Shown here piece by piece: positions 1 to 64,000 of a stretch of DNA of 64,000 nucleotides; the stretch's first letter is position 1, and each line of letters begins with the position of its first letter. The DNA is from Saururus chinensis (Eukaryota > Streptophyta > Magnoliopsida > Piperales > Saururaceae): the NCBI GenBank assembly GCA_035235625.1, contig CP141141.1, positions 8,112,968 to 8,176,967 of the forward strand, given 5' to 3'. A model generated the notes under the pieces. That model saw only the letters and a program-made list of their open reading frames with translations. It was not told the DNA's origin and searched no databases. Made by a program: the position numbers and the translations under genes.

Positions 1-974
1 TCACTGGGAATTTTTTCCAATTTTGAAGTTCACTCATAGGCCCCTGAACCGGATCCCCAAAAATTAGGTAAGAGAATATTACATGATAATTTAGCTACAA
101 AGGGGTAAAAGAGTCATTTTATGGACTTTATGATTTTTTCCCAATTTGATACTTGTTCAGGACACTCTCACCCCTCTCTAGATACATTAGTAATTTTCTA
201 GAATTTTTTTGGACACTTTATACACTCTTGAACCGGACCCGGTTCATCCCCCTCTTTTATATATCTTTTTTTAACTCAACCAGACCAGAAATAATTTCCC
301 GGTCTAGTAGTCGTCTCCCTCACGGAGATGGTGTAACTCCCTGACCTGTAAAACCAACCCAGACTTAGGGTTATTTGGAAAATAAAATCAGAGTTTATTA
401 AATTTCAACCGAAAAATTAAAACAAGACCAACTAGGAGCGGCAGACTCTGTGTGCGAGAGTCATAACGTTCTTCTATGCATTATGGAGCTTTAGCGTTCC
501 GTTGTGTGTAGTTCAGAACAAACCTGATTTTATAACTAATTTGGATTGGGCCAACGTTATTACACCGTTGGTTGCCTACGTATGTATTGGATACCACCAC
601 TAACATTATTCCAATATGATCGGAACCGAACGTAGTTCTGCCTATTGGCTATTACATTCATCATGCATCAAAAAATCATATACGTTAAAATACGTAAATT
701 CTTATATCCGAATAAATCATTCAAAATAAGACAGAAATCTCATAAAACATCGGAGTAGAACGGAAGCTCATGAATCAACAGACATCTCACTCTATCGTAG
801 AAGTGAGCATAATCCAATCGAAATTACATGTGCCACTCTTTCATAGAGCGGAGCAAAACACAATGGGTCATGTCAGATTCCATCAAAGAGATTTCATCCT
901 ACCATAATAGATCAAATCAAATTAGAGCATACTAGATTAAACAAAATATTTTAGAGCAAATCGTGTCGAAGCAT
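1..974. repeat. Fragment of a long LTR-like unit, cut by the window edge
   Basis: There is no gene here. The first 330 bases closely resemble 7890-8290, inside the long LTR-like block at 3536-9406: both have the same order of a 'cactgggaa' start, the 'cctgaacc' stretches and an 'accggacccggttc' motif. The stretch therefore belongs to the same repeat family in the same orientation. From about 360 to 974 it is AT-rich with no coding signal. The short ORF at 153-344 has no recognisable domain and lies wholly in repeat sequence. Confidence 0.6.
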
Positions 975-2290
975 GTAACACCCCCTGTTCCGATTACGCC
1001 TAAACCGATGTGTTATGGATAATTACATAATTTTATGTTATGTTAAGGGGTTTCAAGGAATGTAATCCACATGTATAAATAGAGCTGAAAGTAATGAGCA
1101 TAACAAATCAAAGAACATGCAAAATGGAGGTCGGGAACAAAATTTATGACCTTGAGAAGCGTGTCACATGGGTGGGATCCACTTTAAAAGTGTGATATAA
1201 CATACCCTTGTGTGGTCTAGTTTCAAAGGGCTCGTCGATACGAGTCCATCTATACCACTAACACGCAATTCCGACTTTGGGATAAGAAATTATTGCGTTT
1301 TGAAGTCAAAATTATATTTGAAGAAAATAATAATAAAATATTGAAACGATGACGTCTGCAGCACCGGTGCCGAACTGCATAATTTGGACTATCCATGTGA
1401 CATGGGACAACCGGATCGTGCGGCTTAGCGCGCAATGCAAGCGGGATGCGCACTAAGTTGCGAGCGTGCGGCGTCGCAATGCTCGGATGCGCGCGTTAGC
1501 ATGCACCGACCAGGAAACATGGTTGTTTCTAGCTTTGACACATGGCGCGTATATGTGAGCATGAATCCATTTTCCTTTGTATGCTCACACGAAATCTCCT
1601 ATAAATTCTGATTTTTGTTCATTCTTCTGAAGGAGTTTCCAGAGTTGTTCTGAGTCCGTTTTCTTCCGTTTAAAAGGCATTCTTAGCTAATTTGAGGGTG
1701 TTCTAGGTAATAGAAGTGTCCATTCCTCGAGTTAGCGATCCTATATAGGGGAAATTCCCCAGGACAAGAGGAGACTCTGCTCGTGGCCCTCGAGCCCTAA
1801 AGAGAGAGAAGTGGCCCAGAGTAAGAGAAGGCTTCGTCTTCTGTCGTCGAGCCACAATGAGGGAAGTGGCCCCAAGTAGGGGAGACTCCATCTGTCACGG
1901 ACGGGCCACGTAGTGTGAGGTACATCCTCAGGTTAAGGGGAGGTTATGTCCTCAGCCTATGAGCACAAAAAGGGAAAAGAGTCGCTGGGTAAGGGGAAGG
2001 TCTATTTGTCATCTACGGGCATGTTGTGAGAAAAGTATCCCAAGGTAGGGGAGGTTTTGTGCTGCCTATGGGTGCGAGAAATGTAAAGTGTCCCGAGTCA
2101 AGGGGAGGTTATGTCCATCGCCTTCGGGCCACATTAAGAAAAATGTCCAGTTTAAAGGAAGTGTTTGTTTGCTGCCTTTAGATGTAATGAAATTTGAGGT
2201 TGAACATTAGGTACTTTGATTTAAATTTAGAGACCATGACTTGGATTTAATCTAAGACTTAGCCTCTCTAGACCTTAATCTAATATTTTT
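975..2290. repeat. LTR-like fragment starting TGTAACACCCCC
   Basis: It starts with TGTAACACCCCCTG, the same kind of terminus (TGTAAC...) that begins the reverse strand of the LTR units ending at 56388 and 60447. No ORF in it resembles a protein. The second half holds a degenerate tandem repeat, listed separately. I infer a truncated LTR or the untranslated part of an LTR retrotransposon; the far boundary is not clear. Confidence 0.45.
1740..2180. repeat. Degenerate tandem repeat, about 60-bp period
   Basis: The phrases 'aggggaggttatgtcc', 'tcgggccac' / 'acgggccac' and 'aagtg(t/g)ccc' recur about every 55-65 bases, six to seven times, with many substitutions. The ORF on the minus strand at 1703-1891 is a by-product of the repeat. 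I saw no similar array elsewhere in the window. Confidence 0.65.
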
Positions 2291-2329
2291 TTTTTGATAA
2301 TGAATAATTTCCTGTAAAAGAAGTCATCG

Positions 2330-3265
2330 TTAGAGGCTAAGGCAAGCATGGAGGTATCTGAGTTGCCACGTCCAGTGTTTTGGCTTCGAAACACTTTCTT
2401 TCTTTTTTGGTGAAAATTTTAGATTTTTCTTTGAAGATAAGCCAATCCAAGAGGGACGAAGACTTATTTTCATTTCTTGAAAGTCTTTTGTCATAGACTC
2501 CATTTGGTTTGATGATTCATGTGAGTCCATTTCTACCTTTGAGTCTTTGACCGAAACCATATGACACTCATGAGTTGTTTCTTCATCCTCCTGATCTTCT
2601 TCAATTGGGATGATCATCTTGTCTTTCTCTTGAGCTAAAAGAGATTGAGTTAAAGAGTTGCATTCTTTTGATTGTGGTAGCCCCTCAATGCTTTCTACTT
2701 CCTACTCAATCCTTTTTCTTTGTGGGTTATCCTTATTTTCTTTTTCTTCCCAAGCCCTCCAACCATTAGATAAAACTATCACACTTTCATTTTCAAGTAC
2801 AGGCCAAGGCTTATCTATTTTAGTTTTTATGTCTTTGTTCTCCCAAATAATAGTTCTCTCTTTATCTTTTGGCCAAGCTCTCCATCCATTAGGTAAAATT
2901 TTCTCATTTTGATTTTCAAGCATAGGCCAATGCTTATCTGTTTTGATTTATGTGTCTATATTCTCCCAAAGAATAGTTCTCACTTCATCTTTTGGCCAAG
3001 CCCTCCATCCATTTCGAAGGAAGTATTCTCCATATTCAAAAGTTGACCATGGTTCATTGTTGTTTATTTCGATGTCCAACTTTTGACTTAAAATATTTTG
3101 TTGGATTTCAATTGAGCCATCTAACTCATAATCCAACACAATGACAAGATTATCTTCAACTTCTGAACGGTCATTTTCACCTTCTGAGTCTGAGATTAGA
3201 ATGACGTTATTACATTCCCAAAATTCTTTAATTACTTCTTTCTCTTCAAGAATTGGGACCACCAT
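2330..3265 (-). pseudogene. Broken retroelement-type ORF with 41-residue repeats
   Basis: One minus-strand frame runs from an ATG at 3265 to a stop at 2330, 312 codons, interrupted by only two in-frame stops (2948-2950 and 2702-2704). The product is acidic and hydrophilic. Its middle contains about two and a half copies of a repeat of roughly 41 residues (122 bp of DNA), each with the core NGWRAW, mostly followed by PKD and RTI(I/L)WEN. The C-terminal part is Glu/Ser/Lys-rich with a short coiled-coil-like stretch. I do not recognise the family. Its position between LTR-like blocks suggests an accessory or gag-like ORF of an LTR retrotransposon, but no zinc knuckle, protease or reverse transcriptase is present. 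Confidence 0.5.
2725..3075. repeat. 122-bp tandem repeat inside the broken ORF
   Basis: Two full copies and one partial copy of a 122-bp unit, each with 'ggccaagc(c/t)ctccatccatt' and 'ttctcccaaa(g/t)aatagttctc'. The unit is close to 3 x 41 bases, so it kept the minus-strand reading frame as it multiplied. Confidence 0.75.
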
Positions 3266-3535
3266 GTCATTTTACCTCTTATCCTTTCCCCAAGGTTCCG
3301 ATGACATGAACTCTGCCAAAGTACATGGAACTCTTGGTTCTTGCTCAAGTAACTCTACGACAAGACTTTACTCTTCCTTTTTGCCTTCTTTTTCTTTTGA
3401 TTTTATTTTTTTACTTAGTTACACCACGTAACTTGGGTGGGGGAAGGAATGCCCCCGTTCTAGAGATATCATAAGCTTTGGGTGTGCGAGACTTTTTCTA
3501 AACGATCTCACAATTTTCATCTTTCAAAAGATTTA
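3266..3535. other. Unassigned spacer
   Basis: Stretch between the ATG of the broken ORF and the start of the LTR-like block at 3536. I see no gene, and no primer-binding site next to 3536 that I could match to a known tRNA. Confidence 0.4.
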
Positions 3536-6500
3536 TGTCACGCCCCGACACTGCCCGACCCGAGCCGAACCCGGTCCAGGGGCCAGTCAAGCACACGGGG
3601 GCAACAAGGAGATTAAAAACGGTTTAGCTAAAGACTTATGCCCTAATCACGAGCGATCTAACAAAATTACAGAGTATACGCACCACTGTGAGCGAGAGTA
3701 AATAAGTAGAATTAAAAGAGTTACTTTAACTCTAAGATAAATTAAAATCTCAAACCCACATACTAAATTAATCCATAGCCCACTCTAGGCTCCAAAATAA
3801 GTCTCAAACAATCCAAAATAATGATGTAGCACAAACCAAAATAAGAACCACACACATAGGTTCTAACATAATAGCAAAAACATGGAAATAAGCCACATAA
3901 GAGGTCTCCACGTCTACTCCCAAGTCATCTCCGACCTTTCCTCATAGAGAGGATCCTGTCCATCTATGTGTCACGCCACGCAACCCCAAAGCAAAAGCAC
4001 AAGAAAGAGGGGTGAGTTTAACAAACTCAGCAATGATTTTTAACATAACTATAATTATCAGAAACACGACGATATAACAACATTACAATTCAGATCAATG
4101 ATTGACAAGATATTTCATTTTCTGAGTACACATACACATTACCAAAACCTGCATCATAGCTTATAAATCGCATAGTGCAATTCAACATCATACAACCTGC
4201 ATGAGATGTATCTCTAACATACATTTCAGATCATGCAACCCTGCATATAGTGTTTCAATCACAATCTTCAAATCAGGCATTCATGACACATCTCATTCAT
4301 TCTGCACGACAAACGTGTCAAATCCCATGGTACACAATCATGCATGGCATACATCATATACATGCATTATCATCAAAGGGTAAATATCTCCATTCATGAG
4401 AGGAATGCAATCACATATCATATCATATCATATCCTATCACCCGCTCTGGACGTAGTCCGATTTCCTAACCGGAAACCTAGGGCATTGCCCGCTCTGGAC
4501 ACGGTCTGAATTCCATAAGGAAAACTAAGGTGTAGGGGTAGTATCAAGAATACAATCATATCATATCATATCACCCGTTCTGGACGTAGTCCGATTTCCT
4601 ATTCTGAAACCTAGGGCATTACCCGCTCTGGACACGGTCCGAATTCCATAAGGAAAACTAAAGTATAGGGGTAGTATCAAGAATACAATCATATCATATC
4701 ATATCACCTGTTCTGGACGTAGTCCGATATCCTATCTGGAAACCTAGGGCATTACCTGCTCTGGACACGGTCCGTATTCCATAAGGAAAACTAGGGTGTA
4801 GGGGTAGTCAGCCCCTCTGCTCGCTCTGGACTATCCACACAGGAAATCTGAATTCCATAAGGAAAACTAGAGTAGGTCTGCTCGCTCTGGACAGTCCGGG
4901 TTAGGGATGTCCGAATTAACTAAAGTAGCGTGTTCACTCTGGACATCTATGCGGCAAGAAGAGTCCGATTTCCTCAGGGAAACCTAGAACACGTGGTAGC
5001 CGGTGCACAAAAGCATACCACACTGGATTCTCAGGGTTAAGGTTTGACTGTCTCAATAAATAAATCTCAACCGCATTAACAATTCAGAACAACTCAATTT
5101 GACTCGACTCAACCCGGGGAGTGCACATGTTCCACAAAGGAACTCAAATCAAAACATGTCCCTTCGGACCAATCAAGTTTCAATTAAGCCAATGACCGAT
5201 TAATCCGGCACGCAATTTCACCACATTGCATCCAATCGATCAAACTCGGTTAATCTCGATAAAGCCTCAATTGGAAATCCGTTTTCATGATGTATGCAAC
5301 ATGATACATACGTGGGCAAGGCATACATGAATCCTAATTCATGATAAGTGCTCTCATCAGCCCCTCATGCATCATTCATAATCATAATATCAGGCCTCAT
5401 CATAATCATTATCCCCACATGTGTGTGTACATGGTAGAAGCACCTCACTCGATGTATATCAACATGCTTTGTAATTAACTCACCATCACACTACACATGC
5501 GCATTAACATCTAATCATGGATTCCAGCGGAAATCATAGGAGAAGAACCATTAAAATCATAACTCAAGTCAAAACCTAACCACATGCTAAACATATGTAA
5601 GCTCATTCACTTTATACTTGAGTCAAGCCATAACACAAACATTCACACAGCATTAAACCACATCCTATAATGACATATTCAGTCCATTAACATGTTGTAA
5701 TTCTACTGAAAACATGCCTAAACCATAGGGAATCAACCACTCATATCTTCAAGATAGCAATACCAACAAATGTATCCAACTACAAGCCATTTTACATAAC
5801 TTTAAATATACACCACAACTTCTAAACATCAATAGTATGCTCTTCAAGTAGCTTACTATAGCTCAAAATTCATAAAGAACAACTCATCCATCTAAGTACA
5901 AGTCCGTCATCCATCTGAAAATTCACAACTAAGTTGACTCTCACACTGGTGAAACACTTACATACCAGAGTTGCAGAAACACAGAAACTTCATCTTGTGC
6001 TCGCCTATCTTGGTCTCACTTGTCGTTGCCTAGAAAATCTGCAAGCAAGCAAACCAAACAACAACCACAACCACAATGGAGCATCTCCGCCTTTAGGATA
6101 AGAGCTTACAAAGGACAAAATGTTTTATTAATATTTTTCGGATCGGGCCAACATCACTCGATGTTAGTTGCATACGTACTCATTAGACAACATTTCCAAT
6201 GTTTCCAACAAGATCGGATCCAGACGTAGTTCTACCTAGAAACTACTCTATCGTACGAAGCATAGCATCACACAAGCAATGCTTAGGTATTTTTAACCAA
6301 CTTACATTTTAATAAATCCTTTAATCGTTCCACTTGTCTAATTAATGAGCAATATCAAATAATGTTGTTAATTATCTCACATCCCTTGTACGATAATTAA
6401 TACTATCAAATCTATAACTCGGAGATTACTCATCCCTCTAGAAATCTCCAAACAAAAGACTCCAACCTTGGAGTAGACTACTTAACAGTAGCTTGACCCA

Positions 6501-9406
6501 AATCCTCAGGGCTCTCAATAGCCTGCCACGAATCTGGAGAAGAGGATCCCAATTGTGCTCATGGACATAGATTGGCAAGAAGTACAAGTCATCCATGATG
6601 ATCATACAACTCCACTTTTTGTACATACTAAATAGTCCTGGGAAGACCTACGAGAGACCCACGGTAAAGACCCTATGGTCAATACCCAAACCGTTGTGGC
6701 GATGAAGAAGCATATTGCAATCTCCAACATCCCAACTCTGGGAGAAAATGTCTTATAAGACATTACTAATGTATCCATAAAAGTCTCAAGTCTTTATGAC
6801 CATTGACTCCCCCAAATATCTGAACTTAGACTAGATTATTTTCATCCAGTCAACAATTCGCTCAACCATTTGGGTCCTCTTCACCTTGTGAATCGTCCCA
6901 ATAAATAGCTCATCCACTGAGCTATGACTCAGAGAACATCCCAAAATCACCCTCAGTTCATTAACCAAGGTCAAATTCTATGTCAGGGCCCCGCTCATTC
7001 CATGAACTAGTCTCAACCCTAAAGAGGGTAGTTTAATCATTATCTTCATTTAGGTGTTCTCCCCCCAATCCAACAACAACCAAAATATCTTGATTAGTCT
7101 TTATTAACCTTAAGTTACTAATATAACTTAACGCATCAATAACAAAAGCATGCAGCAGATTAAGCAACATAAATAACAAGCAGGCATACAAGTGCATAAA
7201 TAACGAATGAAGGCCCATTTCACTCATTTGCAGGGCTAAGGCTTAATGTATTCAAACCCGAGAGTGTAAACAACTCTCACGCATCACATGAATTATGTAT
7301 ATAATACTTTAGTTGATCGATGTATGCGATTGCAAACACATGTAATTCACCACTTTACACCCTTAGAATTAAGGTTCTTCCCCTTATTTCTAGTGACACT
7401 ATGACCTATCAAGGTCTTCATGTCTCTTACTAGTCACACCCCTTCGTTTTGAAGCCATTCCACATCACTATAGCGTACCCTAACGCTTAGTGGTTATGTT
7501 ATTAGTTTCGACAAAAACGGAATATACTGCCCTTAAGGGCATTAGGGTAATTCTACTCCTTAGGGTATGCTACCCTCCCTTGGGTCATTCTAGTTATCAC
7601 ACTACCCTTTTATTTATTTTAAATCATAATCCTCTTAAGAGGCTCCACTCTCAAACTGACTCGCGCTTCCATTCACATGAATGTGGGTGAATCCACTCAA
7701 GGGGTATTTCTATCATTTGGTTTAATGCCTTAATGATATCCGATGGGTCCAAATTTAAACTCAAGGGTACTACTAGATTTCATGGACTCTGTGTAATTTT
7801 CCTGGCATGCGACGGGGTCGTGAACCCCTTGAACTGACCCAGGTTTACTTAATAGTTTATGATTAAACCTAGGGGCAAAAAAGTCAATTACCCACTCACT
7901 GGGATTTTTCCTCAGCAAAATATTTGGACTATAATTGTTTTACCCATTAAAATCCCACTGAGAATATTTTCAATTTTTATATCCACTCATATGCCTCTGA
8001 ACCAGAGCCTCGAACTCGGGTAAGTTAATATTATACGATAATTAATTAACAGGGGTAAAGGGGTCATTTCATAACCTTTGGAATTTTTCTCCAAGCTGAA
8101 ACTTGGTTAGAATACTCCCACCTTCTTGGGGTCCTTGATTATTTTTCTAAAATATTTTTGACATTTTTACCCCCCTGAACCGGACCCGGTTCAAAACCCC
8201 CTTTCCTTCTTTTCTTTTTTTTAAACCAACCTGAACCAGGTCAGCGATTCGGCCCGAAATCGGGCTAGACTCATGGACCCACCTACGGGTCATCTTCCTC
8301 ATGGAGATGCCCATAGGGCCATGGGCAATGGCTAGACTATGCATCCACCACCACCGATCCGGCTTTCCAGCACGGGCGAAGTTGCCCACGCTAGGGCTGC
8401 TGAGGTGGAAGCCAATATTCCTGTGCTCCGCCCGGCGGTGCCCAAATTCGGATCTAGATCCATCTATGTGGCCGCGTCTGTCGGCCACCGCCGGCATAAC
8501 ACCAGCTGTAGGGCCAGCCCGGGGTGAATCACAGGTGAGTGGTGATTCCAACGGCGCTGGCCCTGTCGGCGATGGGTGGCTAATTCTCCTCCGTCTGGTG
8601 CTTGAAAGACTTTACCTTTCCCATCTCTCTCACAACAATTTCTTCCGATAGTTGTAATTGCCGCCTCGGCTGGACGTAGGGCCGGGACTAGTCAGCCTGC
8701 CTCTCAGTGACGACTCCGACCACCTTGGCCCTGAGTCCGGCCGGTGATGGCCGGCTTCTGTCTAGAAAGAACCTGCCGACAGATGTATATTCACTATTCT
8801 GTTCTACAGAACAGTCATTGCAATAGTAATGGTTAATTAAAACTACCGAAATAGTAATTGCAGAAAACACACATTTAAATTTAATCAACAAAAACCCCTA
8901 TTAAGTTTGACTTGCATCCTACCTCAACTGTCGGTTTATTGTCGATCCACCGTCGCCAAAGCTTTGTCAGAATCTCGCAGAAAAATTCCCTCCTTTCCTT
9001 CGCCGTCCAAAAACTCCCCCTCAAAAAGCCCTAATTAATTATTTTTATAGGCATGGGATTAGGAGCCCTAATCTAATGAGAAATTGGGCCCCAAAAACAC
9101 AATTTTGGAATAGTAAATAATCGGGCCAACAAAATAACTTAAACGGCTCAGTTGCACGTTTAAATTGGGTAAACAGACCCTATACGATATGTTCAACTTT
9201 GAACAGTCGTATCTCCCTCATCCTGAATCCGATTTGCACATTCTTGGTGGTGTTTCGAAGCTCTTTCCATCTCTTTTCCATCCATATATGATTCGCCACC
9301 ACTTACAACTAATGATCAAGTTATTTTCATAAGAAGATTAAGGGGTCCTACACCCTAATTTCCTCGTGTACGACTTCGGGAATTTAGAAAATTCCCAGAC
9401 GTTACA
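3536..9406. mobile_element. Very long LTR-like block (A), TGTCACGCCCC...GACGTTACA
   Basis: The block opens with TGTCACGCCCCGAC and closes with CAGACGTTACA, both in the TG..CA form of plant LTRs. The portion from about 5860 to 9406 is the same sequence, in the same orientation, as 57000-60447 in the solo LTR at 56834-60447, and in reverse as 21808-24565. The portion at 4975-5650 reappears in reverse at 63300-64000. The flanks differ (ATTTA on the left, TGTTG on the right), so no target duplication supports a single insertion; this may be two LTR fragments joined. No ORF longer than 134 codons occurs, and none resembles a protein. Confidence 0.6.
4410..4935. repeat. 133-bp tandem repeat in LTR block A
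   Basis: Three units with a period of 133 bp, plus a decayed fourth. Anchors: 'gtagtatcaag' at 4538 and 4671, and 'gtagtcag' at 4804. Each unit contains 'CGCTCTGGAC' or 'TTCTGGAC' twice, 'tccgatttcct', 'aaacctagggcatt' and a run of 'atcat' repeats. The CTCTGGAC motif continues at irregular spacing to about 4935. Such arrays are common in very long plant LTRs. Confidence 0.85.
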
Positions 9407-9954
9407 TGTTGTTCACTTTGGGTTTTTGTGGCTAATGCTCCAATCATGGCTTTCAAATCTTCTATCTGCTTCTCTTGATCTGCCATGAATTTAATAAAAT
9501 GAGTAGGGACTTGCCCTATCTCTATGTCATCAATTTCTTCTGTTGCCATATGCACTCCAATTTTTCTGGATTCCAAAGAAGACAAAGTTACGGGAATAGT
9601 GTTGGAAGATGTAAAACTATCCTCTATTTGAACCTCCGTTTCAACATCATCTTCTTCTCAATGAGTGACTGAAGGGAATTCACTTGTTGCAAAAGTGAAT
9701 TTAGGAGACCCTGAAGAAGTCCCTACACCCCCATCTTTCAAAGAAATTTTCCTTTTACTCCATGTGTAGTATTGAGTTATTTTCATAGTTTGCTCTTCTT
9801 CACTCTTTGAGCCAACCATATTTACATTTGCAACATGAGGCTCTTTCTCCTTAGATATCCACCTTTGGGTCATTTTCAAGATTTTGGGAGAACTTGAGCT
9901 CAAATTCTCAATTTCATCACCCAAGGACAATTTTTCCCAGATACTACTAGTCAT
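9355..9954 (-). pseudogene. Truncated gag-like ORF of an LTR retrotransposon
   Basis: Minus-strand frame from an ATG at 9954 to 9355 with one in-frame stop (9658-9660). The first part is Ser/Lys/Glu-rich. The second part has a run near 9440-9540 reading roughly FMADQEKQIEDLKAMI, a short coiled coil typical of the N-terminal region of plant gypsy-type gag proteins. The frame runs into the TGTTG-flanked end of LTR block A at 9406, so the rest of the protein is gone. Ty3/gypsy gag is an inference from that coiled coil and the LTR context; no zinc knuckle or other polyprotein domain is present. Confidence 0.45.
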
Positions 9955-10003
9955 TGGATCATTGCAAAAATTGCAAAAAAATTACAAAAAAATCGGGGAT
10001 ATT
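9955..10003. repeat. LTR terminus remnant
   Basis: About 49 bases ending 'aatcggggatattaca' match the last bases of the LTR unit ending at 18153 ('aatcggggatgttaca'), including the preceding run of 'attgcaaaaa' motifs. Only the end of the LTR survives, directly next to the start of the gag-like ORF. Confidence 0.6.
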
Positions 10004-10519
10004 ACAGATACCATATGCTAAATAAAACTTATTTGGACGAAGAACTTAGTTCCCCGTCAAATTCTGCATATTTTGGCAGTGACCACCCCCAATGAGAAAT
10101 CATCCAAAAGCTTTCTAGAGGAGCAGTAAGGCGAGGGGGGAGAAGGAAAATGGTCAAAGAAGAGGAGCCATAAGCGACGGAGAGATAGAAGAGCTCATGC
10201 TGAAGAGGGAAGATTGGGAATGGGGCAATGAAAGAGTAGAAAGAGTTAAAAGAAATAGTGAGGGGTATTTAGTAATTTGTTTATTTTTTTAAGGTATGTA
10301 AAATATGGGGGGCTTGAGTAAAATCTTTGGGGGGAGGGGGGGTAACCACATTCTTCAAACATTGGATGAGAAATCTACACTCGCTACTTTATTCAACCTA
10401 CCCCATTTTTATATAATCAATAAATGTTTATTACCTCCATACATAGAAACAATGGATATCTACCAACTATGTTAAGAAGGTGGGCTGAGTTGTCATCCTT
10501 AGTACTTTGTGTTACTATT
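10004..10519. other. Unassigned intergenic stretch
   Basis: Purine-rich, with short ORFs only. I see no gene or recognised repeat. It is the left flank of the G1 transposon. Confidence 0.4.
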
Positions 10520-10773
10520 TAAACCCCATTGGCTGAGAACATTGCTATTTAAACCCTTGTTTTATCCATGTATCCCCCGTTACTTATACACCCCGAATTG
10601 AAAATGTAAATTTGCTCACTTAAACCTCAGTGTAACAAAATATACCAAACATCGGTGTTTGAAATTTATTTTTATCACTGTGTATACCCCGCCCTTCCTC
10701 CCTCCCTCCATGCTTCACCCCTGACAAAAAGTTCTTCTGCTTCAACTCTAGTCTCCCTTAGCATCACTGGCCA

Positions 10774-11040
10774 GTGGCTCTTCCTAATCCTTCTTCGTCT
10801 CCACCGGAACTAGATTTCTCCTTCAGCGCCTCCAACTCTCTTGATTTCGCCATCAGCGCCTCTAGCTCAAGCTTTCCCTATTTCGCCTCCACCGGAACCC
10901 TACATTTTTTTTGTGCTACTACCATTGCTTCTAGCTCTAGATCTCCCGCTCTAGCACCTCCACCAATGACTCCAGATCCAGCATTTGCCCCTACGATTAA
11001 AAAGATAAATTTTTTTATTTTCCCTCTGTTTTGTGATTGA
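10774..11040 (+). other. Ser/Pro-rich ORF region of G1, conserved in G2
   Basis: This 88-codon frame is rich in Ser, Pro, Ala and Phe (SSPPELDFSFSAS, then FPYFAST, then LAPPPM). G2 has a matching frame on the minus strand at 49702-49403 with SPPEP, SISAS, FPYFAST and LAPPP in the same order. Conservation in two copies makes it part of the element. Low complexity and lack of a known domain mean it may be a 5' leader or first exon and not a functional peptide. Confidence 0.4.
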
Positions 11041-11735
11041 GATGCGTAGGTTTTTTTTGGCTGCTTGGTGATTTCGTGTTATCCGTCTTTGGAGTATGAT
11101 TGACATTATAGTTCTTTTATTTTCCCTCTGTTATCTTCCATAGTTTTCTTTTTTATATCAAACTAATTGGTGAGGTTTGCTACCAATTTTCCCATGTTTT
11201 GCCTTCCTTCCTGCTCCATTTCTGAAACTATTTTGAGATTCCCAATTTTATGTAACCATAATATATTGCAGTCTTCTTATTAGAGTTGTTCTTCATAGTG
11301 TTGAGCTAACTAAAACAAGAGAACGACACTTGTAGCCAAAGCGTATGCTTCTACTTTCATCCTTTCTGTTTTATAGCAGAACATCAATTTCAACTTTTCC
11401 AGAACTTGATTTTGACAAGCAGCAAGGGCCATGAAATAGAACCCACATCATCATCATCATCATCATTTGTGCATAATCCCAGCACCATGAAAGTAAGATA
11501 TTTTCCTAGATTGACTAAATTAATATCAATTGATTGTTCTAATAAAATTTAGAACAAATTCTGCACATGGGAAAAATCACCAGAATCCCCGTCAGGTTCA
11601 GGTGAGGCTCTGAATGCAATGTATTGGATACACCAGTTATTTTTTTGGTGTAGCATAGAATGTATTCTTTGATCGTGAACTTTTGGTATTTGTTGTTTTA
11701 TTATGTTACTTTGCCTGCTAGATCTTTGGTTAGTA

Positions 11736-11831
11736 CTCCCTCTGTCCTTCCTTAATAGCTCTATTTGATTTTTCAAAATGAACTAAAATTTTGAAAAACC
11801 AAATGGACCTATTAATGTGGAACAGAGGGAG
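11736..11831. mobile_element. Stowaway-like MITE, 96 bp
   Basis: It begins CTCCCTCTGTCC and ends with the near-complement GGAACAGAGGGAG, with a further paired 'TTAATAG' / 'CTATTAA' just inside. A TA lies immediately to the left (11734-11735), the usual Stowaway target; the right side reads TG. It sits inside G1. Confidence 0.8.
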
Positions 11832-12396
11832 TGTATAATTTTGTATGTTGGTCGACCTGTACACTTGTAGGTCTAGACTGAGAAGATGTGTTGTTTTTGC
11901 TTTCCCAAATTAGAGTTTTTGGTAGAGGAAACTTTTTGTTTAAAAAGAATTCAAATGCTTACAATACTGAGTAGGCGAATGCCATAGGTGTGACTTCCAT
12001 AAAGTTATGAACTTGTGTATATGTGATCATATGGTTGTGTGATTGTCTATATGGCACCTAGAGAATAAGGTTTATACATAATACACCTGTCAACATGCAC
12101 TGGATTTAGTAAAGTATTTCTGTATACATATTTTCATTTTTTATATTTGTTATCATTCGAATGACATAAAGGTCAATAGCCATTTTGGGAGGTAGTGGTT
12201 TGAAAAAATCTCATTTGACCAAATCTCATTCTTACTGCATGATTTCTATTGTGATTATTTTGAGTGTTCTAATTTTCTTTATATTCTATAATTATGTTAG
12301 CAGTGATATTATGGGGTTTATGCATATATTTGCACTAATTAAAGAACTTATAAATAATATTGAGGCTAACCTGTGCCTTGATCCTCCGTACACTTG

Positions 12397-12729
12397 ATGC
12401 TGAGGCCACACCCAACAGCATCATATAGGAGGCGACGAGCTGAAGCAAAAGATGGAGTTGTTGATGATGAATTAGAAGGAAATCTAACAAAAGATGGAGT
12501 TGTTGATGATGAATTAGATGGAATTCCAAATGCACAAGAACAAAGATAGGAAATTGATGAAGAAATTATTGTCATTGAGAGAGAACAACAAGGCCATGCA
12601 GGGGAGGAGGAGGAGGAAGAAGGGCAAATAGTGGAGGATGAAACTTATCCTTTCCCTGGAGGCCCTATAGAAATGATGGTTCTAAATAGTTACCAGACTC
12701 ATTTTCAAAGGATATATGGAAAAGCAAGG
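12397..12729 (+). pseudogene. PMD gene, first coding exon (in G1)
   Basis: The frame from the ATG at 12397 runs to a GT donor at about 12730 with one in-frame stop (after NAQEQR). It encodes a basic start (SYRRRRAE), an internal duplication (KDGVVDDEL twice), an acidic run of Glu, and then FPGGP followed by SYQTHFQRIYGKAR. The FPGGP-x-LxxYxxH segment is typical of the N-terminus of plant mobile domain (PMD) transposon proteins. G2 carries the same exon start at 48203 (-). PMD proteins include transposon-borne forms and the domesticated MAIN/MAIL1 family. Confidence 0.6.
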
Positions 12730-12813
12730 TAAGTCGATTTACCTTAAAACCTTTAGCGAATGCTTTCATTATACACAATATTTTTTAACATAATTTATAC
12801 TACTTTTGTATAG

Positions 12814-13250
12814 GACCGTGGACCTCTCCGATGTGTACATCACCATAAGAAGCTTGCTGAATGGGATTTGCATGATAGTCCAATAACTCCATTGATAGAG
12901 TCTAGAGGCTTGTATCCATTGACGTACATATCTTATAAGACCATTAATAGGATGTGAATCTCTTCATTGGTTGAAAGGTGGTATCCGGAAACCAATACTT
13001 TTCACATGTCATTCGGAGAGATGACTATCACCTTGGATGATGTCTAACAATTGATAGGGATCCGGTGAGAGGACAAGTTGTGGTGACCCCTGATTTTAGT
13101 AGTAATGAGTTGGTTCATTTATGCATCAACGCCCTAGGGATTGACAAAGAAGAAATTGAAGATCAATTGTGCAAATGCAAAGGGAAGGGCTTGACATTGA
13201 GACATTTAAATTTCATGTACTGAGACATTTTATACTTTGTTGAGACATTT
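12814..13250 (+). pseudogene. PMD gene, N-terminal domain exon (in G1), broken
   Basis: After an AG acceptor at 12812-12813 the readable frame encodes HHHKKLAEWDL, then GLYPLTYISYKTINRM, a stop, then SSLVERWYPETNTFHM and SFGEMTITLDDV. The order W-D-L, GLYP, VERW-PET-TFH, GEMTITLDDV is the recognisable N-terminal half of the PMD domain. Lesions: a one-base frame offset at the exon start, TGA after INRM, TAA after DDV, and a one-base loss shortly after. The reading continues toward 13250 and is cut by the LTR unit at 13278. The C-terminal half of PMD was not found in G1. PMD identity is fairly secure from motif order. Confidence 0.7.
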
Positions 13251-13272
13251 CATTGTTTGTATTTGTGAATGA

Positions 13273-13277
13273 TAATA
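13273..13277. repeat. Left target duplication of LTR unit D (TAATA)
   Basis: TAATA before the unit and TAATC after it (18154-18158) match at four of five bases. G2 keeps the uninterrupted site, reading 'gaatgataatcattg' on its coding strand, which makes TAATC the original target. Confidence 0.7.
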
Positions 13278-13845
13278 TGTCACGCCCGAGGTTTTTCTTT
13301 ATATTTAATTAAAAATCTTACAAATATTTTATTTCAAAATATAGATGTAAATTAAATAAACTGACAAAATATTAGGCGTGACCTAATACAAAAGCATATG
13401 AATAAAATCTACCATGGCCATGGGTTTTGAAAACAAAAACCTCCTAAGCATCTCTGAGTATAAGTTCTTTCACAGTCTTAAAATCATTCGTACATACATG
13501 TACAAGTCTAGTATATACTATATTTCTCTCACCTTAAACAATATATGAGATTGTAGCACCAAATTTCACATAAACTCACTGCGATTTCGCTACACTCCAG
13601 GTCGAGGATGAATTGTCCACCACGGGAAAAGTCTAGTCTTAACAGCTAACTATTGACCTGCAAAAGCCTCCGGTCGAAGGGGCTAAAAAGATGGGGTGAG
13701 TATTTTCATACTCAGTAGGAAAATACCCAGTAGGGGAAATAAATCAATGAACTTCGTAAGTTCATTCATAGATGCAACATCCATGTAATCACACATGAAG
13801 CAAGTACATGCAGCATAAATAAAATGTCTTACACACATACCATCA

Positions 13846-14140
13846 AACTGGTGAACTTACCCTTACTCTTGTACTTACCCTTATCGCATACTCTTACACT
13901 TACACTTACACGTAGCATACTCTTGCTCTTACATTCTGAATCAAAGTCCTTCTCATACCATCGTACACTTACAACACATAGATACTCGTACAACCTTACT
14001 CGTACGAACTTACTTATACAACCTTACTCGTACAATCTTACTCTTATGCATAAACGTACTCTTACGTCTTCCTTAAAGGCTCACACATACGCTTACCATG
14101 AATCATACTCGTACAACTTACTCAGAATTTGAGACATACT
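13846..14140. repeat. CTTAC/CTCTTAC-rich array in unit D
   Basis: Dense irregular repeats of 'cttac', 'actcttac' and 'actcgtac'. The complementary 'gtaag', 'gtaagagtatgag' array is at 55390-55680 in the reverse-oriented relative. The ORFs here translate the simple repeat and are not genes. Confidence 0.75.
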
Positions 14141-14369
14141 AACTCTTACTATCGAACACATACTACCGACAACTAAAGCTCATTACAATTTTCAGCGTCG
14201 GAAATGAGGGGAAAGCCACTGAGGCGTCACCTTAACCTTCGGGGACCAACTAGCCGCCATATACTTTTCCGAAGGCAAGGCACACCTATGCTCATGGGGC
14301 ACAAGATCAAATAGGTAAGAGTAGATCTATGATACTACTTACCTAAGTGCGCAAATGCCCACTCTTTGG

Positions 14370-14530
14370 GGCTATACATTGCCAACAAGGGCCATACAGT
14401 GCCAACTAAGGGCAGAAAACATATAGTGCCACTTTTGGGCAAGAATCTTACAGTGCCACTCTTGGGCAGGAATCTTACAGTGCCACTCTTGGGTAGAATA
14501 TACAATGCCATCTGTAGGCAGAAAACATAC
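14370..14530. repeat. Short tandem repeat, about 33-bp period
   Basis: About four copies of a unit with 'acagtgccac(t)cttgggc' and 'aatctta'. It corresponds to the 35-bp array at 55015-55175 in the related unit. Confidence 0.7.
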
Positions 14531-17500
14531 AGAGCCCACGGAGGGCGGAAACTTACAGCGCTCTCAACAGAGTATCAAACATCTGGGCCGAAAAACAACA
14601 CCAAGACTAAATCCTGCATGATGACACCATGGCTATACCAGGAAAGACGCTCAGTCGATTACTCATCGACTGGCACAAAACAGAACTTAATCCATCAAAA
14701 CCCTCAGTCTCAAACTCACATCAATATCAAATTAGGGTGATTTACTATTCAAGTTCATATTCGGTAACTTATGCATGTACAATTATGAAGAAAACGACTT
14801 CCATCTTACAATCTTTAGCCAAGACCTGCACCCGTTCTGAAGCTCTAAACCACAAAGGTAGCATCCTTTACTTAGCTCATCTCTCACCCTGACACTTACA
14901 GTCTTACCGATCTCTGCATAGTCTTACATGTCGAACTCAAATTCCATACTCACACTCTTACCATCAAATATTTACGACCTTACATCTTACACCATCCACC
15001 TTAAAAATCAAATTGTCTTACTCGAACTCCTCAAATGAAACCCTTTAGACTTAAGTCCCGTCATCAAACCCTTACTAATTCCTTACTCATTATTCTTTTG
15101 TTACAATTCATATTACGTACATTATGCATGTACAATTATGTCGTTATCTCTTACTAATTCACAATCCCCCAAAGCGCTCCTAATGTTAAGTCTTCAATTC
15201 CTTGCATCCCCACGTCTCCTACTCGTCACTCCAACATGCATCTGACTCAAACCGAACAAATTCTCCAATATCATCAAATCCAACAATCGTCTTTCAATCT
15301 TGTCTTTCCTCGCCTGACATACAATCACAATTTCCATGTCATAGCTTACGAAATACCCTTTTGCCAAACTTACAATCAAGCACTTCTACTCGTGCCCATC
15401 AATCACATATCACCCGTCCACAACAAAGATCACCCGCTCTAATCACATACATACGATTCATAGCAACTTACTACGTGCCCTTAGTCTTCACTAACATACG
15501 CACACAATTCACATACATACAACATGCTTTATAAGCAGCATAATCATGCAAACATTAAATTATAAACTCCAAGCATGCTACTACACAATCAAAGCATGAT
15601 ATAATGAAATTATGAGTTCAAGGTCCCCTACCTCGTAATCCATAGGAGTTTGATGGTGAGCAAACGACGGTGGCGACAATGATAGCGGAATAGGTGGCCA
15701 AAAGCATCACACTCAGAGAGTTGTTGTGTCCCAAGGATTTTCAAAGATGCTGGAATTAATCTCAATAACATTAGATTAATTTCACTCGAAGCCAAAGGTT
15801 TGGATGCACTAAGGCGGACGGACACAAGGTCGTGCCACTAGAAATGGCAGTGACCACAGAATGGGGGCTGACTGATTGGAGGTCGGCCAACGGTTTAAAA
15901 CACTTTGTTGGCAACAAAACATTAAAATGGATAGTGGACCATATTCAACAGCAACAATTCTACATTATCGAAGCCTCACAACATGGCAGAGGGCTTACTT
16001 GCGTACACATGAATAAAGGAGAGACAAAGGAGAGCTTTAACAGCCATATAGCCTAGTGGTGGAGTCGTTCCATAAACACGCATTGAGGCACTAAGGCCCA
16101 ACATAGGTGGCCGACAAAGGCGGCGTCATTTCTAAACACTTGCCCACAACCAAATAATCGTAGAGATGGTCGTGCATCAAGCACGACTTATGGTGGAGGA
16201 TCTGTGCACAACATCGGTCGAGCCTTCAATGGGCTAAGTCTAATGGCTTACAATAATACTTCCCTTTCGAAGAATCAAAATTCGGGAACTCTTTCCCGTG
16301 GGTTTGGGTCATGTGTAATAAAAAGTGGGTGGAGAGCAAGAATCGGGTTAGAATTATCAGCCCTTGATGTCACTGGGCCGGGGCAAACCCCACGTCGGTC
16401 GAACATATGGCCCAAGTCCACGCAACATCAGGCGAGACACAAGGTTGGCCTTAGGCAGGGGTGGGTCACTCGACAGCGGTCAGAGGTGTACCCCGGAGTT
16501 TAGAGGCATTTGTTGTGTGCAGAAGATATGCAGAGGAGGCAGGGAGTGCCGACCCCTTATAGTTATTGGGTAAAGCCGAGATCTGCAGCAGAACAACCGA
16601 TCAGAAAATTGAAGAGACCCAATACCCGATTTAGCTAGGGCGATAGAGCGCTGAATTGGGGTGGCAAACACACCTCGCTGAGCTACGAATGGCCCGACAT
16701 GGCTTGGGGCTAGACCTGGGAGAAGACGGAACTTGGCAGTCACCGGATTGTGGCAAATCAAATGGATGTCGACTCGATGTCGTCCAATAGCAGAAAATGA
16801 ATGTCACGATCGAAAACTATACTATGATGTAGGTCGGCCAAACAAACAAATCGAAACCGATCAAGGCAGGGGAGGGCCAGACCTCGATACCTTGTCGTCG
16901 TCGGCTCGAGATAGAGCTGGCGAGGTGAGCCAAGCTCCTCCGATCACTCAGCACAGAAAAACAACCAAAATAAATAAATAAATGTTCTGTTTGAACCAGA
17001 AAAATGCGAAAGAATGGGTGAAAAGCCAGGAAGGCAGTGGTTCAATCCAAGATGACGGCCTTGCCATCGCCGGTCTAGGTGAAGGCCAACAGCCGGAGTT
17101 CAACGGCACAGCTATGGTTCACAACGCAGAGAAACGGGAAAAAAGAGGGATTTTTTATCCCATTCGGAATAGGGCTGAGGGGGCTGAGGGAGACGGCGGC
17201 CAAGGTGGCGGACGGGGTGGCAAACTTGTTGGTGCTGGGCTGGGGGAAGTCCCAAGGTCGGGCCACGGTGGTCGGCGATCGGCAGCACAGCCGTAGCTTG
17301 CAACGAACATAAAAACGAAAAGTAAAAAGGGCATAACGGATTTTACCTCATGCCAGCGACGGAGGGGCGGGGAGACTTGGACGGAGGTGGCTGGAGTTCA
17401 CACTGGCTAGGGCTGAGCTATGGCGGCCATGCAGGTGGAGGCGGCGGCGGCAAATCCAGCAATTCCTCTTCAAAGACCGAAATGGGGCGGAAGCAAAAGA

Positions 17501-17850
17501 GTGGCGGCGGACGGCGGGCAGGCCGGGACGGCAGTGGCCAGAGGTTGCTTTGGTTGGGGTGAAAAGTGTGGCGGCAGCCTAGCGGCCATGCAGCCAATGG
17601 CGGCGGCGATTTGGGGCAAACACCAGTGAATGCGCTTATCCGGACAAAAATCAGAAAAAGAAGAAGAGGCCATGGTGGCCAGCAGTGCCAGGCCAGGGAG
17701 GCGGTGACGGCGGTGTCGCCATGCCTTGGCCAGCCGGGCGGAAGCCGTGGCCGGCGCCGGTAACCCTTCCGGCCTCACACAGTTAAGCCCAAATCACTGT
17801 TCACAAAATAGGGTCGAGCGTGCTGAGGCGCACTCGATCCGTTTTATACA

Positions 17851-17881
17851 TATTTTATTTTATTTTATTTTATTTTATTTT
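17851..17881. repeat. (TTTTA)n microsatellite
   Basis: Six consecutive 'tttta' units within unit D. Confidence 0.9.
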
Positions 17882-18153
17882 CTCTTTTCTTTTTCTTCGC
17901 TTTTCTGTTCTCATGCGTCCCGTCCGATTTTTTACCCAAAAAATTATGGGATGCGTCGAGGCCCATGACCTGTGACTAAGCACAACTCCCAACACTTACG
18001 GACACAAAGATTACAAATACGGATATGTCGAAGAGTCAAATTTCTTCATCGAAAATACGAGCAGAAAACTGCAGAACATTGTAGAATATTGCATAAAGTT
18101 GCAAAAAATAGCAAAAAAATCTAAAAAAATTACAGAAAATCGGGGATGTTACA

Positions 18154-20145
18154 TAATCGTTGTGACTTTGGATAATTGTTGTGCTGTTAGAAGGGTTTGG
18201 ATAATTTCTGCTACCATGAAATTGTCAAAAAGTATATACCATGTGCAAATAGTGGACAAGAAAATTATGTTGAATAGGTTGAGTTTGTGATCAAGTTCTT
18301 TGAACAGAATTGTGACCAGGTTCTTTGAGTTTGTGACCATGTTCTTTTAAATTTTCTGCTACCATGAACTTTATTGTCAAAAAGTAGATACCATGTTGGA
18401 GTCTTGGACAGGTAAATTATGTTGAACATGAAGAGTTTGTGATTAGGTTCTTTGAACAGGATTGTGACCAGGTTCTTTGTGAAAATTAGGTCTCATTGTC
18501 AATTGTCTCGTTTCACAGAATTCCTTCCCTGATTTTAAAGTTTACGGGCATGCAGAGAGGCTGATTGCACTCAATGATACAATATACACCATTTTAAAAA
18601 ATAATTAGTGCCCCTTACATGTTATGTCCTGAGCCTTGAAAGCAAGTAATACCCCCCCTCCCCCCCATTTTACAGACAGTAACATCTTAGAGTTATTGTC
18701 TTCAAGTTGGCTGGGGGTACCCCCCGCCAAAATGAGCATGAAGTGGCCGGTGGTTCTTGGCGCGCCCCCCGGCATGAAACAGACAGTAAACATCATAAAC
18801 ATCATCTAGTACATATATAGGAATCTTCTAATTGTATCCAAAATATCATAAACATCTATCTGTTTACCCTAAAACTTGAATGTATAAAACACTTTCAATA
18901 CATCCCATCTTAAGTTAGGATTCCACTGTTGGCTCTCCAAAACTATCACATAGTAAAACCGTCACAAATGATGGTGGAATGCTACCGCATGGACACATAT
19001 CAAAAACTTGATCCTTATATAACTTTTCCCAAGCATGAGCAGGTGGTTCATGATATCTTCTCCAAACAGCTACAATAAGAGGTACTAGGGAATTTTGTGT
19101 AACATGGAGACTTACAAAGAGTTGCATCATAAGATTTTCATTTCACAACATTAGAAAATACCAAAATTCTTTGCGTTGCTCTTTATTTTTCTTTTTAGAT
19201 AGAAAAATGGTCTATACCTCTTTAGAAGACTGGTTTTCTACCTCACTGTATGGTTGATTTGCCTCTATTTGTTTCAATGAACATGGAACAATCTCTTCTA
19301 TTTCCTCATTTGAAGCCGAACACCCACTATTTTTTATAATAGATGACATCAAATACATAAATGACGAAGATTCACCAGCAAGATGATCCATTCTTGATTG
19401 ACTTAATCAATAAGCTATAGTCACCTAAAATGACACAAAATAATGGCAATGAAAACCTAGGATGATCATAAATAGACAAATAATACTTGGCAGGCATTAG
19501 TTCCCGTGAACCTAAGTATATTATGTCAATTTATACTGCCCATCGATATACATTTTTTTTATTTAGAAGTGGGTTGTCCCCATGCAGATAATCACATTGT
19601 GGCGGGGTTTACCATATGCAAGTATAATAAATGAAGCTTTTACCTAGCTAATACATGGCAGGGGGTGGTCCCCGTGAAGTGAAAAATAATGTGGTAGGGG
19701 CTACCCCTGCCAAAAAAATAACAAAAGCTTTCTTGCATTCGAAAACGTTCTGGTAGAAAAAATGCAATTAACATGTCTATGGAAGTGTAAACACGCCATT
19801 GATGAACAAAGGAAGAAAATTTACAAAAAAGGTTCAACTGGTGGGTTGAACAAAGGAAGAAAACTTACAAAAATGGTTCAAACGGTGGGTCGCTAGAGCT
19901 TTTTTAACTACTATTAGAGTTTTTTAATTATCTCCAAAGCTACAGTGTATGCCAGCATATATAATACTCGCTGGTGGCTGGCGGCTATAGTGCTCGTCGG
20001 TGGCCCTTAAGGAGGAAAAGAAAGTAAAAAACTTTTTATTTTAGGTTAACTTGTGGGGAGAATCGTGGGGGAAAAAGGAAAAGGTAAATGGAGAAAAAGT
20101 AAAAAAAATTTACTTTTGTTTGGGGATATAGAGAAAAAAAGGGGT
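18154..20145 (+). repeat. Right part of G1: tandem and palindromic repeats
   Basis: Resumes G1 after the nested unit. 18280-18490 repeats 'tgaccaggttctttg' several times. 18640-18780 and 19650-19720 carry palindromes of the form GGCGGGGG-TACC-CCCGCC (imperfect), the same motif as the G2 array at 47235-47650. A minus-strand ORF at 18915-19130 includes VPLIVAVWRRYHEPP; I do not recognise it. The last 150 bases are purine-rich and match the G2 terminus in reverse. Confidence 0.55.
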
Positions 20146-20154
20146 TTAAAAAAA
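20146..20154. repeat. MULE target duplication, left (TTAAAAAAA)
   Basis: The nine bases TTAAAAAAA at 20146-20154 are identical to those at 27070-27078. Nine bases is the standard Mutator-superfamily duplication. The site falls in the terminal bases of G1. It is low in complexity, but it abuts two inverted ends that match, which makes chance unlikely. Confidence 0.85.
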
Positions 20155-20560
20155 GGGAAAATTATATAAATAATAATAATAAAATATTTACCAAAATAAA
20201 CCACTTTGGGAAATATTTCCCAAAGTGGTATTCCTTTTTGCCACGCAGGCGCCAACCAAGCAGCTGGCGCCTGCGTGGCTTTTTTTTTAATTTTAAAGTT
20301 GATTTCGTTGTTTAGAATGACGAAATTGGTTTTAAGTCAATTTCGTCGTTCTAAACGACGAAACCGTTTATAAGTTGACCCGGTTTCATCGTTCTGAACT
20401 ACAAAATCAACTTAAGTTGATTTCGTAGTTCTGAATGACGAAACTGCCACACTTATCCCATTTCGACCTTTGGTCTCGGCAACAATACTGATTTCATCGT
20501 TCTAAACGACAAAATCAGCTTAAGTTGATTTTGTCGTTTAGAACGACAAAATCATCTTCG
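20155..20560. repeat. MULE left terminal inverted repeat with subterminal palindromes
   Basis: Contains a perfect 30-bp palindrome at 20200-20229, a 40-bp hairpin at 20240-20279 with 14-bp arms, then an array of short palindromes built on TTTCGTCGTT-(n)-AACGACGAAA at about 20305, 20340, 20390, 20425, 20490 and 20530. The mirror-image array occupies 26700-26940. Repeated subterminal motifs in MULE ends are known as likely transposase binding sites; that role is inferred here. Confidence 0.8.
20240..20279. repeat. 14-bp-arm hairpin of the MULE end
   Basis: Arms GCCACGCAGGCGCC (20240-20253) and GGCGCCTGCGTGGC (20266-20279) are perfect complements around the 12-base loop AACCAAGCAGCT. Diverged copies occur at about 26968, 42090, 42705, 42880, 45640 and 46505. 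Confidence 0.9.
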
Positions 20561-20992
20561 TTATCCACTCAAACCCGCTCCGCCTCTAGTCGTGTTTCCA
20601 GTCGTCCAATCGTTTCTTCCTGCGATCCAGCGTTCCGCTCTGTTGCCTCTATCGACGTTTGGCCCGCCACCTCTGCCGACGTCCGGCCCGCTGCCAATCC
20701 CACCACTGATCCTGCCTCCTCCTCCCCATAGCATTTTTCGTCTGCCGCCATTTTAATTGTGCCCATTTCGCACTCAATCCATGGTACCCTAATTCTTCAT
20801 TTTGTTAAATAGTTAGTTTAAAAATGTGTTGATCTAAAGTCTATGGTTAAATTAAATATTTGCTGCGTGTCTAGGTTTTGCATTTTGCCTCTTACGAAAG
20901 TGTGTTTTGCCTCTTGCGAAAGTACTACTCTAGGTTGTTTCGGTGTTGGTAAGTAGCTTATGAACTCTCTATTAATTCAGTATTTTGGTGTA

Positions 20993-21793
20993 ATGTGCGA
21001 TTTGGATGATTTAGTTAAAAAGTTTGATGCTAAAATGGACTTGATTGGTCAAGAGAGTCCTAGGGCAAAACATCTCCTCTTAGGAGGAGAATTGCATCTT
21101 GCATAGTGGTCCCTTGCTCACAGTGGTTTTATGACATTTGGCATGACGACTACAAATATGGCTGAAAGTTTAAATAGTGTCTTGAAGGGGGTACGAGGTT
21201 TACCCATGCAGGCTTTAGTGTCAGCTATCTTTTATCGGCTCATAAATTTTTTTGTTAAATGATCTTCTGCCGCCTCTGCCATGGCCACCCCGTATACTCC
21301 CAAAGTGGAAGCTATATTGAGAGAGCAAACAAGAAAAATTAGGGAGTATATAGTTAATAGGATCAACAGGAGTCAGTACAAAGTGACATCAATTCGTGCC
21401 CGAAAGGTTATGGTAAATGCTGCGATGCATACTTGTACATGCTACATCCCTCAGGTTTATGGTTATCCTTGCTCGCACCTTATCGCCGTGTGGGCAAAGC
21501 GGCGGGAGCCAATCCATGCATCACTATTTTACACATCTTCTACTTATAAAAATGTGTACTCCACAAAATTTTATTCTCCTCGTGGTCGAGAGTATTGGGA
21601 GAGGGATATACCTTTTGTGTTATACCTTCCGATAGCAACAAGGCAACCCGGTCGCTCACGGTCTGTTCGCATTAGGAATACAATGGACCGTAGAACAATG
21701 GAGAGAGATGGTAGAGGAGGATATAAATGCGGGAGGTGTAAACAAAGTGGGCATAATAGTAAATCATGTAGAAACCCTCCTGTTGATTGGTAA
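20993..21793 (+). pseudogene. MuDR-type transposase, C-terminal part, broken
   Basis: One frame from 20993 to the stop at 21793 with two nonsense codons (TAG at 21104, TGA at 21260). The segment WSLAH...TTNMAESLNSVLKGVRGLP is the conserved end of the MULE transposase catalytic region. Beyond it lies a SWIM zinc finger (CTC, eight residues, then CSH) and near the C-terminus a zinc knuckle CGRCKQSGHNSKSC (Cx2Cx4Hx4C). Full-length MULE transposases are usually 600-900 residues; only about 265 codons remain, so most of the DDE domain is missing. The longest open piece is 21281-21793 (170 codons). It lies inside the terminal inverted repeats of the MULE, on the same strand as the PMD gene. Confidence 0.9.
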
Positions 21794-21807
21794 ACATATA
21801 ATCAACC

Positions 21808-24565
21808 TATAATATCCTGAATTTTCCTAACTTTTGAAAATTTAATACGTGGAAAATAAGGTGTTTAACCCTTTGAACTTCTTAGGAGAATAGCCTCCTT
21901 TATAGATAGAATTTGTGGCTAATTCTATTAGAAAGTAGACAGATAGAGCTTCGAAACGCCACCAAGAACGTACAAATCAGGTTCGGATGAAGGAGATACG
22001 ACTGTTCAAAGTTGAACATATCGTATAGGGCCCATTTACCCGATTTAGATGTGTATTTGGCCCTTTTAAGTCATCTTGTGGGCCCGGTTAATTAGAGTTC
22101 CGAAATTAGTTTTTGGAGGCCTAATTAGGGTATCTAAGTGAGAAGAATTGACCAATTCTAGGGGGATTAGGAACCCTAGTCCCCATGTTTATAAAAGGCA
22201 TTCTTAGGGCACAATTTGGGGGGTCTTTTTGGCCCGATAGGAGGAAAGGGCTGTGAAGGAGGCTTTGGCAATTAAGGTTAGATTGTTTTTGAATCGAGAT
22301 TAATAAAAGTTTCGTTAAATAAATATGAATGATTGTTACATTAATTCTGTAGTTTACTATTTATTTTATAATTTATACGAGTTGCTGTCACTGTTCCCAT
22401 AATTAGGGAACAGTGAATTCTAATTTCAGCCATTGAGTAAATTTACCGGCCACCGGTCGGCCAGCCGCCCAATCGTCGGCCGGAACTATGGCAATGGAGG
22501 GGCCGCCCTGGTCTTTGCCCTGGTCACTAGCTTAAAGACTAGAAAAAAATTCGTAAAAATTACAAAGTATCCATAGAAGTATTTCAAGGGTCCTGACTAA
22601 GTTTCAAACTGGGGAAAAATCTAAATTTTTTTGAAATGACCAATTTACCCTTGTGAGTTGACGCATAGCATAATGTTTAATAATCAGAATTCGGGGCTCC
22701 GGTTCAAGGGTCTAAGAGTGGATTTAAAAATTGAGAAAAATCTCAAGGAGATTCCAGTAAGTATCCTAAATTTGGACCAAGGCATAAGCTAGGTAAAAAT
22801 CCCAGTAAGTAGATATTTAACTATTTTACCCCTAGGGTTAAGGTAAGACAATTAATTGAACCGGAGTCGGTTCAAGGGGTTTACGACCCCGTTAAATGGA
22901 AAGAAAATTACCTTAGGTTCACAATGTCAAGGTGTACCCCTGGGATTAGTTTTGAACCTGTCAAGGTTCAGGGAAGCCCTGAACAAAAGACAAAAATACC
23001 CTTGTGCAGATTGGTCGTATTTGTGTGGATGGAATTAATGGGCCAATGTGATACTGAAACCTTTTGAGAGGTTAAAGACTTACCTGAGAGCAGAGAGGAC
23101 CGTATCCAATATTGGGATAATTACTTTAATGCTCTTAGATGCACTACAACCAGTTTTCATAAAGATTTATTAAGATAACCCAAGGAGGGTTAGGGCATGA
23201 TAGCTCGAATAATTCTTATATCATTAATGAATTTTATTATTGATATTATGATTTGCCTGGACCTGTGTGGTTCTGATTGTTTATGTTGTTCATTGTTTCT
23301 ATATTTGATATTGATGTTGTGATAAAAATTTATCATCTGCTTAAGATTATTGAAAGATAAATCAATGAGGCTTAATAGCTTTGGATTGGGCGAGAACACC
23401 TAATCAAGATAAAGACTAATATACCTCTGAGGGGTCTGGGACTAGTTCATAGAGTGAACAAAGCCACCTGACGATTTGCCTTGGTTAATGAACCAATGGC
23501 AGTCTCGAGTTTTAAACCCTAGTCTAGAAGGGACTAATAGGGTTTGGGATAGTCATTCGAAAATCCTGGCTTATAGATGAGCAAGATAGGGTTCAAAATG
23601 GTTTCCTAAGTTTTTAGCTCTTTTGAGGAGCCGCTGATTTGACTGTGTAGTTGCACTTCCCCATTGGAGGGAGCTGTGTGTGAGCCGGGCTCACTTTCGA
23701 TCTATTGAGGATCTTTTAGTGTACACGCATTTGGATTAGCTGACATTCCTGCTTGGTTGGCTTTTCCCGCCACTTCTGTTCAGGTGCAGTTATGGGTCAT
23801 GCCCTTCCACTCCGATCAGGTCCTTCATGGGCTAGGAGGGGTGACAGTACTTCCTGGTGGATTCTAGGGTATTTCGTTATCATTTGTCACTAAGGTTGAC
23901 ATTTGATGAGTCTGTCTATCTTTGGGATTAGACTGGGATATTAATTATCAAACAATGGTTCGATAAATAATTAATAACATTGATTGATATTGCTTGTTTA
24001 ATTAGAACAAGTGGAACGATTAAAGGACTTACATAAAATGTAGGTTGCTTTAAAATACTTAAGCATTGCATGTGTGTTGTTGTGCTTCTTAGTATAGTGT
24101 AGTATTAGGCAGAACTACGTCTAGATCTGATCTTGTTGGAAACATTGGAGATGTTGTCTGATGAGTACGTAGGCAACTAACATCAGGTGATGTTGGCCCG
24201 ATCCGAAAAATATTAATAAAACCTTTTGTCCTTTGGAAGCTCTTCTCCTGAAGGCGGAGATGCTCTATTATGGTTGTGGTTATTGTTTGGTTTGCTTTGT
24301 TGCAAGTTTTTTAGGCGACAACGAGTGAGACCAAGATTGACGCTTATAAGATGAAGTTTCTTCGTGTTTGCAACTCTGGTATGTAAGTGTACCTTTAGTG
24401 TGAGAGTCAACTTGTTATTTATTTTCTAACGGATGACAGACTTGTACTTAAATGGATGAGCTATTCTTTATGAATTTTCAGACGTTAAATAATATCATAT
24501 GATTTGATATCCGTACTTGTGAACCCCAGTTATCATGACCTAGATATTTAATCGAATGGTTAGCC
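21808..24565 (-). mobile_element. Nested LTR fragment in the MULE, minus orientation
   Basis: Matches the long LTR family in reverse: 21808-22450 corresponds to 59810-60447, and 24100-24560 corresponds to 56940-57400. The shared 'aacgttgaacatatcgtatagggcc'-type segment and 'tggaaacattggagatgttgtctgatgagtacg' region are clear landmarks, as is the 'gtcatgacc' start region near 24535. About 110 bases of the LTR start are missing at the right junction. Confidence 0.75.
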
Positions 24566-25198
24566 AGTAAATACTTGAAAATTTTACAAAAACTGAAATT
24601 ACAGAATAGTTCAAATAAATTACAAATTACAGAAATTTGAATTTATTTAATAAACTTCAATTAATCTTCACTCGAGTACTAAGGCAACAATCCTACCTTA
24701 ATCGCTGATTTGTTGTCGATCCACCACCGCCAAAGCTTCGCCGGAGATTCGCCGGAAAAATCCAATGCCGCTCGTTCTCCTTCGCTCCAAAAATCCCCAT
24801 TTTCCCCTTTTTTTAAGAGCCCTAATTAATTCTTTTTATAGGTATGGGATTAGGGCTCCTAATCCCAAGAGAAATTGAGCCCCAAAAACCCAATTTTGGA
24901 ATGCCAAATAATTGAGCCCGCAAAATGACTTAAACGACCCAGTTGCATTTTTTATTCGGGTAAACGGGCCCTATACGATATGTTCAACTTCGAATGATCG
25001 TATCTCACTCATCTGAACTCCGTTTCACACATTCTTGGTGGTGTTTCGAAGCTCTTTCCGTCTATTTTCCATCTATATATGATTCAGCCACCACTTCTTA
25101 CTGATGACCAAGTTATTCTCATAGGAAGGTTAAGGGGTCCTACACCCTAATTTCCCCGTGTACGACTTTAGGAATGTAGAAAATTCCCGGACGTTACA
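24566..25198 (+). mobile_element. Nested LTR terminal fragment in the MULE, plus orientation
   Basis: About 630 bases ending GACGTTACA correspond to 59800-60447 in direct orientation. With the piece at 21808-22450 it makes an inverted pair about 630 bp long separated by 2.1 kb. The junction with the previous fragment falls in 'aatggttagccagtaaatac'. Confidence 0.7.
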
Positions 25199-26448
25199 TA
25201 CACATCGGCCGACCAAGTGCTGAGATGGGTCGCTTGGTCGAGGGTGCTCCATTAGGGGCGAGGTAGGTTGTATTTATGTTTACCATGTTACTTTTTTAGC
25301 AATGTTTTATATACATATGTTGAACTTATTTTTTTAATTTAACTCCTTAAGGTGGAATGTTTGGAAAAAAAGAACCGAAAATCCACAAGAAGTACTCCGG
25401 CTATACAGAGGGGAGTTAGACCAGCAGCGGCCATACCAGGTAATTTTATTACCGTGTTGAACTTTTTTATGTAATGATTTTAAAAAAAATTGTCGTTATT
25501 TAAACTAAATTATCTTTATATATTGTATAGATTATTTGGTAGCCGTACTCAGAGGACGTGTTGGCTGTGTTACCTCCCCTATGCACGGACGGTCAGGAGG
25601 TGTGGCTATCTCAAACTCCGTTAATATGTTACCAGATTATCGAGATGTATGTGCCGGATCGTGTAATGCTCCAGTTTAACATGGAGCAAGGGGTCCCACC
25701 TTATATCGTCGAGTTTGTCCACCGTATCACTTGACAGGGCCGCCATATTACCGATTGGGCTATACATCATGCGTTGTATATTGCTCGATGGGAGGATAGG
25801 AGAGCCATTGTTATTAGAGGGGAGATGACTACGACATTGCGAGATGTTCGTAGTACTTATATGCAATGGTATTTACCGATTACACGACGATATATTTTAC
25901 CGCATGATGATGTAGAGGAGATGACATATCAGCCTAGGGGAGCGTCTGAGGCAGCTCTAGTAAGTACAACTTTGTTAATTAAGGCATATATTATTTTCTT
26001 ATTTCATTTTAATTATTTATCTAATATTTAATTTATTTTTTTATAGTTTCGTCTAGTTCGAAGTACGCATGTGCATTTGAGTGATGCACTTATCACCTAT
26101 ACTTCGCGCGAGGACTTATCAGCAGTATGTCAGTCGGTGATTAGAGAGTCTAATGATGTCCTTCGTAGCTTGCCACTATTTCATTCGGTGATCACAGATG
26201 TTCATCGAGATTATCCTGTCGACGAGGCTGCTCAGACGCAGCCAATGCACTCTTCATGCCCTGATATTCCATCATCATCAGCAGAGTATAGCTCTCCTCC
26301 AGGTTCATCATTTCTGAACACTGCACATATAGCTCAGCCAGATCCGATTTTATATTATAGACGATATCGGCCACCTCATGTTGTACCATCTATTACTTAT
26401 GCTGAGCCCGAGCCCAAGCCCGAGCCACAGCCACAGCTAGAGCTATAG
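25199..26448 (+). pseudogene. PMD (plant mobile domain) gene, C-terminal half, broken
   Basis: Four exons with GT/AG borders: 25199-25262, 25352-25439, 25531-25959, 26047-26448. They join in frame to give HIGRPS, PLGARWNVWKKR, QIIW-PYSEDVLAVLPPLC, PLICYQIIEMYVPDRVMLQF, HITDWAIHHALYIARWEDR and MQWYLPITRRYI-P, the C-terminal half of the PMD domain, followed by a Ser/Pro/Glu-rich tail. Two nonsense codons break it: TAG at 25540 and TGA at 25732. The N-terminal half is absent; the gene starts abruptly at the edge of the nested LTR fragment. PMD genes are known from plant transposons and from the domesticated MAIN/MAIL1 genes. Here it sits inside the inverted ends of a MULE with the transposase. 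Confidence 0.85.
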
Positions 26449-26699
26449 GCAGATCATGAGGAGCTCGTACACCACCGTCGAGGACGTAGGAGATTATGAC
26501 ATTACTTTTTTTATATGTTTATTTTAAACTAAACATTATTTCGACTTGTGATGTAATATATTTAATACTTGTCTATGATGTACTTTAATGTTATATTTGT
26601 TATAGGTGGGATGAATAAATTCGTGTATGTATTGTGTATGTTTTGAATGAATGAACAGGGACAGGTGATAAAATTAGTTTCAAATAGTATTTTAAAAAA

Positions 26700-27069
26700 A
26701 ATTAATTTAATTTCGTCGTTTAGAATGACGAAATTAGTATTGTTGCCGAGACCGAAGGTCAAAATGGGATAAGTGTGGCAGTTTTATCGTTCAGAACGAC
26801 GAAATCAGCTTAAGTTGATTTTGTTGTTCAGAACGACAAAACTGAGTCAACTTATAAACGGTTTCATTGTTTAGAACGACGAAATTAACTTAAAATCAAT
26901 TTTGTCGTTCTAAACGACGAAATCAACTTAAAAAATAAAAAAAAAATCACGTAGGTGTTAGCTGCTTAGCTGGCGCCTATGTAGTAAAAATAAATACCAC
27001 TTTAAAAAATATTTTCCAAAATAATTTATTTTAATAAATATTTTTTATTATTATTTATATAATTTTTTC
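26700..27069. repeat. MULE right terminal inverted repeat
   Basis: Reverse complement of the left end, with the array of TCGTCGTT/AACGACGA palindromes (26710-26930) and a decayed copy of the terminal hairpin (26968-27000). The inner 'ccgagaccgaaggtcaaaatgg' segment matches the left end in reverse at about 20458-20485. Confidence 0.85.
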
Positions 27070-27078
27070 TTAAAAAAA
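27070..27078. repeat. MULE target duplication, right (TTAAAAAAA)
   Basis: Identical to 20146-20154. Confidence 0.85.
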
Positions 27079-27337
27079 TCTTTTATCACACGACAGTACG
27101 AAACTTTGCCGGTTGCAGTTCACAGAGAATCGACACGTCCGTGCGTATTAACGGCTACCAAAACTCCGCGCCACCAGCCGAGCACCACTTCCCCCACTGA
27201 CAGGTACAGTCACATCGCAGTTCGCACTCAAGATGAAAAGCACGCTTCCTAACCAGTTGACTGGCCCCGCCACCAAAAACTTCTCACACTGAGTACGCAC
27301 CAAGGCTCCGATCTCCCCGGATTTGGCCTCCTTTCCC
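27079..27337 (+). promoter_or_regulatory. ALDH10 5' flank and leader
   Basis: Only 259 bases of non-transposon sequence separate the MULE duplication from the start codon. No clear TATA box is visible. A short upstream ORF of 19 codons (27233-27292) starts ATGAAAAGC and ends before the main ATG. If transcription starts upstream of 27233 it could lower ALDH10 translation; otherwise it is irrelevant. Confidence 0.5.
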
Positions 27338-30300
27338 ATGGCGTCCCCCATCGCAACCCGCCAGCTTTTCATCGACGGAGAATGGAGGGAGCCTGCCATG
27401 AAGAAGCGCATCCCCATCATCAACCCCGCCACCGAGCAGATCATCGGTTCTCTCCCCATTTCTCGCCATTGGTGGGCAGTTTCCTTGCATCCTTGTTCTC
27501 TCAACCCTCAAATAATAAATGGTGGTTTTTTCGTTTCTTAATGCTTTTCTACCAGGGGATATCCCGGCCGCGACCGCCGAAGACGTCGACCTGGCGGTGG
27601 CTGCGGCTCGCCGGGCGTTTGTTAGGAACGAAGGCAAAGACTGGTCTCGCGCTTCTGGGGCTCACCGGGCCATGTTTCTGCGTGCTATCGCTTCAAAGGT
27701 CTTTGTACTCAACTTTTGTTGTGATAGATCATGGTTCCTTGTCTTATGGCTTAAACGGGATTGTGATTACGAGGGTGTTTGTATTTGTTCTTTTGTCTAT
27801 CTCGACAAATCCTTTTCCTCTTAGGGTCCTTACATCGTTTTAATAGCCATGATCCTTAACATTTACACTCTAGGACCGGTTGTTAACTTGTTTTTTCCTC
27901 TGTATAAGAGAATAGCATTCTATGTTTGGAAATTTGGAAAGAGTGCAATAAATTCAGTTCAGTTATTGGCAGAATGCCAGCTTTCCATGCTTTAATTGGT
28001 TTCTCACTTTGTGATATGTTCTTCGTAAAGCACAAAGTACCAACCCTTGTCCGTCTCTTTGATTTCAGTAAAGTTGATGCATGATAGGATGACTTACCAC
28101 CGCATTAAAAAAAAACATTTGTCTGCTTGCAACACTCATTACAGTGGTTACAACTTGGTTGACCTACATTTGAAATAACAAAGATAGCTTTTCTGGACAT
28201 ATTTGTATCATAATTTCCATCTTAGAAACTGAAACGAGCTTCTTTTACTAAGAAAACTGTACAAATGATCTCTCAACTGTGATCTATTTATGCCATTCTT
28301 TTATTTCATGATATCAACTGTAAACTCGTTATATTGTCTAGTTGTCTTGATATGTCTACCGAATGGATAAAAAATTATAAATATTAATTTAATTATGCAA
28401 GTGGCAGTAATTGAATTTGTTCTTTCTTGTCTATTCATCACTATTTTGTATTATTTATTTGATAAATCTAGCATCAGTCATGATAATAAGGGGCTGTTTG
28501 GGTGTGGAATTATTTCAAATGGAATTAAATTTTTTTGGAATTAATTCAATCAATTCAGCATAGAATCAAAATTAAGGTTGGTAATGGAATATTTTTGAAT
28601 AAATTCGGATGGAACTTCCAACCCATTTCTAAAACTTTTAATGACCGTAACTTTCTCTCTCGAAATCTGATATGTACGTTCTTGATACTGTTGTGCTTGT
28701 ACTGATAAGCCCTATTAAATAAGAACCCACATGGGTAAGTTATTTTGAACTTTTCAAATGGGGCCACTCATATGACACTATTCTCGAGGCTCAGATCGAT
28801 ATGAAGGGTGATAGTTAGAAAATGGAGGAATCCAAAATTCTGAAATGGGAGGCTGGGAACCGGAATTGGTGGAATGATGTAGGAGGGTTTCCTCCTCTTC
28901 TTTTGGGAGTCCCTCTCAGGCCATGCCACATGTATGCCCACCTGTCCAAAGGCTGACAGGGTAAACCTGTCCAGCTTCTAGAAGCTGTCTCTAGGCAAAG
29001 GGGAAAAGGGAGGGGCAGACTGGTCAAATTCACAGTTTGTTAACAAACTGTCAGAAGTTCGTTGGGGATGAAACGAGGGAATAAGAGGGAAAGAAAGGCA
29101 GATTGGAAGGGATGATTCGAATTGGCAAAGATTATGTTCTAGAATTTTATTTCTTTCTCTGTAATGCTCATGGATTTGAGCTTAGTTGTGCTGTAGATTC
29201 AGCCTCTGTAGTTTCAATTTTCTTCTGAAGTGAACAGCTTGTGGATTCAAGCTTCCTATTACTGTAATTCCGGGAAACTGAATAGAAATACTCCAGGCTT
29301 TCTTCCATTGCCCTGAGTTTAGTGTTTGGCTTTGTATGTTCTGTTTGGGTCGACTATGTACTTGCTGTTTCTGAAATTGAACTGCATCATGGAATCACTT
29401 CGCGAGGTTATTTGGTGATGAATTTTAATTTCTGCACTATTTCAATTCCGTACCCAAATAGTCCCTAATTCAGTTTAATATTATAATTCCTTCTTCTAAG
29501 TTCCACTTAGTTGCATGTCTCTGATTTCTGCACTATTTCTATATCCAACCACAATTCCAGTGAATTGGGATGGAATTGTGGTGGAATCCTTGGAATCTTA
29601 GAGGAATTCGGTACCCAAATAGTCCCTAATTCAGTTTAATATTATATTTCCTTCTTCTAAGTTCCACTTAGTTGCATGTCTTTGACTTCATTTGTACCCT
29701 GATAGATGCATAGTTATACTGAAAATATTTCATTGGTACCATGTTAAGCACTTAGTCGGATATGGATGAATAAGTTGGATGATATTGGTTTTCTATCATA
29801 CATATTTCCTTACTTTTTCTGAAGATTCATGGTTTTGGCATATCACCTGGTTTTCCTTCTGTTTGTCCTTAAAATTTTTGGTTATATTATCTACATGAAG
29901 ATAATGGAGAAGAAAACTGATCTTGCCCGATTGGAAGCAGTTGATTGTGGGAAACCATTAGATGAAGCGGCATGGGATATGGTATGTAGATAATTATTTT
30001 TAACATTTTTTTAATTTTCTTTAGCCTACTTGGGTCCCATATGTTTTCAGTTTTTGGATTGGTTGTTTTACCTCAAGTGGCCAACAAATTTAACTAAAAA
30101 TGATCTGGCACTTTTGATATTATTCTTATCCTTATTCTTATCTTGCTATTTCACTATGCAGGATGATGTTGCTGGCTGTTTCGAGTACTATGCTGATCTT
30201 GCAGAAGCTTTGGATCAGAAGCAAAAGGCTCCTGTGGCTCTTCCATTGGAAACATTTAAATCTTATGTTCTCAAAGAGCCATTAGGAGTAGTTGGTTTGA

Positions 30301-33300
30301 TTACTCCTTGGTATGTGCTAATTATTTTTCCTAATTCTGTACTTTGTCCAAATTTTCTTTTTATGATACTAATATAACTAGATAACTTCCGGATTTTACA
30401 AGACACATTCAATTTTCATCAGTGCTTCTTTATGTTGATATAAGGTGGCGGTTTATGGTTAAAAATTCCCAGCAGTATTTTCAACAGCTGTAATAGCAAC
30501 TGTAGCATAGACCAAAATTCTGGCACTGATGATAGCTTGAGTAAATGAAATGATGAAATAAAAAACCAAATATCATTTGTTTTCGTTTGGACTGGTGAAA
30601 ATTTTCATGTAATGAACAATATGTTTACTTCCTGGTTTGCAAGCATGGGTTAGGGGCTATTGAGGAAATGGAAACATGTCACAGCGGCGCTATTAACCGG
30701 TAGTGCAAAGCATCCAACTTGCCACAAGAGATCCATCTACACAGGAGAAATTTTTTCTTCTCTGAATGTTTGTTGGAGCATTTGAATTTATCTTTTACAT
30801 AATTTCTACAATTTAAAAATCCTTGTGTCCACGTATGTTTTGGCCAATTGTGAAATTAATTATAATCACACCATTTTGGAATGATGTTATTTGTTCAATT
30901 CATTGTTTTCATTTGTTAAGAATTTATTCGGCTTATGGTTTGGTTGTTAGAGCCTTGCGGCATACATGCTATATTAAGCCAAAAATGCTACTGTACTTCA
31001 ATTGAACAATTGCTTCATTATTTTGGTGCTATGTGCTAGTAATATTATAGATTATTTCTATTCATATGCATTTGCATTTTCTTCTATAGAAAAATTGTAT
31101 AATAAGAGTGTGAAAATGACTTTTTGTCTGCTCCCTTTTTTGAGCTCTTATAACAAAAGACCACGGGAATTGATAAAGGCTTATTACAGTGGTGACATAG
31201 AAATTTTATGTCCCTGTATGGCTCTTTGGCATCTCTCTCTCTCACTCACTCACACACACATGCGCGCACGCGCGCGCATGCACACACACACATCTTTCCT
31301 CTTTCGCCATTATTGTATTCATGACAATAAGGCCCCGCTCTTCAGAGTAGGGCCTAATTTTCTGCCCCTTATCATGGTGGTCCTTTATGATTCTATCACT
31401 CCTACAATGTTGGATCTTTGATTGGCCCATATGTAAGATAAGATTCGTGAGGTGCTCCTTGCAGAAAATTTTTCTGGCCTTTTGTGTTTCATTTTAGATT
31501 TATGAGGTGATCCTGGTACAACTCAATGCATGTGCATTTTGAAAGTTCACACTATCTGTTTTTATGTTTAATTTAAATATTTTTGTTGAAAAAAAGTAGT
31601 TAATATTTCATATTGGAAGTGTATTGGAATAACGAGATGTTTTTTGAAATTTTTTTTCCAGGAACTATCCTCTATTATTGGCAACGTGGAAGGTCGCTCC
31701 AGCCTTGGCTGCTGGATGTACAGCTATACTAAAGCCTTCTGAGCTGGCATCTGTGTATGGTTTAATTTGATTCATGCATTTTGCTTGTACTTTAATTTTC
31801 CATATACCCGTTAGCTCCCAGTAATTCTGTGTGAAACTTCAATATACAGTACTTGTTTGGAGTTAGCTGAAATATGTAGGGAAATTGGTCTCCCGCCTGG
31901 TGTCTTGAACATTGTGACTGGTTTAGGTCCAGAGGCTGGGGCTCCTTTGGCATCTCATCCTCACGTTGACAAGGTATGTTATCTGGTAATATCTTCATAC
32001 ATACACGTAAACAAACATATGTTGTGTGTATACATATAAACATAGAGACACATATTTGGTGCATATTTAGTTATTTTCTTCGCACATACATGTAAACAAA
32101 CATATGTACATGTGTATGTACATATAACATAGAGACACATATTTTGTGTATATATGAATGACTAATGTGTTTTTAGGTCGCATTTACTGGAAGCTCTGCA
32201 ACTGGTAGCACAATCATGACAAATGCAGCTCGAATTGTTAAGGTAATTTAAGCAATTATAATAAAATATCACAATAACTTTGCACTGTTCTGTAATACTT
32301 AATGTTGCTTATCTGAATGACAGCCTGTATCATTGGAGCTTGGTGGAAAGAGTCCAATTATTATTTTTGATGATGTTGATCTTGATACAGGTGATATAAT
32401 CAAACTTGACAATGTAATTAGCATTTTTTACTTATGTCTTAGTAAGTTAGAAAATGTACTACTTCAATCTGACCATCTGAGTTATCAAATGTGCAATGTG
32501 ATTGTGAGCCTTGCTTATTTACTTAGAACTTTTCCAACAGCTGCTGAGTGGACTCTGTTTGGGTGCTTCTGGACAAATGGTCAAATTTGCAGTGCAACAT
32601 CTCGTCTCCTTCTCCATGTAAGTGGCACTGTGATAGCTCTCATAAGTGACATATTAAATAAAATAGTTAAAATTGAATTCGCGAAATTGTAAACATGCAC
32701 CTTTAGTGCGTTGAAATGTTAATGCTACTACATATTTTGCATTGTCTAATGGGAGGTATAGGATAATGTTATAGCCCAATGACTTATAGTTATGACCTGA
32801 TCTGCGGAATCATAATTGCACATGGAACACTCACTGACACTGTTCAATGGCTATAAGTTGGTCCTAGAGTTGCACCCTGTTGTCAGTTTGTTTTCTTATA
32901 TTCTACTTCATCAAAACTTATTAGCTTGCTCACATATTTCATGCCATTTCATTTGTATTAGTTAATTTTTTTAGTATATCATATCTTTTTATACTTGGAA
33001 GCAATTAATTTTAGTTATTAAGTTCTGAAAAGCATAAAAATGTTTTGAGCTATTTTAATATATTTGAATTTGGGTTGATTAGTATATCTGATCAGATGTG
33101 AATGTCAGGTTTGATAGTTATCGCACTTTAAGCAGTGACCTGGTGTGAGATATCTAATTCTTTGTCCTTTAAACCCATTGCCAAGCTTAGGAACAATTAA
33201 ATATTAATATCGTAAGATTGATAACAACATCAGCAACATCATCGCCATCATCGTCATTATCATCATTATCGGTAATAATAATAATCCTTATGTGATGGAG

Positions 33301-36300
33301 ATGATGGTGTTGAGCACCTTGCTTCATGAAGAGTGTTTACTGGAATTTGCTTTGATTAACCGAACGGAACTGTAGGCTAGGCAAAGACTTCCCAGAAGTG
33401 TTTGAACTTTGGTGGATCAGACCAACTTGTTGGTCAGCTGAAGTTCCTCCCATAATGTACTATGATGTTTTTTCTTAGCCGAATGGACCTGTCTGTTAGC
33501 AGCAGGTCTTACAATAATGTTTACTTTCCCATTCTCAATATTGGGTTGTCAGAACTACTGGTTGGATAACTGAATAGTTCAAGGCTCCTTTTTCAACTTG
33601 CTTCTTAGGGTCCTTTAGGTCTTCGTCGTCGCTACTGGTGTGAATGGTCTTATTGCAACTTCCAAACTTTAAGGCAAGATAATTAAAGAGACAAGACATG
33701 CAAATTGATGAAAGCTCATTTTCATTTCCTTGGTGAAGTTACAAAATCTGCGGATGTTACAATAGCATTCCAAAAGTGAATGACTGGGATAAGCTGCAAG
33801 CAGTGCAAATTTTTATGAGGGCAATTTGGTCAATGTGGATGTATTTAGCATATTCACATTATATCAATGTATAAATAAGTCAAGTCTGTCTTTTCCATTA
33901 TATCATGATAGTTGCACTTTCTGATGTTCATCATGATTTATTGCTGTTTTAGAAAAATTAGGGTTTTGCAGAAGTTCATTAACTAGAGAAAAAGAATCGT
34001 ATGTTATAACGCGTGAGTTGAGTCCTCTAATAGAGTTCGAGCTCCTAATTAATACAAAAGATTGAATTACCCATCCCTTAAGGAAGGACTGACCAATAGA
34101 AAATAAGAAACACACTATAAAGCATAAACTAAAACCTAATACTAAGGACTTAAACAAAGTAACATAGAGAGCAAATACTCCTCTAACAACGTCCTCAAAC
34201 TCTAGATGTAGTCAACAACTACGGTTTGCCTCACAAAAATTGAAAACGAGAGCTACTGTATGAGGCTTTGTAAAGAAGTCAACCAACTGGGCAAAGGACT
34301 GGACATGAGGATGTGTTAGTGTCCTAGCATGGAGGTGGTGGTGAACAAAGTGACAGCCAATCTCAATATGCTTTGTTCGCTCATGAAACTCAGAGTTGTG
34401 GGCAATCTATATGTCACTTCTTACTGTCACAATACGCAGTAAGACTAGTAAGAGAAACACCCATATTTGCAAGGAGCCACCTAAGCCACACAATCTCATC
34501 AGCAGTAGTAGCCAGTCTGCTATTGAGCCTCAATAGTAGAATGGGCAGCATAATCTTGCTTCGTATTTTTCCAAGAGACAAGGATCACCTAGGAAAATAC
34601 AATAGCTAGTAGTGGATTTGTGGTCCATGACATCACTGGTCCAGTTCGCATCAGAATAGGCCCTCAAAACAAGATCAGCGGAAGAAGAAGCAAGCTCTTG
34701 TGTAAAGTGCCACAAACATAATGTAGAATGAGAAGAACAATAACCCAATGAGGAGTCCTAGGAGTAGAGGAGAATTGACTAACCACACGAACATGTTAAA
34801 TGTCAGGTCATGCTATAGTGAGATACACCAATGAGCCAAGTGCCTCCGGGTAGCATGTAGGATTATCCAAAGGAACACCTTCAGTCAAGTCCAATGTCAA
34901 GTTTACTTCATAGGATACTCAATAAGCCTATAGTCAATCAAACCCAATCAAGCATTGATGTCAACAATTTACATGGACTGCAAAGGAAGGTAGCCCTCAG
35001 AGAGCATGTCACCTCAAGTCCTAGAAAATACCTCAAGAAACCTAGATTCTTCATCTCAAAGAGCTTTTGAAATTGAGTTTTGAGAGAAATAGTCTCTACG
35101 GAATCATCACCTATAATGATCATGTTGTTCACATCAAGCAAAAGAATAGTACGACCAGTAGAAGAATACCTGAAGAAAAAACCCGAATTATGAGCACTAT
35201 AATAGATTCATAAATGATACAAGGTTGCACTGAACTTCTCAAATCGGGTTTTGAGCACCTGTTTGAGACCAGACAAAAAAGTACACACAGCTGGCAAACC
35301 TGACCATGCTGAGGGGGCATCATGTACAGCTTTTCATGAAGATCAACATTTAAAAAATGCATTCTTCACATCCATTTGATTCAAGAGCCATTGGCGTGAG
35401 ACAACAAATATGAGGGTACAAACAATGTTGTCTTGGCCACTGGAGCAAAGGTTTCCTCATAGTCAATCCTATACTCTTGAGCAAACTTTTTAGCAACCAA
35501 ACTCGCGTTATAGCGTTCAAGAGAGCCGTCAGACTTAGTTTTAGTTTCGTACTACCACTTAAAGCCAACAGCACACATACCAGGAGGGAGAGAAACCAAG
35601 TCCATGTGCGAGTCTTATGCAGTGCATCTAACTCCTCTTGCATCGCCCTCTGCCAATTGGATTGAGAGACGACACTTTATGTGATTGAGGCTCATGAAGA
35701 GAGTGAAGAATAGACATAAAGGAAAGAAGCTGGGAAGAATAAGAGGAAGCAAAAACATCATACCAATCAAAGTAATCCCCAGCAGGATGGGCAGGACCAA
35801 AAGACAAGGAAGCAGAAGTGGGAGCAAGCAAGAGTAGGGGGTACAACAGGCAGGAGCCCAGCTAAACACATTCTGTGTTCGGGCACTTGAAAAGACACCA
35901 ATACATCGTTCTAATCTACAGCGGGGGCTGATGTGCTCTCTACTTTACACTAATAGATTTGTGTCATTGGATGACACACATGGCACAAATCTATCACATC
36001 ATTAGACGTAATATAGTCTTCAGACACTCTTAGGAAATGGATCAATGAAGACTAAATCAGACTCATCAACATATAGAGCTCTATTAGGCATAGCATAATA
36101 AAACACACTCTCCAAAAATACATGTTGGGAAACATGAAGTTTCTTGGAGACATGGTGATAGCAATGTTAACCCTTCTACCCAACACTATAACTAATAATA
36201 AAACAAAACAAGCACATCCAAAAAGATGCAAAGAATCGTAATAAAAAAGACACTCATAAGGGGATTTCCTTGCAGTCAGGGACGAAGGGATGTTGATCAA

Positions 36301-39300
36301 ATATGCCGCAATCAAGATAAGCCTCACCCTAAAAGATGGTAGGAAGCTCAATAAAAATTATGAAGGGACAAGTTATCTCAAGGATGTAGCGGTGCTTGCA
36401 TTTTGCAATCCCATTTTGTTCTGGTGTGTGTGGGCAAGATTGTTAATGAAGAGTGCCCTCATGCACTAGGACGACGTGAAAACCTGATGACAAATACTCA
36501 CCACATAATAGATCTGAAAGCTTTAATGGCAGCATGGAGTTGTGTTTGGACCATAGCAATAAAATCACAATAAATACCAAGAAAACAAGAGCAACGATGC
36601 ATAAGGTAAATCCAACATTAACGAGTACAATAATCAACAGACACCACATAATATGGTGAACCACCTTTAGTGGGCACATGTGTATGTCCCCAAACATTAG
36701 AGTGAATCAATTCAAATGGATTAATAGAAAAAAAATCACTGTTTGAAAAGGTAAAGCTGTCATTGTTTAATAATTAAAAGAATATCACTAACATCTAAAG
36801 GGTTGTAAGTGCGAATAGAAACCAAATACTGCATTCTAGACTGAGAAATAGGTCTTAAATGGGAATGCCATAATTAAGAGGAAAAAACTCAACTAAGACG
36901 CAAGTCCCCTCCAGAGTAGAGTGAGCAGCAGCAGCTGGAACATGCAGCTCATCCAAGATGTAGAGGCCCCTAGCTCTATGACAAACATCATCCCGTTGAC
37001 CCATCTTCATATCCTGCACAACACAACCAGAAGAGGAAAACATTACCCAGTAAATTGAGTAATGGATAAGATATTAAGGGCTAGCTGGAGAAGATGGAGA
37101 ACATTGGAAATAGACAAACTAGGAGACTTAATAATGCTGACACCGGACAATGATATAGAACTGCCATTGACAACACAAATAGAAGTAAATTAAAAGGAGG
37201 GACCACAATCATTGAGGTAAGAAGAATCAAATGCCATATGATTGGTGGCCCTGGAATAAAAATCCAAGTCTAGGGAGAAATATGTAAAGACACAGAAGGT
37301 GAGGCCAAACCTGAATCATTAACAGACATTGTAGAGGGAGATGCAGGAGTACCCAATAGGCGAGTCAAGTAGCAAGGGCAGACTGACTTGGAGTAGGACA
37401 TTTGCTGGCAAAGAAGCTATTGAGCTGGAAGCATATGCAGTAGAAACAGTGGTGGCAGCGATGGGCTACTATAAAAAAACCATGGTTGACGACCCTGTTG
37501 AAAAGTATGAGTTGACTTGAATGCTGCAGGATGACCAGAAGGCTGAGATGTTACTGAAGAACATCTTGTCTGTGGTGGTGGCCAAATGGAGCATTATGCC
37601 TTCCAATGCCCCTTCTCATGTCAATAAGTGCATTCATCGCAAACGTTCTTAGGTTTGACCTTATTAATAGTGTCATATCACAGGTCTTTACGGGGGTCAA
37701 CAAGTTCTATGGAGCCTGCTCCTCGATGAGCTGGCTGGGATTGTAAAGGGGCAGTGCACCCCTTACTGGGGGTGTGGGAGCAGAACCTGTGAAGCAAAAA
37801 AGCAGAAACATATGGCGAACCAACAATCCATAAGTGCTGGTGGCCCAGGCAATCTAAAAGATGACTGTTTGGAGATAACTCTGACATGCCCAGGACTAGA
37901 ACTGAGCAATCCCCTTGTCTTAGAATCAACAAAGTTCTGAGCAGATGAGAAGGCAAGACAGCAATCCACAGTGCCTAAAGTAATTAGGGCAGCTGCGGTA
38001 GATGCAGTCCTGAGAGACTTGTAGAGAAGAGAGAAGATGAATAAAACCACCCTCAATTAGAAATATTCAGTGGGTGGCAAATCCCCCTCCCTTTGAATTA
38101 ATAAACCAGCAACCACATAGAACAGATACAGACTGACGAAGAGTACCTGTGGTAAACACAGTAACTTAGGTTATTGTTGCTGTGATGAACAGTAACACTG
38201 TTTCTCAGACAGATGCAGTGGGGAAAAACTGAATAAGGTATCCTAGCCTGATCGACCATGGTAGGAAGATTAGGGTTTGGAGGAAGCAGTATATTAAATG
38301 GAGAAAAAAAACACTTATGTTATAACGTGGGAGTCAGAGTTCTCTGATAGAGGTCGAGCTCCTGGATAATCCAAAAGACTGAATTACCCATCACTTAAGG
38401 AAGGACTAATCAATAGAAAATAAGGAACAAACAATAAAGACTAAATTACCCTCTATAATATAAAACCTAATACTAAAGACTTCAACAAAATAACATAGAG
38501 AGGTAATACTCCTCTTAACAGTCATCAGTGTGCATGTTTTCTTATTACAATTTTCGTTTGAATTTTGAAGTTGACAATATAAATTGACAAATAAATAATG
38601 GGTTGTACTTGTATGTGAATTATATGGTTCATTTATAAATGAGTACTATGTGCAATAGCACATTGTTTCTGTCAAATATAATGAGTGAGTAAAAGTAAAG
38701 TTTGGAATATGAGCACTTGTCATTGTTGTGGCTGAACTGTGCTCTGGTCTCTTATGTGCACTTCCCCTTCCTTTCTTTTTATGCATCGCTGCTTAGCCTA
38801 TAAGCTTAAGTTTCTCTAAATTGTTGAAGGAAAGCATAGCAAAAGAATTTTTGGTGAAACTTGTTAAGTGGGCAAGAAGCATCAAGATTTCAGATCCACT
38901 ACAAGAAGGATGTAGGCTTGGGCCAGTCATCAGTCGAGGACAGGTACTAAATTTGCTTTAGCGTTTCTTAAATTTTTGCTTCCCTTTTGTCCCTGTAATT
39001 GTATTACACTGATTCTTCAGGAGTACTCACTATGACCAACTTTTACTACTACTGCATCTGCAAGAGTTACACATTTTTTACGTGGATCATGCTAACATGG
39101 TCTGTTTTTATATTAGTACGAGAAGATACTTAGATTTATCTCAACAGCCAAAGCTGAAGGAGCTACTGTTCTTTGTGGTGGGGGTCGCCCTCAGGTATAT
39201 AATTCGGTCTCAAATGTTGTTATACATTGGCATCTGTATAAGCAAGCATTAAAAGCAGTGTAAAAATGCAGCACTTGAAGAAAGGGTTCTACATTGAACC

Positions 39301-40792
39301 TACCATCATATCAGATGTTCTCACCTCGATGGAAATTTGGAAGGAGGAGGTGTTTGGACCTGTCTTATGTGTTAAAACTTTTAGAAATGAACAAGAAGCA
39401 ATTGAACTTGCAAATGACACATGGTGAGTGTGAAAAGAACTAATTTCCTATGGTGCATTTTAATTTGTTGTTGAGTTTGATCTGCAAACTGAATTAACTT
39501 CTAATTGTACAGCTATGGCTTGGCTGGTGCAGTGATTTCCAGGGATTTGGAGCGGTGTGATCGCGTATCACAGGTACCTCAGGCTTAGCTGTTGTGCCCA
39601 TGATGGCCTTCAATGTTTGTTTTGTTAGATATGATACAACTGTTTGATTTATTGAGAAGAAAAAAGGGGCATTCATGTTTTTTGTGCATCTTGCTCTAGT
39701 GCTTTAAGTATCAGAAAGAGGGGAATACTTCAAATACCCTTCTGGGTACTGTAGCGAGATACTGTCAAAAGTAAATTTTCTTTTTTCTTCTCATTTTAAT
39801 TGAAAAGTTTAATTATTTGCATAAACACTTGATTAAAGTTTTGTGCATATGTTTCGTTTAAGTAAGATTGATTTATATTAAAACCAAAAGGAGAACACAA
39901 GGAGTTTACAAAGATAGACAAATGAAGCTACACACAGACTAATCCATAAAAAAATTGAAGAAAATAGCATTTGAGGAGGATTTGGTCCTCAGCAATAAAG
40001 GCTTCCAAAGTGGAGCAAATGTGACGAAGGATCAAAGTAGAAGTTGTTCTTAAACTCCCCATCTTGTTCTAAAAAATGCACCAACCCACATACAATAATT
40101 GAAAGGGGATTTCATGAGAGCGCCGACTTGGTTTACCTTGACAAAATGGATGAGCCATTGAAATTATCCATAATAATATAAAACAATCCGCTTAATTCTG
40201 CTTCTGAGTTTGAGTTGTTGGTCATTGCACAAGCTGAAATGGAGTGTTTCTAATAGTTAATGTGTAGTTTTTCAATAAATTCTGCATTAGTCTTTTATAT
40301 GAGTTTCTTATTGCTGAAAGCACATTGTTTTCATCTCATGGGTTCACACAGCTAGGCCCATCTATTTGTGGATGTTTGTGGCCAACATTGTGTCTTCAGA
40401 GTTGTTGAGTCTGCTGTTTGTGACCTACCCGTGCATATGGATTTCAGAGAGGAAAATCTGCTGTTTTGGTGCTTTGAAAGCTTAAGTAAATCTTTCTGTT
40501 TTGCAAGGCCCTTCAAGCTGGAATTGTGTGGGTAAACTGCTCTCAACCCTGTTTCTGTCAAGCACCTTGGGGAGGAAATAAACGCAGTGGGTTTGGTCGC
40601 GAGCTTGGAGAATGGTGAGAGGAACCCTTTTGCGTTATTATTGTAGTTTGATTGGATTCCCAACTAACAAAGAGCATCTTTTCGTTTTTTGCTATTTGTA
40701 GGGGGCTTGACAACTATTTGACTGTAAAGCAGGTGACCAAATACATCTCCAATGAACCATGGGGGTGGTACCCATCTCCATCGAGGCTGTAA
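27338..40792 (+). CDS. ALDH10: Aminoaldehyde dehydrogenase, ALDH10 family (BADH-like), 15 exons
   Basis: NAD-dependent oxidation of omega-aminoaldehydes from polyamine breakdown; some family members also oxidise betaine aldehyde to glycine betaine. Exons: 27338-27446, 27556-27698, 29901-29981, 30162-30310, 31662-31754, 31850-31973, 32177-32242, 32324-32390, 32541-32617, 38830-38943, 39117-39194, 39272-39423, 39513-39573, 40508-40614, 40702-40792. All borders are GT/AG and the join is an open 1512-base frame (503 residues, normal for the family). Catalytic residues: Asn162 (TPWNYP), Glu260 (LELGG), Cys294 (GQIC). The aromatic box Tyr163, Trp170, Trp288, Trp459 is complete. The residue equivalent to spinach position 441 is Ile444, the form associated with poor betaine aldehyde use. 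The C-terminus SRL is a peroxisomal (PTS1) signal. The start was chosen for [16 protein letters not shown], the usual family N-terminus. Intron 9 is 6.2 kb because of a copia insertion. Confidence 0.97.
28490..29465. mobile_element. Tourist/Harbinger-like non-autonomous element in ALDH10 intron 2
   Basis: Starts GGGGCTGTTTGGGTGTGG and ends with the near-complement CCGTACCCAAATAGTCCC. It is flanked by TAA on both sides (28487-28489 and 29466-29468), the PIF/Harbinger-type target. It is 976 bp long with no transposase. The 3' end plus flank is duplicated (see next entry). Confidence 0.7.
29451..29690. repeat. Duplicated 80-bp segment at the MITE end
   Basis: 29451-29530 and 29611-29690 are nearly identical (the 'cccaaatagtccctaattcag' region through 'cacttagttgcatgtct'). 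The copy covers the MITE right terminus and about 60 bases of flanking intron. Confidence 0.85.
31233..31292. repeat. Compound CT/CA/CG microsatellite in ALDH10 intron 4
   Basis: Runs of CT, CA and CG dinucleotides in succession. The central alternating purine-pyrimidine part (CACACATGCGCGCACGCG) is the kind of sequence able to form Z-DNA. The ORFs that overlap it are not coding. Confidence 0.9.
31998..32155. repeat. Tandem duplication in ALDH10 intron 6
   Basis: Two copies, about 72 bp each, of 'cataca(c/t)gtaaacaaacatatg' through 'catagagacacatattt'. Purely intronic. Confidence 0.8.
33220..33290. repeat. ATC/ATT-rich microsatellite in ALDH10 intron 9
   Basis: Imperfect runs of 'atcatc' and 'aataat' units. 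Confidence 0.75.
33945..34188 (-). repeat. Copia 3' LTR
   Basis: Begins 'tgttttag' and ends 'ctcctctaaca' on the plus strand. By eye about 80-85% identical to the other LTR over the central 60 bases, with indels, so the insertion is old. Confidence 0.8.
38259..38520 (-). repeat. Copia 5' LTR
   Basis: Plus-strand ends TGGTAGG and CTCTTAACA. It shares 'gtcgagctcct' and 'attacccatc' with the 3' LTR and with the fragment at 53050. Confidence 0.8.
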
Positions 40793-40835
40793 TTTTTCTT
40801 TTTTTTCCTTCCTTTCTTTCTCTCATGTTTTTTTA

Positions 40836-40841
40836 AATAAA
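40836..40841 (+). terminator. Possible ALDH10 polyadenylation signal
   Basis: AATAAA 44 bases after the stop codon. It may be an upstream element of the cleavage site; plant signals are variable. Confidence 0.4.
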
Positions 40842-41088
40842 AAGATGACATAAAGATTCTGGTTGCCAGCGAAGACATCATTTCCCCATGGGAACCTGAT
40901 CTTTCTCAAGCTCATGTTGTAACTTGTAAGTTGTATAGGGGGACTTGATCGATAACTATATTTAGTGAAGTTTTATACTTTAAATATAGTTATTAGTTAT
41001 AATTGGAATCAAGCCTTTTTTGTGTTGTCAACTAGCGTCAGCTAATTTGGTCAAAATTTTCTTGTTCGAATATTTTTTTCCATATATA

Positions 41089-41259
41089 CCATCCGTCTCA
41101 TATTAATAGCTCCATAGTGATTTTTATTAAAAGGTGGGACCCTTAGCTTAGAGAATCAAAAATAGTTTCTAAGTCTTTTAAATGCCCAACTTGCCAAATG
41201 GAGCTATTAAAATTAGATATTTTTTTAAAATAGAACTATTAATATGAGACAAGAGGCAG
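41089..41259. mobile_element. Stowaway-like MITE, 171 bp
   Basis: Starts CCATCCGTCTCATATTAAT and ends with the complement ATTAATATGAGACAAGAGG, with TA at both sides (41087-41088 and 41260-41261). It lies about 300 bp past the ALDH10 stop. Confidence 0.8.
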
Positions 41260-41989
41260 TATCAGCGGCCAAGCCACTTAATTGAAGTGTCGTGTAATCC
41301 CATTTTTTGGGTTATTTTGTTAATTAGTCTTTTTTGCAAACAATTGGTAATTAGTTACTATAGAGCAATGTTTTCAAAATTGGACCAGTAACTGGGCCAG
41401 TTGAACTGCGGTGATCGCTAGTTTGACTCCGAGTATGCATTGTACCCCTATTTCTCCGTTCCCAGGAGCAAGGACGGGAAGCCGTACTGCGAGAACAATA
41501 AATGAGAATATTTAATAACACAAAAGAAAGCAGCAGCACCGAGGTGGAAACGCAAGAGAGGTGGCCTGGTCGAGTTGGTGGGCATAAAGGCAACAATGAA
41601 AGGTAGTTGGCCAGTTTTAGCTGCTCCATGCTTCCACTCACATTGAGCACCATCAACATCTTGATTGGTGGGCGGGGATGTAATATCTGGGATTTTTGTA
41701 AGTTTATAAATTTAACCATGTAAAAATTAGTATGTTTGACCCTTTAACTTTATTAGTTAAATAATTTTTTAAATAAATTAAATTTAGAGCTAAGATTAAT
41801 AAAGTTAGAAAGTATATGAAAAGAGCTTAGAATTGTTATCAAGATCGCATGAATCTTTCAAAGGATATGATTGTTTGTCATGCCCAAAAATTTTATGTAT
41901 TTTTTTTTAAAAATTTATAAATTTTTGTGTGATATAATAATTATAAATTGAACAAAATGACAAAATTCAAAACATATGAAAATATTTTT
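41260..41989. other. 3' intergenic stretch with an LTR-terminus-like piece
   Basis: No gene seen. 'tgtaatatctgggattttt' at about 41678 resembles the TGTAAYATC start of the LTR families, probably a fragment. The rest is AT-rich. Confidence 0.4.
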
Positions 41990-42817
41990 GAGAAATTTAT
42001 TTCGATAATATTGAAAAAAATACCGAAATAACATATTTTGGGAAATATTTTTCAAAGTGGTATTATTTTTCTCTATGTAGGCATTAGCTAAGTGTTGTCG
42101 CCTACGTGGTTTTTTTAAAAAAATTTTAATCGATTTCGTCTTTTGTAATGACAAAATTATCTTTAAGTTGATTTTGTCTTTCCGAAAGATGAAATCCTAA
42201 TTCGTTTGGTAGGATTTCGTCCATCGTAAGGACGAAACCTGGAGGGTACTTGCCTCCTCCTTGAGACAGTTCAGCTTCAAGAATAAAAGGTTAGATTTCA
42301 TCCTTAATATTTTTTAGATAGCTAAGAACTGAAAATAACACATGTCCCGGTATAATCCACACAACATCAAATTTCAAATATCATATGCACAACATCAAAT
42401 TTATCCACATCAAATATCTTCCACACAATATACAAATAAGCATAAGATATAAATGTTTATAAAACAAATAAATCTAACATCACATATGTTCATAAAATGT
42501 TTAGTTCAAAACAAACATATCACAATTTTAATTCACTCAATCTCTTCTACTCCTGCATCCTCGACCTCGACCTTCACAGTGTTGTACTAGCTCCTCCTGC
42601 TGATAATGGTTTGCCTGCTCTGGCTCCGCAATTAACTTAACGATGATTTCGTCCTTCCAAAGGACGAAATCGATTAAAATTTTAAAAAAAAACCCACATA
42701 GGCACCAGCGCTTGGCTGGCACCTACATAGAGAAAAAAAACACCACTTTGGGAAATATTTCCCAAAGTGTGTTATTTCAATAATTATTTTTTTAATACTA
42801 TTTAAATAAATTTTTCC
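41990..42817. mobile_element. Short non-autonomous MULE relative
   Basis: Left end about 41990 (GAGAAATTTATTTC); right end 42817, reading GGAAAAATTTATTTAAA on the minus strand. Both ends carry the 'tttgggaaatatt' palindrome and the terminal hairpin of the 6.9-kb MULE, and the interior has 'gatttcgtc' motifs. It has no ORF of note and no convincing target duplication. Confidence 0.65.
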
Positions 42818-42967
42818 TAAAAATTTACCAAATCAACCCGCTTTGAGAAACATTTCCCAAAGTGGTGTTGCTTTTTGCCACGTAGGCCTTGACCAAGCCG
42901 CTAAGCGCTTTGCATAGTTTTTTTAAAATTATGTGACGCCGATGGTGAAACATAAAACTCATTGATG

Positions 42968-42969
<2 letters not shown>

Positions 42970-43049
<80 letters not shown>
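42970..43049. repeat. (TA)n microsatellite, about 80 bp
   Basis: About 40 uninterrupted TA units. The minus-strand ORF across it (42901-43125), with alternating Ile-Tyr, is an artefact. Confidence 0.98.
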
Positions 43050-43052
<3 letters not shown>

Positions 43053-44342
43053 TGTTTGTTTCGAACTCGATCCATATGTGGGAATAACACATTTTATAGT
43101 AATTTTCCATCTTCTTCAATCCCACCCAACTTTGCTAGCTACTTGCATTTCAAATTCATCATATATAGACGGTTTCTTAATTAATAATCCTTTTGTGCGT
43201 CTGTCATAGTTAAGTAAAAAACTAACCATTTCTTCTGCCATCTCTATTCACTTAAGTCATAAACAATGAATTACATTAATATTGGATTCACCAATTATCT
43301 CAAAATAACTACTTTACTTAACGTAACATGAGATTATCAACTCAGCAGTTATAAATATCAGCTAAAAAATATATGCGATACCAAACAATAAAATACTAAA
43401 CTACACATTTCACTCTAATTATCGATCGAACAAAACTCAACAAATTTAACCAATTTTCTATCTTAAAAAAAAGAAGAAAACCTAGCAATTATTAACTAAA
43501 TCACCATTTCAAAGAAAACTCACAAGAACCCAAGCAAATTATGGGAAAAAAATTCACATACATGAGATCTAGCTGACTGAGCCTAGGACATGCCTGGCTA
43601 TATGCCTAATGGTCAAAATTTCCTCTTAGACGTTAGCATCAAAGCTCCTAAATTTAGAATCAAATAATCTATAGAAAACATGATAATTGAGGAACATGTA
43701 GGTACTGTTTAAGCACAAACGAAAAAAAAACAAGTTTATCATGCACTATCAAACTATTGTTTCTCCTAAACACTTCAATGAAGAAAGTGGATATTAGTTA
43801 CTAATAATTACTTCAATGATTGCAAAAGACCCATTGAAATCTGAAACATCTACATGAATAGTCACATGAACTTTATATTAGTACAATTAGTTACACAGAC
43901 ATACATACTAAAATCATTAATTCTCTACTTAATACGGACTATTGAACAGAGAATCCCTGCATGACCCATTGAAAGGTTTAATTAAGCATTAACTATCTTA
44001 GTCATGAGCAGCGTGGATGAATACGAAATCCTTCATAAATACCAATTTCAGTCCAATTTCAAATATTTCAAAAGATAAAATATTCTACAACCCTAGTTCC
44101 TCATCATAGTAAAAAATCGTTTAATTAGTAAAGCTCCCTTATGTTGCACCATCATAATGGTGGTTTACATTTTTTTATATTTTAATAAAAATTATTTATT
44201 ACAAAAAAACAGTTGCACCACCACAATTTCCTCTTAAACATGTTTGGTGAATTTCACCAAGTTTAAAAAATGGCTCTAACTTCTTCACATCAAGCCCGCC
44301 TCTAAAAAACACTCCAAGATCAGAATTTATCACAAACATTAA
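43050..44342. other. AT-rich stretch without genes
   Basis: I see no ORF with a domain, no repeats and no RNA gene in these 1.3 kb. Confidence 0.5.
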
Positions 44343-45137
44343 GGGTTTTTTTGAATTGGTGGAAACCGGGAGAAAGGGAAAGAGAAAGTGAATCAAGGTG
44401 AAATAGAAACTAGAAGATTCTTAAAAAAATTTCACTATTTGGTTGCACAAATGATGTTAGAGAAAATTGACGGTAACGGTGGTGGTAGTGGTGACAGTGG
44501 TGCTAGTGATGGCAACGGTGGTAGTAGCAGCGATGATGGTGGCGATGGCAGTGGCAGCAGTAGTATTGGTGGCAGTGGCAGTGGTAGCGGCAATGGTGGT
44601 GCCGACGATGGTGGTAACGGCAGTGGCGGTGGCAGTAGTGGTGGCAGTGGGGATAGTGACAGTGGTGGCAGTGGCAATGAGGGTAGTGACAACAATGGTA
44701 GCTGTGGCGGCAGTGGTAGTAGCGATAGTGATGGTGGCGGAAGTGGTGGGTGGGGTGGCAGTGGTGAAGGTGTTGGTGGTGGCGGTGATGGTAGCAATGG
44801 TGGCTGTGGTGGTGGTAGTAGCAGTGGTGGTGATGGCAGCGGTGACAGTGACAACAATGGTGGTGGTGGCAGCAGTATCGGTGGTGACAGCGACGGTGGT
44901 GAAGGAGGTGACAATGAAGGTAGTGTAGTAGCAGTAATACATAAGTCTTTAGTATAATAATTTTCTCCCAAAAATCCATGGGTTGATGGGTGGAAAGTTT
45001 TTGGGCCAAATTTTCACCCATTTTCTCTCACTTTTCACTCTAGTTTCTCTTTCCCCGTTGCACCAAACAGTGGAAACAAGGGGATTTTAAGAAGATTCAC
45101 TTCCTTTCCCCCTCTTTCCACCAATCCAAACAGACCC
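44343..45137. mobile_element. Tourist-like MITE carrying a GGT/GGC repeat, 795 bp
   Basis: Left end GGGTTTTTTTGAATTGGTGG pairs with the right end reading GGGTCTGTTTGGATTGGTGG on the minus strand. TAA flanks both sides (44340-44342 and 45138-45140). The ends resemble those of the 976-bp element in ALDH10 intron 2. The centre is a trinucleotide-phased repeat listed separately. Confidence 0.8.
44468..44930. repeat. Trinucleotide-phased GGT/AGT/GGC/GAT repeat, 460 bp
   Basis: Irregular array of NGN-type triplets (ggt, agt, ggc, gat, agc). It has almost no stop codons in any frame, so long ORFs appear on both strands: Gly/Ser-rich, Val/Ala-rich, Pro/Leu-rich, Thr/Ala-rich and His-rich. None has a normal protein composition. 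I treat it as a microsatellite-derived array inside the MITE. Confidence 0.8.
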
Positions 45138-46620
45138 TAAAAAGAAAATATCAAATCATAGATCATACAATAACGCAACAATGCTAAGTGTGTGATACCC
45201 AAATAATTTATAAAAAATGAGCGAAAGATTATACCTTTAACATATCCGAAGGCTCAATCAACCAAAGCCCTAAATTGAAATTAGGGCAAGCGAAATTAGC
45301 GAATGCGAACTCGAAATTAGAGCTAGCACGGCCAGTGGAGGACAAGATCTGGGTTGTGGTGCTCAAATACGACGCACAACGGAGCACAACGACGGGGTGG
45401 AGGACGGGAACTTACATAGAGGAGAGGAGAAACGTGCAAGACGAATTGGAGGTGGAGGTGGAGTCCGGTTTAAAACGATGTGATTTTGTCCTTTAAAAGG
45501 ATGAAATTTGTTTAGACGCTCGACCAGATATGCTGAATTTGTCAATGGCGATTTTGTCATTTAGAAAGACAAAATTGGCTTAATGTTTTAACCAGATTTT
45601 GTCATTTAGAAGGACGAAATCAACGTGGTGTTGGTTTTCGCCATGTAGGCGCCAACCAAGTGCTAACGCCTGCGTGACTCTTTTTTTTAAAATTTTAACT
45701 GATTTCATTGATAAAATCAAGTTTAAGTTGATTTAGTCATTCCAAAGAACTTAATCGTTTTAAAACCAAATTTACCACAAAAAAAAATGTAACAACGTCA
45801 ACAAAAAAAACATCGTTTTAAAAATAATTTCGTCATTCGAAACGATTTTTTTGACCATTGTCTAGCACCCACGAATGTTACCAAAAATAATCTCTATATC
45901 TTTCATATTTCATCTGCTCATAGGCAATCAAGGAGGGACGTGCTAGCAGTTTGGGCAAAGCCAGACAAACTCCCATTCCAAAGTGGGTCAGCGATTTCCT
46001 GAAAGAAGTGTCCTTAATGGAACAATTTCTGATCCGTCTGCATCTCCTGGCAGCTCCAACTGACGGAAATTTTGGTCACACATCCAATTTGGTCTGTGAT
46101 ACCACCCCTGCAGGCTGATTCTCATCCCTTTTGACAAGTTTTATTAAGATTTGACGGAACCCAGCTATTTCTTGGACAAAACCGCCTTATCGATACTTCT
46201 CCCAGTCTGCTAGCTCCTCTTTGCCTTACCCATATCCGGAGATATCTCCTGCAATGCTAATTTGTTGGCACATGAAGCTTCTAGTGGAAGTCCTCACAAA
46301 TGAAGACACTAGGTGTGGGACTTAAGTTCTATACGGGTCTGTATAGACCCACGTATGAAGTTAGCGCTAAATGAAATCAACTTAAAGGTGGTTTCCTCCC
46401 CTAGTGATTTCATCGTTTCAAACAACAAAATCACTTATTTTTTTTTTAAAAAACTCGTCCTTTGGAAGGACAAAATCAATAGTTAATTTTTTTTTAAAAA
46501 AAAGCTATGTAGGGGCCAACACTTGGCTGACGCCTATGTGGCGAAAACTAACACTACTTTAGAAAATATTTCCCAAAGTGAGTTAATTTGGTAATTATTT
46601 TTTAAATAATTTCTCCAAAC

Positions 46621-46771
46621 TTTGTATAAGGCACATTGTGAAGTTCAAGTGGGTTTTTGTGAGTATTTTTTTTGTGAAAATATTATTATCCTTTTCAAAG
46701 CGGGTATCAAACAGCCTGTTAGGCGCTTTTTAAGTCAACCTTGTTGGCTCGTCGGGAGCAAGATAAGTATA
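46621..46771. other. Short spacer before G2
   Basis: No gene or repeat identified. Confidence 0.4.
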
Positions 46772-47157
46772 AGAAGCTGGCTATTTAAACCCCTATTTTT
46801 TCCCTGTATCCCCCAAACAAAAGTTAAAAGTTAGATTTTTTTTTTACTTTTATACCCTACTTTTCCCCCACTGACTTGCTCCTTTATCCCCCATTTACCT
46901 TTCCCTTTTCCCCCCATGTGTTAACCTAAAGAAAGAGGTTTTTTACTTTCTTCTCCTCTTCAAGGGCTGCCGGTGAGTACTATAGCCGCCGGCCACCGGC
47001 GAGTATTATATCCACCGGTGTATAGTAATGTAGCTCCGACAACAATTGAAAAGTTCAGGTGGTGGCTAAAAAAACTTCGGCGGCCAAAAAGTTAGAACCT
47101 TTTTTGTAAGTTTTCTTCCTTATAGTAGTATTTGTTCATTAATGGCGTCTTTACACA

Positions 47158-47206
47158 TCCGAAGAAGAAGAAGAAGAAGAAGAAGAAGAAGAAGAAGAAG
47201 AAGAAA
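47158..47206. repeat. (GAA)n microsatellite
   Basis: About 16 units of GAA near the left end of G2; the short Lys- or Phe-rich ORFs over it are artefacts. Confidence 0.97.
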
Positions 47207-47234
47207 ATTAACCAGCAGAATGAGAAACAAAACC

Positions 47235-47650
47235 AAATGGCAGGGGGTGTCCCCCGCCATGTTTTGAGGAATCTTACGGGGCCGATAACCACCAGTCAAT
47301 TCATGCTAAATTGTGCGGGGGGTAACCCCCATCAACTTGAAGACAATAACTGTAAAATGTAATTGTCTTCTTCGTGGCGGGGGGTGCCCCCGCCATTTTT
47401 TGAAGAAACTTACGGGGACGATAACCACTCGCCAATTCATGCTAAATTGTGCGGGGGGTACCCCCCGCCAACATGAAGATAGTAACTCTAAAATGTTATT
47501 GTCTTCTTCATACCCCTGCTAGTTTTTGAATAATCTTATGGGGCCGATAACCACCCGCCAATTCATGCTAAATCGTGCGGGGGGTACCCCCTGCCAACTT
47601 GAAGACAATAATTGTAAAATGTTACTGTCTTCTTTGTGGCGGGGGGCACT
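47235..47650. repeat. 126-136-bp tandem repeat with GC-rich palindromes in G2
   Basis: Three-plus units, anchored by 'ggggccgataaccac' at 47278, 47414 and 47540. Each unit contains inverted G/C runs such as GGCGGGGGGTGCCCCCGCC and GGGGGGTACCCCCCGCC. One or two decayed units are in G1 at 18640-18780. Confidence 0.85.
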
Positions 47651-48020
47651 TATAATTATGTAAAATGATGTATATTGTATCATTGAGTACAATCAGCCTC
47701 TCTCTGCATGCCTGATCATATGATTCTATGTTACTTTGCAAGCTGCAATTTCATAATGGTATCCTCCAGCAACAACACCCCATGAGGGCGAGATCATTAG
47801 GTATTAATGTAGAGACCTAATTTCATTAAACAAATGGGACAATTGACAACAAGACCTAATTTTCACAAAGAACTTGGTTACAAACCTATTCAAAGAACCT
47901 GATCACAAACTCAACCTATACAAAGATTATTATTCAACCTATACAAAGAACCTATAGGAGCACACAATTATCCAAAGTCACAATGATTATCATTCAAAAT
48001 ATACAAACATTGAAAAACAC

Positions 48021-48203
48021 TCATGATAGTATAAAATGTCTGAGTACATGAAATTTAAATGCCTCAATGGCAGTAGGTTCTTTATCAATTTCCTGTCTTC
48101 GTTCTTGTGTATTTGGATTTCCTTCTAATTCATCATCAGCAACTCCATCTTTTGATTCAGCTCGTCGCCTCCTATATGATGTTGTTGGGTGTGTACTCGA
48201 CAT
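48021..48203 (-). pseudogene. PMD first-exon remnant in G2 (60-codon frame)
   Basis: Starts MSSTHPTTSYRRRRAESKDG and matches the PMD first exon of G1 (12397 onward: PTASYRRRRAEAKDG, then VVDDELEGN). After 'ccattgag' it jumps directly to the sequence found at 13202 in G1 (FKFHVLRHFIL). The acidic run, the FPGGP segment, the intron and the PMD N-terminal domain are missing. What remains could be translated but contains no PMD domain. Confidence 0.6.
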
Positions 48204-49402
48204 CTAGTGTATGTAAAAATAAAGCAAAGGTTAGCCTCAATATTGTTTAATAGCTCTTTAATTAGTACACATATATGCATAAACCCCATAATACCATTGC
48301 TAACATAATTATAGAATATAAAGAGGATTAGAACACTCAAAATAATCACAACATAAATTGTGTAGTAAGAATGAGATTTGGTCAAATGAGATTTTTTCAA
48401 ACCACTATCGCCAAAATGGCTACTGACCTCTATGTCATTCGAATGATAACAAAAATAAACAATATGTAAACATAAATAAACAATATGAGATTCTCCTACT
48501 CAATTATTGAGTGTGCCGCAAGACTACCATCAATAGCAGCAGCTTTAGAGAGGGCCAGCAGGGACAGTGGTTTATCCAATAGGACATTGTAGTCATGACC
48601 TGTTCCTTCATGTGTTCAATAGCCACCACAAAACTAACTTGGATGTCTCAGATAATTTCATGGACAATATATCCACTCAAGTGGCTCTTAGGCAAGGCCC
48701 AGGAGAGAACAACTCTCATGGCTTTTATTTATGAGAGTGAAAGAAAGGAAGCAAGGATTAGAACCAGTTTTTTCTCAGTACTACCAATTAGGTAGAGACT
48801 GGATGACTTTGGGAAGGAGAATCTATACTGTAAATATAGATATTTGCTATTTCATTTGCTTTCATATCATTTCATCATAATGGTAGACTTAGACGTTTAA
48901 CATATATATTGAACAACTTTGGTTTCAATAAGTTAATCTCATACTTCACGAGGTCATTTGGTTTTGTTTCTCGCTCTGCTGGTTAATTTTTTTTTTCTTC
49001 TTCATGTTCTCTGCCTTCATTTCATCAAGTTGTGTGTCAGGGATGTTTTTTCAGATTTATTAATTTGGTGTATGAAGTGGAAGGTGATCAAGGGGGATGA
49101 ACGTTAGGTCTAGGGTGGTCCCCTCCAATAAAGAGACAAAATGATGGTCAAATTCCACTCTAGGTCTTGTTTTAGATGACAATAATGTAAAATTTGACCT
49201 CAACATGCCACATAGATTGCTTCTTCACATGGTGTTATTTTATGTAAAATTTGGCAAAAATCAACTGCTATGCCCCAATTCCAACACAACTTCAATCCCA
49301 TTAAACTTTTCAATATCCTCCATTTTTAAGAGTGGCTACATGCATTGTGGATGTCTATGCAATCTTGTACAAATTTGATGGGAAAAGAAAATAAAGACAG
49401 AG
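48204..49402 (-). other. G2 body between PMD exon and Ser/Pro region
   Basis: 48240-48430 is the intron-like stretch shared with G1 12130-12396, including 'tcattcgaatgacat'. The remainder shows no protein-like ORF. Confidence 0.45.
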
Positions 49403-49824
49403 CTAGAGTGGGAAATATGGAGTAGGAGGCGCTGGTGGAGGTGCTAGAGTGGGAAATCTGGAGATGGAGGCACTAGTAGCGGTGCAAAAAAAAAAAAAGG
49501 TTATGGTGGAGGCAAAATAGGGAAAGCTTGAGATGGAAGCGCTGATGGAGCAATTTGGTTCCGGTGGAGACAAAGATGGATCTGGTAGAGCTGCTGGCCA
49601 GTGACACCGAGGGAGACCGGAGTTGAAGCCAAAGGACTTTTTGAGATGGGTGAAGCCCGGAGGGAGGGAGGAAGGGCGGTGAAAATTTTCAAACAATGCC
49701 ATTTGGTATATTTCGTTACATTAAGGTTTAAGTGAGAAATTTTACGTTTTAAAATGGGGTGTATAAGTAACGGGGGATACAGGGATAAAACAAAAGTTTA
49801 AATAGCAACGTTCTAAATATAAAT

Positions 49825-49857
49825 ATGGCCATTTCGGCTGCGACCTCGGTAGAATGA
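49825..49857 (+). promoter_or_regulatory. Upstream ORF overlapping the PPR start codon
   Basis: An ATG at 49825 opens a 10-codon frame (MAISAATSVE) whose TGA overlaps the PPR ATG in the sequence ATGA at 49854-49857. Such an overlap could permit termination-reinitiation. Alternatively it is the remnant of an original, longer N-terminus now out of frame by one base. Confidence 0.5.
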
Positions 49858-51998
49858 AAAACAGATGCCTAATCTCTGTGCTGGAATCATGCACTACATT
49901 GAAACAAAGCTTGCAGGTTCACGCGCAGTTCATTCTCAGTGGCCTCCGCCGTCAGACCTTCCCACAGAGTCGACTCATCTTCTTCTTTGCCCTCTCAGAC
50001 TTCGGTTCACTGCACCATTCCCGCCAAATCTTCTCCCAGGTTGACGACCCAAATCTCTTCATGTACAACACCATGATCAGGGGCTACTCCCGTAGTGGCT
50101 CCCCCGAGGAATCTCTGGTCTTGTATAAATTGATGAATGGCCGGGCATTGTTCTATCCCAATCATTACACGTTCCCGTTTCTTGTCAATGCTTGCGCTAA
50201 GATGTCGACTGCGGATTTGGGGCTGCAAGTTCATGGCCATGTCGTCAAATTTGCTGTATCTTCTGATGTTTTCATTGTCAATTCTCTCATCCACTTTTAT
50301 CTTAGTTTTGGGGACGTGGGTCTTGCCCGCCGGCTGTTTGATCGTATGTGTGAGCGTGATGTGGTTTCGTTTAATGCAATGATGGGCGGATTGGCGCGTC
50401 AAGGCCACCCCGGCGAGGCACTCCATCTCTTCCGAGACATGCTGGCTTTGGGCCTGAATCCTGATGAAATCACTATTGTCTCTCTATTGTCTGCTTGTTC
50501 TGTACTCAAAGACCCTAGCACCGGGAAGCTGATTCATCTCCTGATCTACAGAAGTCTAAACGTGGGAGATGTGAACGTTATGGTGAAAAATGCTCTTCTA
50601 GACATGTATGCCAAGTGCGGGATGATGAGAGCAGCTGATTGCGTTTTCCGTGAGTTGCAGGCCGACAGAAGTTGTGTTGCATGGAGTTCAATGATCATGG
50701 GTCATGCTAGATGTGGAGAAATAGGGAGAGCTCGTGATCTTTTCAATGATATGCCTGATAAAGATGTGATTTCATGGACGACCATGATAAGCATTTATAC
50801 TCAAACAGGGCAATACATAGAAGCATTGGAGCTGTACAAAGTAATGGAGACAAAGGGGTTGGAGCCAGATGAAATGACCATGACTGCCATCCTGTCGGCA
50901 GCTGCACAATTGGGTGCTTTCGATTTTGGAAAGAAACTTCATAAGGATATCAAAAGGAGGTCGTTTGGCCATAATCCCGTCCTGTACACAGCTATAGTGC
51001 ATATGTATGCAAAGTGTGGGAGTATAGATGATGCACTTCATGTTTTCAATGGGGTTCCTGTAAAATCAAAAAGTGTTCCGCTCCTCAACTCCATAATTTC
51101 AGGGCTTGCTCAGCATGGGCTTGGCAAGAAAGCATTGGAAGTTTTTGGTGAAATGAGATCTCTTGATTTGAGACCTGACAAGATTACATTCGTGGCTCTT
51201 CTCTGTGCTTGTAGTCATGGAAGCCTTGTAGCACAAGGCAAGAAAATATTCACATGCATGCAAGAGGAATTTGGGATTGAGCCAGAGATTGAACATTATG
51301 GTTGCATGGTTGATCTTCTTGGACGATGTGGACTTTTGAAAGAAGCTTATGATTTTATTGAGAAAATGCCATTCAAAGCAAACTCTGTAATGTGGGGAGC
51401 TCTATTAAGTGCTTGTAGAATCCATGACGATGTTAAGATGGGTTTGGTTGTAGGCCAAAGAATCTTTGAAGTTGAACCTGAGCATGGAGGTCCCTATGTT
51501 CTATTGTCAAACATGTATGCCAAGGCAAGGCAATGGGAAGATGCACAAGCACTAAGGAAACAAATGGATGCCATTGGCATCCAGAAGCCTGCTGGATGGA
51601 GCTCTATAGAGCTGAATGGATCCCTGCATCAGTTCTTGGCAGGTGATGTGTCGAGCTCTGATGCGAAAGGCATTGATCTGGTGCTTGCAGAGATTTCAAG
51701 AAGATTGAAATCTGTTGGTTATATTCCTGATACGAGTCAGGTTTCATTTGACATTGATGACGAGGAGAAGAAAACTGTTGTTTCTAGGCATAGTGAGAAA
51801 TTGGCCTTTGCTTATGGATTGCTTAACCTTCCAAATAACGAAACAATTAGGATTATGAAAAATCTCCGTATTTGCCGAGATTGTCACTCATCGTTTAAGT
51901 TCTTCTCTAAAAGTTTTCAGAGGGAAATAGTGGTGCGGGACAGAATTAGATTTCACCACTTTAGGGATGGATTCTGTTCTTGTGGAGATTACTGGTGA
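49854..51998 (+). CDS. PLS-class pentatricopeptide repeat protein with E and DYW domains
   Basis: Intronless 714-residue ORF. DYW-type PPR proteins bind organelle transcripts and carry out C-to-U RNA editing in plastids or mitochondria. Repeats fill residues about 1-560, with typical pieces such as NALLDMYAKCG, ISWTTMISIYTQTGQYIEALELY and MVDLLGRCG. The E region has YVLLSNMYAKARQWEDA and a PG box KPAGWSSIE. The C-terminal deaminase-like DYW domain is complete: HSE at 646-648 (active-site HxE), CRDC with Cys674 and Cys677 (zinc), FHHF near 701, and a CSCGDYW terminus. No stop or frameshift is seen. The N-terminus starts directly at NRCLISVLESC, where the repeats begin, so no organelle transit peptide is evident; G2 and an overlapping upstream ORF lie just before it. 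The editing target cannot be read from the sequence. Confidence 0.95.
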   Translation: MKNRCLISVLESCTTLKQSLQVHAQFILSGLRRQTFPQSRLIFFFALSDFGSLHHSRQIFSQVDDPNLFMYNTMIRGYSRSGSPEESLVLYKLMNGRALFYPNHYTFPFLVNACAKMSTADLGLQVHGHVVKFAVSSDVFIVNSLIHFYLSFGDVGLARRLFDRMCERDVVSFNAMMGGLARQGHPGEALHLFRDMLALGLNPDEITIVSLLSACSVLKDPSTGKLIHLLIYRSLNVGDVNVMVKNALLDMYAKCGMMRAADCVFRELQADRSCVAWSSMIMGHARCGEIGRARDLFNDMPDKDVISWTTMISIYTQTGQYIEALELYKVMETKGLEPDEMTMTAILSAAAQLGAFDFGKKLHKDIKRRSFGHNPVLYTAIVHMYAKCGSIDDALHVFNGVPVKSKSVPLLNSIISGLAQHGLGKKALEVFGEMRSLDLRPDKITFVALLCACSHGSLVAQGKKIFTCMQEEFGIEPEIEHYGCMVDLLGRCGLLKEAYDFIEKMPFKANSVMWGALLSACRIHDDVKMGLVVGQRIFEVEPEHGGPYVLLSNMYAKARQWEDAQALRKQMDAIGIQKPAGWSSIELNGSLHQFLAGDVSSSDAKGIDLVLAEISRRLKSVGYIPDTSQVSFDIDDEEKKTVVSRHSEKLAFAYGLLNLPNNETIRIMKNLRICRDCHSSFKFFSKSFQREIVVRDRIRFHHFRDGFCSCGDYW

Positions 51999-53049
51999 TG
52001 GAGATATAATATTCCGTTTTACCACTGTTCTTCTGGATATCAACTCTTATTCATGCATCTGATTGTGCTTCAATTTCTTCGTCACTTACCATTTGGACTG
52101 TCCAGGGACAGTGGATGATTTTTGCGAGACTTCCGAGATTGGTTGAGGTGGGGTTACAACCAACGTTTACAGGAAATGGGAGAGGGAACTGATTGGAAGA
52201 TTGGAGTTTTGAGCTTTCAACAACCATCTTCTTAAGTCACGGAGTCCGAACAAGCTGCCAATATGTAGAATGTTGATAGGATAATGATTTTCCTACACCA
52301 ATTTATTTTACACTAGGTGTTGATTAGCCAGATAAAAGTGAATCCCCCTGTTGTCATGTGATACCTTTTATTTTTAATGTCCAATCAAAACTTGTATAGA
52401 ATTTTGTGGACTAAAAGTAGTGTAGGGTTACCGACATCATTTTACGGGCGAACCAGGGTCTAATATTCTAGTGATTGGAAATTCACTTGGAAGGTAAGAA
52501 GAAATGGGAAAAGAAGAAGCAGATTAGCATGACATACCAAACAACATAAGAGAACATTTGTTGACAACAGCTTCTGTGGAGGACCGTGGTGCTGCATTCT
52601 TCAGCAAGAACTTTAATGTTCATTCAATTTTATCAGGGTCCGTCGAGAAGGAAATTGATGATGGAGCCTGAGGATGGTAGAGTCGTAGAGTTGATAGCAG
52701 AAAGAGCAATTGTTACGTGGGTGATGTGTGAACTATGAAGTTATGTTTGTTGGTAACTTCTGTAACTTGCGGACCTTCAGTTCAAGTTCGTTTTGTACAT
52801 AATTTATGATGATAACATGTTTTAAATTCATGTAACTGGAAAACAAATACACCTCAAGTTCAAATCGTATCAAAACGTGATTTTTGTAATCCATAATTCA
52901 TCCAACATCATAATTATCATAATCAAGTAGTGCATTTTGCTAGCAAATAATTCATCTAACATGTCAAAACAAATTACAAGAAAACCTAAAAATGGATCTC
53001 AGAGACGAGGGAGGCTCTACTAACTTGTATTGTGAAAATTCTATGTTGA
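51999..53049. other. PPR 3' flank, no gene seen
   Basis: Ordinary AT-rich intergenic sequence. No domain-bearing ORF or RNA gene. The 65-codon ORF at 52992 runs into a copia LTR. Confidence 0.5.
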
Positions 53050-53405
53050 TGATGATAGAATTACCAAAGCTAGGGTTTTGGAAAAGAAGAGAAAGCTTTT
53101 GCTTAAAGAGTATGAAAGTCAGTATATTACAAAGTGGGAGTATGAATCCTCCAAAAGAGGTCGAGCTCTGGATTAATGCAAAAGACTAAATTACCCATCC
53201 TTTAAGGATGGGCTAACCAATAGAATATAGGAAATAACAATAAAGACTAAATTTATTGTTATAATATAAAGCATAATATTAAGGACTTAAACAAAGTAAT
53301 ATAAGAGAGCAAATACTCCTCTAACCTCCTCCCTTCTCAAACTCTATATATAGTCAATATAAAAAGTTTGCCTAACAAAAATTGAAAGTGGGGAATGATA
53401 TGTGT
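53050..53405 (-). mobile_element. Copia LTR plus internal stub, same family as intron 9
   Basis: 53050-53326 aligns with both LTRs of the intron 9 copia element ('gctagggttttgg', 'gaggtcgagctctggat', 'attacccatcctttaagga', 'aatactcctctaac'). 53327-53405 continues into the internal sequence found at 34189-34260. It is therefore the 3' end of a truncated element in the same orientation, not a solo LTR. Confidence 0.85.
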
Positions 53406-53879
53406 TTTTGTAGGTACTTCTTAGCCACCGGTTGACCTTCAGTGAGCACACCTCGAGTTCTAGTTGTACTTGCCATTTATGTTGGCACGATATTTCTCCC
53501 GGCCGCCCCTAGTGTGCCGCCGTGGATCATGGATTTTTCGGCATTGACTTGTGTCACCCCATTTGGCCGTGAGTCTTCCGGCGCTTCCTAAACCCTCGGG
53601 ACAGCAGCTCTTTCACCTAGGCAATGTTTTTGGCCGTCAGCTCCGCCACCGTCACCATCGTGTGCTCGCCATCAAACGTCATGATTACGAGGTAGGGGAG
53701 CTTAGAACTCGTAATTTTATGATAGCATGCTTTGAATGAGTAGCAGCATGTAAGGACTATATGATTGAATACCATGGATGTTAGATCATGATCTGTTTGC
53801 ATGATGTAAGATTGATGAATTATGCCATGTTGAAATGCATATTACATGCATGTGGGCTGTATGTATGTTTGAAGTATGT

Positions 53880-54040
53880 TGGTAAGCTTCGTATGTGGAT
53901 TGAGTATGTGCTAGTGATAGCTAGCGTGTTCGTTGGTAAGCTTCGTATGTTGATTGAGTATGTGCTAGTGATGGTTAGCGTGTTTGTTGGTAAGTTTTGT
54001 ATGTGTATGTATGTGCTAGTGATGGCTAGCGAGCATGTTT
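53880..54040. repeat. 58-bp tandem repeat in unit E
   Basis: Three units containing 'ttggtaag(c/t)ttcgtatgt', 'ttgagtatgtgctagtgat' and '(g)gctagcgtgtt', spaced about 58 bases. Confidence 0.8.
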
Positions 54041-54819
54041 GTAAACTACGTATGTATGAAAGTATGTGTATATTATACGTATGTGTGATAGGCACACGTA
54101 TGTATGATGGCTGTTTGCCTATGCTATGGATATGTGTAAGTGTATGTGGGCAGAAGTATGGGCGATGGACAGTAAGAGGTGATAGAGGTTTTGTCTGGAT
54201 TTGTTATGGATGTGTAAGCATATGACGGATAACAGAGGATATGAGTATGACGGGCGAGGATTGGAGTGGATTGTCTTGGATCAAAGCGCATGTTGGGGGA
54301 TTGTTAGACAGTAAGAGTGTGCATAATTGTACAAGCATAACGTATAGATTATGAATTAAAAAGTAAGCTTAATAAGTGAGGTATAAGTAAGAAGGTATAA
54401 TTGGGTTTGGCTCTGAGGAGCTTAGTTTGATGATGTTTGTGTAAGATGATTTGACCATAAGGTGGATGGCGGAGTATGTAAGACTGTAAGATTTTGGTAT
54501 ACGATGAGTTTTGTTGAGATATGAACGGGTTAAGGAAGTCTGTTGCCCTGACGAGCTAGGGTTTCAGATTGGGCTCAGCTTCTGTTTGATCAGTGGAGTA
54601 TAATATGTTTGAGTACTTGTGTGACATAATTGTACTGCATAATTTACTTAATTCAAACTTGAATTATAAGCGCAGCTAATGATAGTGTTGTAAGTTTGAG
54701 ACCTGAGGGTTCGACTGATTAAGTTTCGTGTTTGAGCTAGCCGATAATGAGTCGGCTAAGCATTTTTTATGTCTTGTCATGGTGTTTATCTAGGGGATGT
54801 TGTCTATGTGTTGTATGGA

Positions 54820-54990
54820 GCACTTAGATGCCTCATGCTCTGTTGAGAGCGATGTATGTTTTCGATGTTGTCTGTGTTGTATTGAGCCCCAGACGTCCGA
54901 TGCTCTGTTGAGAGTGATATATGTTTTCGATTTGGTCTGTGTGCTATATAAACCTAGACGTTTGATGCTCTATTGAGAGCGTTGTATGAT
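54820..54990. repeat. About 63-bp tandem repeat in unit E
   Basis: Three units with 'gatgctctgttgagag(c/t)g', 'atgtatgttttcgat' and 'gtctgtgt'. Confidence 0.75.
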
Positions 54991-55014
54991 TTTTGCCCAA
55001 GAGTGGCATTGTAT

Positions 55015-55175
55015 GATTCCGCCCAAGAGTGACACTGACACTATAAGACCCATAATGGTGGGCAATTCTATGACACTATAAGACTCATTATGGTAGGCAA
55101 TTCTATGACACTATAAGACCCATTATGGTGGGCAATTCTATGGCACTATAAGACCCATAATGGTGGGCAATTGTA
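55015..55175. repeat. 35-bp tandem repeat in unit E
   Basis: Four units of 'cactataagaccca(t)tatgg' plus 'tgggcaattctatga'. Confidence 0.85.
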
Positions 55176-56388
55176 TGACCCCTTATGTGTGGGTGCTTAT
55201 GTTTGCGCGCTCAGGTAAGTAGTATCATGAACCTGCTCTTACCTGTTTGATCCTGTGCCCCATGAGCACTAGTGTGCCTTACCTTCGAAAAAGTCTATAG
55301 CATCTAGTCACTCCCCAGAGGTTAAGGTGATGCCCTAGTGGCATTCTTTTCCATCTCAATGCTAGAGCTTATTAGTTGTAATGAGCTTCAATGGTCGATA
55401 GTATGTGTATGACTGTAAGAGTATGAGTACGACTGTAAGAGTATGAGCATAAGCACGACTGTAAGACTATGAGTATGAGCACGACTATAAGTGTATGATT
55501 CTAAGCAAGACAATAAGCATATGTTTATGAGTAAGATTATACGAGTAAGGTCGTATGAGTTTGTGTAAGTTGTAAGAGTAAGTGTATGATTGTACGAGTA
55601 AGGTCGTACAAGTATGTAAGTTGTATGAGTATACGTACGATGGTACGAGTAAGTTTGTAAGACCCTGGATAAGGGTGTTTGTGTAAGTTTAATTTGATAG
55701 TATGATTTTGGCATGATGGTGCATTTGGTATGACTGTATGCGTATGTGCATGATTATGATATGCCTATTTGCTTCATGTTTGATTTACATGAACGCATCT
55801 ATGTATGGATTTACTGAGTTCACTGTTTAGAACTCCCCTACTAGGTATTTTCCTACTGAGTATGAAAATACTTATTACCCTACTTTTAGCCTTGTTGTTT
55901 GGGAGGCTTTTGCAGGTTTGTGACGGAGAGCTCCTAAAGATGGATGCTCATTTCAGCGGTGGATTGATCCCATTGACTCAGTTATATGCTTGACTCACTG
56001 CGAGTTTATTTGTGCAACGATCTGATGTATTGGGTGAGATGAGAATTAAGATGTTTATGTATTCTGGACTTTAGTTTGGATTAGACTGTGGACTGTTATG
56101 GGATTTGCACTCAGGGATGCTTGAGAGAGATTTGTATTTAAAGTCTATGATCATAGCAATTTATTTGTATGATTGTTTTCGAGTAGTGCCTGAGGATGTT
56201 TGCTTTGGCCGTACGATGTTTGATCGAATGTGTAAACATTTGCATGGGAAAACTTGGTGTGATGTTTTAAATTATAAAAATTGTTTTTACAGGTTTCGTA
56301 TTAGTCATTTTCCCCATTTATAGCAGTTATATTGCAAAACTTTTCCATGAATTTTGAGGAAAATGTATGAAAAATTTTGGGTGTTACA

Positions 56389-56828
56389 ATGAGCCCTTGT
56401 GGGCCTACACTTCATGGAGTGGATAGAACTAGGTAAGAGTCTTCAACAAAAGTTTTGAGATGAGTAGTGTAGTGGTATACATTATAAGGTGTGGTTGAAC
56501 TCCTAGATGTGGCCATGGAGTCATAGTTTTTTATTTCGTACTAGATATGGCTAAGTTGAGTATGAAAACTAATGATGACTTAATTTATTTATGTATTGTC
56601 AATCAATCTGTTTATGTTGGTTCTTGTTTAGTCATCCCAATGGGTATATTTGTATGCTCATCATCCTTGTGGTGCTGGTGTTGCTGGTAGAAGACAATTT
56701 CAACAAGGGAAGGGCATGTCGTAGAGTTATTTTATTGTTTAAGTTTATTTCTAATTCTTTTTAGGACAGAATTGTACGTACATAAGTGTGTCATTTATTT
56801 CACCTTTTAATCAAAGTGGTTTGACAGA
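56389..56828. other. Spacer between LTR units E and C
   Basis: No gene recognised. A short stretch near 56660-56720 has codon-like phasing but no domain. Confidence 0.35.
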
Positions 56829-56833
56829 CAAGT
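56829..56833. repeat. Target duplication of solo LTR C, left (CAAGT)
   Basis: CAAGT at 56829-56833 is identical to 60448-60452. Confidence 0.85.
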
Positions 56834-59800
56834 TGTCATGACCCAGATTTTTTAAAGTATTTTTAAATAGCACGAACAGTAAGTAGAGAGAATTTTTTTT
56901 CTTTTTCCTTAAATACAAAACAAACCATTTAATTAAATATCCAGGTCATGATAATTGGGGTTCATAAATACGGATATCAAATCATATGATATTATTTAAC
57001 GTCTGAAAATTTATAAAGAATAGCTCATCCATCTAAGTACAAGTTCGTCATCCGTCTGAAAATAAATAACAAGTTGACTCTCACGCTAAAGGTACACTTA
57101 TGTACCGGAGTTGTAGAAATGCAGAAACTTCTTATGCTCGCCTGCCTTGGTCTCATTTGTCGTCGCCTAGAGAATCTGCAACTAAGCAAACTAAACAACA
57201 ACCACAACAATAATAGAACCTCCCCGCCTTTAGGAGAAGAGCTTCCAAAGGACAAAAGGTTTAATTAATATTTTTCGGATCGGGCCAACATCAACTGATG
57301 TTAGTTGCATACGTACTCATTAGACAACATCTCCAATGTTTCCAACAAGATCGGATCCAGATGTAGTTCTACCTAGAAACTACTCTATTGTACGAAGCAT
57401 AGCATCACACATGCAATGCTTAGGTATTTTTAACCAACTTACATTTTAATAAGTCCTTTAATCGTTCTACTTGTCTAATTAACAAGCAATATCAAATAAT
57501 GTTGTTAATTATTTCACATCCCTTATTCGATAATTAATACTATCAAATCTATAACTCGGAGATGACTCATCCCTCGAGAAATCTCTAAACAAAAGACTCC
57601 AACTTTGGAGTAGACTGCTTAACAGTAGCTTGACCCAAATCCACAGGGCTATCAATAGCCTGCCATGAATTTGGAGAAGAGGATCCCAATTGTGCTCATG
57701 GATACAGATTGACAAGAAGTACAAGTCATCCATGATGCTCATACAACTCCACTTTTCGTACATACTAAATAGTCTTGGGAAGACTTGCGGGAGACCCGCG
57801 GTAAAGACCCTATGGTCAATACCCAAACCATCGTGGTGATGAAGAAGCATATTGCAATCTCTAATATCCCAACTCTAAGAGAAAATGTCTTATAAGACAT
57901 TACTAATGTATCCATAGAAGCCTCAGGTCTTTATGACCATTGATTCCCCAAAACATCTGAACTTAGACTATATTATTTCTATCCAGTCAAGTATTCACTC
58001 AACCATTTGGGTCTTCTTCACCTTGTGAATTGGCCCAATAAATAGCTCATCCACTGAGCTATGACTCAGAGAACATCCCAAAATCACCCTCAGTTCATTA
58101 ACAAAGGTCAAATTTTATGTTAGGGCCCCGTTCACTCCATGAACTGGTCCCAACCCTAAAGAGGGTATTTTAGTCATTATCTTGATTAGGTGTTCTCCCC
58201 TCAATCCAACGACAACCAAAATCTCTTGATTAGTCTTTATTAACCTTAAGTTACTAATATAACTTAAAACATCAATAATAAAAGCATACATCAACATAAT
58301 CAACATAAATAACGTGCATTCACACCAATGCATAAATAATGAATAAGGGCTCATTGCACTCATTTGTAGGGCTAGGGCTCAGGAGTTCAAGCCCGAGAGC
58401 ATAAACAACTCTAGCGCATCCTGTGAGTTACAAATATGACACTCTAGTCGATCGATGCACTCAGTTGCAGACATGTAAAATACGCTGCTTTAAACCTGAT
58501 TTTAAAGTTATTTATATGGTACCCTAACTCTTGATTCACTAGGTCATCCGTTTTGACAGAAATAGAATATATTGCCCCTAAGGGGGTGAGGGTTATTTTA
58601 CCACCTAGGGTGTGATACCCTCCCTTGGGTCATTCTAGTCATTCTACTACCCCTCTATTGATTTAAGTCATTGACCTCTCACAAGGCTCCACTCTCAAAC
58701 CGACTCATGCTTTCATTCGCACGAATGTGGGCGGGTCCACTCAAAGGCGTATTTTTGTCATTTGGTTTAAGGCCTTATGATATCTGGCAGGTCCAAAATT
58801 GAAATCAAGCATACTACTTGACTTCATGGACTCTGTGTAATTTTCCTGGCATGTGACGGGGTCGTGAACCCCTTAAACCGACCCAGGTTTATTTAACAGT
58901 TTACGATTAATCCTAGGGATAAAAAGGTCAATTGCCCACTCACTGGGAATTTTTATTACTAAGCGGTTTGGTATATACTCAGGGCACACACTAAGCTCTT
59001 CTTGGAAATTTCTCCAATTTTAAAATCTACTCATACGCCCCTAAACCAGAGCCTCGAACTCTGGTAAAGTAATATTATACTATAATTTAATGAATAGGGG
59101 TAAAAAGGTCATTTTATAACCTCTAGGATTTTTACCTGAGCTGAAACTTTGTCAGAATACTCCCACACCTCTCAAGGTGCAACAATAATTTTCTAGGATA
59201 TTTCCCACACCTAAACCCTACTTAACTGGACCTGATTCAGTGGGTATTAAATTTTTTTTAATCAATTAGACCGGACTAAATCGGGTTGGGAAACCCAACC
59301 CGGTCCAGCGGCTGACGACCTGCATCATGGGTCATCTTCTCTGCGACCAGCTAGAGGCCGTCGGCGTCTAGTGGTGCCACCAGCACTGCGGCGAAGGAGG
59401 GGGCGACCCAAGGTTCTCAGGCTGTCAGAGCACGACAGAACAGACGAAAACGGTTCCGTCGCTGTCCGGTGGCTAGCCGGCGGCCAAAAGGCCGGCCTTC
59501 GTCTATTTTTTTTTAAAATAGTGTGCTTTGCCGCAGCTGGGGCCAACGCGGCCCATGCCGGTGCCACCGAGGCCAGTGCGGCCAGGCCCGTCGCGGCCTG
59601 GGCAGGCGCGGCCAGGACTGGCGCGGCCTTGGCTAGCGCCTGATTTTACTTTTTATTTTATTTTTTTTGCACCGGCCCGGCGTTTTGCTTGGCGGCAGCT
59701 GCGTGCTGGAGCCTGGCCTGCCAGACGCCACCACCAGTCGGTCGATGGCTGGTGACGGCCAGTGGCTGGCTGGTCAACACGGGCTGATCGGCGGCCGACC

Positions 59801-60447
59801 AGCAGATACGTGAAAATTTTACAAAAGAACTGAAATTACATAACAGTTTATGCACTGTTCAACTAAATTACAAATTACAGAAATTTAAATTTATTTAATA
59901 AACTTTAATTAATCTTCACTCGAGTACAAAGGCAACGATCCTACCTTAATCACCGATTTGTTGTCGATCGACCACCACCAAAGCTTCACCGGAAAAATCC
60001 AATTGCGCTCGTTTTCCTTCGCTCCAAAAAACCCCCCTTCCCTAAGAGCCCTAATTAACCTTTTTATACCCATCGAGATTAGGGTTTTCTAATCCCATTA
60101 AGAGTTGGGCTAATTGGGCAATTTGGCATATTTTTTATTAATTTCCGTCACCATAAATAATCGGGCCCGTAACGTGACTTAAACGGCCAATTTACGCGAC
60201 CAATTCAGGTAAACGGGTCTTGCACGCAATATATAACTTCAAACAGTAATATTTCCCTCATCTAAACTCCGATTCACACGTTCTTGGAGGCGTTTCGAAG
60301 CTCTTTCAGTCTACTTTCTAACTATATAGTTTTAGCCATAAATTATAAGCATTAGATAAGTTATTCTAATGATAAGGTTAAGGGGTCCAACACCCTAATT
60401 TCCACGTGTTTGACTTTCAGGAATTTAGAAAATTCTCAGACGTTACA
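56834..60447. mobile_element. Solo LTR C, 3.6 kb, with perfect 5-bp target duplication
   Basis: Starts TGTCATGACCCAGA and ends CTCAGACGTTACA, flanked by CAAGT on both sides. No polyprotein is present, so it is a solo LTR left by recombination between two LTRs, or a non-coding element of LTR form. It shares 3.4 kb with LTR block A (5860-9406) but lacks A's first 2.3 kb and its 133-bp repeats. A GC-rich stretch with GGCC-type repeats lies at 59300-59800; the ORFs there are composition artefacts. Confidence 0.85.
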
Positions 60448-60452
60448 CAAGT

Positions 60453-60679
60453 GCCCAAAATGTGATCCTATTGTTCTTTTTACTTTGACTTAGGTAATTA
60501 GTTGTGTAATTTTCTATTACTCAAATTGCATCGGATTGGGAAAATGGGTACTCATACCCCCGAAGGTTTCTAAGCTATGATTTGACTATTTCTAATTTCT
60601 CCTACTTTATTCATTCAGTTGCATCATATTTAACATTGATTGTATATTTTTCAAAAAAAAAAAATATATCCATGTGTAA
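60453..60679. other. Short spacer
   Basis: No feature recognised. Confidence 0.35.
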
Positions 60680-61175
60680 ATTTGGGGGCGTGATAACATA
60701 AGAATAGAACTAATAAGAGGAATGTCCATATCTGCAAGGAGACATCTAATCCACACAATCTCACAAGCATTTGCAACCATAACTCGGTATTCAACTTCAG
60801 AAATAGAATGGGAAACACAATCCTACTTCTTACTTCCCCAAAAGGAAAGAGAATCACCCAAGAAAACATAATAGTCAGTGTTGGATTAAGACATCACTAA
60901 CCCATCAAACATCAGAATAGGCTCCCAAAACAAGATTAGAGGAAGAAGAAAGATGCAAGCTCCTATAAAAACTGTCATGAATATAATATAGAATGTGAAG
61001 AATAGTATCTCAGTGAGTAGTCCTAGGAGAAGTGACTTACCACATGAACACTTTGATGAATATCAAGTTGGGTGACAGTGAGATACACCAATAACACAAC
61101 AACTTCCTGCTAACACGTAGGATTATCCAAAGCAATGCCCTCAAGTTTCAAATTGACTTCTATAGGACTCACAAC
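60680..61175 (-). pseudogene. Copia RNase H fragment, same family as intron 9
   Basis: Aligns with 34440-34930 of the intron 9 element: 'gcaaggag(c/a)ca(t)cta', 'ccacacaatctca', 'atcagaataggc(c/t)c', 'agtgagatacaccaat' and 'gtaggattatccaaag' occur in the same order. Many substitutions; no open frame. No LTR is attached. Confidence 0.8.
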
Positions 61176-61937
61176 ATGTGACAACCAATAATTTGACCCT
61201 AGTATTTTACTTACTCTAAGAAAATAATGAGCTTGAGTGTGGCACTTATATGGGTAGAAAGTACTATGAGAATGTCGTAATAGTACCAAGAATACAAACA
61301 ACGAAAGTTGGATAAGGGAGATGTGATTTTCAAAATATTTGACTTTGATGTTTATTCCAAATTTTTGTAACATGTACAACTTTGGACATGGGACCCGCTT
61401 AAATTCATAAATCCACTATCCCAACCCTTCATGAGTGGGCCCCAACACTATCAGTTTGGAATTGTTGAGATTTCCTAAGCCTAAGAACTTGAAATGAGAC
61501 CTAGCGGACCCTAGAAACCATCTAGAGATAAAAAATAATCATGATTTAGATCATGCCTAACATATATTGGTATTTAGGCCATCTATCACAACTCTGAACT
61601 TTGATTGACATGATTTAAGATGATTTGAAAATATAAGACATCTCTATAACGTTGTCTCAAATAGGCATCTTCATTATTCTGACTCTCTATAGGTCAACAA
61701 TCGCATCTAAGATAGAGTCCAAATTTGGAAGGACTTTGAGGACATGTGCAACTAGGGCATTCACCCCTTTTTCCTATAGATTGAGACCCAGACACTTTCT
61801 TTGGGATAAATTTTTGGTACAACAACTAGATATGGAAAGAGAAAGAGGGAGGAGGGACTTGCACACCAACAACCTGCTAGAGCCAACAATGCCGCAGTGA
61901 AATCTTAAGGGAAAAATGATAATTTTGTGTATATATA
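61176..61937. other. Unassigned intergenic stretch
   Basis: No domain-bearing ORF. The 82-codon ORF at 61652 has no recognisable feature. Confidence 0.4.
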
Positions 61938-64000
61938 TTATAAGATCCCTAACCCGGTCTATTTTAATTAATTATGTTGTTATTATGTAGTTTTGGTGTT
62001 AATTGGCCGATTTGTCATGTTTAGGGGTTAAAAGGGGATAACGATGGTTTTATTAAGGTTTTCATTTGATTTGATAAGTTCCCATACTAAACTTAATTTA
62101 TGTGATTTTTAGGGAATTTATGGGATTTTTTCAAAAAATTAAGGCGTGGGTCCCACGTTCATGTTTTTGGAGTAAAGTTCCCACAACACCCTAAACCCGA
62201 CTTATTTCATCATTAAAGATTTTTAAAAAAAAATTTCTTGACCTAAAATGAGTACATTATCTATTTTTAGTACAAAATTCTATTTGTACCCCAATTTCTA
62301 ATATGTATACCCTATAACTTACTGTAAATAGAAAATCCCAGCTCCAATCCTATTTGGGAAGGGCTGAGATCTAGGAGGCTGAGAATCCCTAATCCCCATA
62401 CCTAAGAAGGAAAGCTTAATTTATGTAAGATTAGTCTTGATTTTTCATTAATCTCTTAGGGTTTTGCTTAATATTTCTTAATCCCATCTTTTCTAAGGTT
62501 GAATCTTGTTTTACCCTACTAAAGTTTCTAATTTTAATCCATATTTTAAACCTCTAATGAGGAATTTTCGTTTTTAAACAAAGAAAGCCCTAGATCTACA
62601 AGTTTTTAAGTGATTTAAACTTAAATAATTAGATTTATTAAGGTATTAACTAAACCCTAAATGTGGGTAGGGATTTGAGGAGATTGAAGTTTGATTTTGG
62701 ACCAAGAGCTCACTGAAGGTGAGGGTTTTTTCTTTCAAAATGGGTTTATGTTTTAGATTTGAAGTTTGGAATGGTCTATGTGAGTTTTTCTTTATGTTGA
62801 GCTTTAATGGTGGGTTAAGCAAAATGTGTTCTTTTTAGATATTTTCTTGTGTTTTAATTGATAAATGACTAGATCTATCATTTTCTAAGCTTACATTTCA
62901 GTATTATGATGTTGGAAGTGAGATTGGGATGTTCTTGTTGATTTTGTGTATTTTCGGTTTTAGATTTGCAAGGTTGAAGACGAACTAGATTTAACTGTTT
63001 AGGCATTCGAACGGCCATCTGGCCGATCGAACGACCAAATGACAGTTTTTCCATTTTGTGTATTTTGTTCATTTTCATGTTATTCTTCCTAAATCTCATT
63101 GATTAAGATTATGATGAGTTATTTTTACTTAGAAATGCTATTGTAAGACATAAATTTTATCTTGAAAGCTATGATGTGGTTCAAGTATGAAATTAATTAC
63201 ATGTTATTAGATGTTAGCATGCTATTCTTCTTATCCTAAAGACATGCTGAGTGATTCTCCATATTTTACGTAGGATTCCAGCAAGCTTAAAGTATGAGAA
63301 TGGGCATGTATGCTTTCACATGACATGTTTAATTATGGGTGAACTATATCTCCATGTCTAGCTTAAGTGAAGTGATGATTTTGCTTACCTAAGTCTAGCA
63401 TGAAGTTGTAATTAACTTGGACTTGTGTTTTTTGAGGTTCTTACCGGATTTTATTCATGATTTCAGTAAGAAAGAACTATGATAGAATCATGAAAGCATG
63501 CATATTGTATAATGAGGGTTTGATCATGATGCGTATGTCAATGCTTAGATTTGAGCACTATTGCTTTGCACGCACTATGTGGAGGTAATTGTGGTGATTA
63601 TTTAACACATATTGATTAGGAATGATGTACATAGGGACTGATGGGAACATATCTCATGTATTAGGATTCATGTAGAGTTGCTAATGTATGTACCATGTTG
63701 CATGCATCATGAAAAGAGTTTTATGAATGATATTTATTGAAATTAGCCGGAATTGATCGATTAGATGCAATTGGGTGATATTGCTTTCCGGATTAATCGA
63801 TCGATGACATATCGAATTGGTTGGGTCCAAAAGGACGTGATTTCGTTTTGAGTTCCTATTTGGAACATGGTTTCTCCCTAGGTTTAGATGAGTTTATTGC
63901 GGCTGAGGTTAATTTATTAAGTTATGTGGACCCTGAAAATCTAGTATGGTATGCCCTCGTACACTAGCTACCATGTGTTCTAGTTTTCCCTTGTAGAAAT
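61938..64000 (-). mobile_element. Long LTR fragment related to block A, cut by the window edge
   Basis: 63300-64000 matches 4975-5650 of block A in reverse ('ggattaatcgatcgatgacatat', 'gttcctatttggaacatg', 'gtatgccctcgtacactagctacc'). The start near 61938, 'tataagatccctaaccc', resembles the TGTAAYATCC terminus. The sequence runs off the window just before the place where the 133-bp repeats would begin. Confidence 0.6.

Follow-up and report, generated by a model that had tools for sequence, protein, structure and literature searches.

PMD genes in hosts and in transposons

Plant mobile domain (PMD) proteins are encoded both by plant hosts and by the transposons that live in them. In Arabidopsis, the host PMD proteins MAIN and MAIL1 are described as acting with PP7L in silencing and as silencing transposons, yet transposons carry PMD genes themselves, and it is this contrast that gives PMD-bearing elements their interest. 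The presence of PMD in plant MULEs has already been published (Ikeda 2017, PMC5418596). The MULE-encoded PMD-C proteins reported there from grasses and Amborella, in which PMD likewise occurs with a MULE transposase, are presented as fusion proteins, and the same work raises, as a speculation, the idea that a transposon PMD might act as an anti-silencing factor. A second paper lists PMD in seven MULE groups, 42 and 45–50, in its Table 1, and refers to VANC as an anti-silencing factor (Dupeyron 2019, PMC6446971).

The element described here, from Saururus chinensis, is thus of a kind already known, and PMD in MULEs is not a new idea. By description it resembles the PMD-MULE groups of Dupeyron 2019 in its 9-bp target site duplication, in its SWIM and/or CCHC fingers and in carrying PMD as an additional ORF, and its terminal inverted repeats (TIRs) of about 400 bp fit the 14–421 bp given for group 47; however, several of those groups are described as frequently having PMD in antisense orientation, whereas it is sense in the loci examined here. 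In the pairing of a transposase with an accessory gene it also recalls the maize MuDR and the Arabidopsis VANDAL/Hiun elements, but there the accessory gene is mudrB, vanB or vanC and here it is PMD, for which an anti-silencing role would be a proposal. With MAIN and MAIL1 the element shares the PMD domain, although those are host genes and not transposon genes. What is added here is linkage at the level of individual copies, a test for selection, a PMD frame that opens with an ATG of its own, and palindrome-rich TIRs. The copy in the window (the whole 64,000-nucleotide stretch analyzed) is very probably a decayed member of an abundant two-gene MULE family in which PMD was kept by selection and probably aids the spread of the element.

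Anatomy of the Saururus element

The 5' TIR (20155..20560, + strand) and the 3' TIR (26660..27069, − strand) have matched arms at 20158–20526 and 26699–27066 that are 85.6% identical in inverted orientation over 369 bp (85% over 351 nt in a gapless alignment), bearing out an earlier claim of ends matching for about 400 bp and giving the long TIRs expected of a MULE. Their palindromic stretches include dyads of the type TTCGTCGTT..AACGACGAA, 3–6 per end. Outside the TIRs stand two copies of a target site duplication, TTAAAAAAA, at 20146..20154 and 27070..27078 (neither assigned a strand), which are identical at 9/9 positions, as had been claimed, and lie within the 9–11 bp typical of MULEs. Because TTAAAAAAA is A/T-rich, it is weak evidence taken alone; its position agrees with where the sibling ends place the element border. 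The first-pass annotation, which held the edges to be defined to the base, was right that the element is real, but its limits of 20146–27078 take in both duplications, and the element itself covers 20155–27069 (6,915 bp). Four siblings fetched whole (L047–L050; 6,802–7,147 bp) run in the order TIR, transposase, PMD, TIR. L047 and L048, two of the four, have perfect 9-bp duplications of their own; that of L049 matches only at a 1-nt offset, and the 9-bp flanks of L050 do not match.

The transposase survives as a 3' remnant of MuDR type (21018..21793, + strand) comprising approximately the last 258 codons, open from 21263 and ending at a stop codon at 21791–21793. Within the frame 21263–21790, Pfam identifies a SWIM zinc finger (PF04434; 21407..21490, residues 49–76; 8.2e-6) and a CCHC zinc knuckle (zf-CCHC_2; 21719..21772, residues 153–170), the latter below the curated cut-off; both fingers had been called from the letters. 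The catalytic E and the SWIM and zinc-knuckle residues are present, and both catalytic D residues are deleted. The sibling L048 has the MULE transposase domain (PF10551, 6.2e-19) and DBD_Tnp_Mut (3.5e-11), so that the family shows the DDE transposase domain, in siblings, together with the C-terminal SWIM/CCHC finger of MULEs. At the positions that we take to be those of the D/D/E motif, the three residues are retained in 47, 45 and 44 of 51 copies, and the SWIM and knuckle residues are each retained in 47–51 of the 51. A comparison of the L048 transposase frame with solved structures found no relative at E 0.01.

Downstream on the same strand lie the 3' exons of the PMD gene, which here starts inside exon 1b (remnant, 25196..25260) and continues through exon 2 (25353..25439), exon 3 (25531..25959) and exon 4 (26048..26448), the last encoding a C-terminal tail that evolves neutrally across the family. 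Exon 3 matches PF10536 at 25543–25731 (6.9e-12), partially but, with 45.6 bits, above the curated cut-off of 34.9; the sibling matches, also above it, reach 5.6e-46 in exon 1 of L049 and 1.1e-20 in exon 3 of L048 (157.8 and 74.6 bits, covering profile positions 1–181 and 239–346 of 347). Solved structures yielded no relative of PMD exon 1, their three matches having E values of 0.53–0.6. At three PMD loci (C8:4261839, C9:12289679 and C1:36967275), which may be host genes or other elements, a stretch of about 1.3 kb matches the profile over its full length.

Between the two genes sits a nested 3.4-kb high-copy repeat (21809..25195, no strand assigned) with imperfect inverted ends at 21847–22126 and 24873–25159 (73%); its place is taken in L048 by about 1.0 kb that contains PMD exons 0 and 1 and the start of 1b. 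The earlier statements that both genes lie inside the ends on one strand, and that both are broken, therefore hold in this form: a 3' part of the transposase and the 3' PMD exons are found, the 5' part of the transposase is gone, the start of PMD is replaced by the repeat, and exon 3 has in-frame stops at 25540–25542 and 25732–25734.

Linkage of transposase and PMD across copies

In all 29 non-window transposase loci fetched, PMD lies downstream on the same strand. Its exon 1 falls within the 1.5-kb downstream flank in 27 and about 3.5 and 3.7 kb away in the remaining two; a standard spacing of approximately 0.28 kb from transposase to PMD exon 1 is seen in 26 of the 29, L022, with an internal deletion, being an exception. 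Viewed from the other gene, the upstream flank contains the transposase in 28 of 30 PMD-exon-1 loci; a further locus, L067, and L038 are one and the same copy. Among the best 150 matches per gene, 58 of the 150 for the transposase have a PMD match within 10 kb on the same strand, 53 of them at 2.0–2.1 kb, and no opposite-strand pair was found. On the opposing side, in two derivatives (L007 and L078) PMD adjoins a TIR without the transposase. The eight end-loci fetched, the window included, all hold transposase and/or PMD pieces. These counts speak to the two findings that were to count against the first-pass annotation: PMD or its neighbour gene is present in the copies with these ends, and the PMD exons are no later insertion, since siblings run from the transposase straight into PMD. 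The later insert in the window is one that replaces PMD sequence.

Across 49 copies of this genome, the transposase and PMD trees correlate with a Mantel r of 0.76, a value reached in 0 of 2,000 permutations, and have three strongly supported splits in common (of 5 and 7) with no strong conflict; the comparison of the two trees had been proposed for checking.

Reading frames and selection

A rival reading is that PMD is translated joined to the transposase, in the way described for MULEs of grasses and Amborella, instead of being a protein of its own. The transposase stop is overlapped by a GT donor (GGTAAA in 55 of 58 copies), a CAG acceptor just precedes the PMD start in 47 of 58, and fusion proteins are what Ikeda 2017 (PMC5418596) reports. 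Joining these two sites, however, leads to an immediate stop and puts PMD in another frame; in 56 of 58 copies PMD has an ATG of its own, which lies five bases past the acceptor. A fusion through the donor at the transposase stop is thus ruled out by reading frame, for these two sites, the evident ones, and on the sequence, not on RNA; a fused product overall is improbable.

Among 30 copies chosen by PMD exon 1, the last 405 transposase codons are open in 10 and all six PMD exons in one, and none of the 30 has both the transposase part and all PMD exons open; the count uses this sample, because in loci chosen by the transposase PMD3 and PMD4 lie beyond the flanks. In all four whole elements, one or more PMD exons are damaged.

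Selection was assessed on 62 sequences (the window and 61 of 62 siblings) using non-CpG changes. Transposase omega is 0.51 on internal branches versus 1.05 on terminal branches (p=3.1e-4), and that of PMD exons 0–3 is 0.48 versus 0.89 (p=3.0e-4); the internal branches indicate purifying selection on both proteins, and the terminal branches look near neutral. PMD exon 4 gave no sign of selection (internal omega 1.10), and PMD0, PMD1b and PMD3 taken singly did not reach significance. Three stop-creating non-CpG changes in the transposase and nine in PMD map to internal branches, which are therefore not purely the active lineage. The singleton-versus-shared contrast was not significant for the transposase (p=0.18) or, in subsets not chosen by the tested exon, for PMD exons 0–2 (p=0.053), the transposase (p=0.36), PMD exons 2–4 (p=0.67), or PMD3 and PMD4 taken one at a time (p=1.0 for both).

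Several of these observations would suit a passenger PMD, that is, a host gene captured in the manner of Pack-MULEs and functionless for the element: capture of host genes by MULEs is known (Ikeda 2017, PMC5418596; Dupeyron 2019, PMC6446971), the C-terminal tail is neutral, PMD is broken in 29 of the 30 tested copies, and a number of the subset tests fail to reach significance. Against this reading stand the six-exon gene at fixed spacing in most loci, the transposase-like internal omega of exons 0–3, and the largely retained splice sites and start codon, which together make it very unlikely. Most likely, PMD has been maintained as a component of the MULE, and the earlier proposal that it is an accessory of this lineage gains support from linkage, siblings and the selection test alike. 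That the pairing in the window is accidental, with PMD exons from a different mobile element nested in the MULE, is next to impossible: the nested repeat does separate the two genes there, but PMD lies outside it, and the accident is refuted because siblings have PMD directly after the transposase.

A proposed role for the transposon PMD

Taking PMD as a maintained component, an intact member would have palindrome-rich inverted ends of about 400 bp, a transposase that combines an N-terminal DNA-binding part with DDE, SWIM and CCHC parts, and a six-exon PMD gene that follows it on the same strand and has a start codon of its own. Presumably the transposase binds the TIRs, moves the element and leaves 9-bp duplications, a mechanism suggested by the superfamily for an anatomy that is observed. 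On statistical evidence, with its limits, selection appears to have constrained PMD to about the same degree as the transposase during the multiplication of the family; a PMD under selection at that stage probably helps the element to spread. In the window copy, the 5' part of the transposase was lost, a second repeat replaced the PMD start, and stops arose in exon 3, in whatever order.

The likeliest role for PMD would be to act against the host's transcriptional silencing or to divert it, perhaps by mimicking or competing with the host's MAIN/MAIL1-type PMD. The comparable selection on PMD and transposase in a many-copy family lends quantitative support to the view that a transposon PMD serves the transposon, and the family, with its gene pair and its ends both defined, lends itself to tests of anti-silencing. 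A more specific version, which we consider unlikely, is that the element PMD, as a dimer, might read the TIR dyads and keep the TIRs active, as a cis-specific anti-silencing or transcription factor analogous but unrelated to VANC. The 'DOWN' motif, CATGCAGTTT, tied to host PMD function in Arabidopsis (PMC9899485), was considered as a cis target and rejected: none of the five elements contains it exactly, and the single match with one mismatch lies in the flanking DNA before the start of the L049 element.

The element and its damage

The Mutator-like element (MULE) of the window, which lies at C2:8112968-8176967 of the Saururus chinensis genome (516 Mb searched, 11 contigs), spans 20155-27069 (6,915 bp). 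Its edges are fixed to the base by sequence comparison: the 9-bp target duplication TTAAAAAAA occupies 20146-20154 and 27070-27078, and the element ends match in inverted orientation (85.6% over 369 bp). It encloses the final portion of a MuDR-type transposase (SWIM, 8.2e-6 in a Pfam profile search) and a partial plant mobile domain (PMD; PF10536) gene (6.9e-12, profile positions 243-295). Similarity of this transposase to that of L048, a sibling fetched whole, starts only at position 443 of the 1,215-base comparison segment; both catalytic aspartates are gone, and the glutamate, SWIM and knuckle residues are kept. Between the two genes sits a different dispersed repeat (21809-25195; 3.4 kb, high-copy, with imperfect inverted ends), which replaces approximately 1.0 kb of the element; in L048 this stretch includes PMD exons 0 and 1 together with the first part of 1b. 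Two in-frame stops lie within PMD exon 3. Both genes are therefore broken, and the first-pass annotation, which had noted that both are broken along with the inverted ends, the perfect duplication and the gene content, recorded a real observation and read it correctly. The inserted repeat itself looks non-coding; an internal 1-kb query returned 3,354 first-look candidates, of which the best 40 were scored, and its borders show no matching target duplication.

The four siblings fetched whole (L047-L050) measure 6,802-7,147 bp end to end, and all four show the order TIR (terminal inverted repeat), transposase, PMD, TIR. Perfect 9-bp duplications flank L047 and L048; that of L049 appears only with a 1-nt offset, and none was found at the ends of L050. 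The main transposase frame of L048 (712 codons) contains DBD_Tnp_Mut, MULE and Transposase_mut domains plus a sub-threshold zinc knuckle, and the PMD profile matches L049 exon 1 at 5.6e-46 and L048 exon 3 at 1.1e-20. First-look candidates, which are loose counts, numbered 3,412 for the TIR (best 40 scored), 2,211 for the transposase end, 2,146 for PMD exon 1 and 1,490 for a segment of PMD exon 3 (best 150 of each scored). Because a TIR is expected twice per element, we infer that many family members carry coding sequence.

Linkage and shared history of transposase and PMD

Thirty transposase loci were fetched, one of them the window. Among the 29 others, 27 show a same-strand PMD exon 1 in the 1.5-kb flank 3' of the transposase, at a spacing of approximately 0.28 kb in all of these except L022, a copy that an internal deletion has shortened; in L030 and L038 it lies approximately 3.7 and 3.5 kb downstream, respectively, so that PMD follows the transposase in 29/29. 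Reciprocally, 28/30 loci chosen by PMD exon 1 have an upstream transposase in the flank. L067, which has none, and L038 are one and the same copy; in L078 a TIR stands approximately 0.2 kb upstream of PMD exon 1, so the transposase is missing. As to whether copies with these ends carry PMD, a check the first-pass annotation had proposed, all eight fetched TIR loci (the window included) hold transposase or PMD pieces. In one, L007, PMD exon 1 (699-1376) follows the TIR and the flank contains no transposase; L007 and L078 are apparently deletion derivatives that retain PMD. Of the best 40 TIR matches, 22 lie within 9 kb of a transposase or PMD match and the other 18 lack one, a count drawn from the two best-150 lists; L002, L004, L006 and L007 are among those 18, yet carry gene pieces when fetched. 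At least 58 of the 150 scored transposase matches pair with a same-strand PMD exon-3 match within 10 kb, a lower bound since scoring stopped at the best 150 per list. The spacing is 2.0-2.1 kb in 53 of these 58 pairs, and no opposite-strand pair within 10 kb occurs among the two lists.

The histories of the two genes also agree. Across 49 copies having both, transposase and PMD pairwise distances are correlated (Mantel r 0.76, and 0.77 with copy-specific age removed; in each case 0/2,000 permutations as high), and median divergences are alike (3.8% and 4.3%). The two trees contain 5 and 7 strongly supported splits, of which 3 are common and 0 in conflict, as against a mean of 16 and a minimum of 4 conflicts in 500 label shuffles; resolved splits are few, with 8/46 common at any support. 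Within this family the two genes have travelled together, a statement about the family and not about deeper time.

Selection on both genes

The first-pass annotation proposed PMD as an accessory protein of the MULE and not a passenger. Merging of 70 sibling loci gave 62 copies, and the selection tree held 62 sequences, made up of 61 siblings plus the window copy; the remaining sibling, L046, was below the length threshold. Branch changes were assigned by parsimony with CpG transitions excluded, and the fits used a fixed transition weight without a full codon model. For the transposase, internal branches carry 83 nonsynonymous and 61 synonymous changes (omega 0.51) versus 411 and 147 on terminal branches (omega 1.05; p=3.1e-4). 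For PMD exons 0-3 the figures are 108 and 89 (omega 0.48) versus 431 and 193 (omega 0.89; p=3.0e-4), and for all six PMD exons omega is 0.58 versus 0.94 (p=0.0018). The signal comes from PMD2 (p=0.0029) and PMD1 (p=0.022); PMD0, PMD1b and PMD3 show the same trend but are not significant singly, and the PMD4 tail is neutral (omega 1.10 internal, 1.15 terminal). Stop-creating non-CpG changes fall on internal branches too (3 in the transposase, 9 across all PMD exons); decay or misplacement is therefore present on these branches as well and would weaken a selection signal.

Comparison of singleton with shared variants agrees with the tree for all PMD exons (p=1.3e-5) and is not significant for the transposase (p=0.18) or for PMD3 and PMD4 alone (p=1.0 each). 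Loci were picked by protein similarity, which can lower nonsynonymous counts in the query exons, and in smaller subsets not chosen by the tested exon the effect is weak or absent (p=0.053, 0.36 and 0.67). The tree test, with its near-equal internal omegas for PMD exons 0-3 and transposase, supports the accessory role over the passenger one; the weak subset tests lower confidence in this slightly. Our reading is that PMD most likely stayed functional during the spread of the family, under constraint about as strict as that on the transposase, and that individual copies decay neutrally once inserted.

PMD in plant MULEs is already known, and this family is a further case. PMD was first described in the context of a rice MULE, PMD-C fused to MULE transposases is present in grasses and Amborella, and an anti-silencing role was offered as speculation (Ikeda 2017, PMC5418596). 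Plant MULE groups 42 and 45-50 contain PMD, often antisense (Dupeyron 2019, PMC6446971). Functions of host PMD proteins have been described (Nicolau 2020, PMC7156037; a 2023 Life Sci Alliance paper, PMC9899485; a 2021 Cells review, PMC8616336, which repeats the counter-silencing idea); the available part of PMC11152179 mentions them only in passing. Judging by titles and abstract openings, with subscription journals mostly outside coverage, we found no published selection test on MULE-encoded PMD. The present analysis adds evidence that the transposon maintains PMD as one of its components.

PMD gene structure

Six exons (0, 1, 1b, 2, 3 and 4) make up the PMD gene; their borders were deduced from frame and GT/AG and are kept in nearly all copies (exon 1 donor 61/61, exon 0 donor 54/57). 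Its ATG, present in 56/58 copies, stands five bases 3' of a CAG acceptor (47/58), and a GT donor overlaps the transposase stop (GGTAAA in 55/58). Joining this donor to the PMD acceptor would remove approximately 0.1 kb and create a stop at the junction, with the PMD ATG four bases beyond in another frame; the junction stop and frame shift rule out a fusion protein through these sites. As the gap is only approximately 0.1 kb, it is attractive to suppose that both reading frames belong to a single transcription unit.

Terminal inverted repeats

The TIRs of the window element (20155-20560 and 26660-27069) are dense in palindromes. In the family layout, two hairpins, one AT-richer and one GC-rich, stand close to the tip and are followed by several 21-bp dyads, and the window 5' TIR, folded as single-stranded DNA, is a string of hairpins (z -16.8; 0/100 shuffles as stable). 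The motif TTCGTCGTTCTAAACGACGAA, at up to 4 mismatches, occurs 3-6 times in each of 17 TIRs examined. Palindromes cover 0.35-0.68 of their length versus shuffle means of 0.08-0.22 (20 plain shuffles each), exceeding the shuffled maximum in 16/17; the exception is the window 3' TIR (0.35, maximum 0.50). This pattern suggests putative sites for dimeric binding by transposase or PMD.

Neighboring and other loci

Approximately 270 bp beyond the element a betaine/aminoaldehyde dehydrogenase-like gene begins, with its ATG placed by eye at 27340, so that the MULE lies in its 5' flank; for an exon at 32321-32689 the best match among plant aminoaldehyde and betaine aldehyde dehydrogenases has E 2.1e-18. 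Elsewhere in the genome, loci at C8:4261839, C9:12289679 and C1:36967275 match the whole PMD profile within approximately 1.3 kb and outscore this MULE family; they may represent host PMD genes or a separate element family. The window also contains a long simple-sequence stretch (44355-44957) with several frames open, one rich in Gly and Ser codons, and a reading frame of 730 codons (49806-51998) that, by eye, we take to resemble a pentatricopeptide repeat protein.
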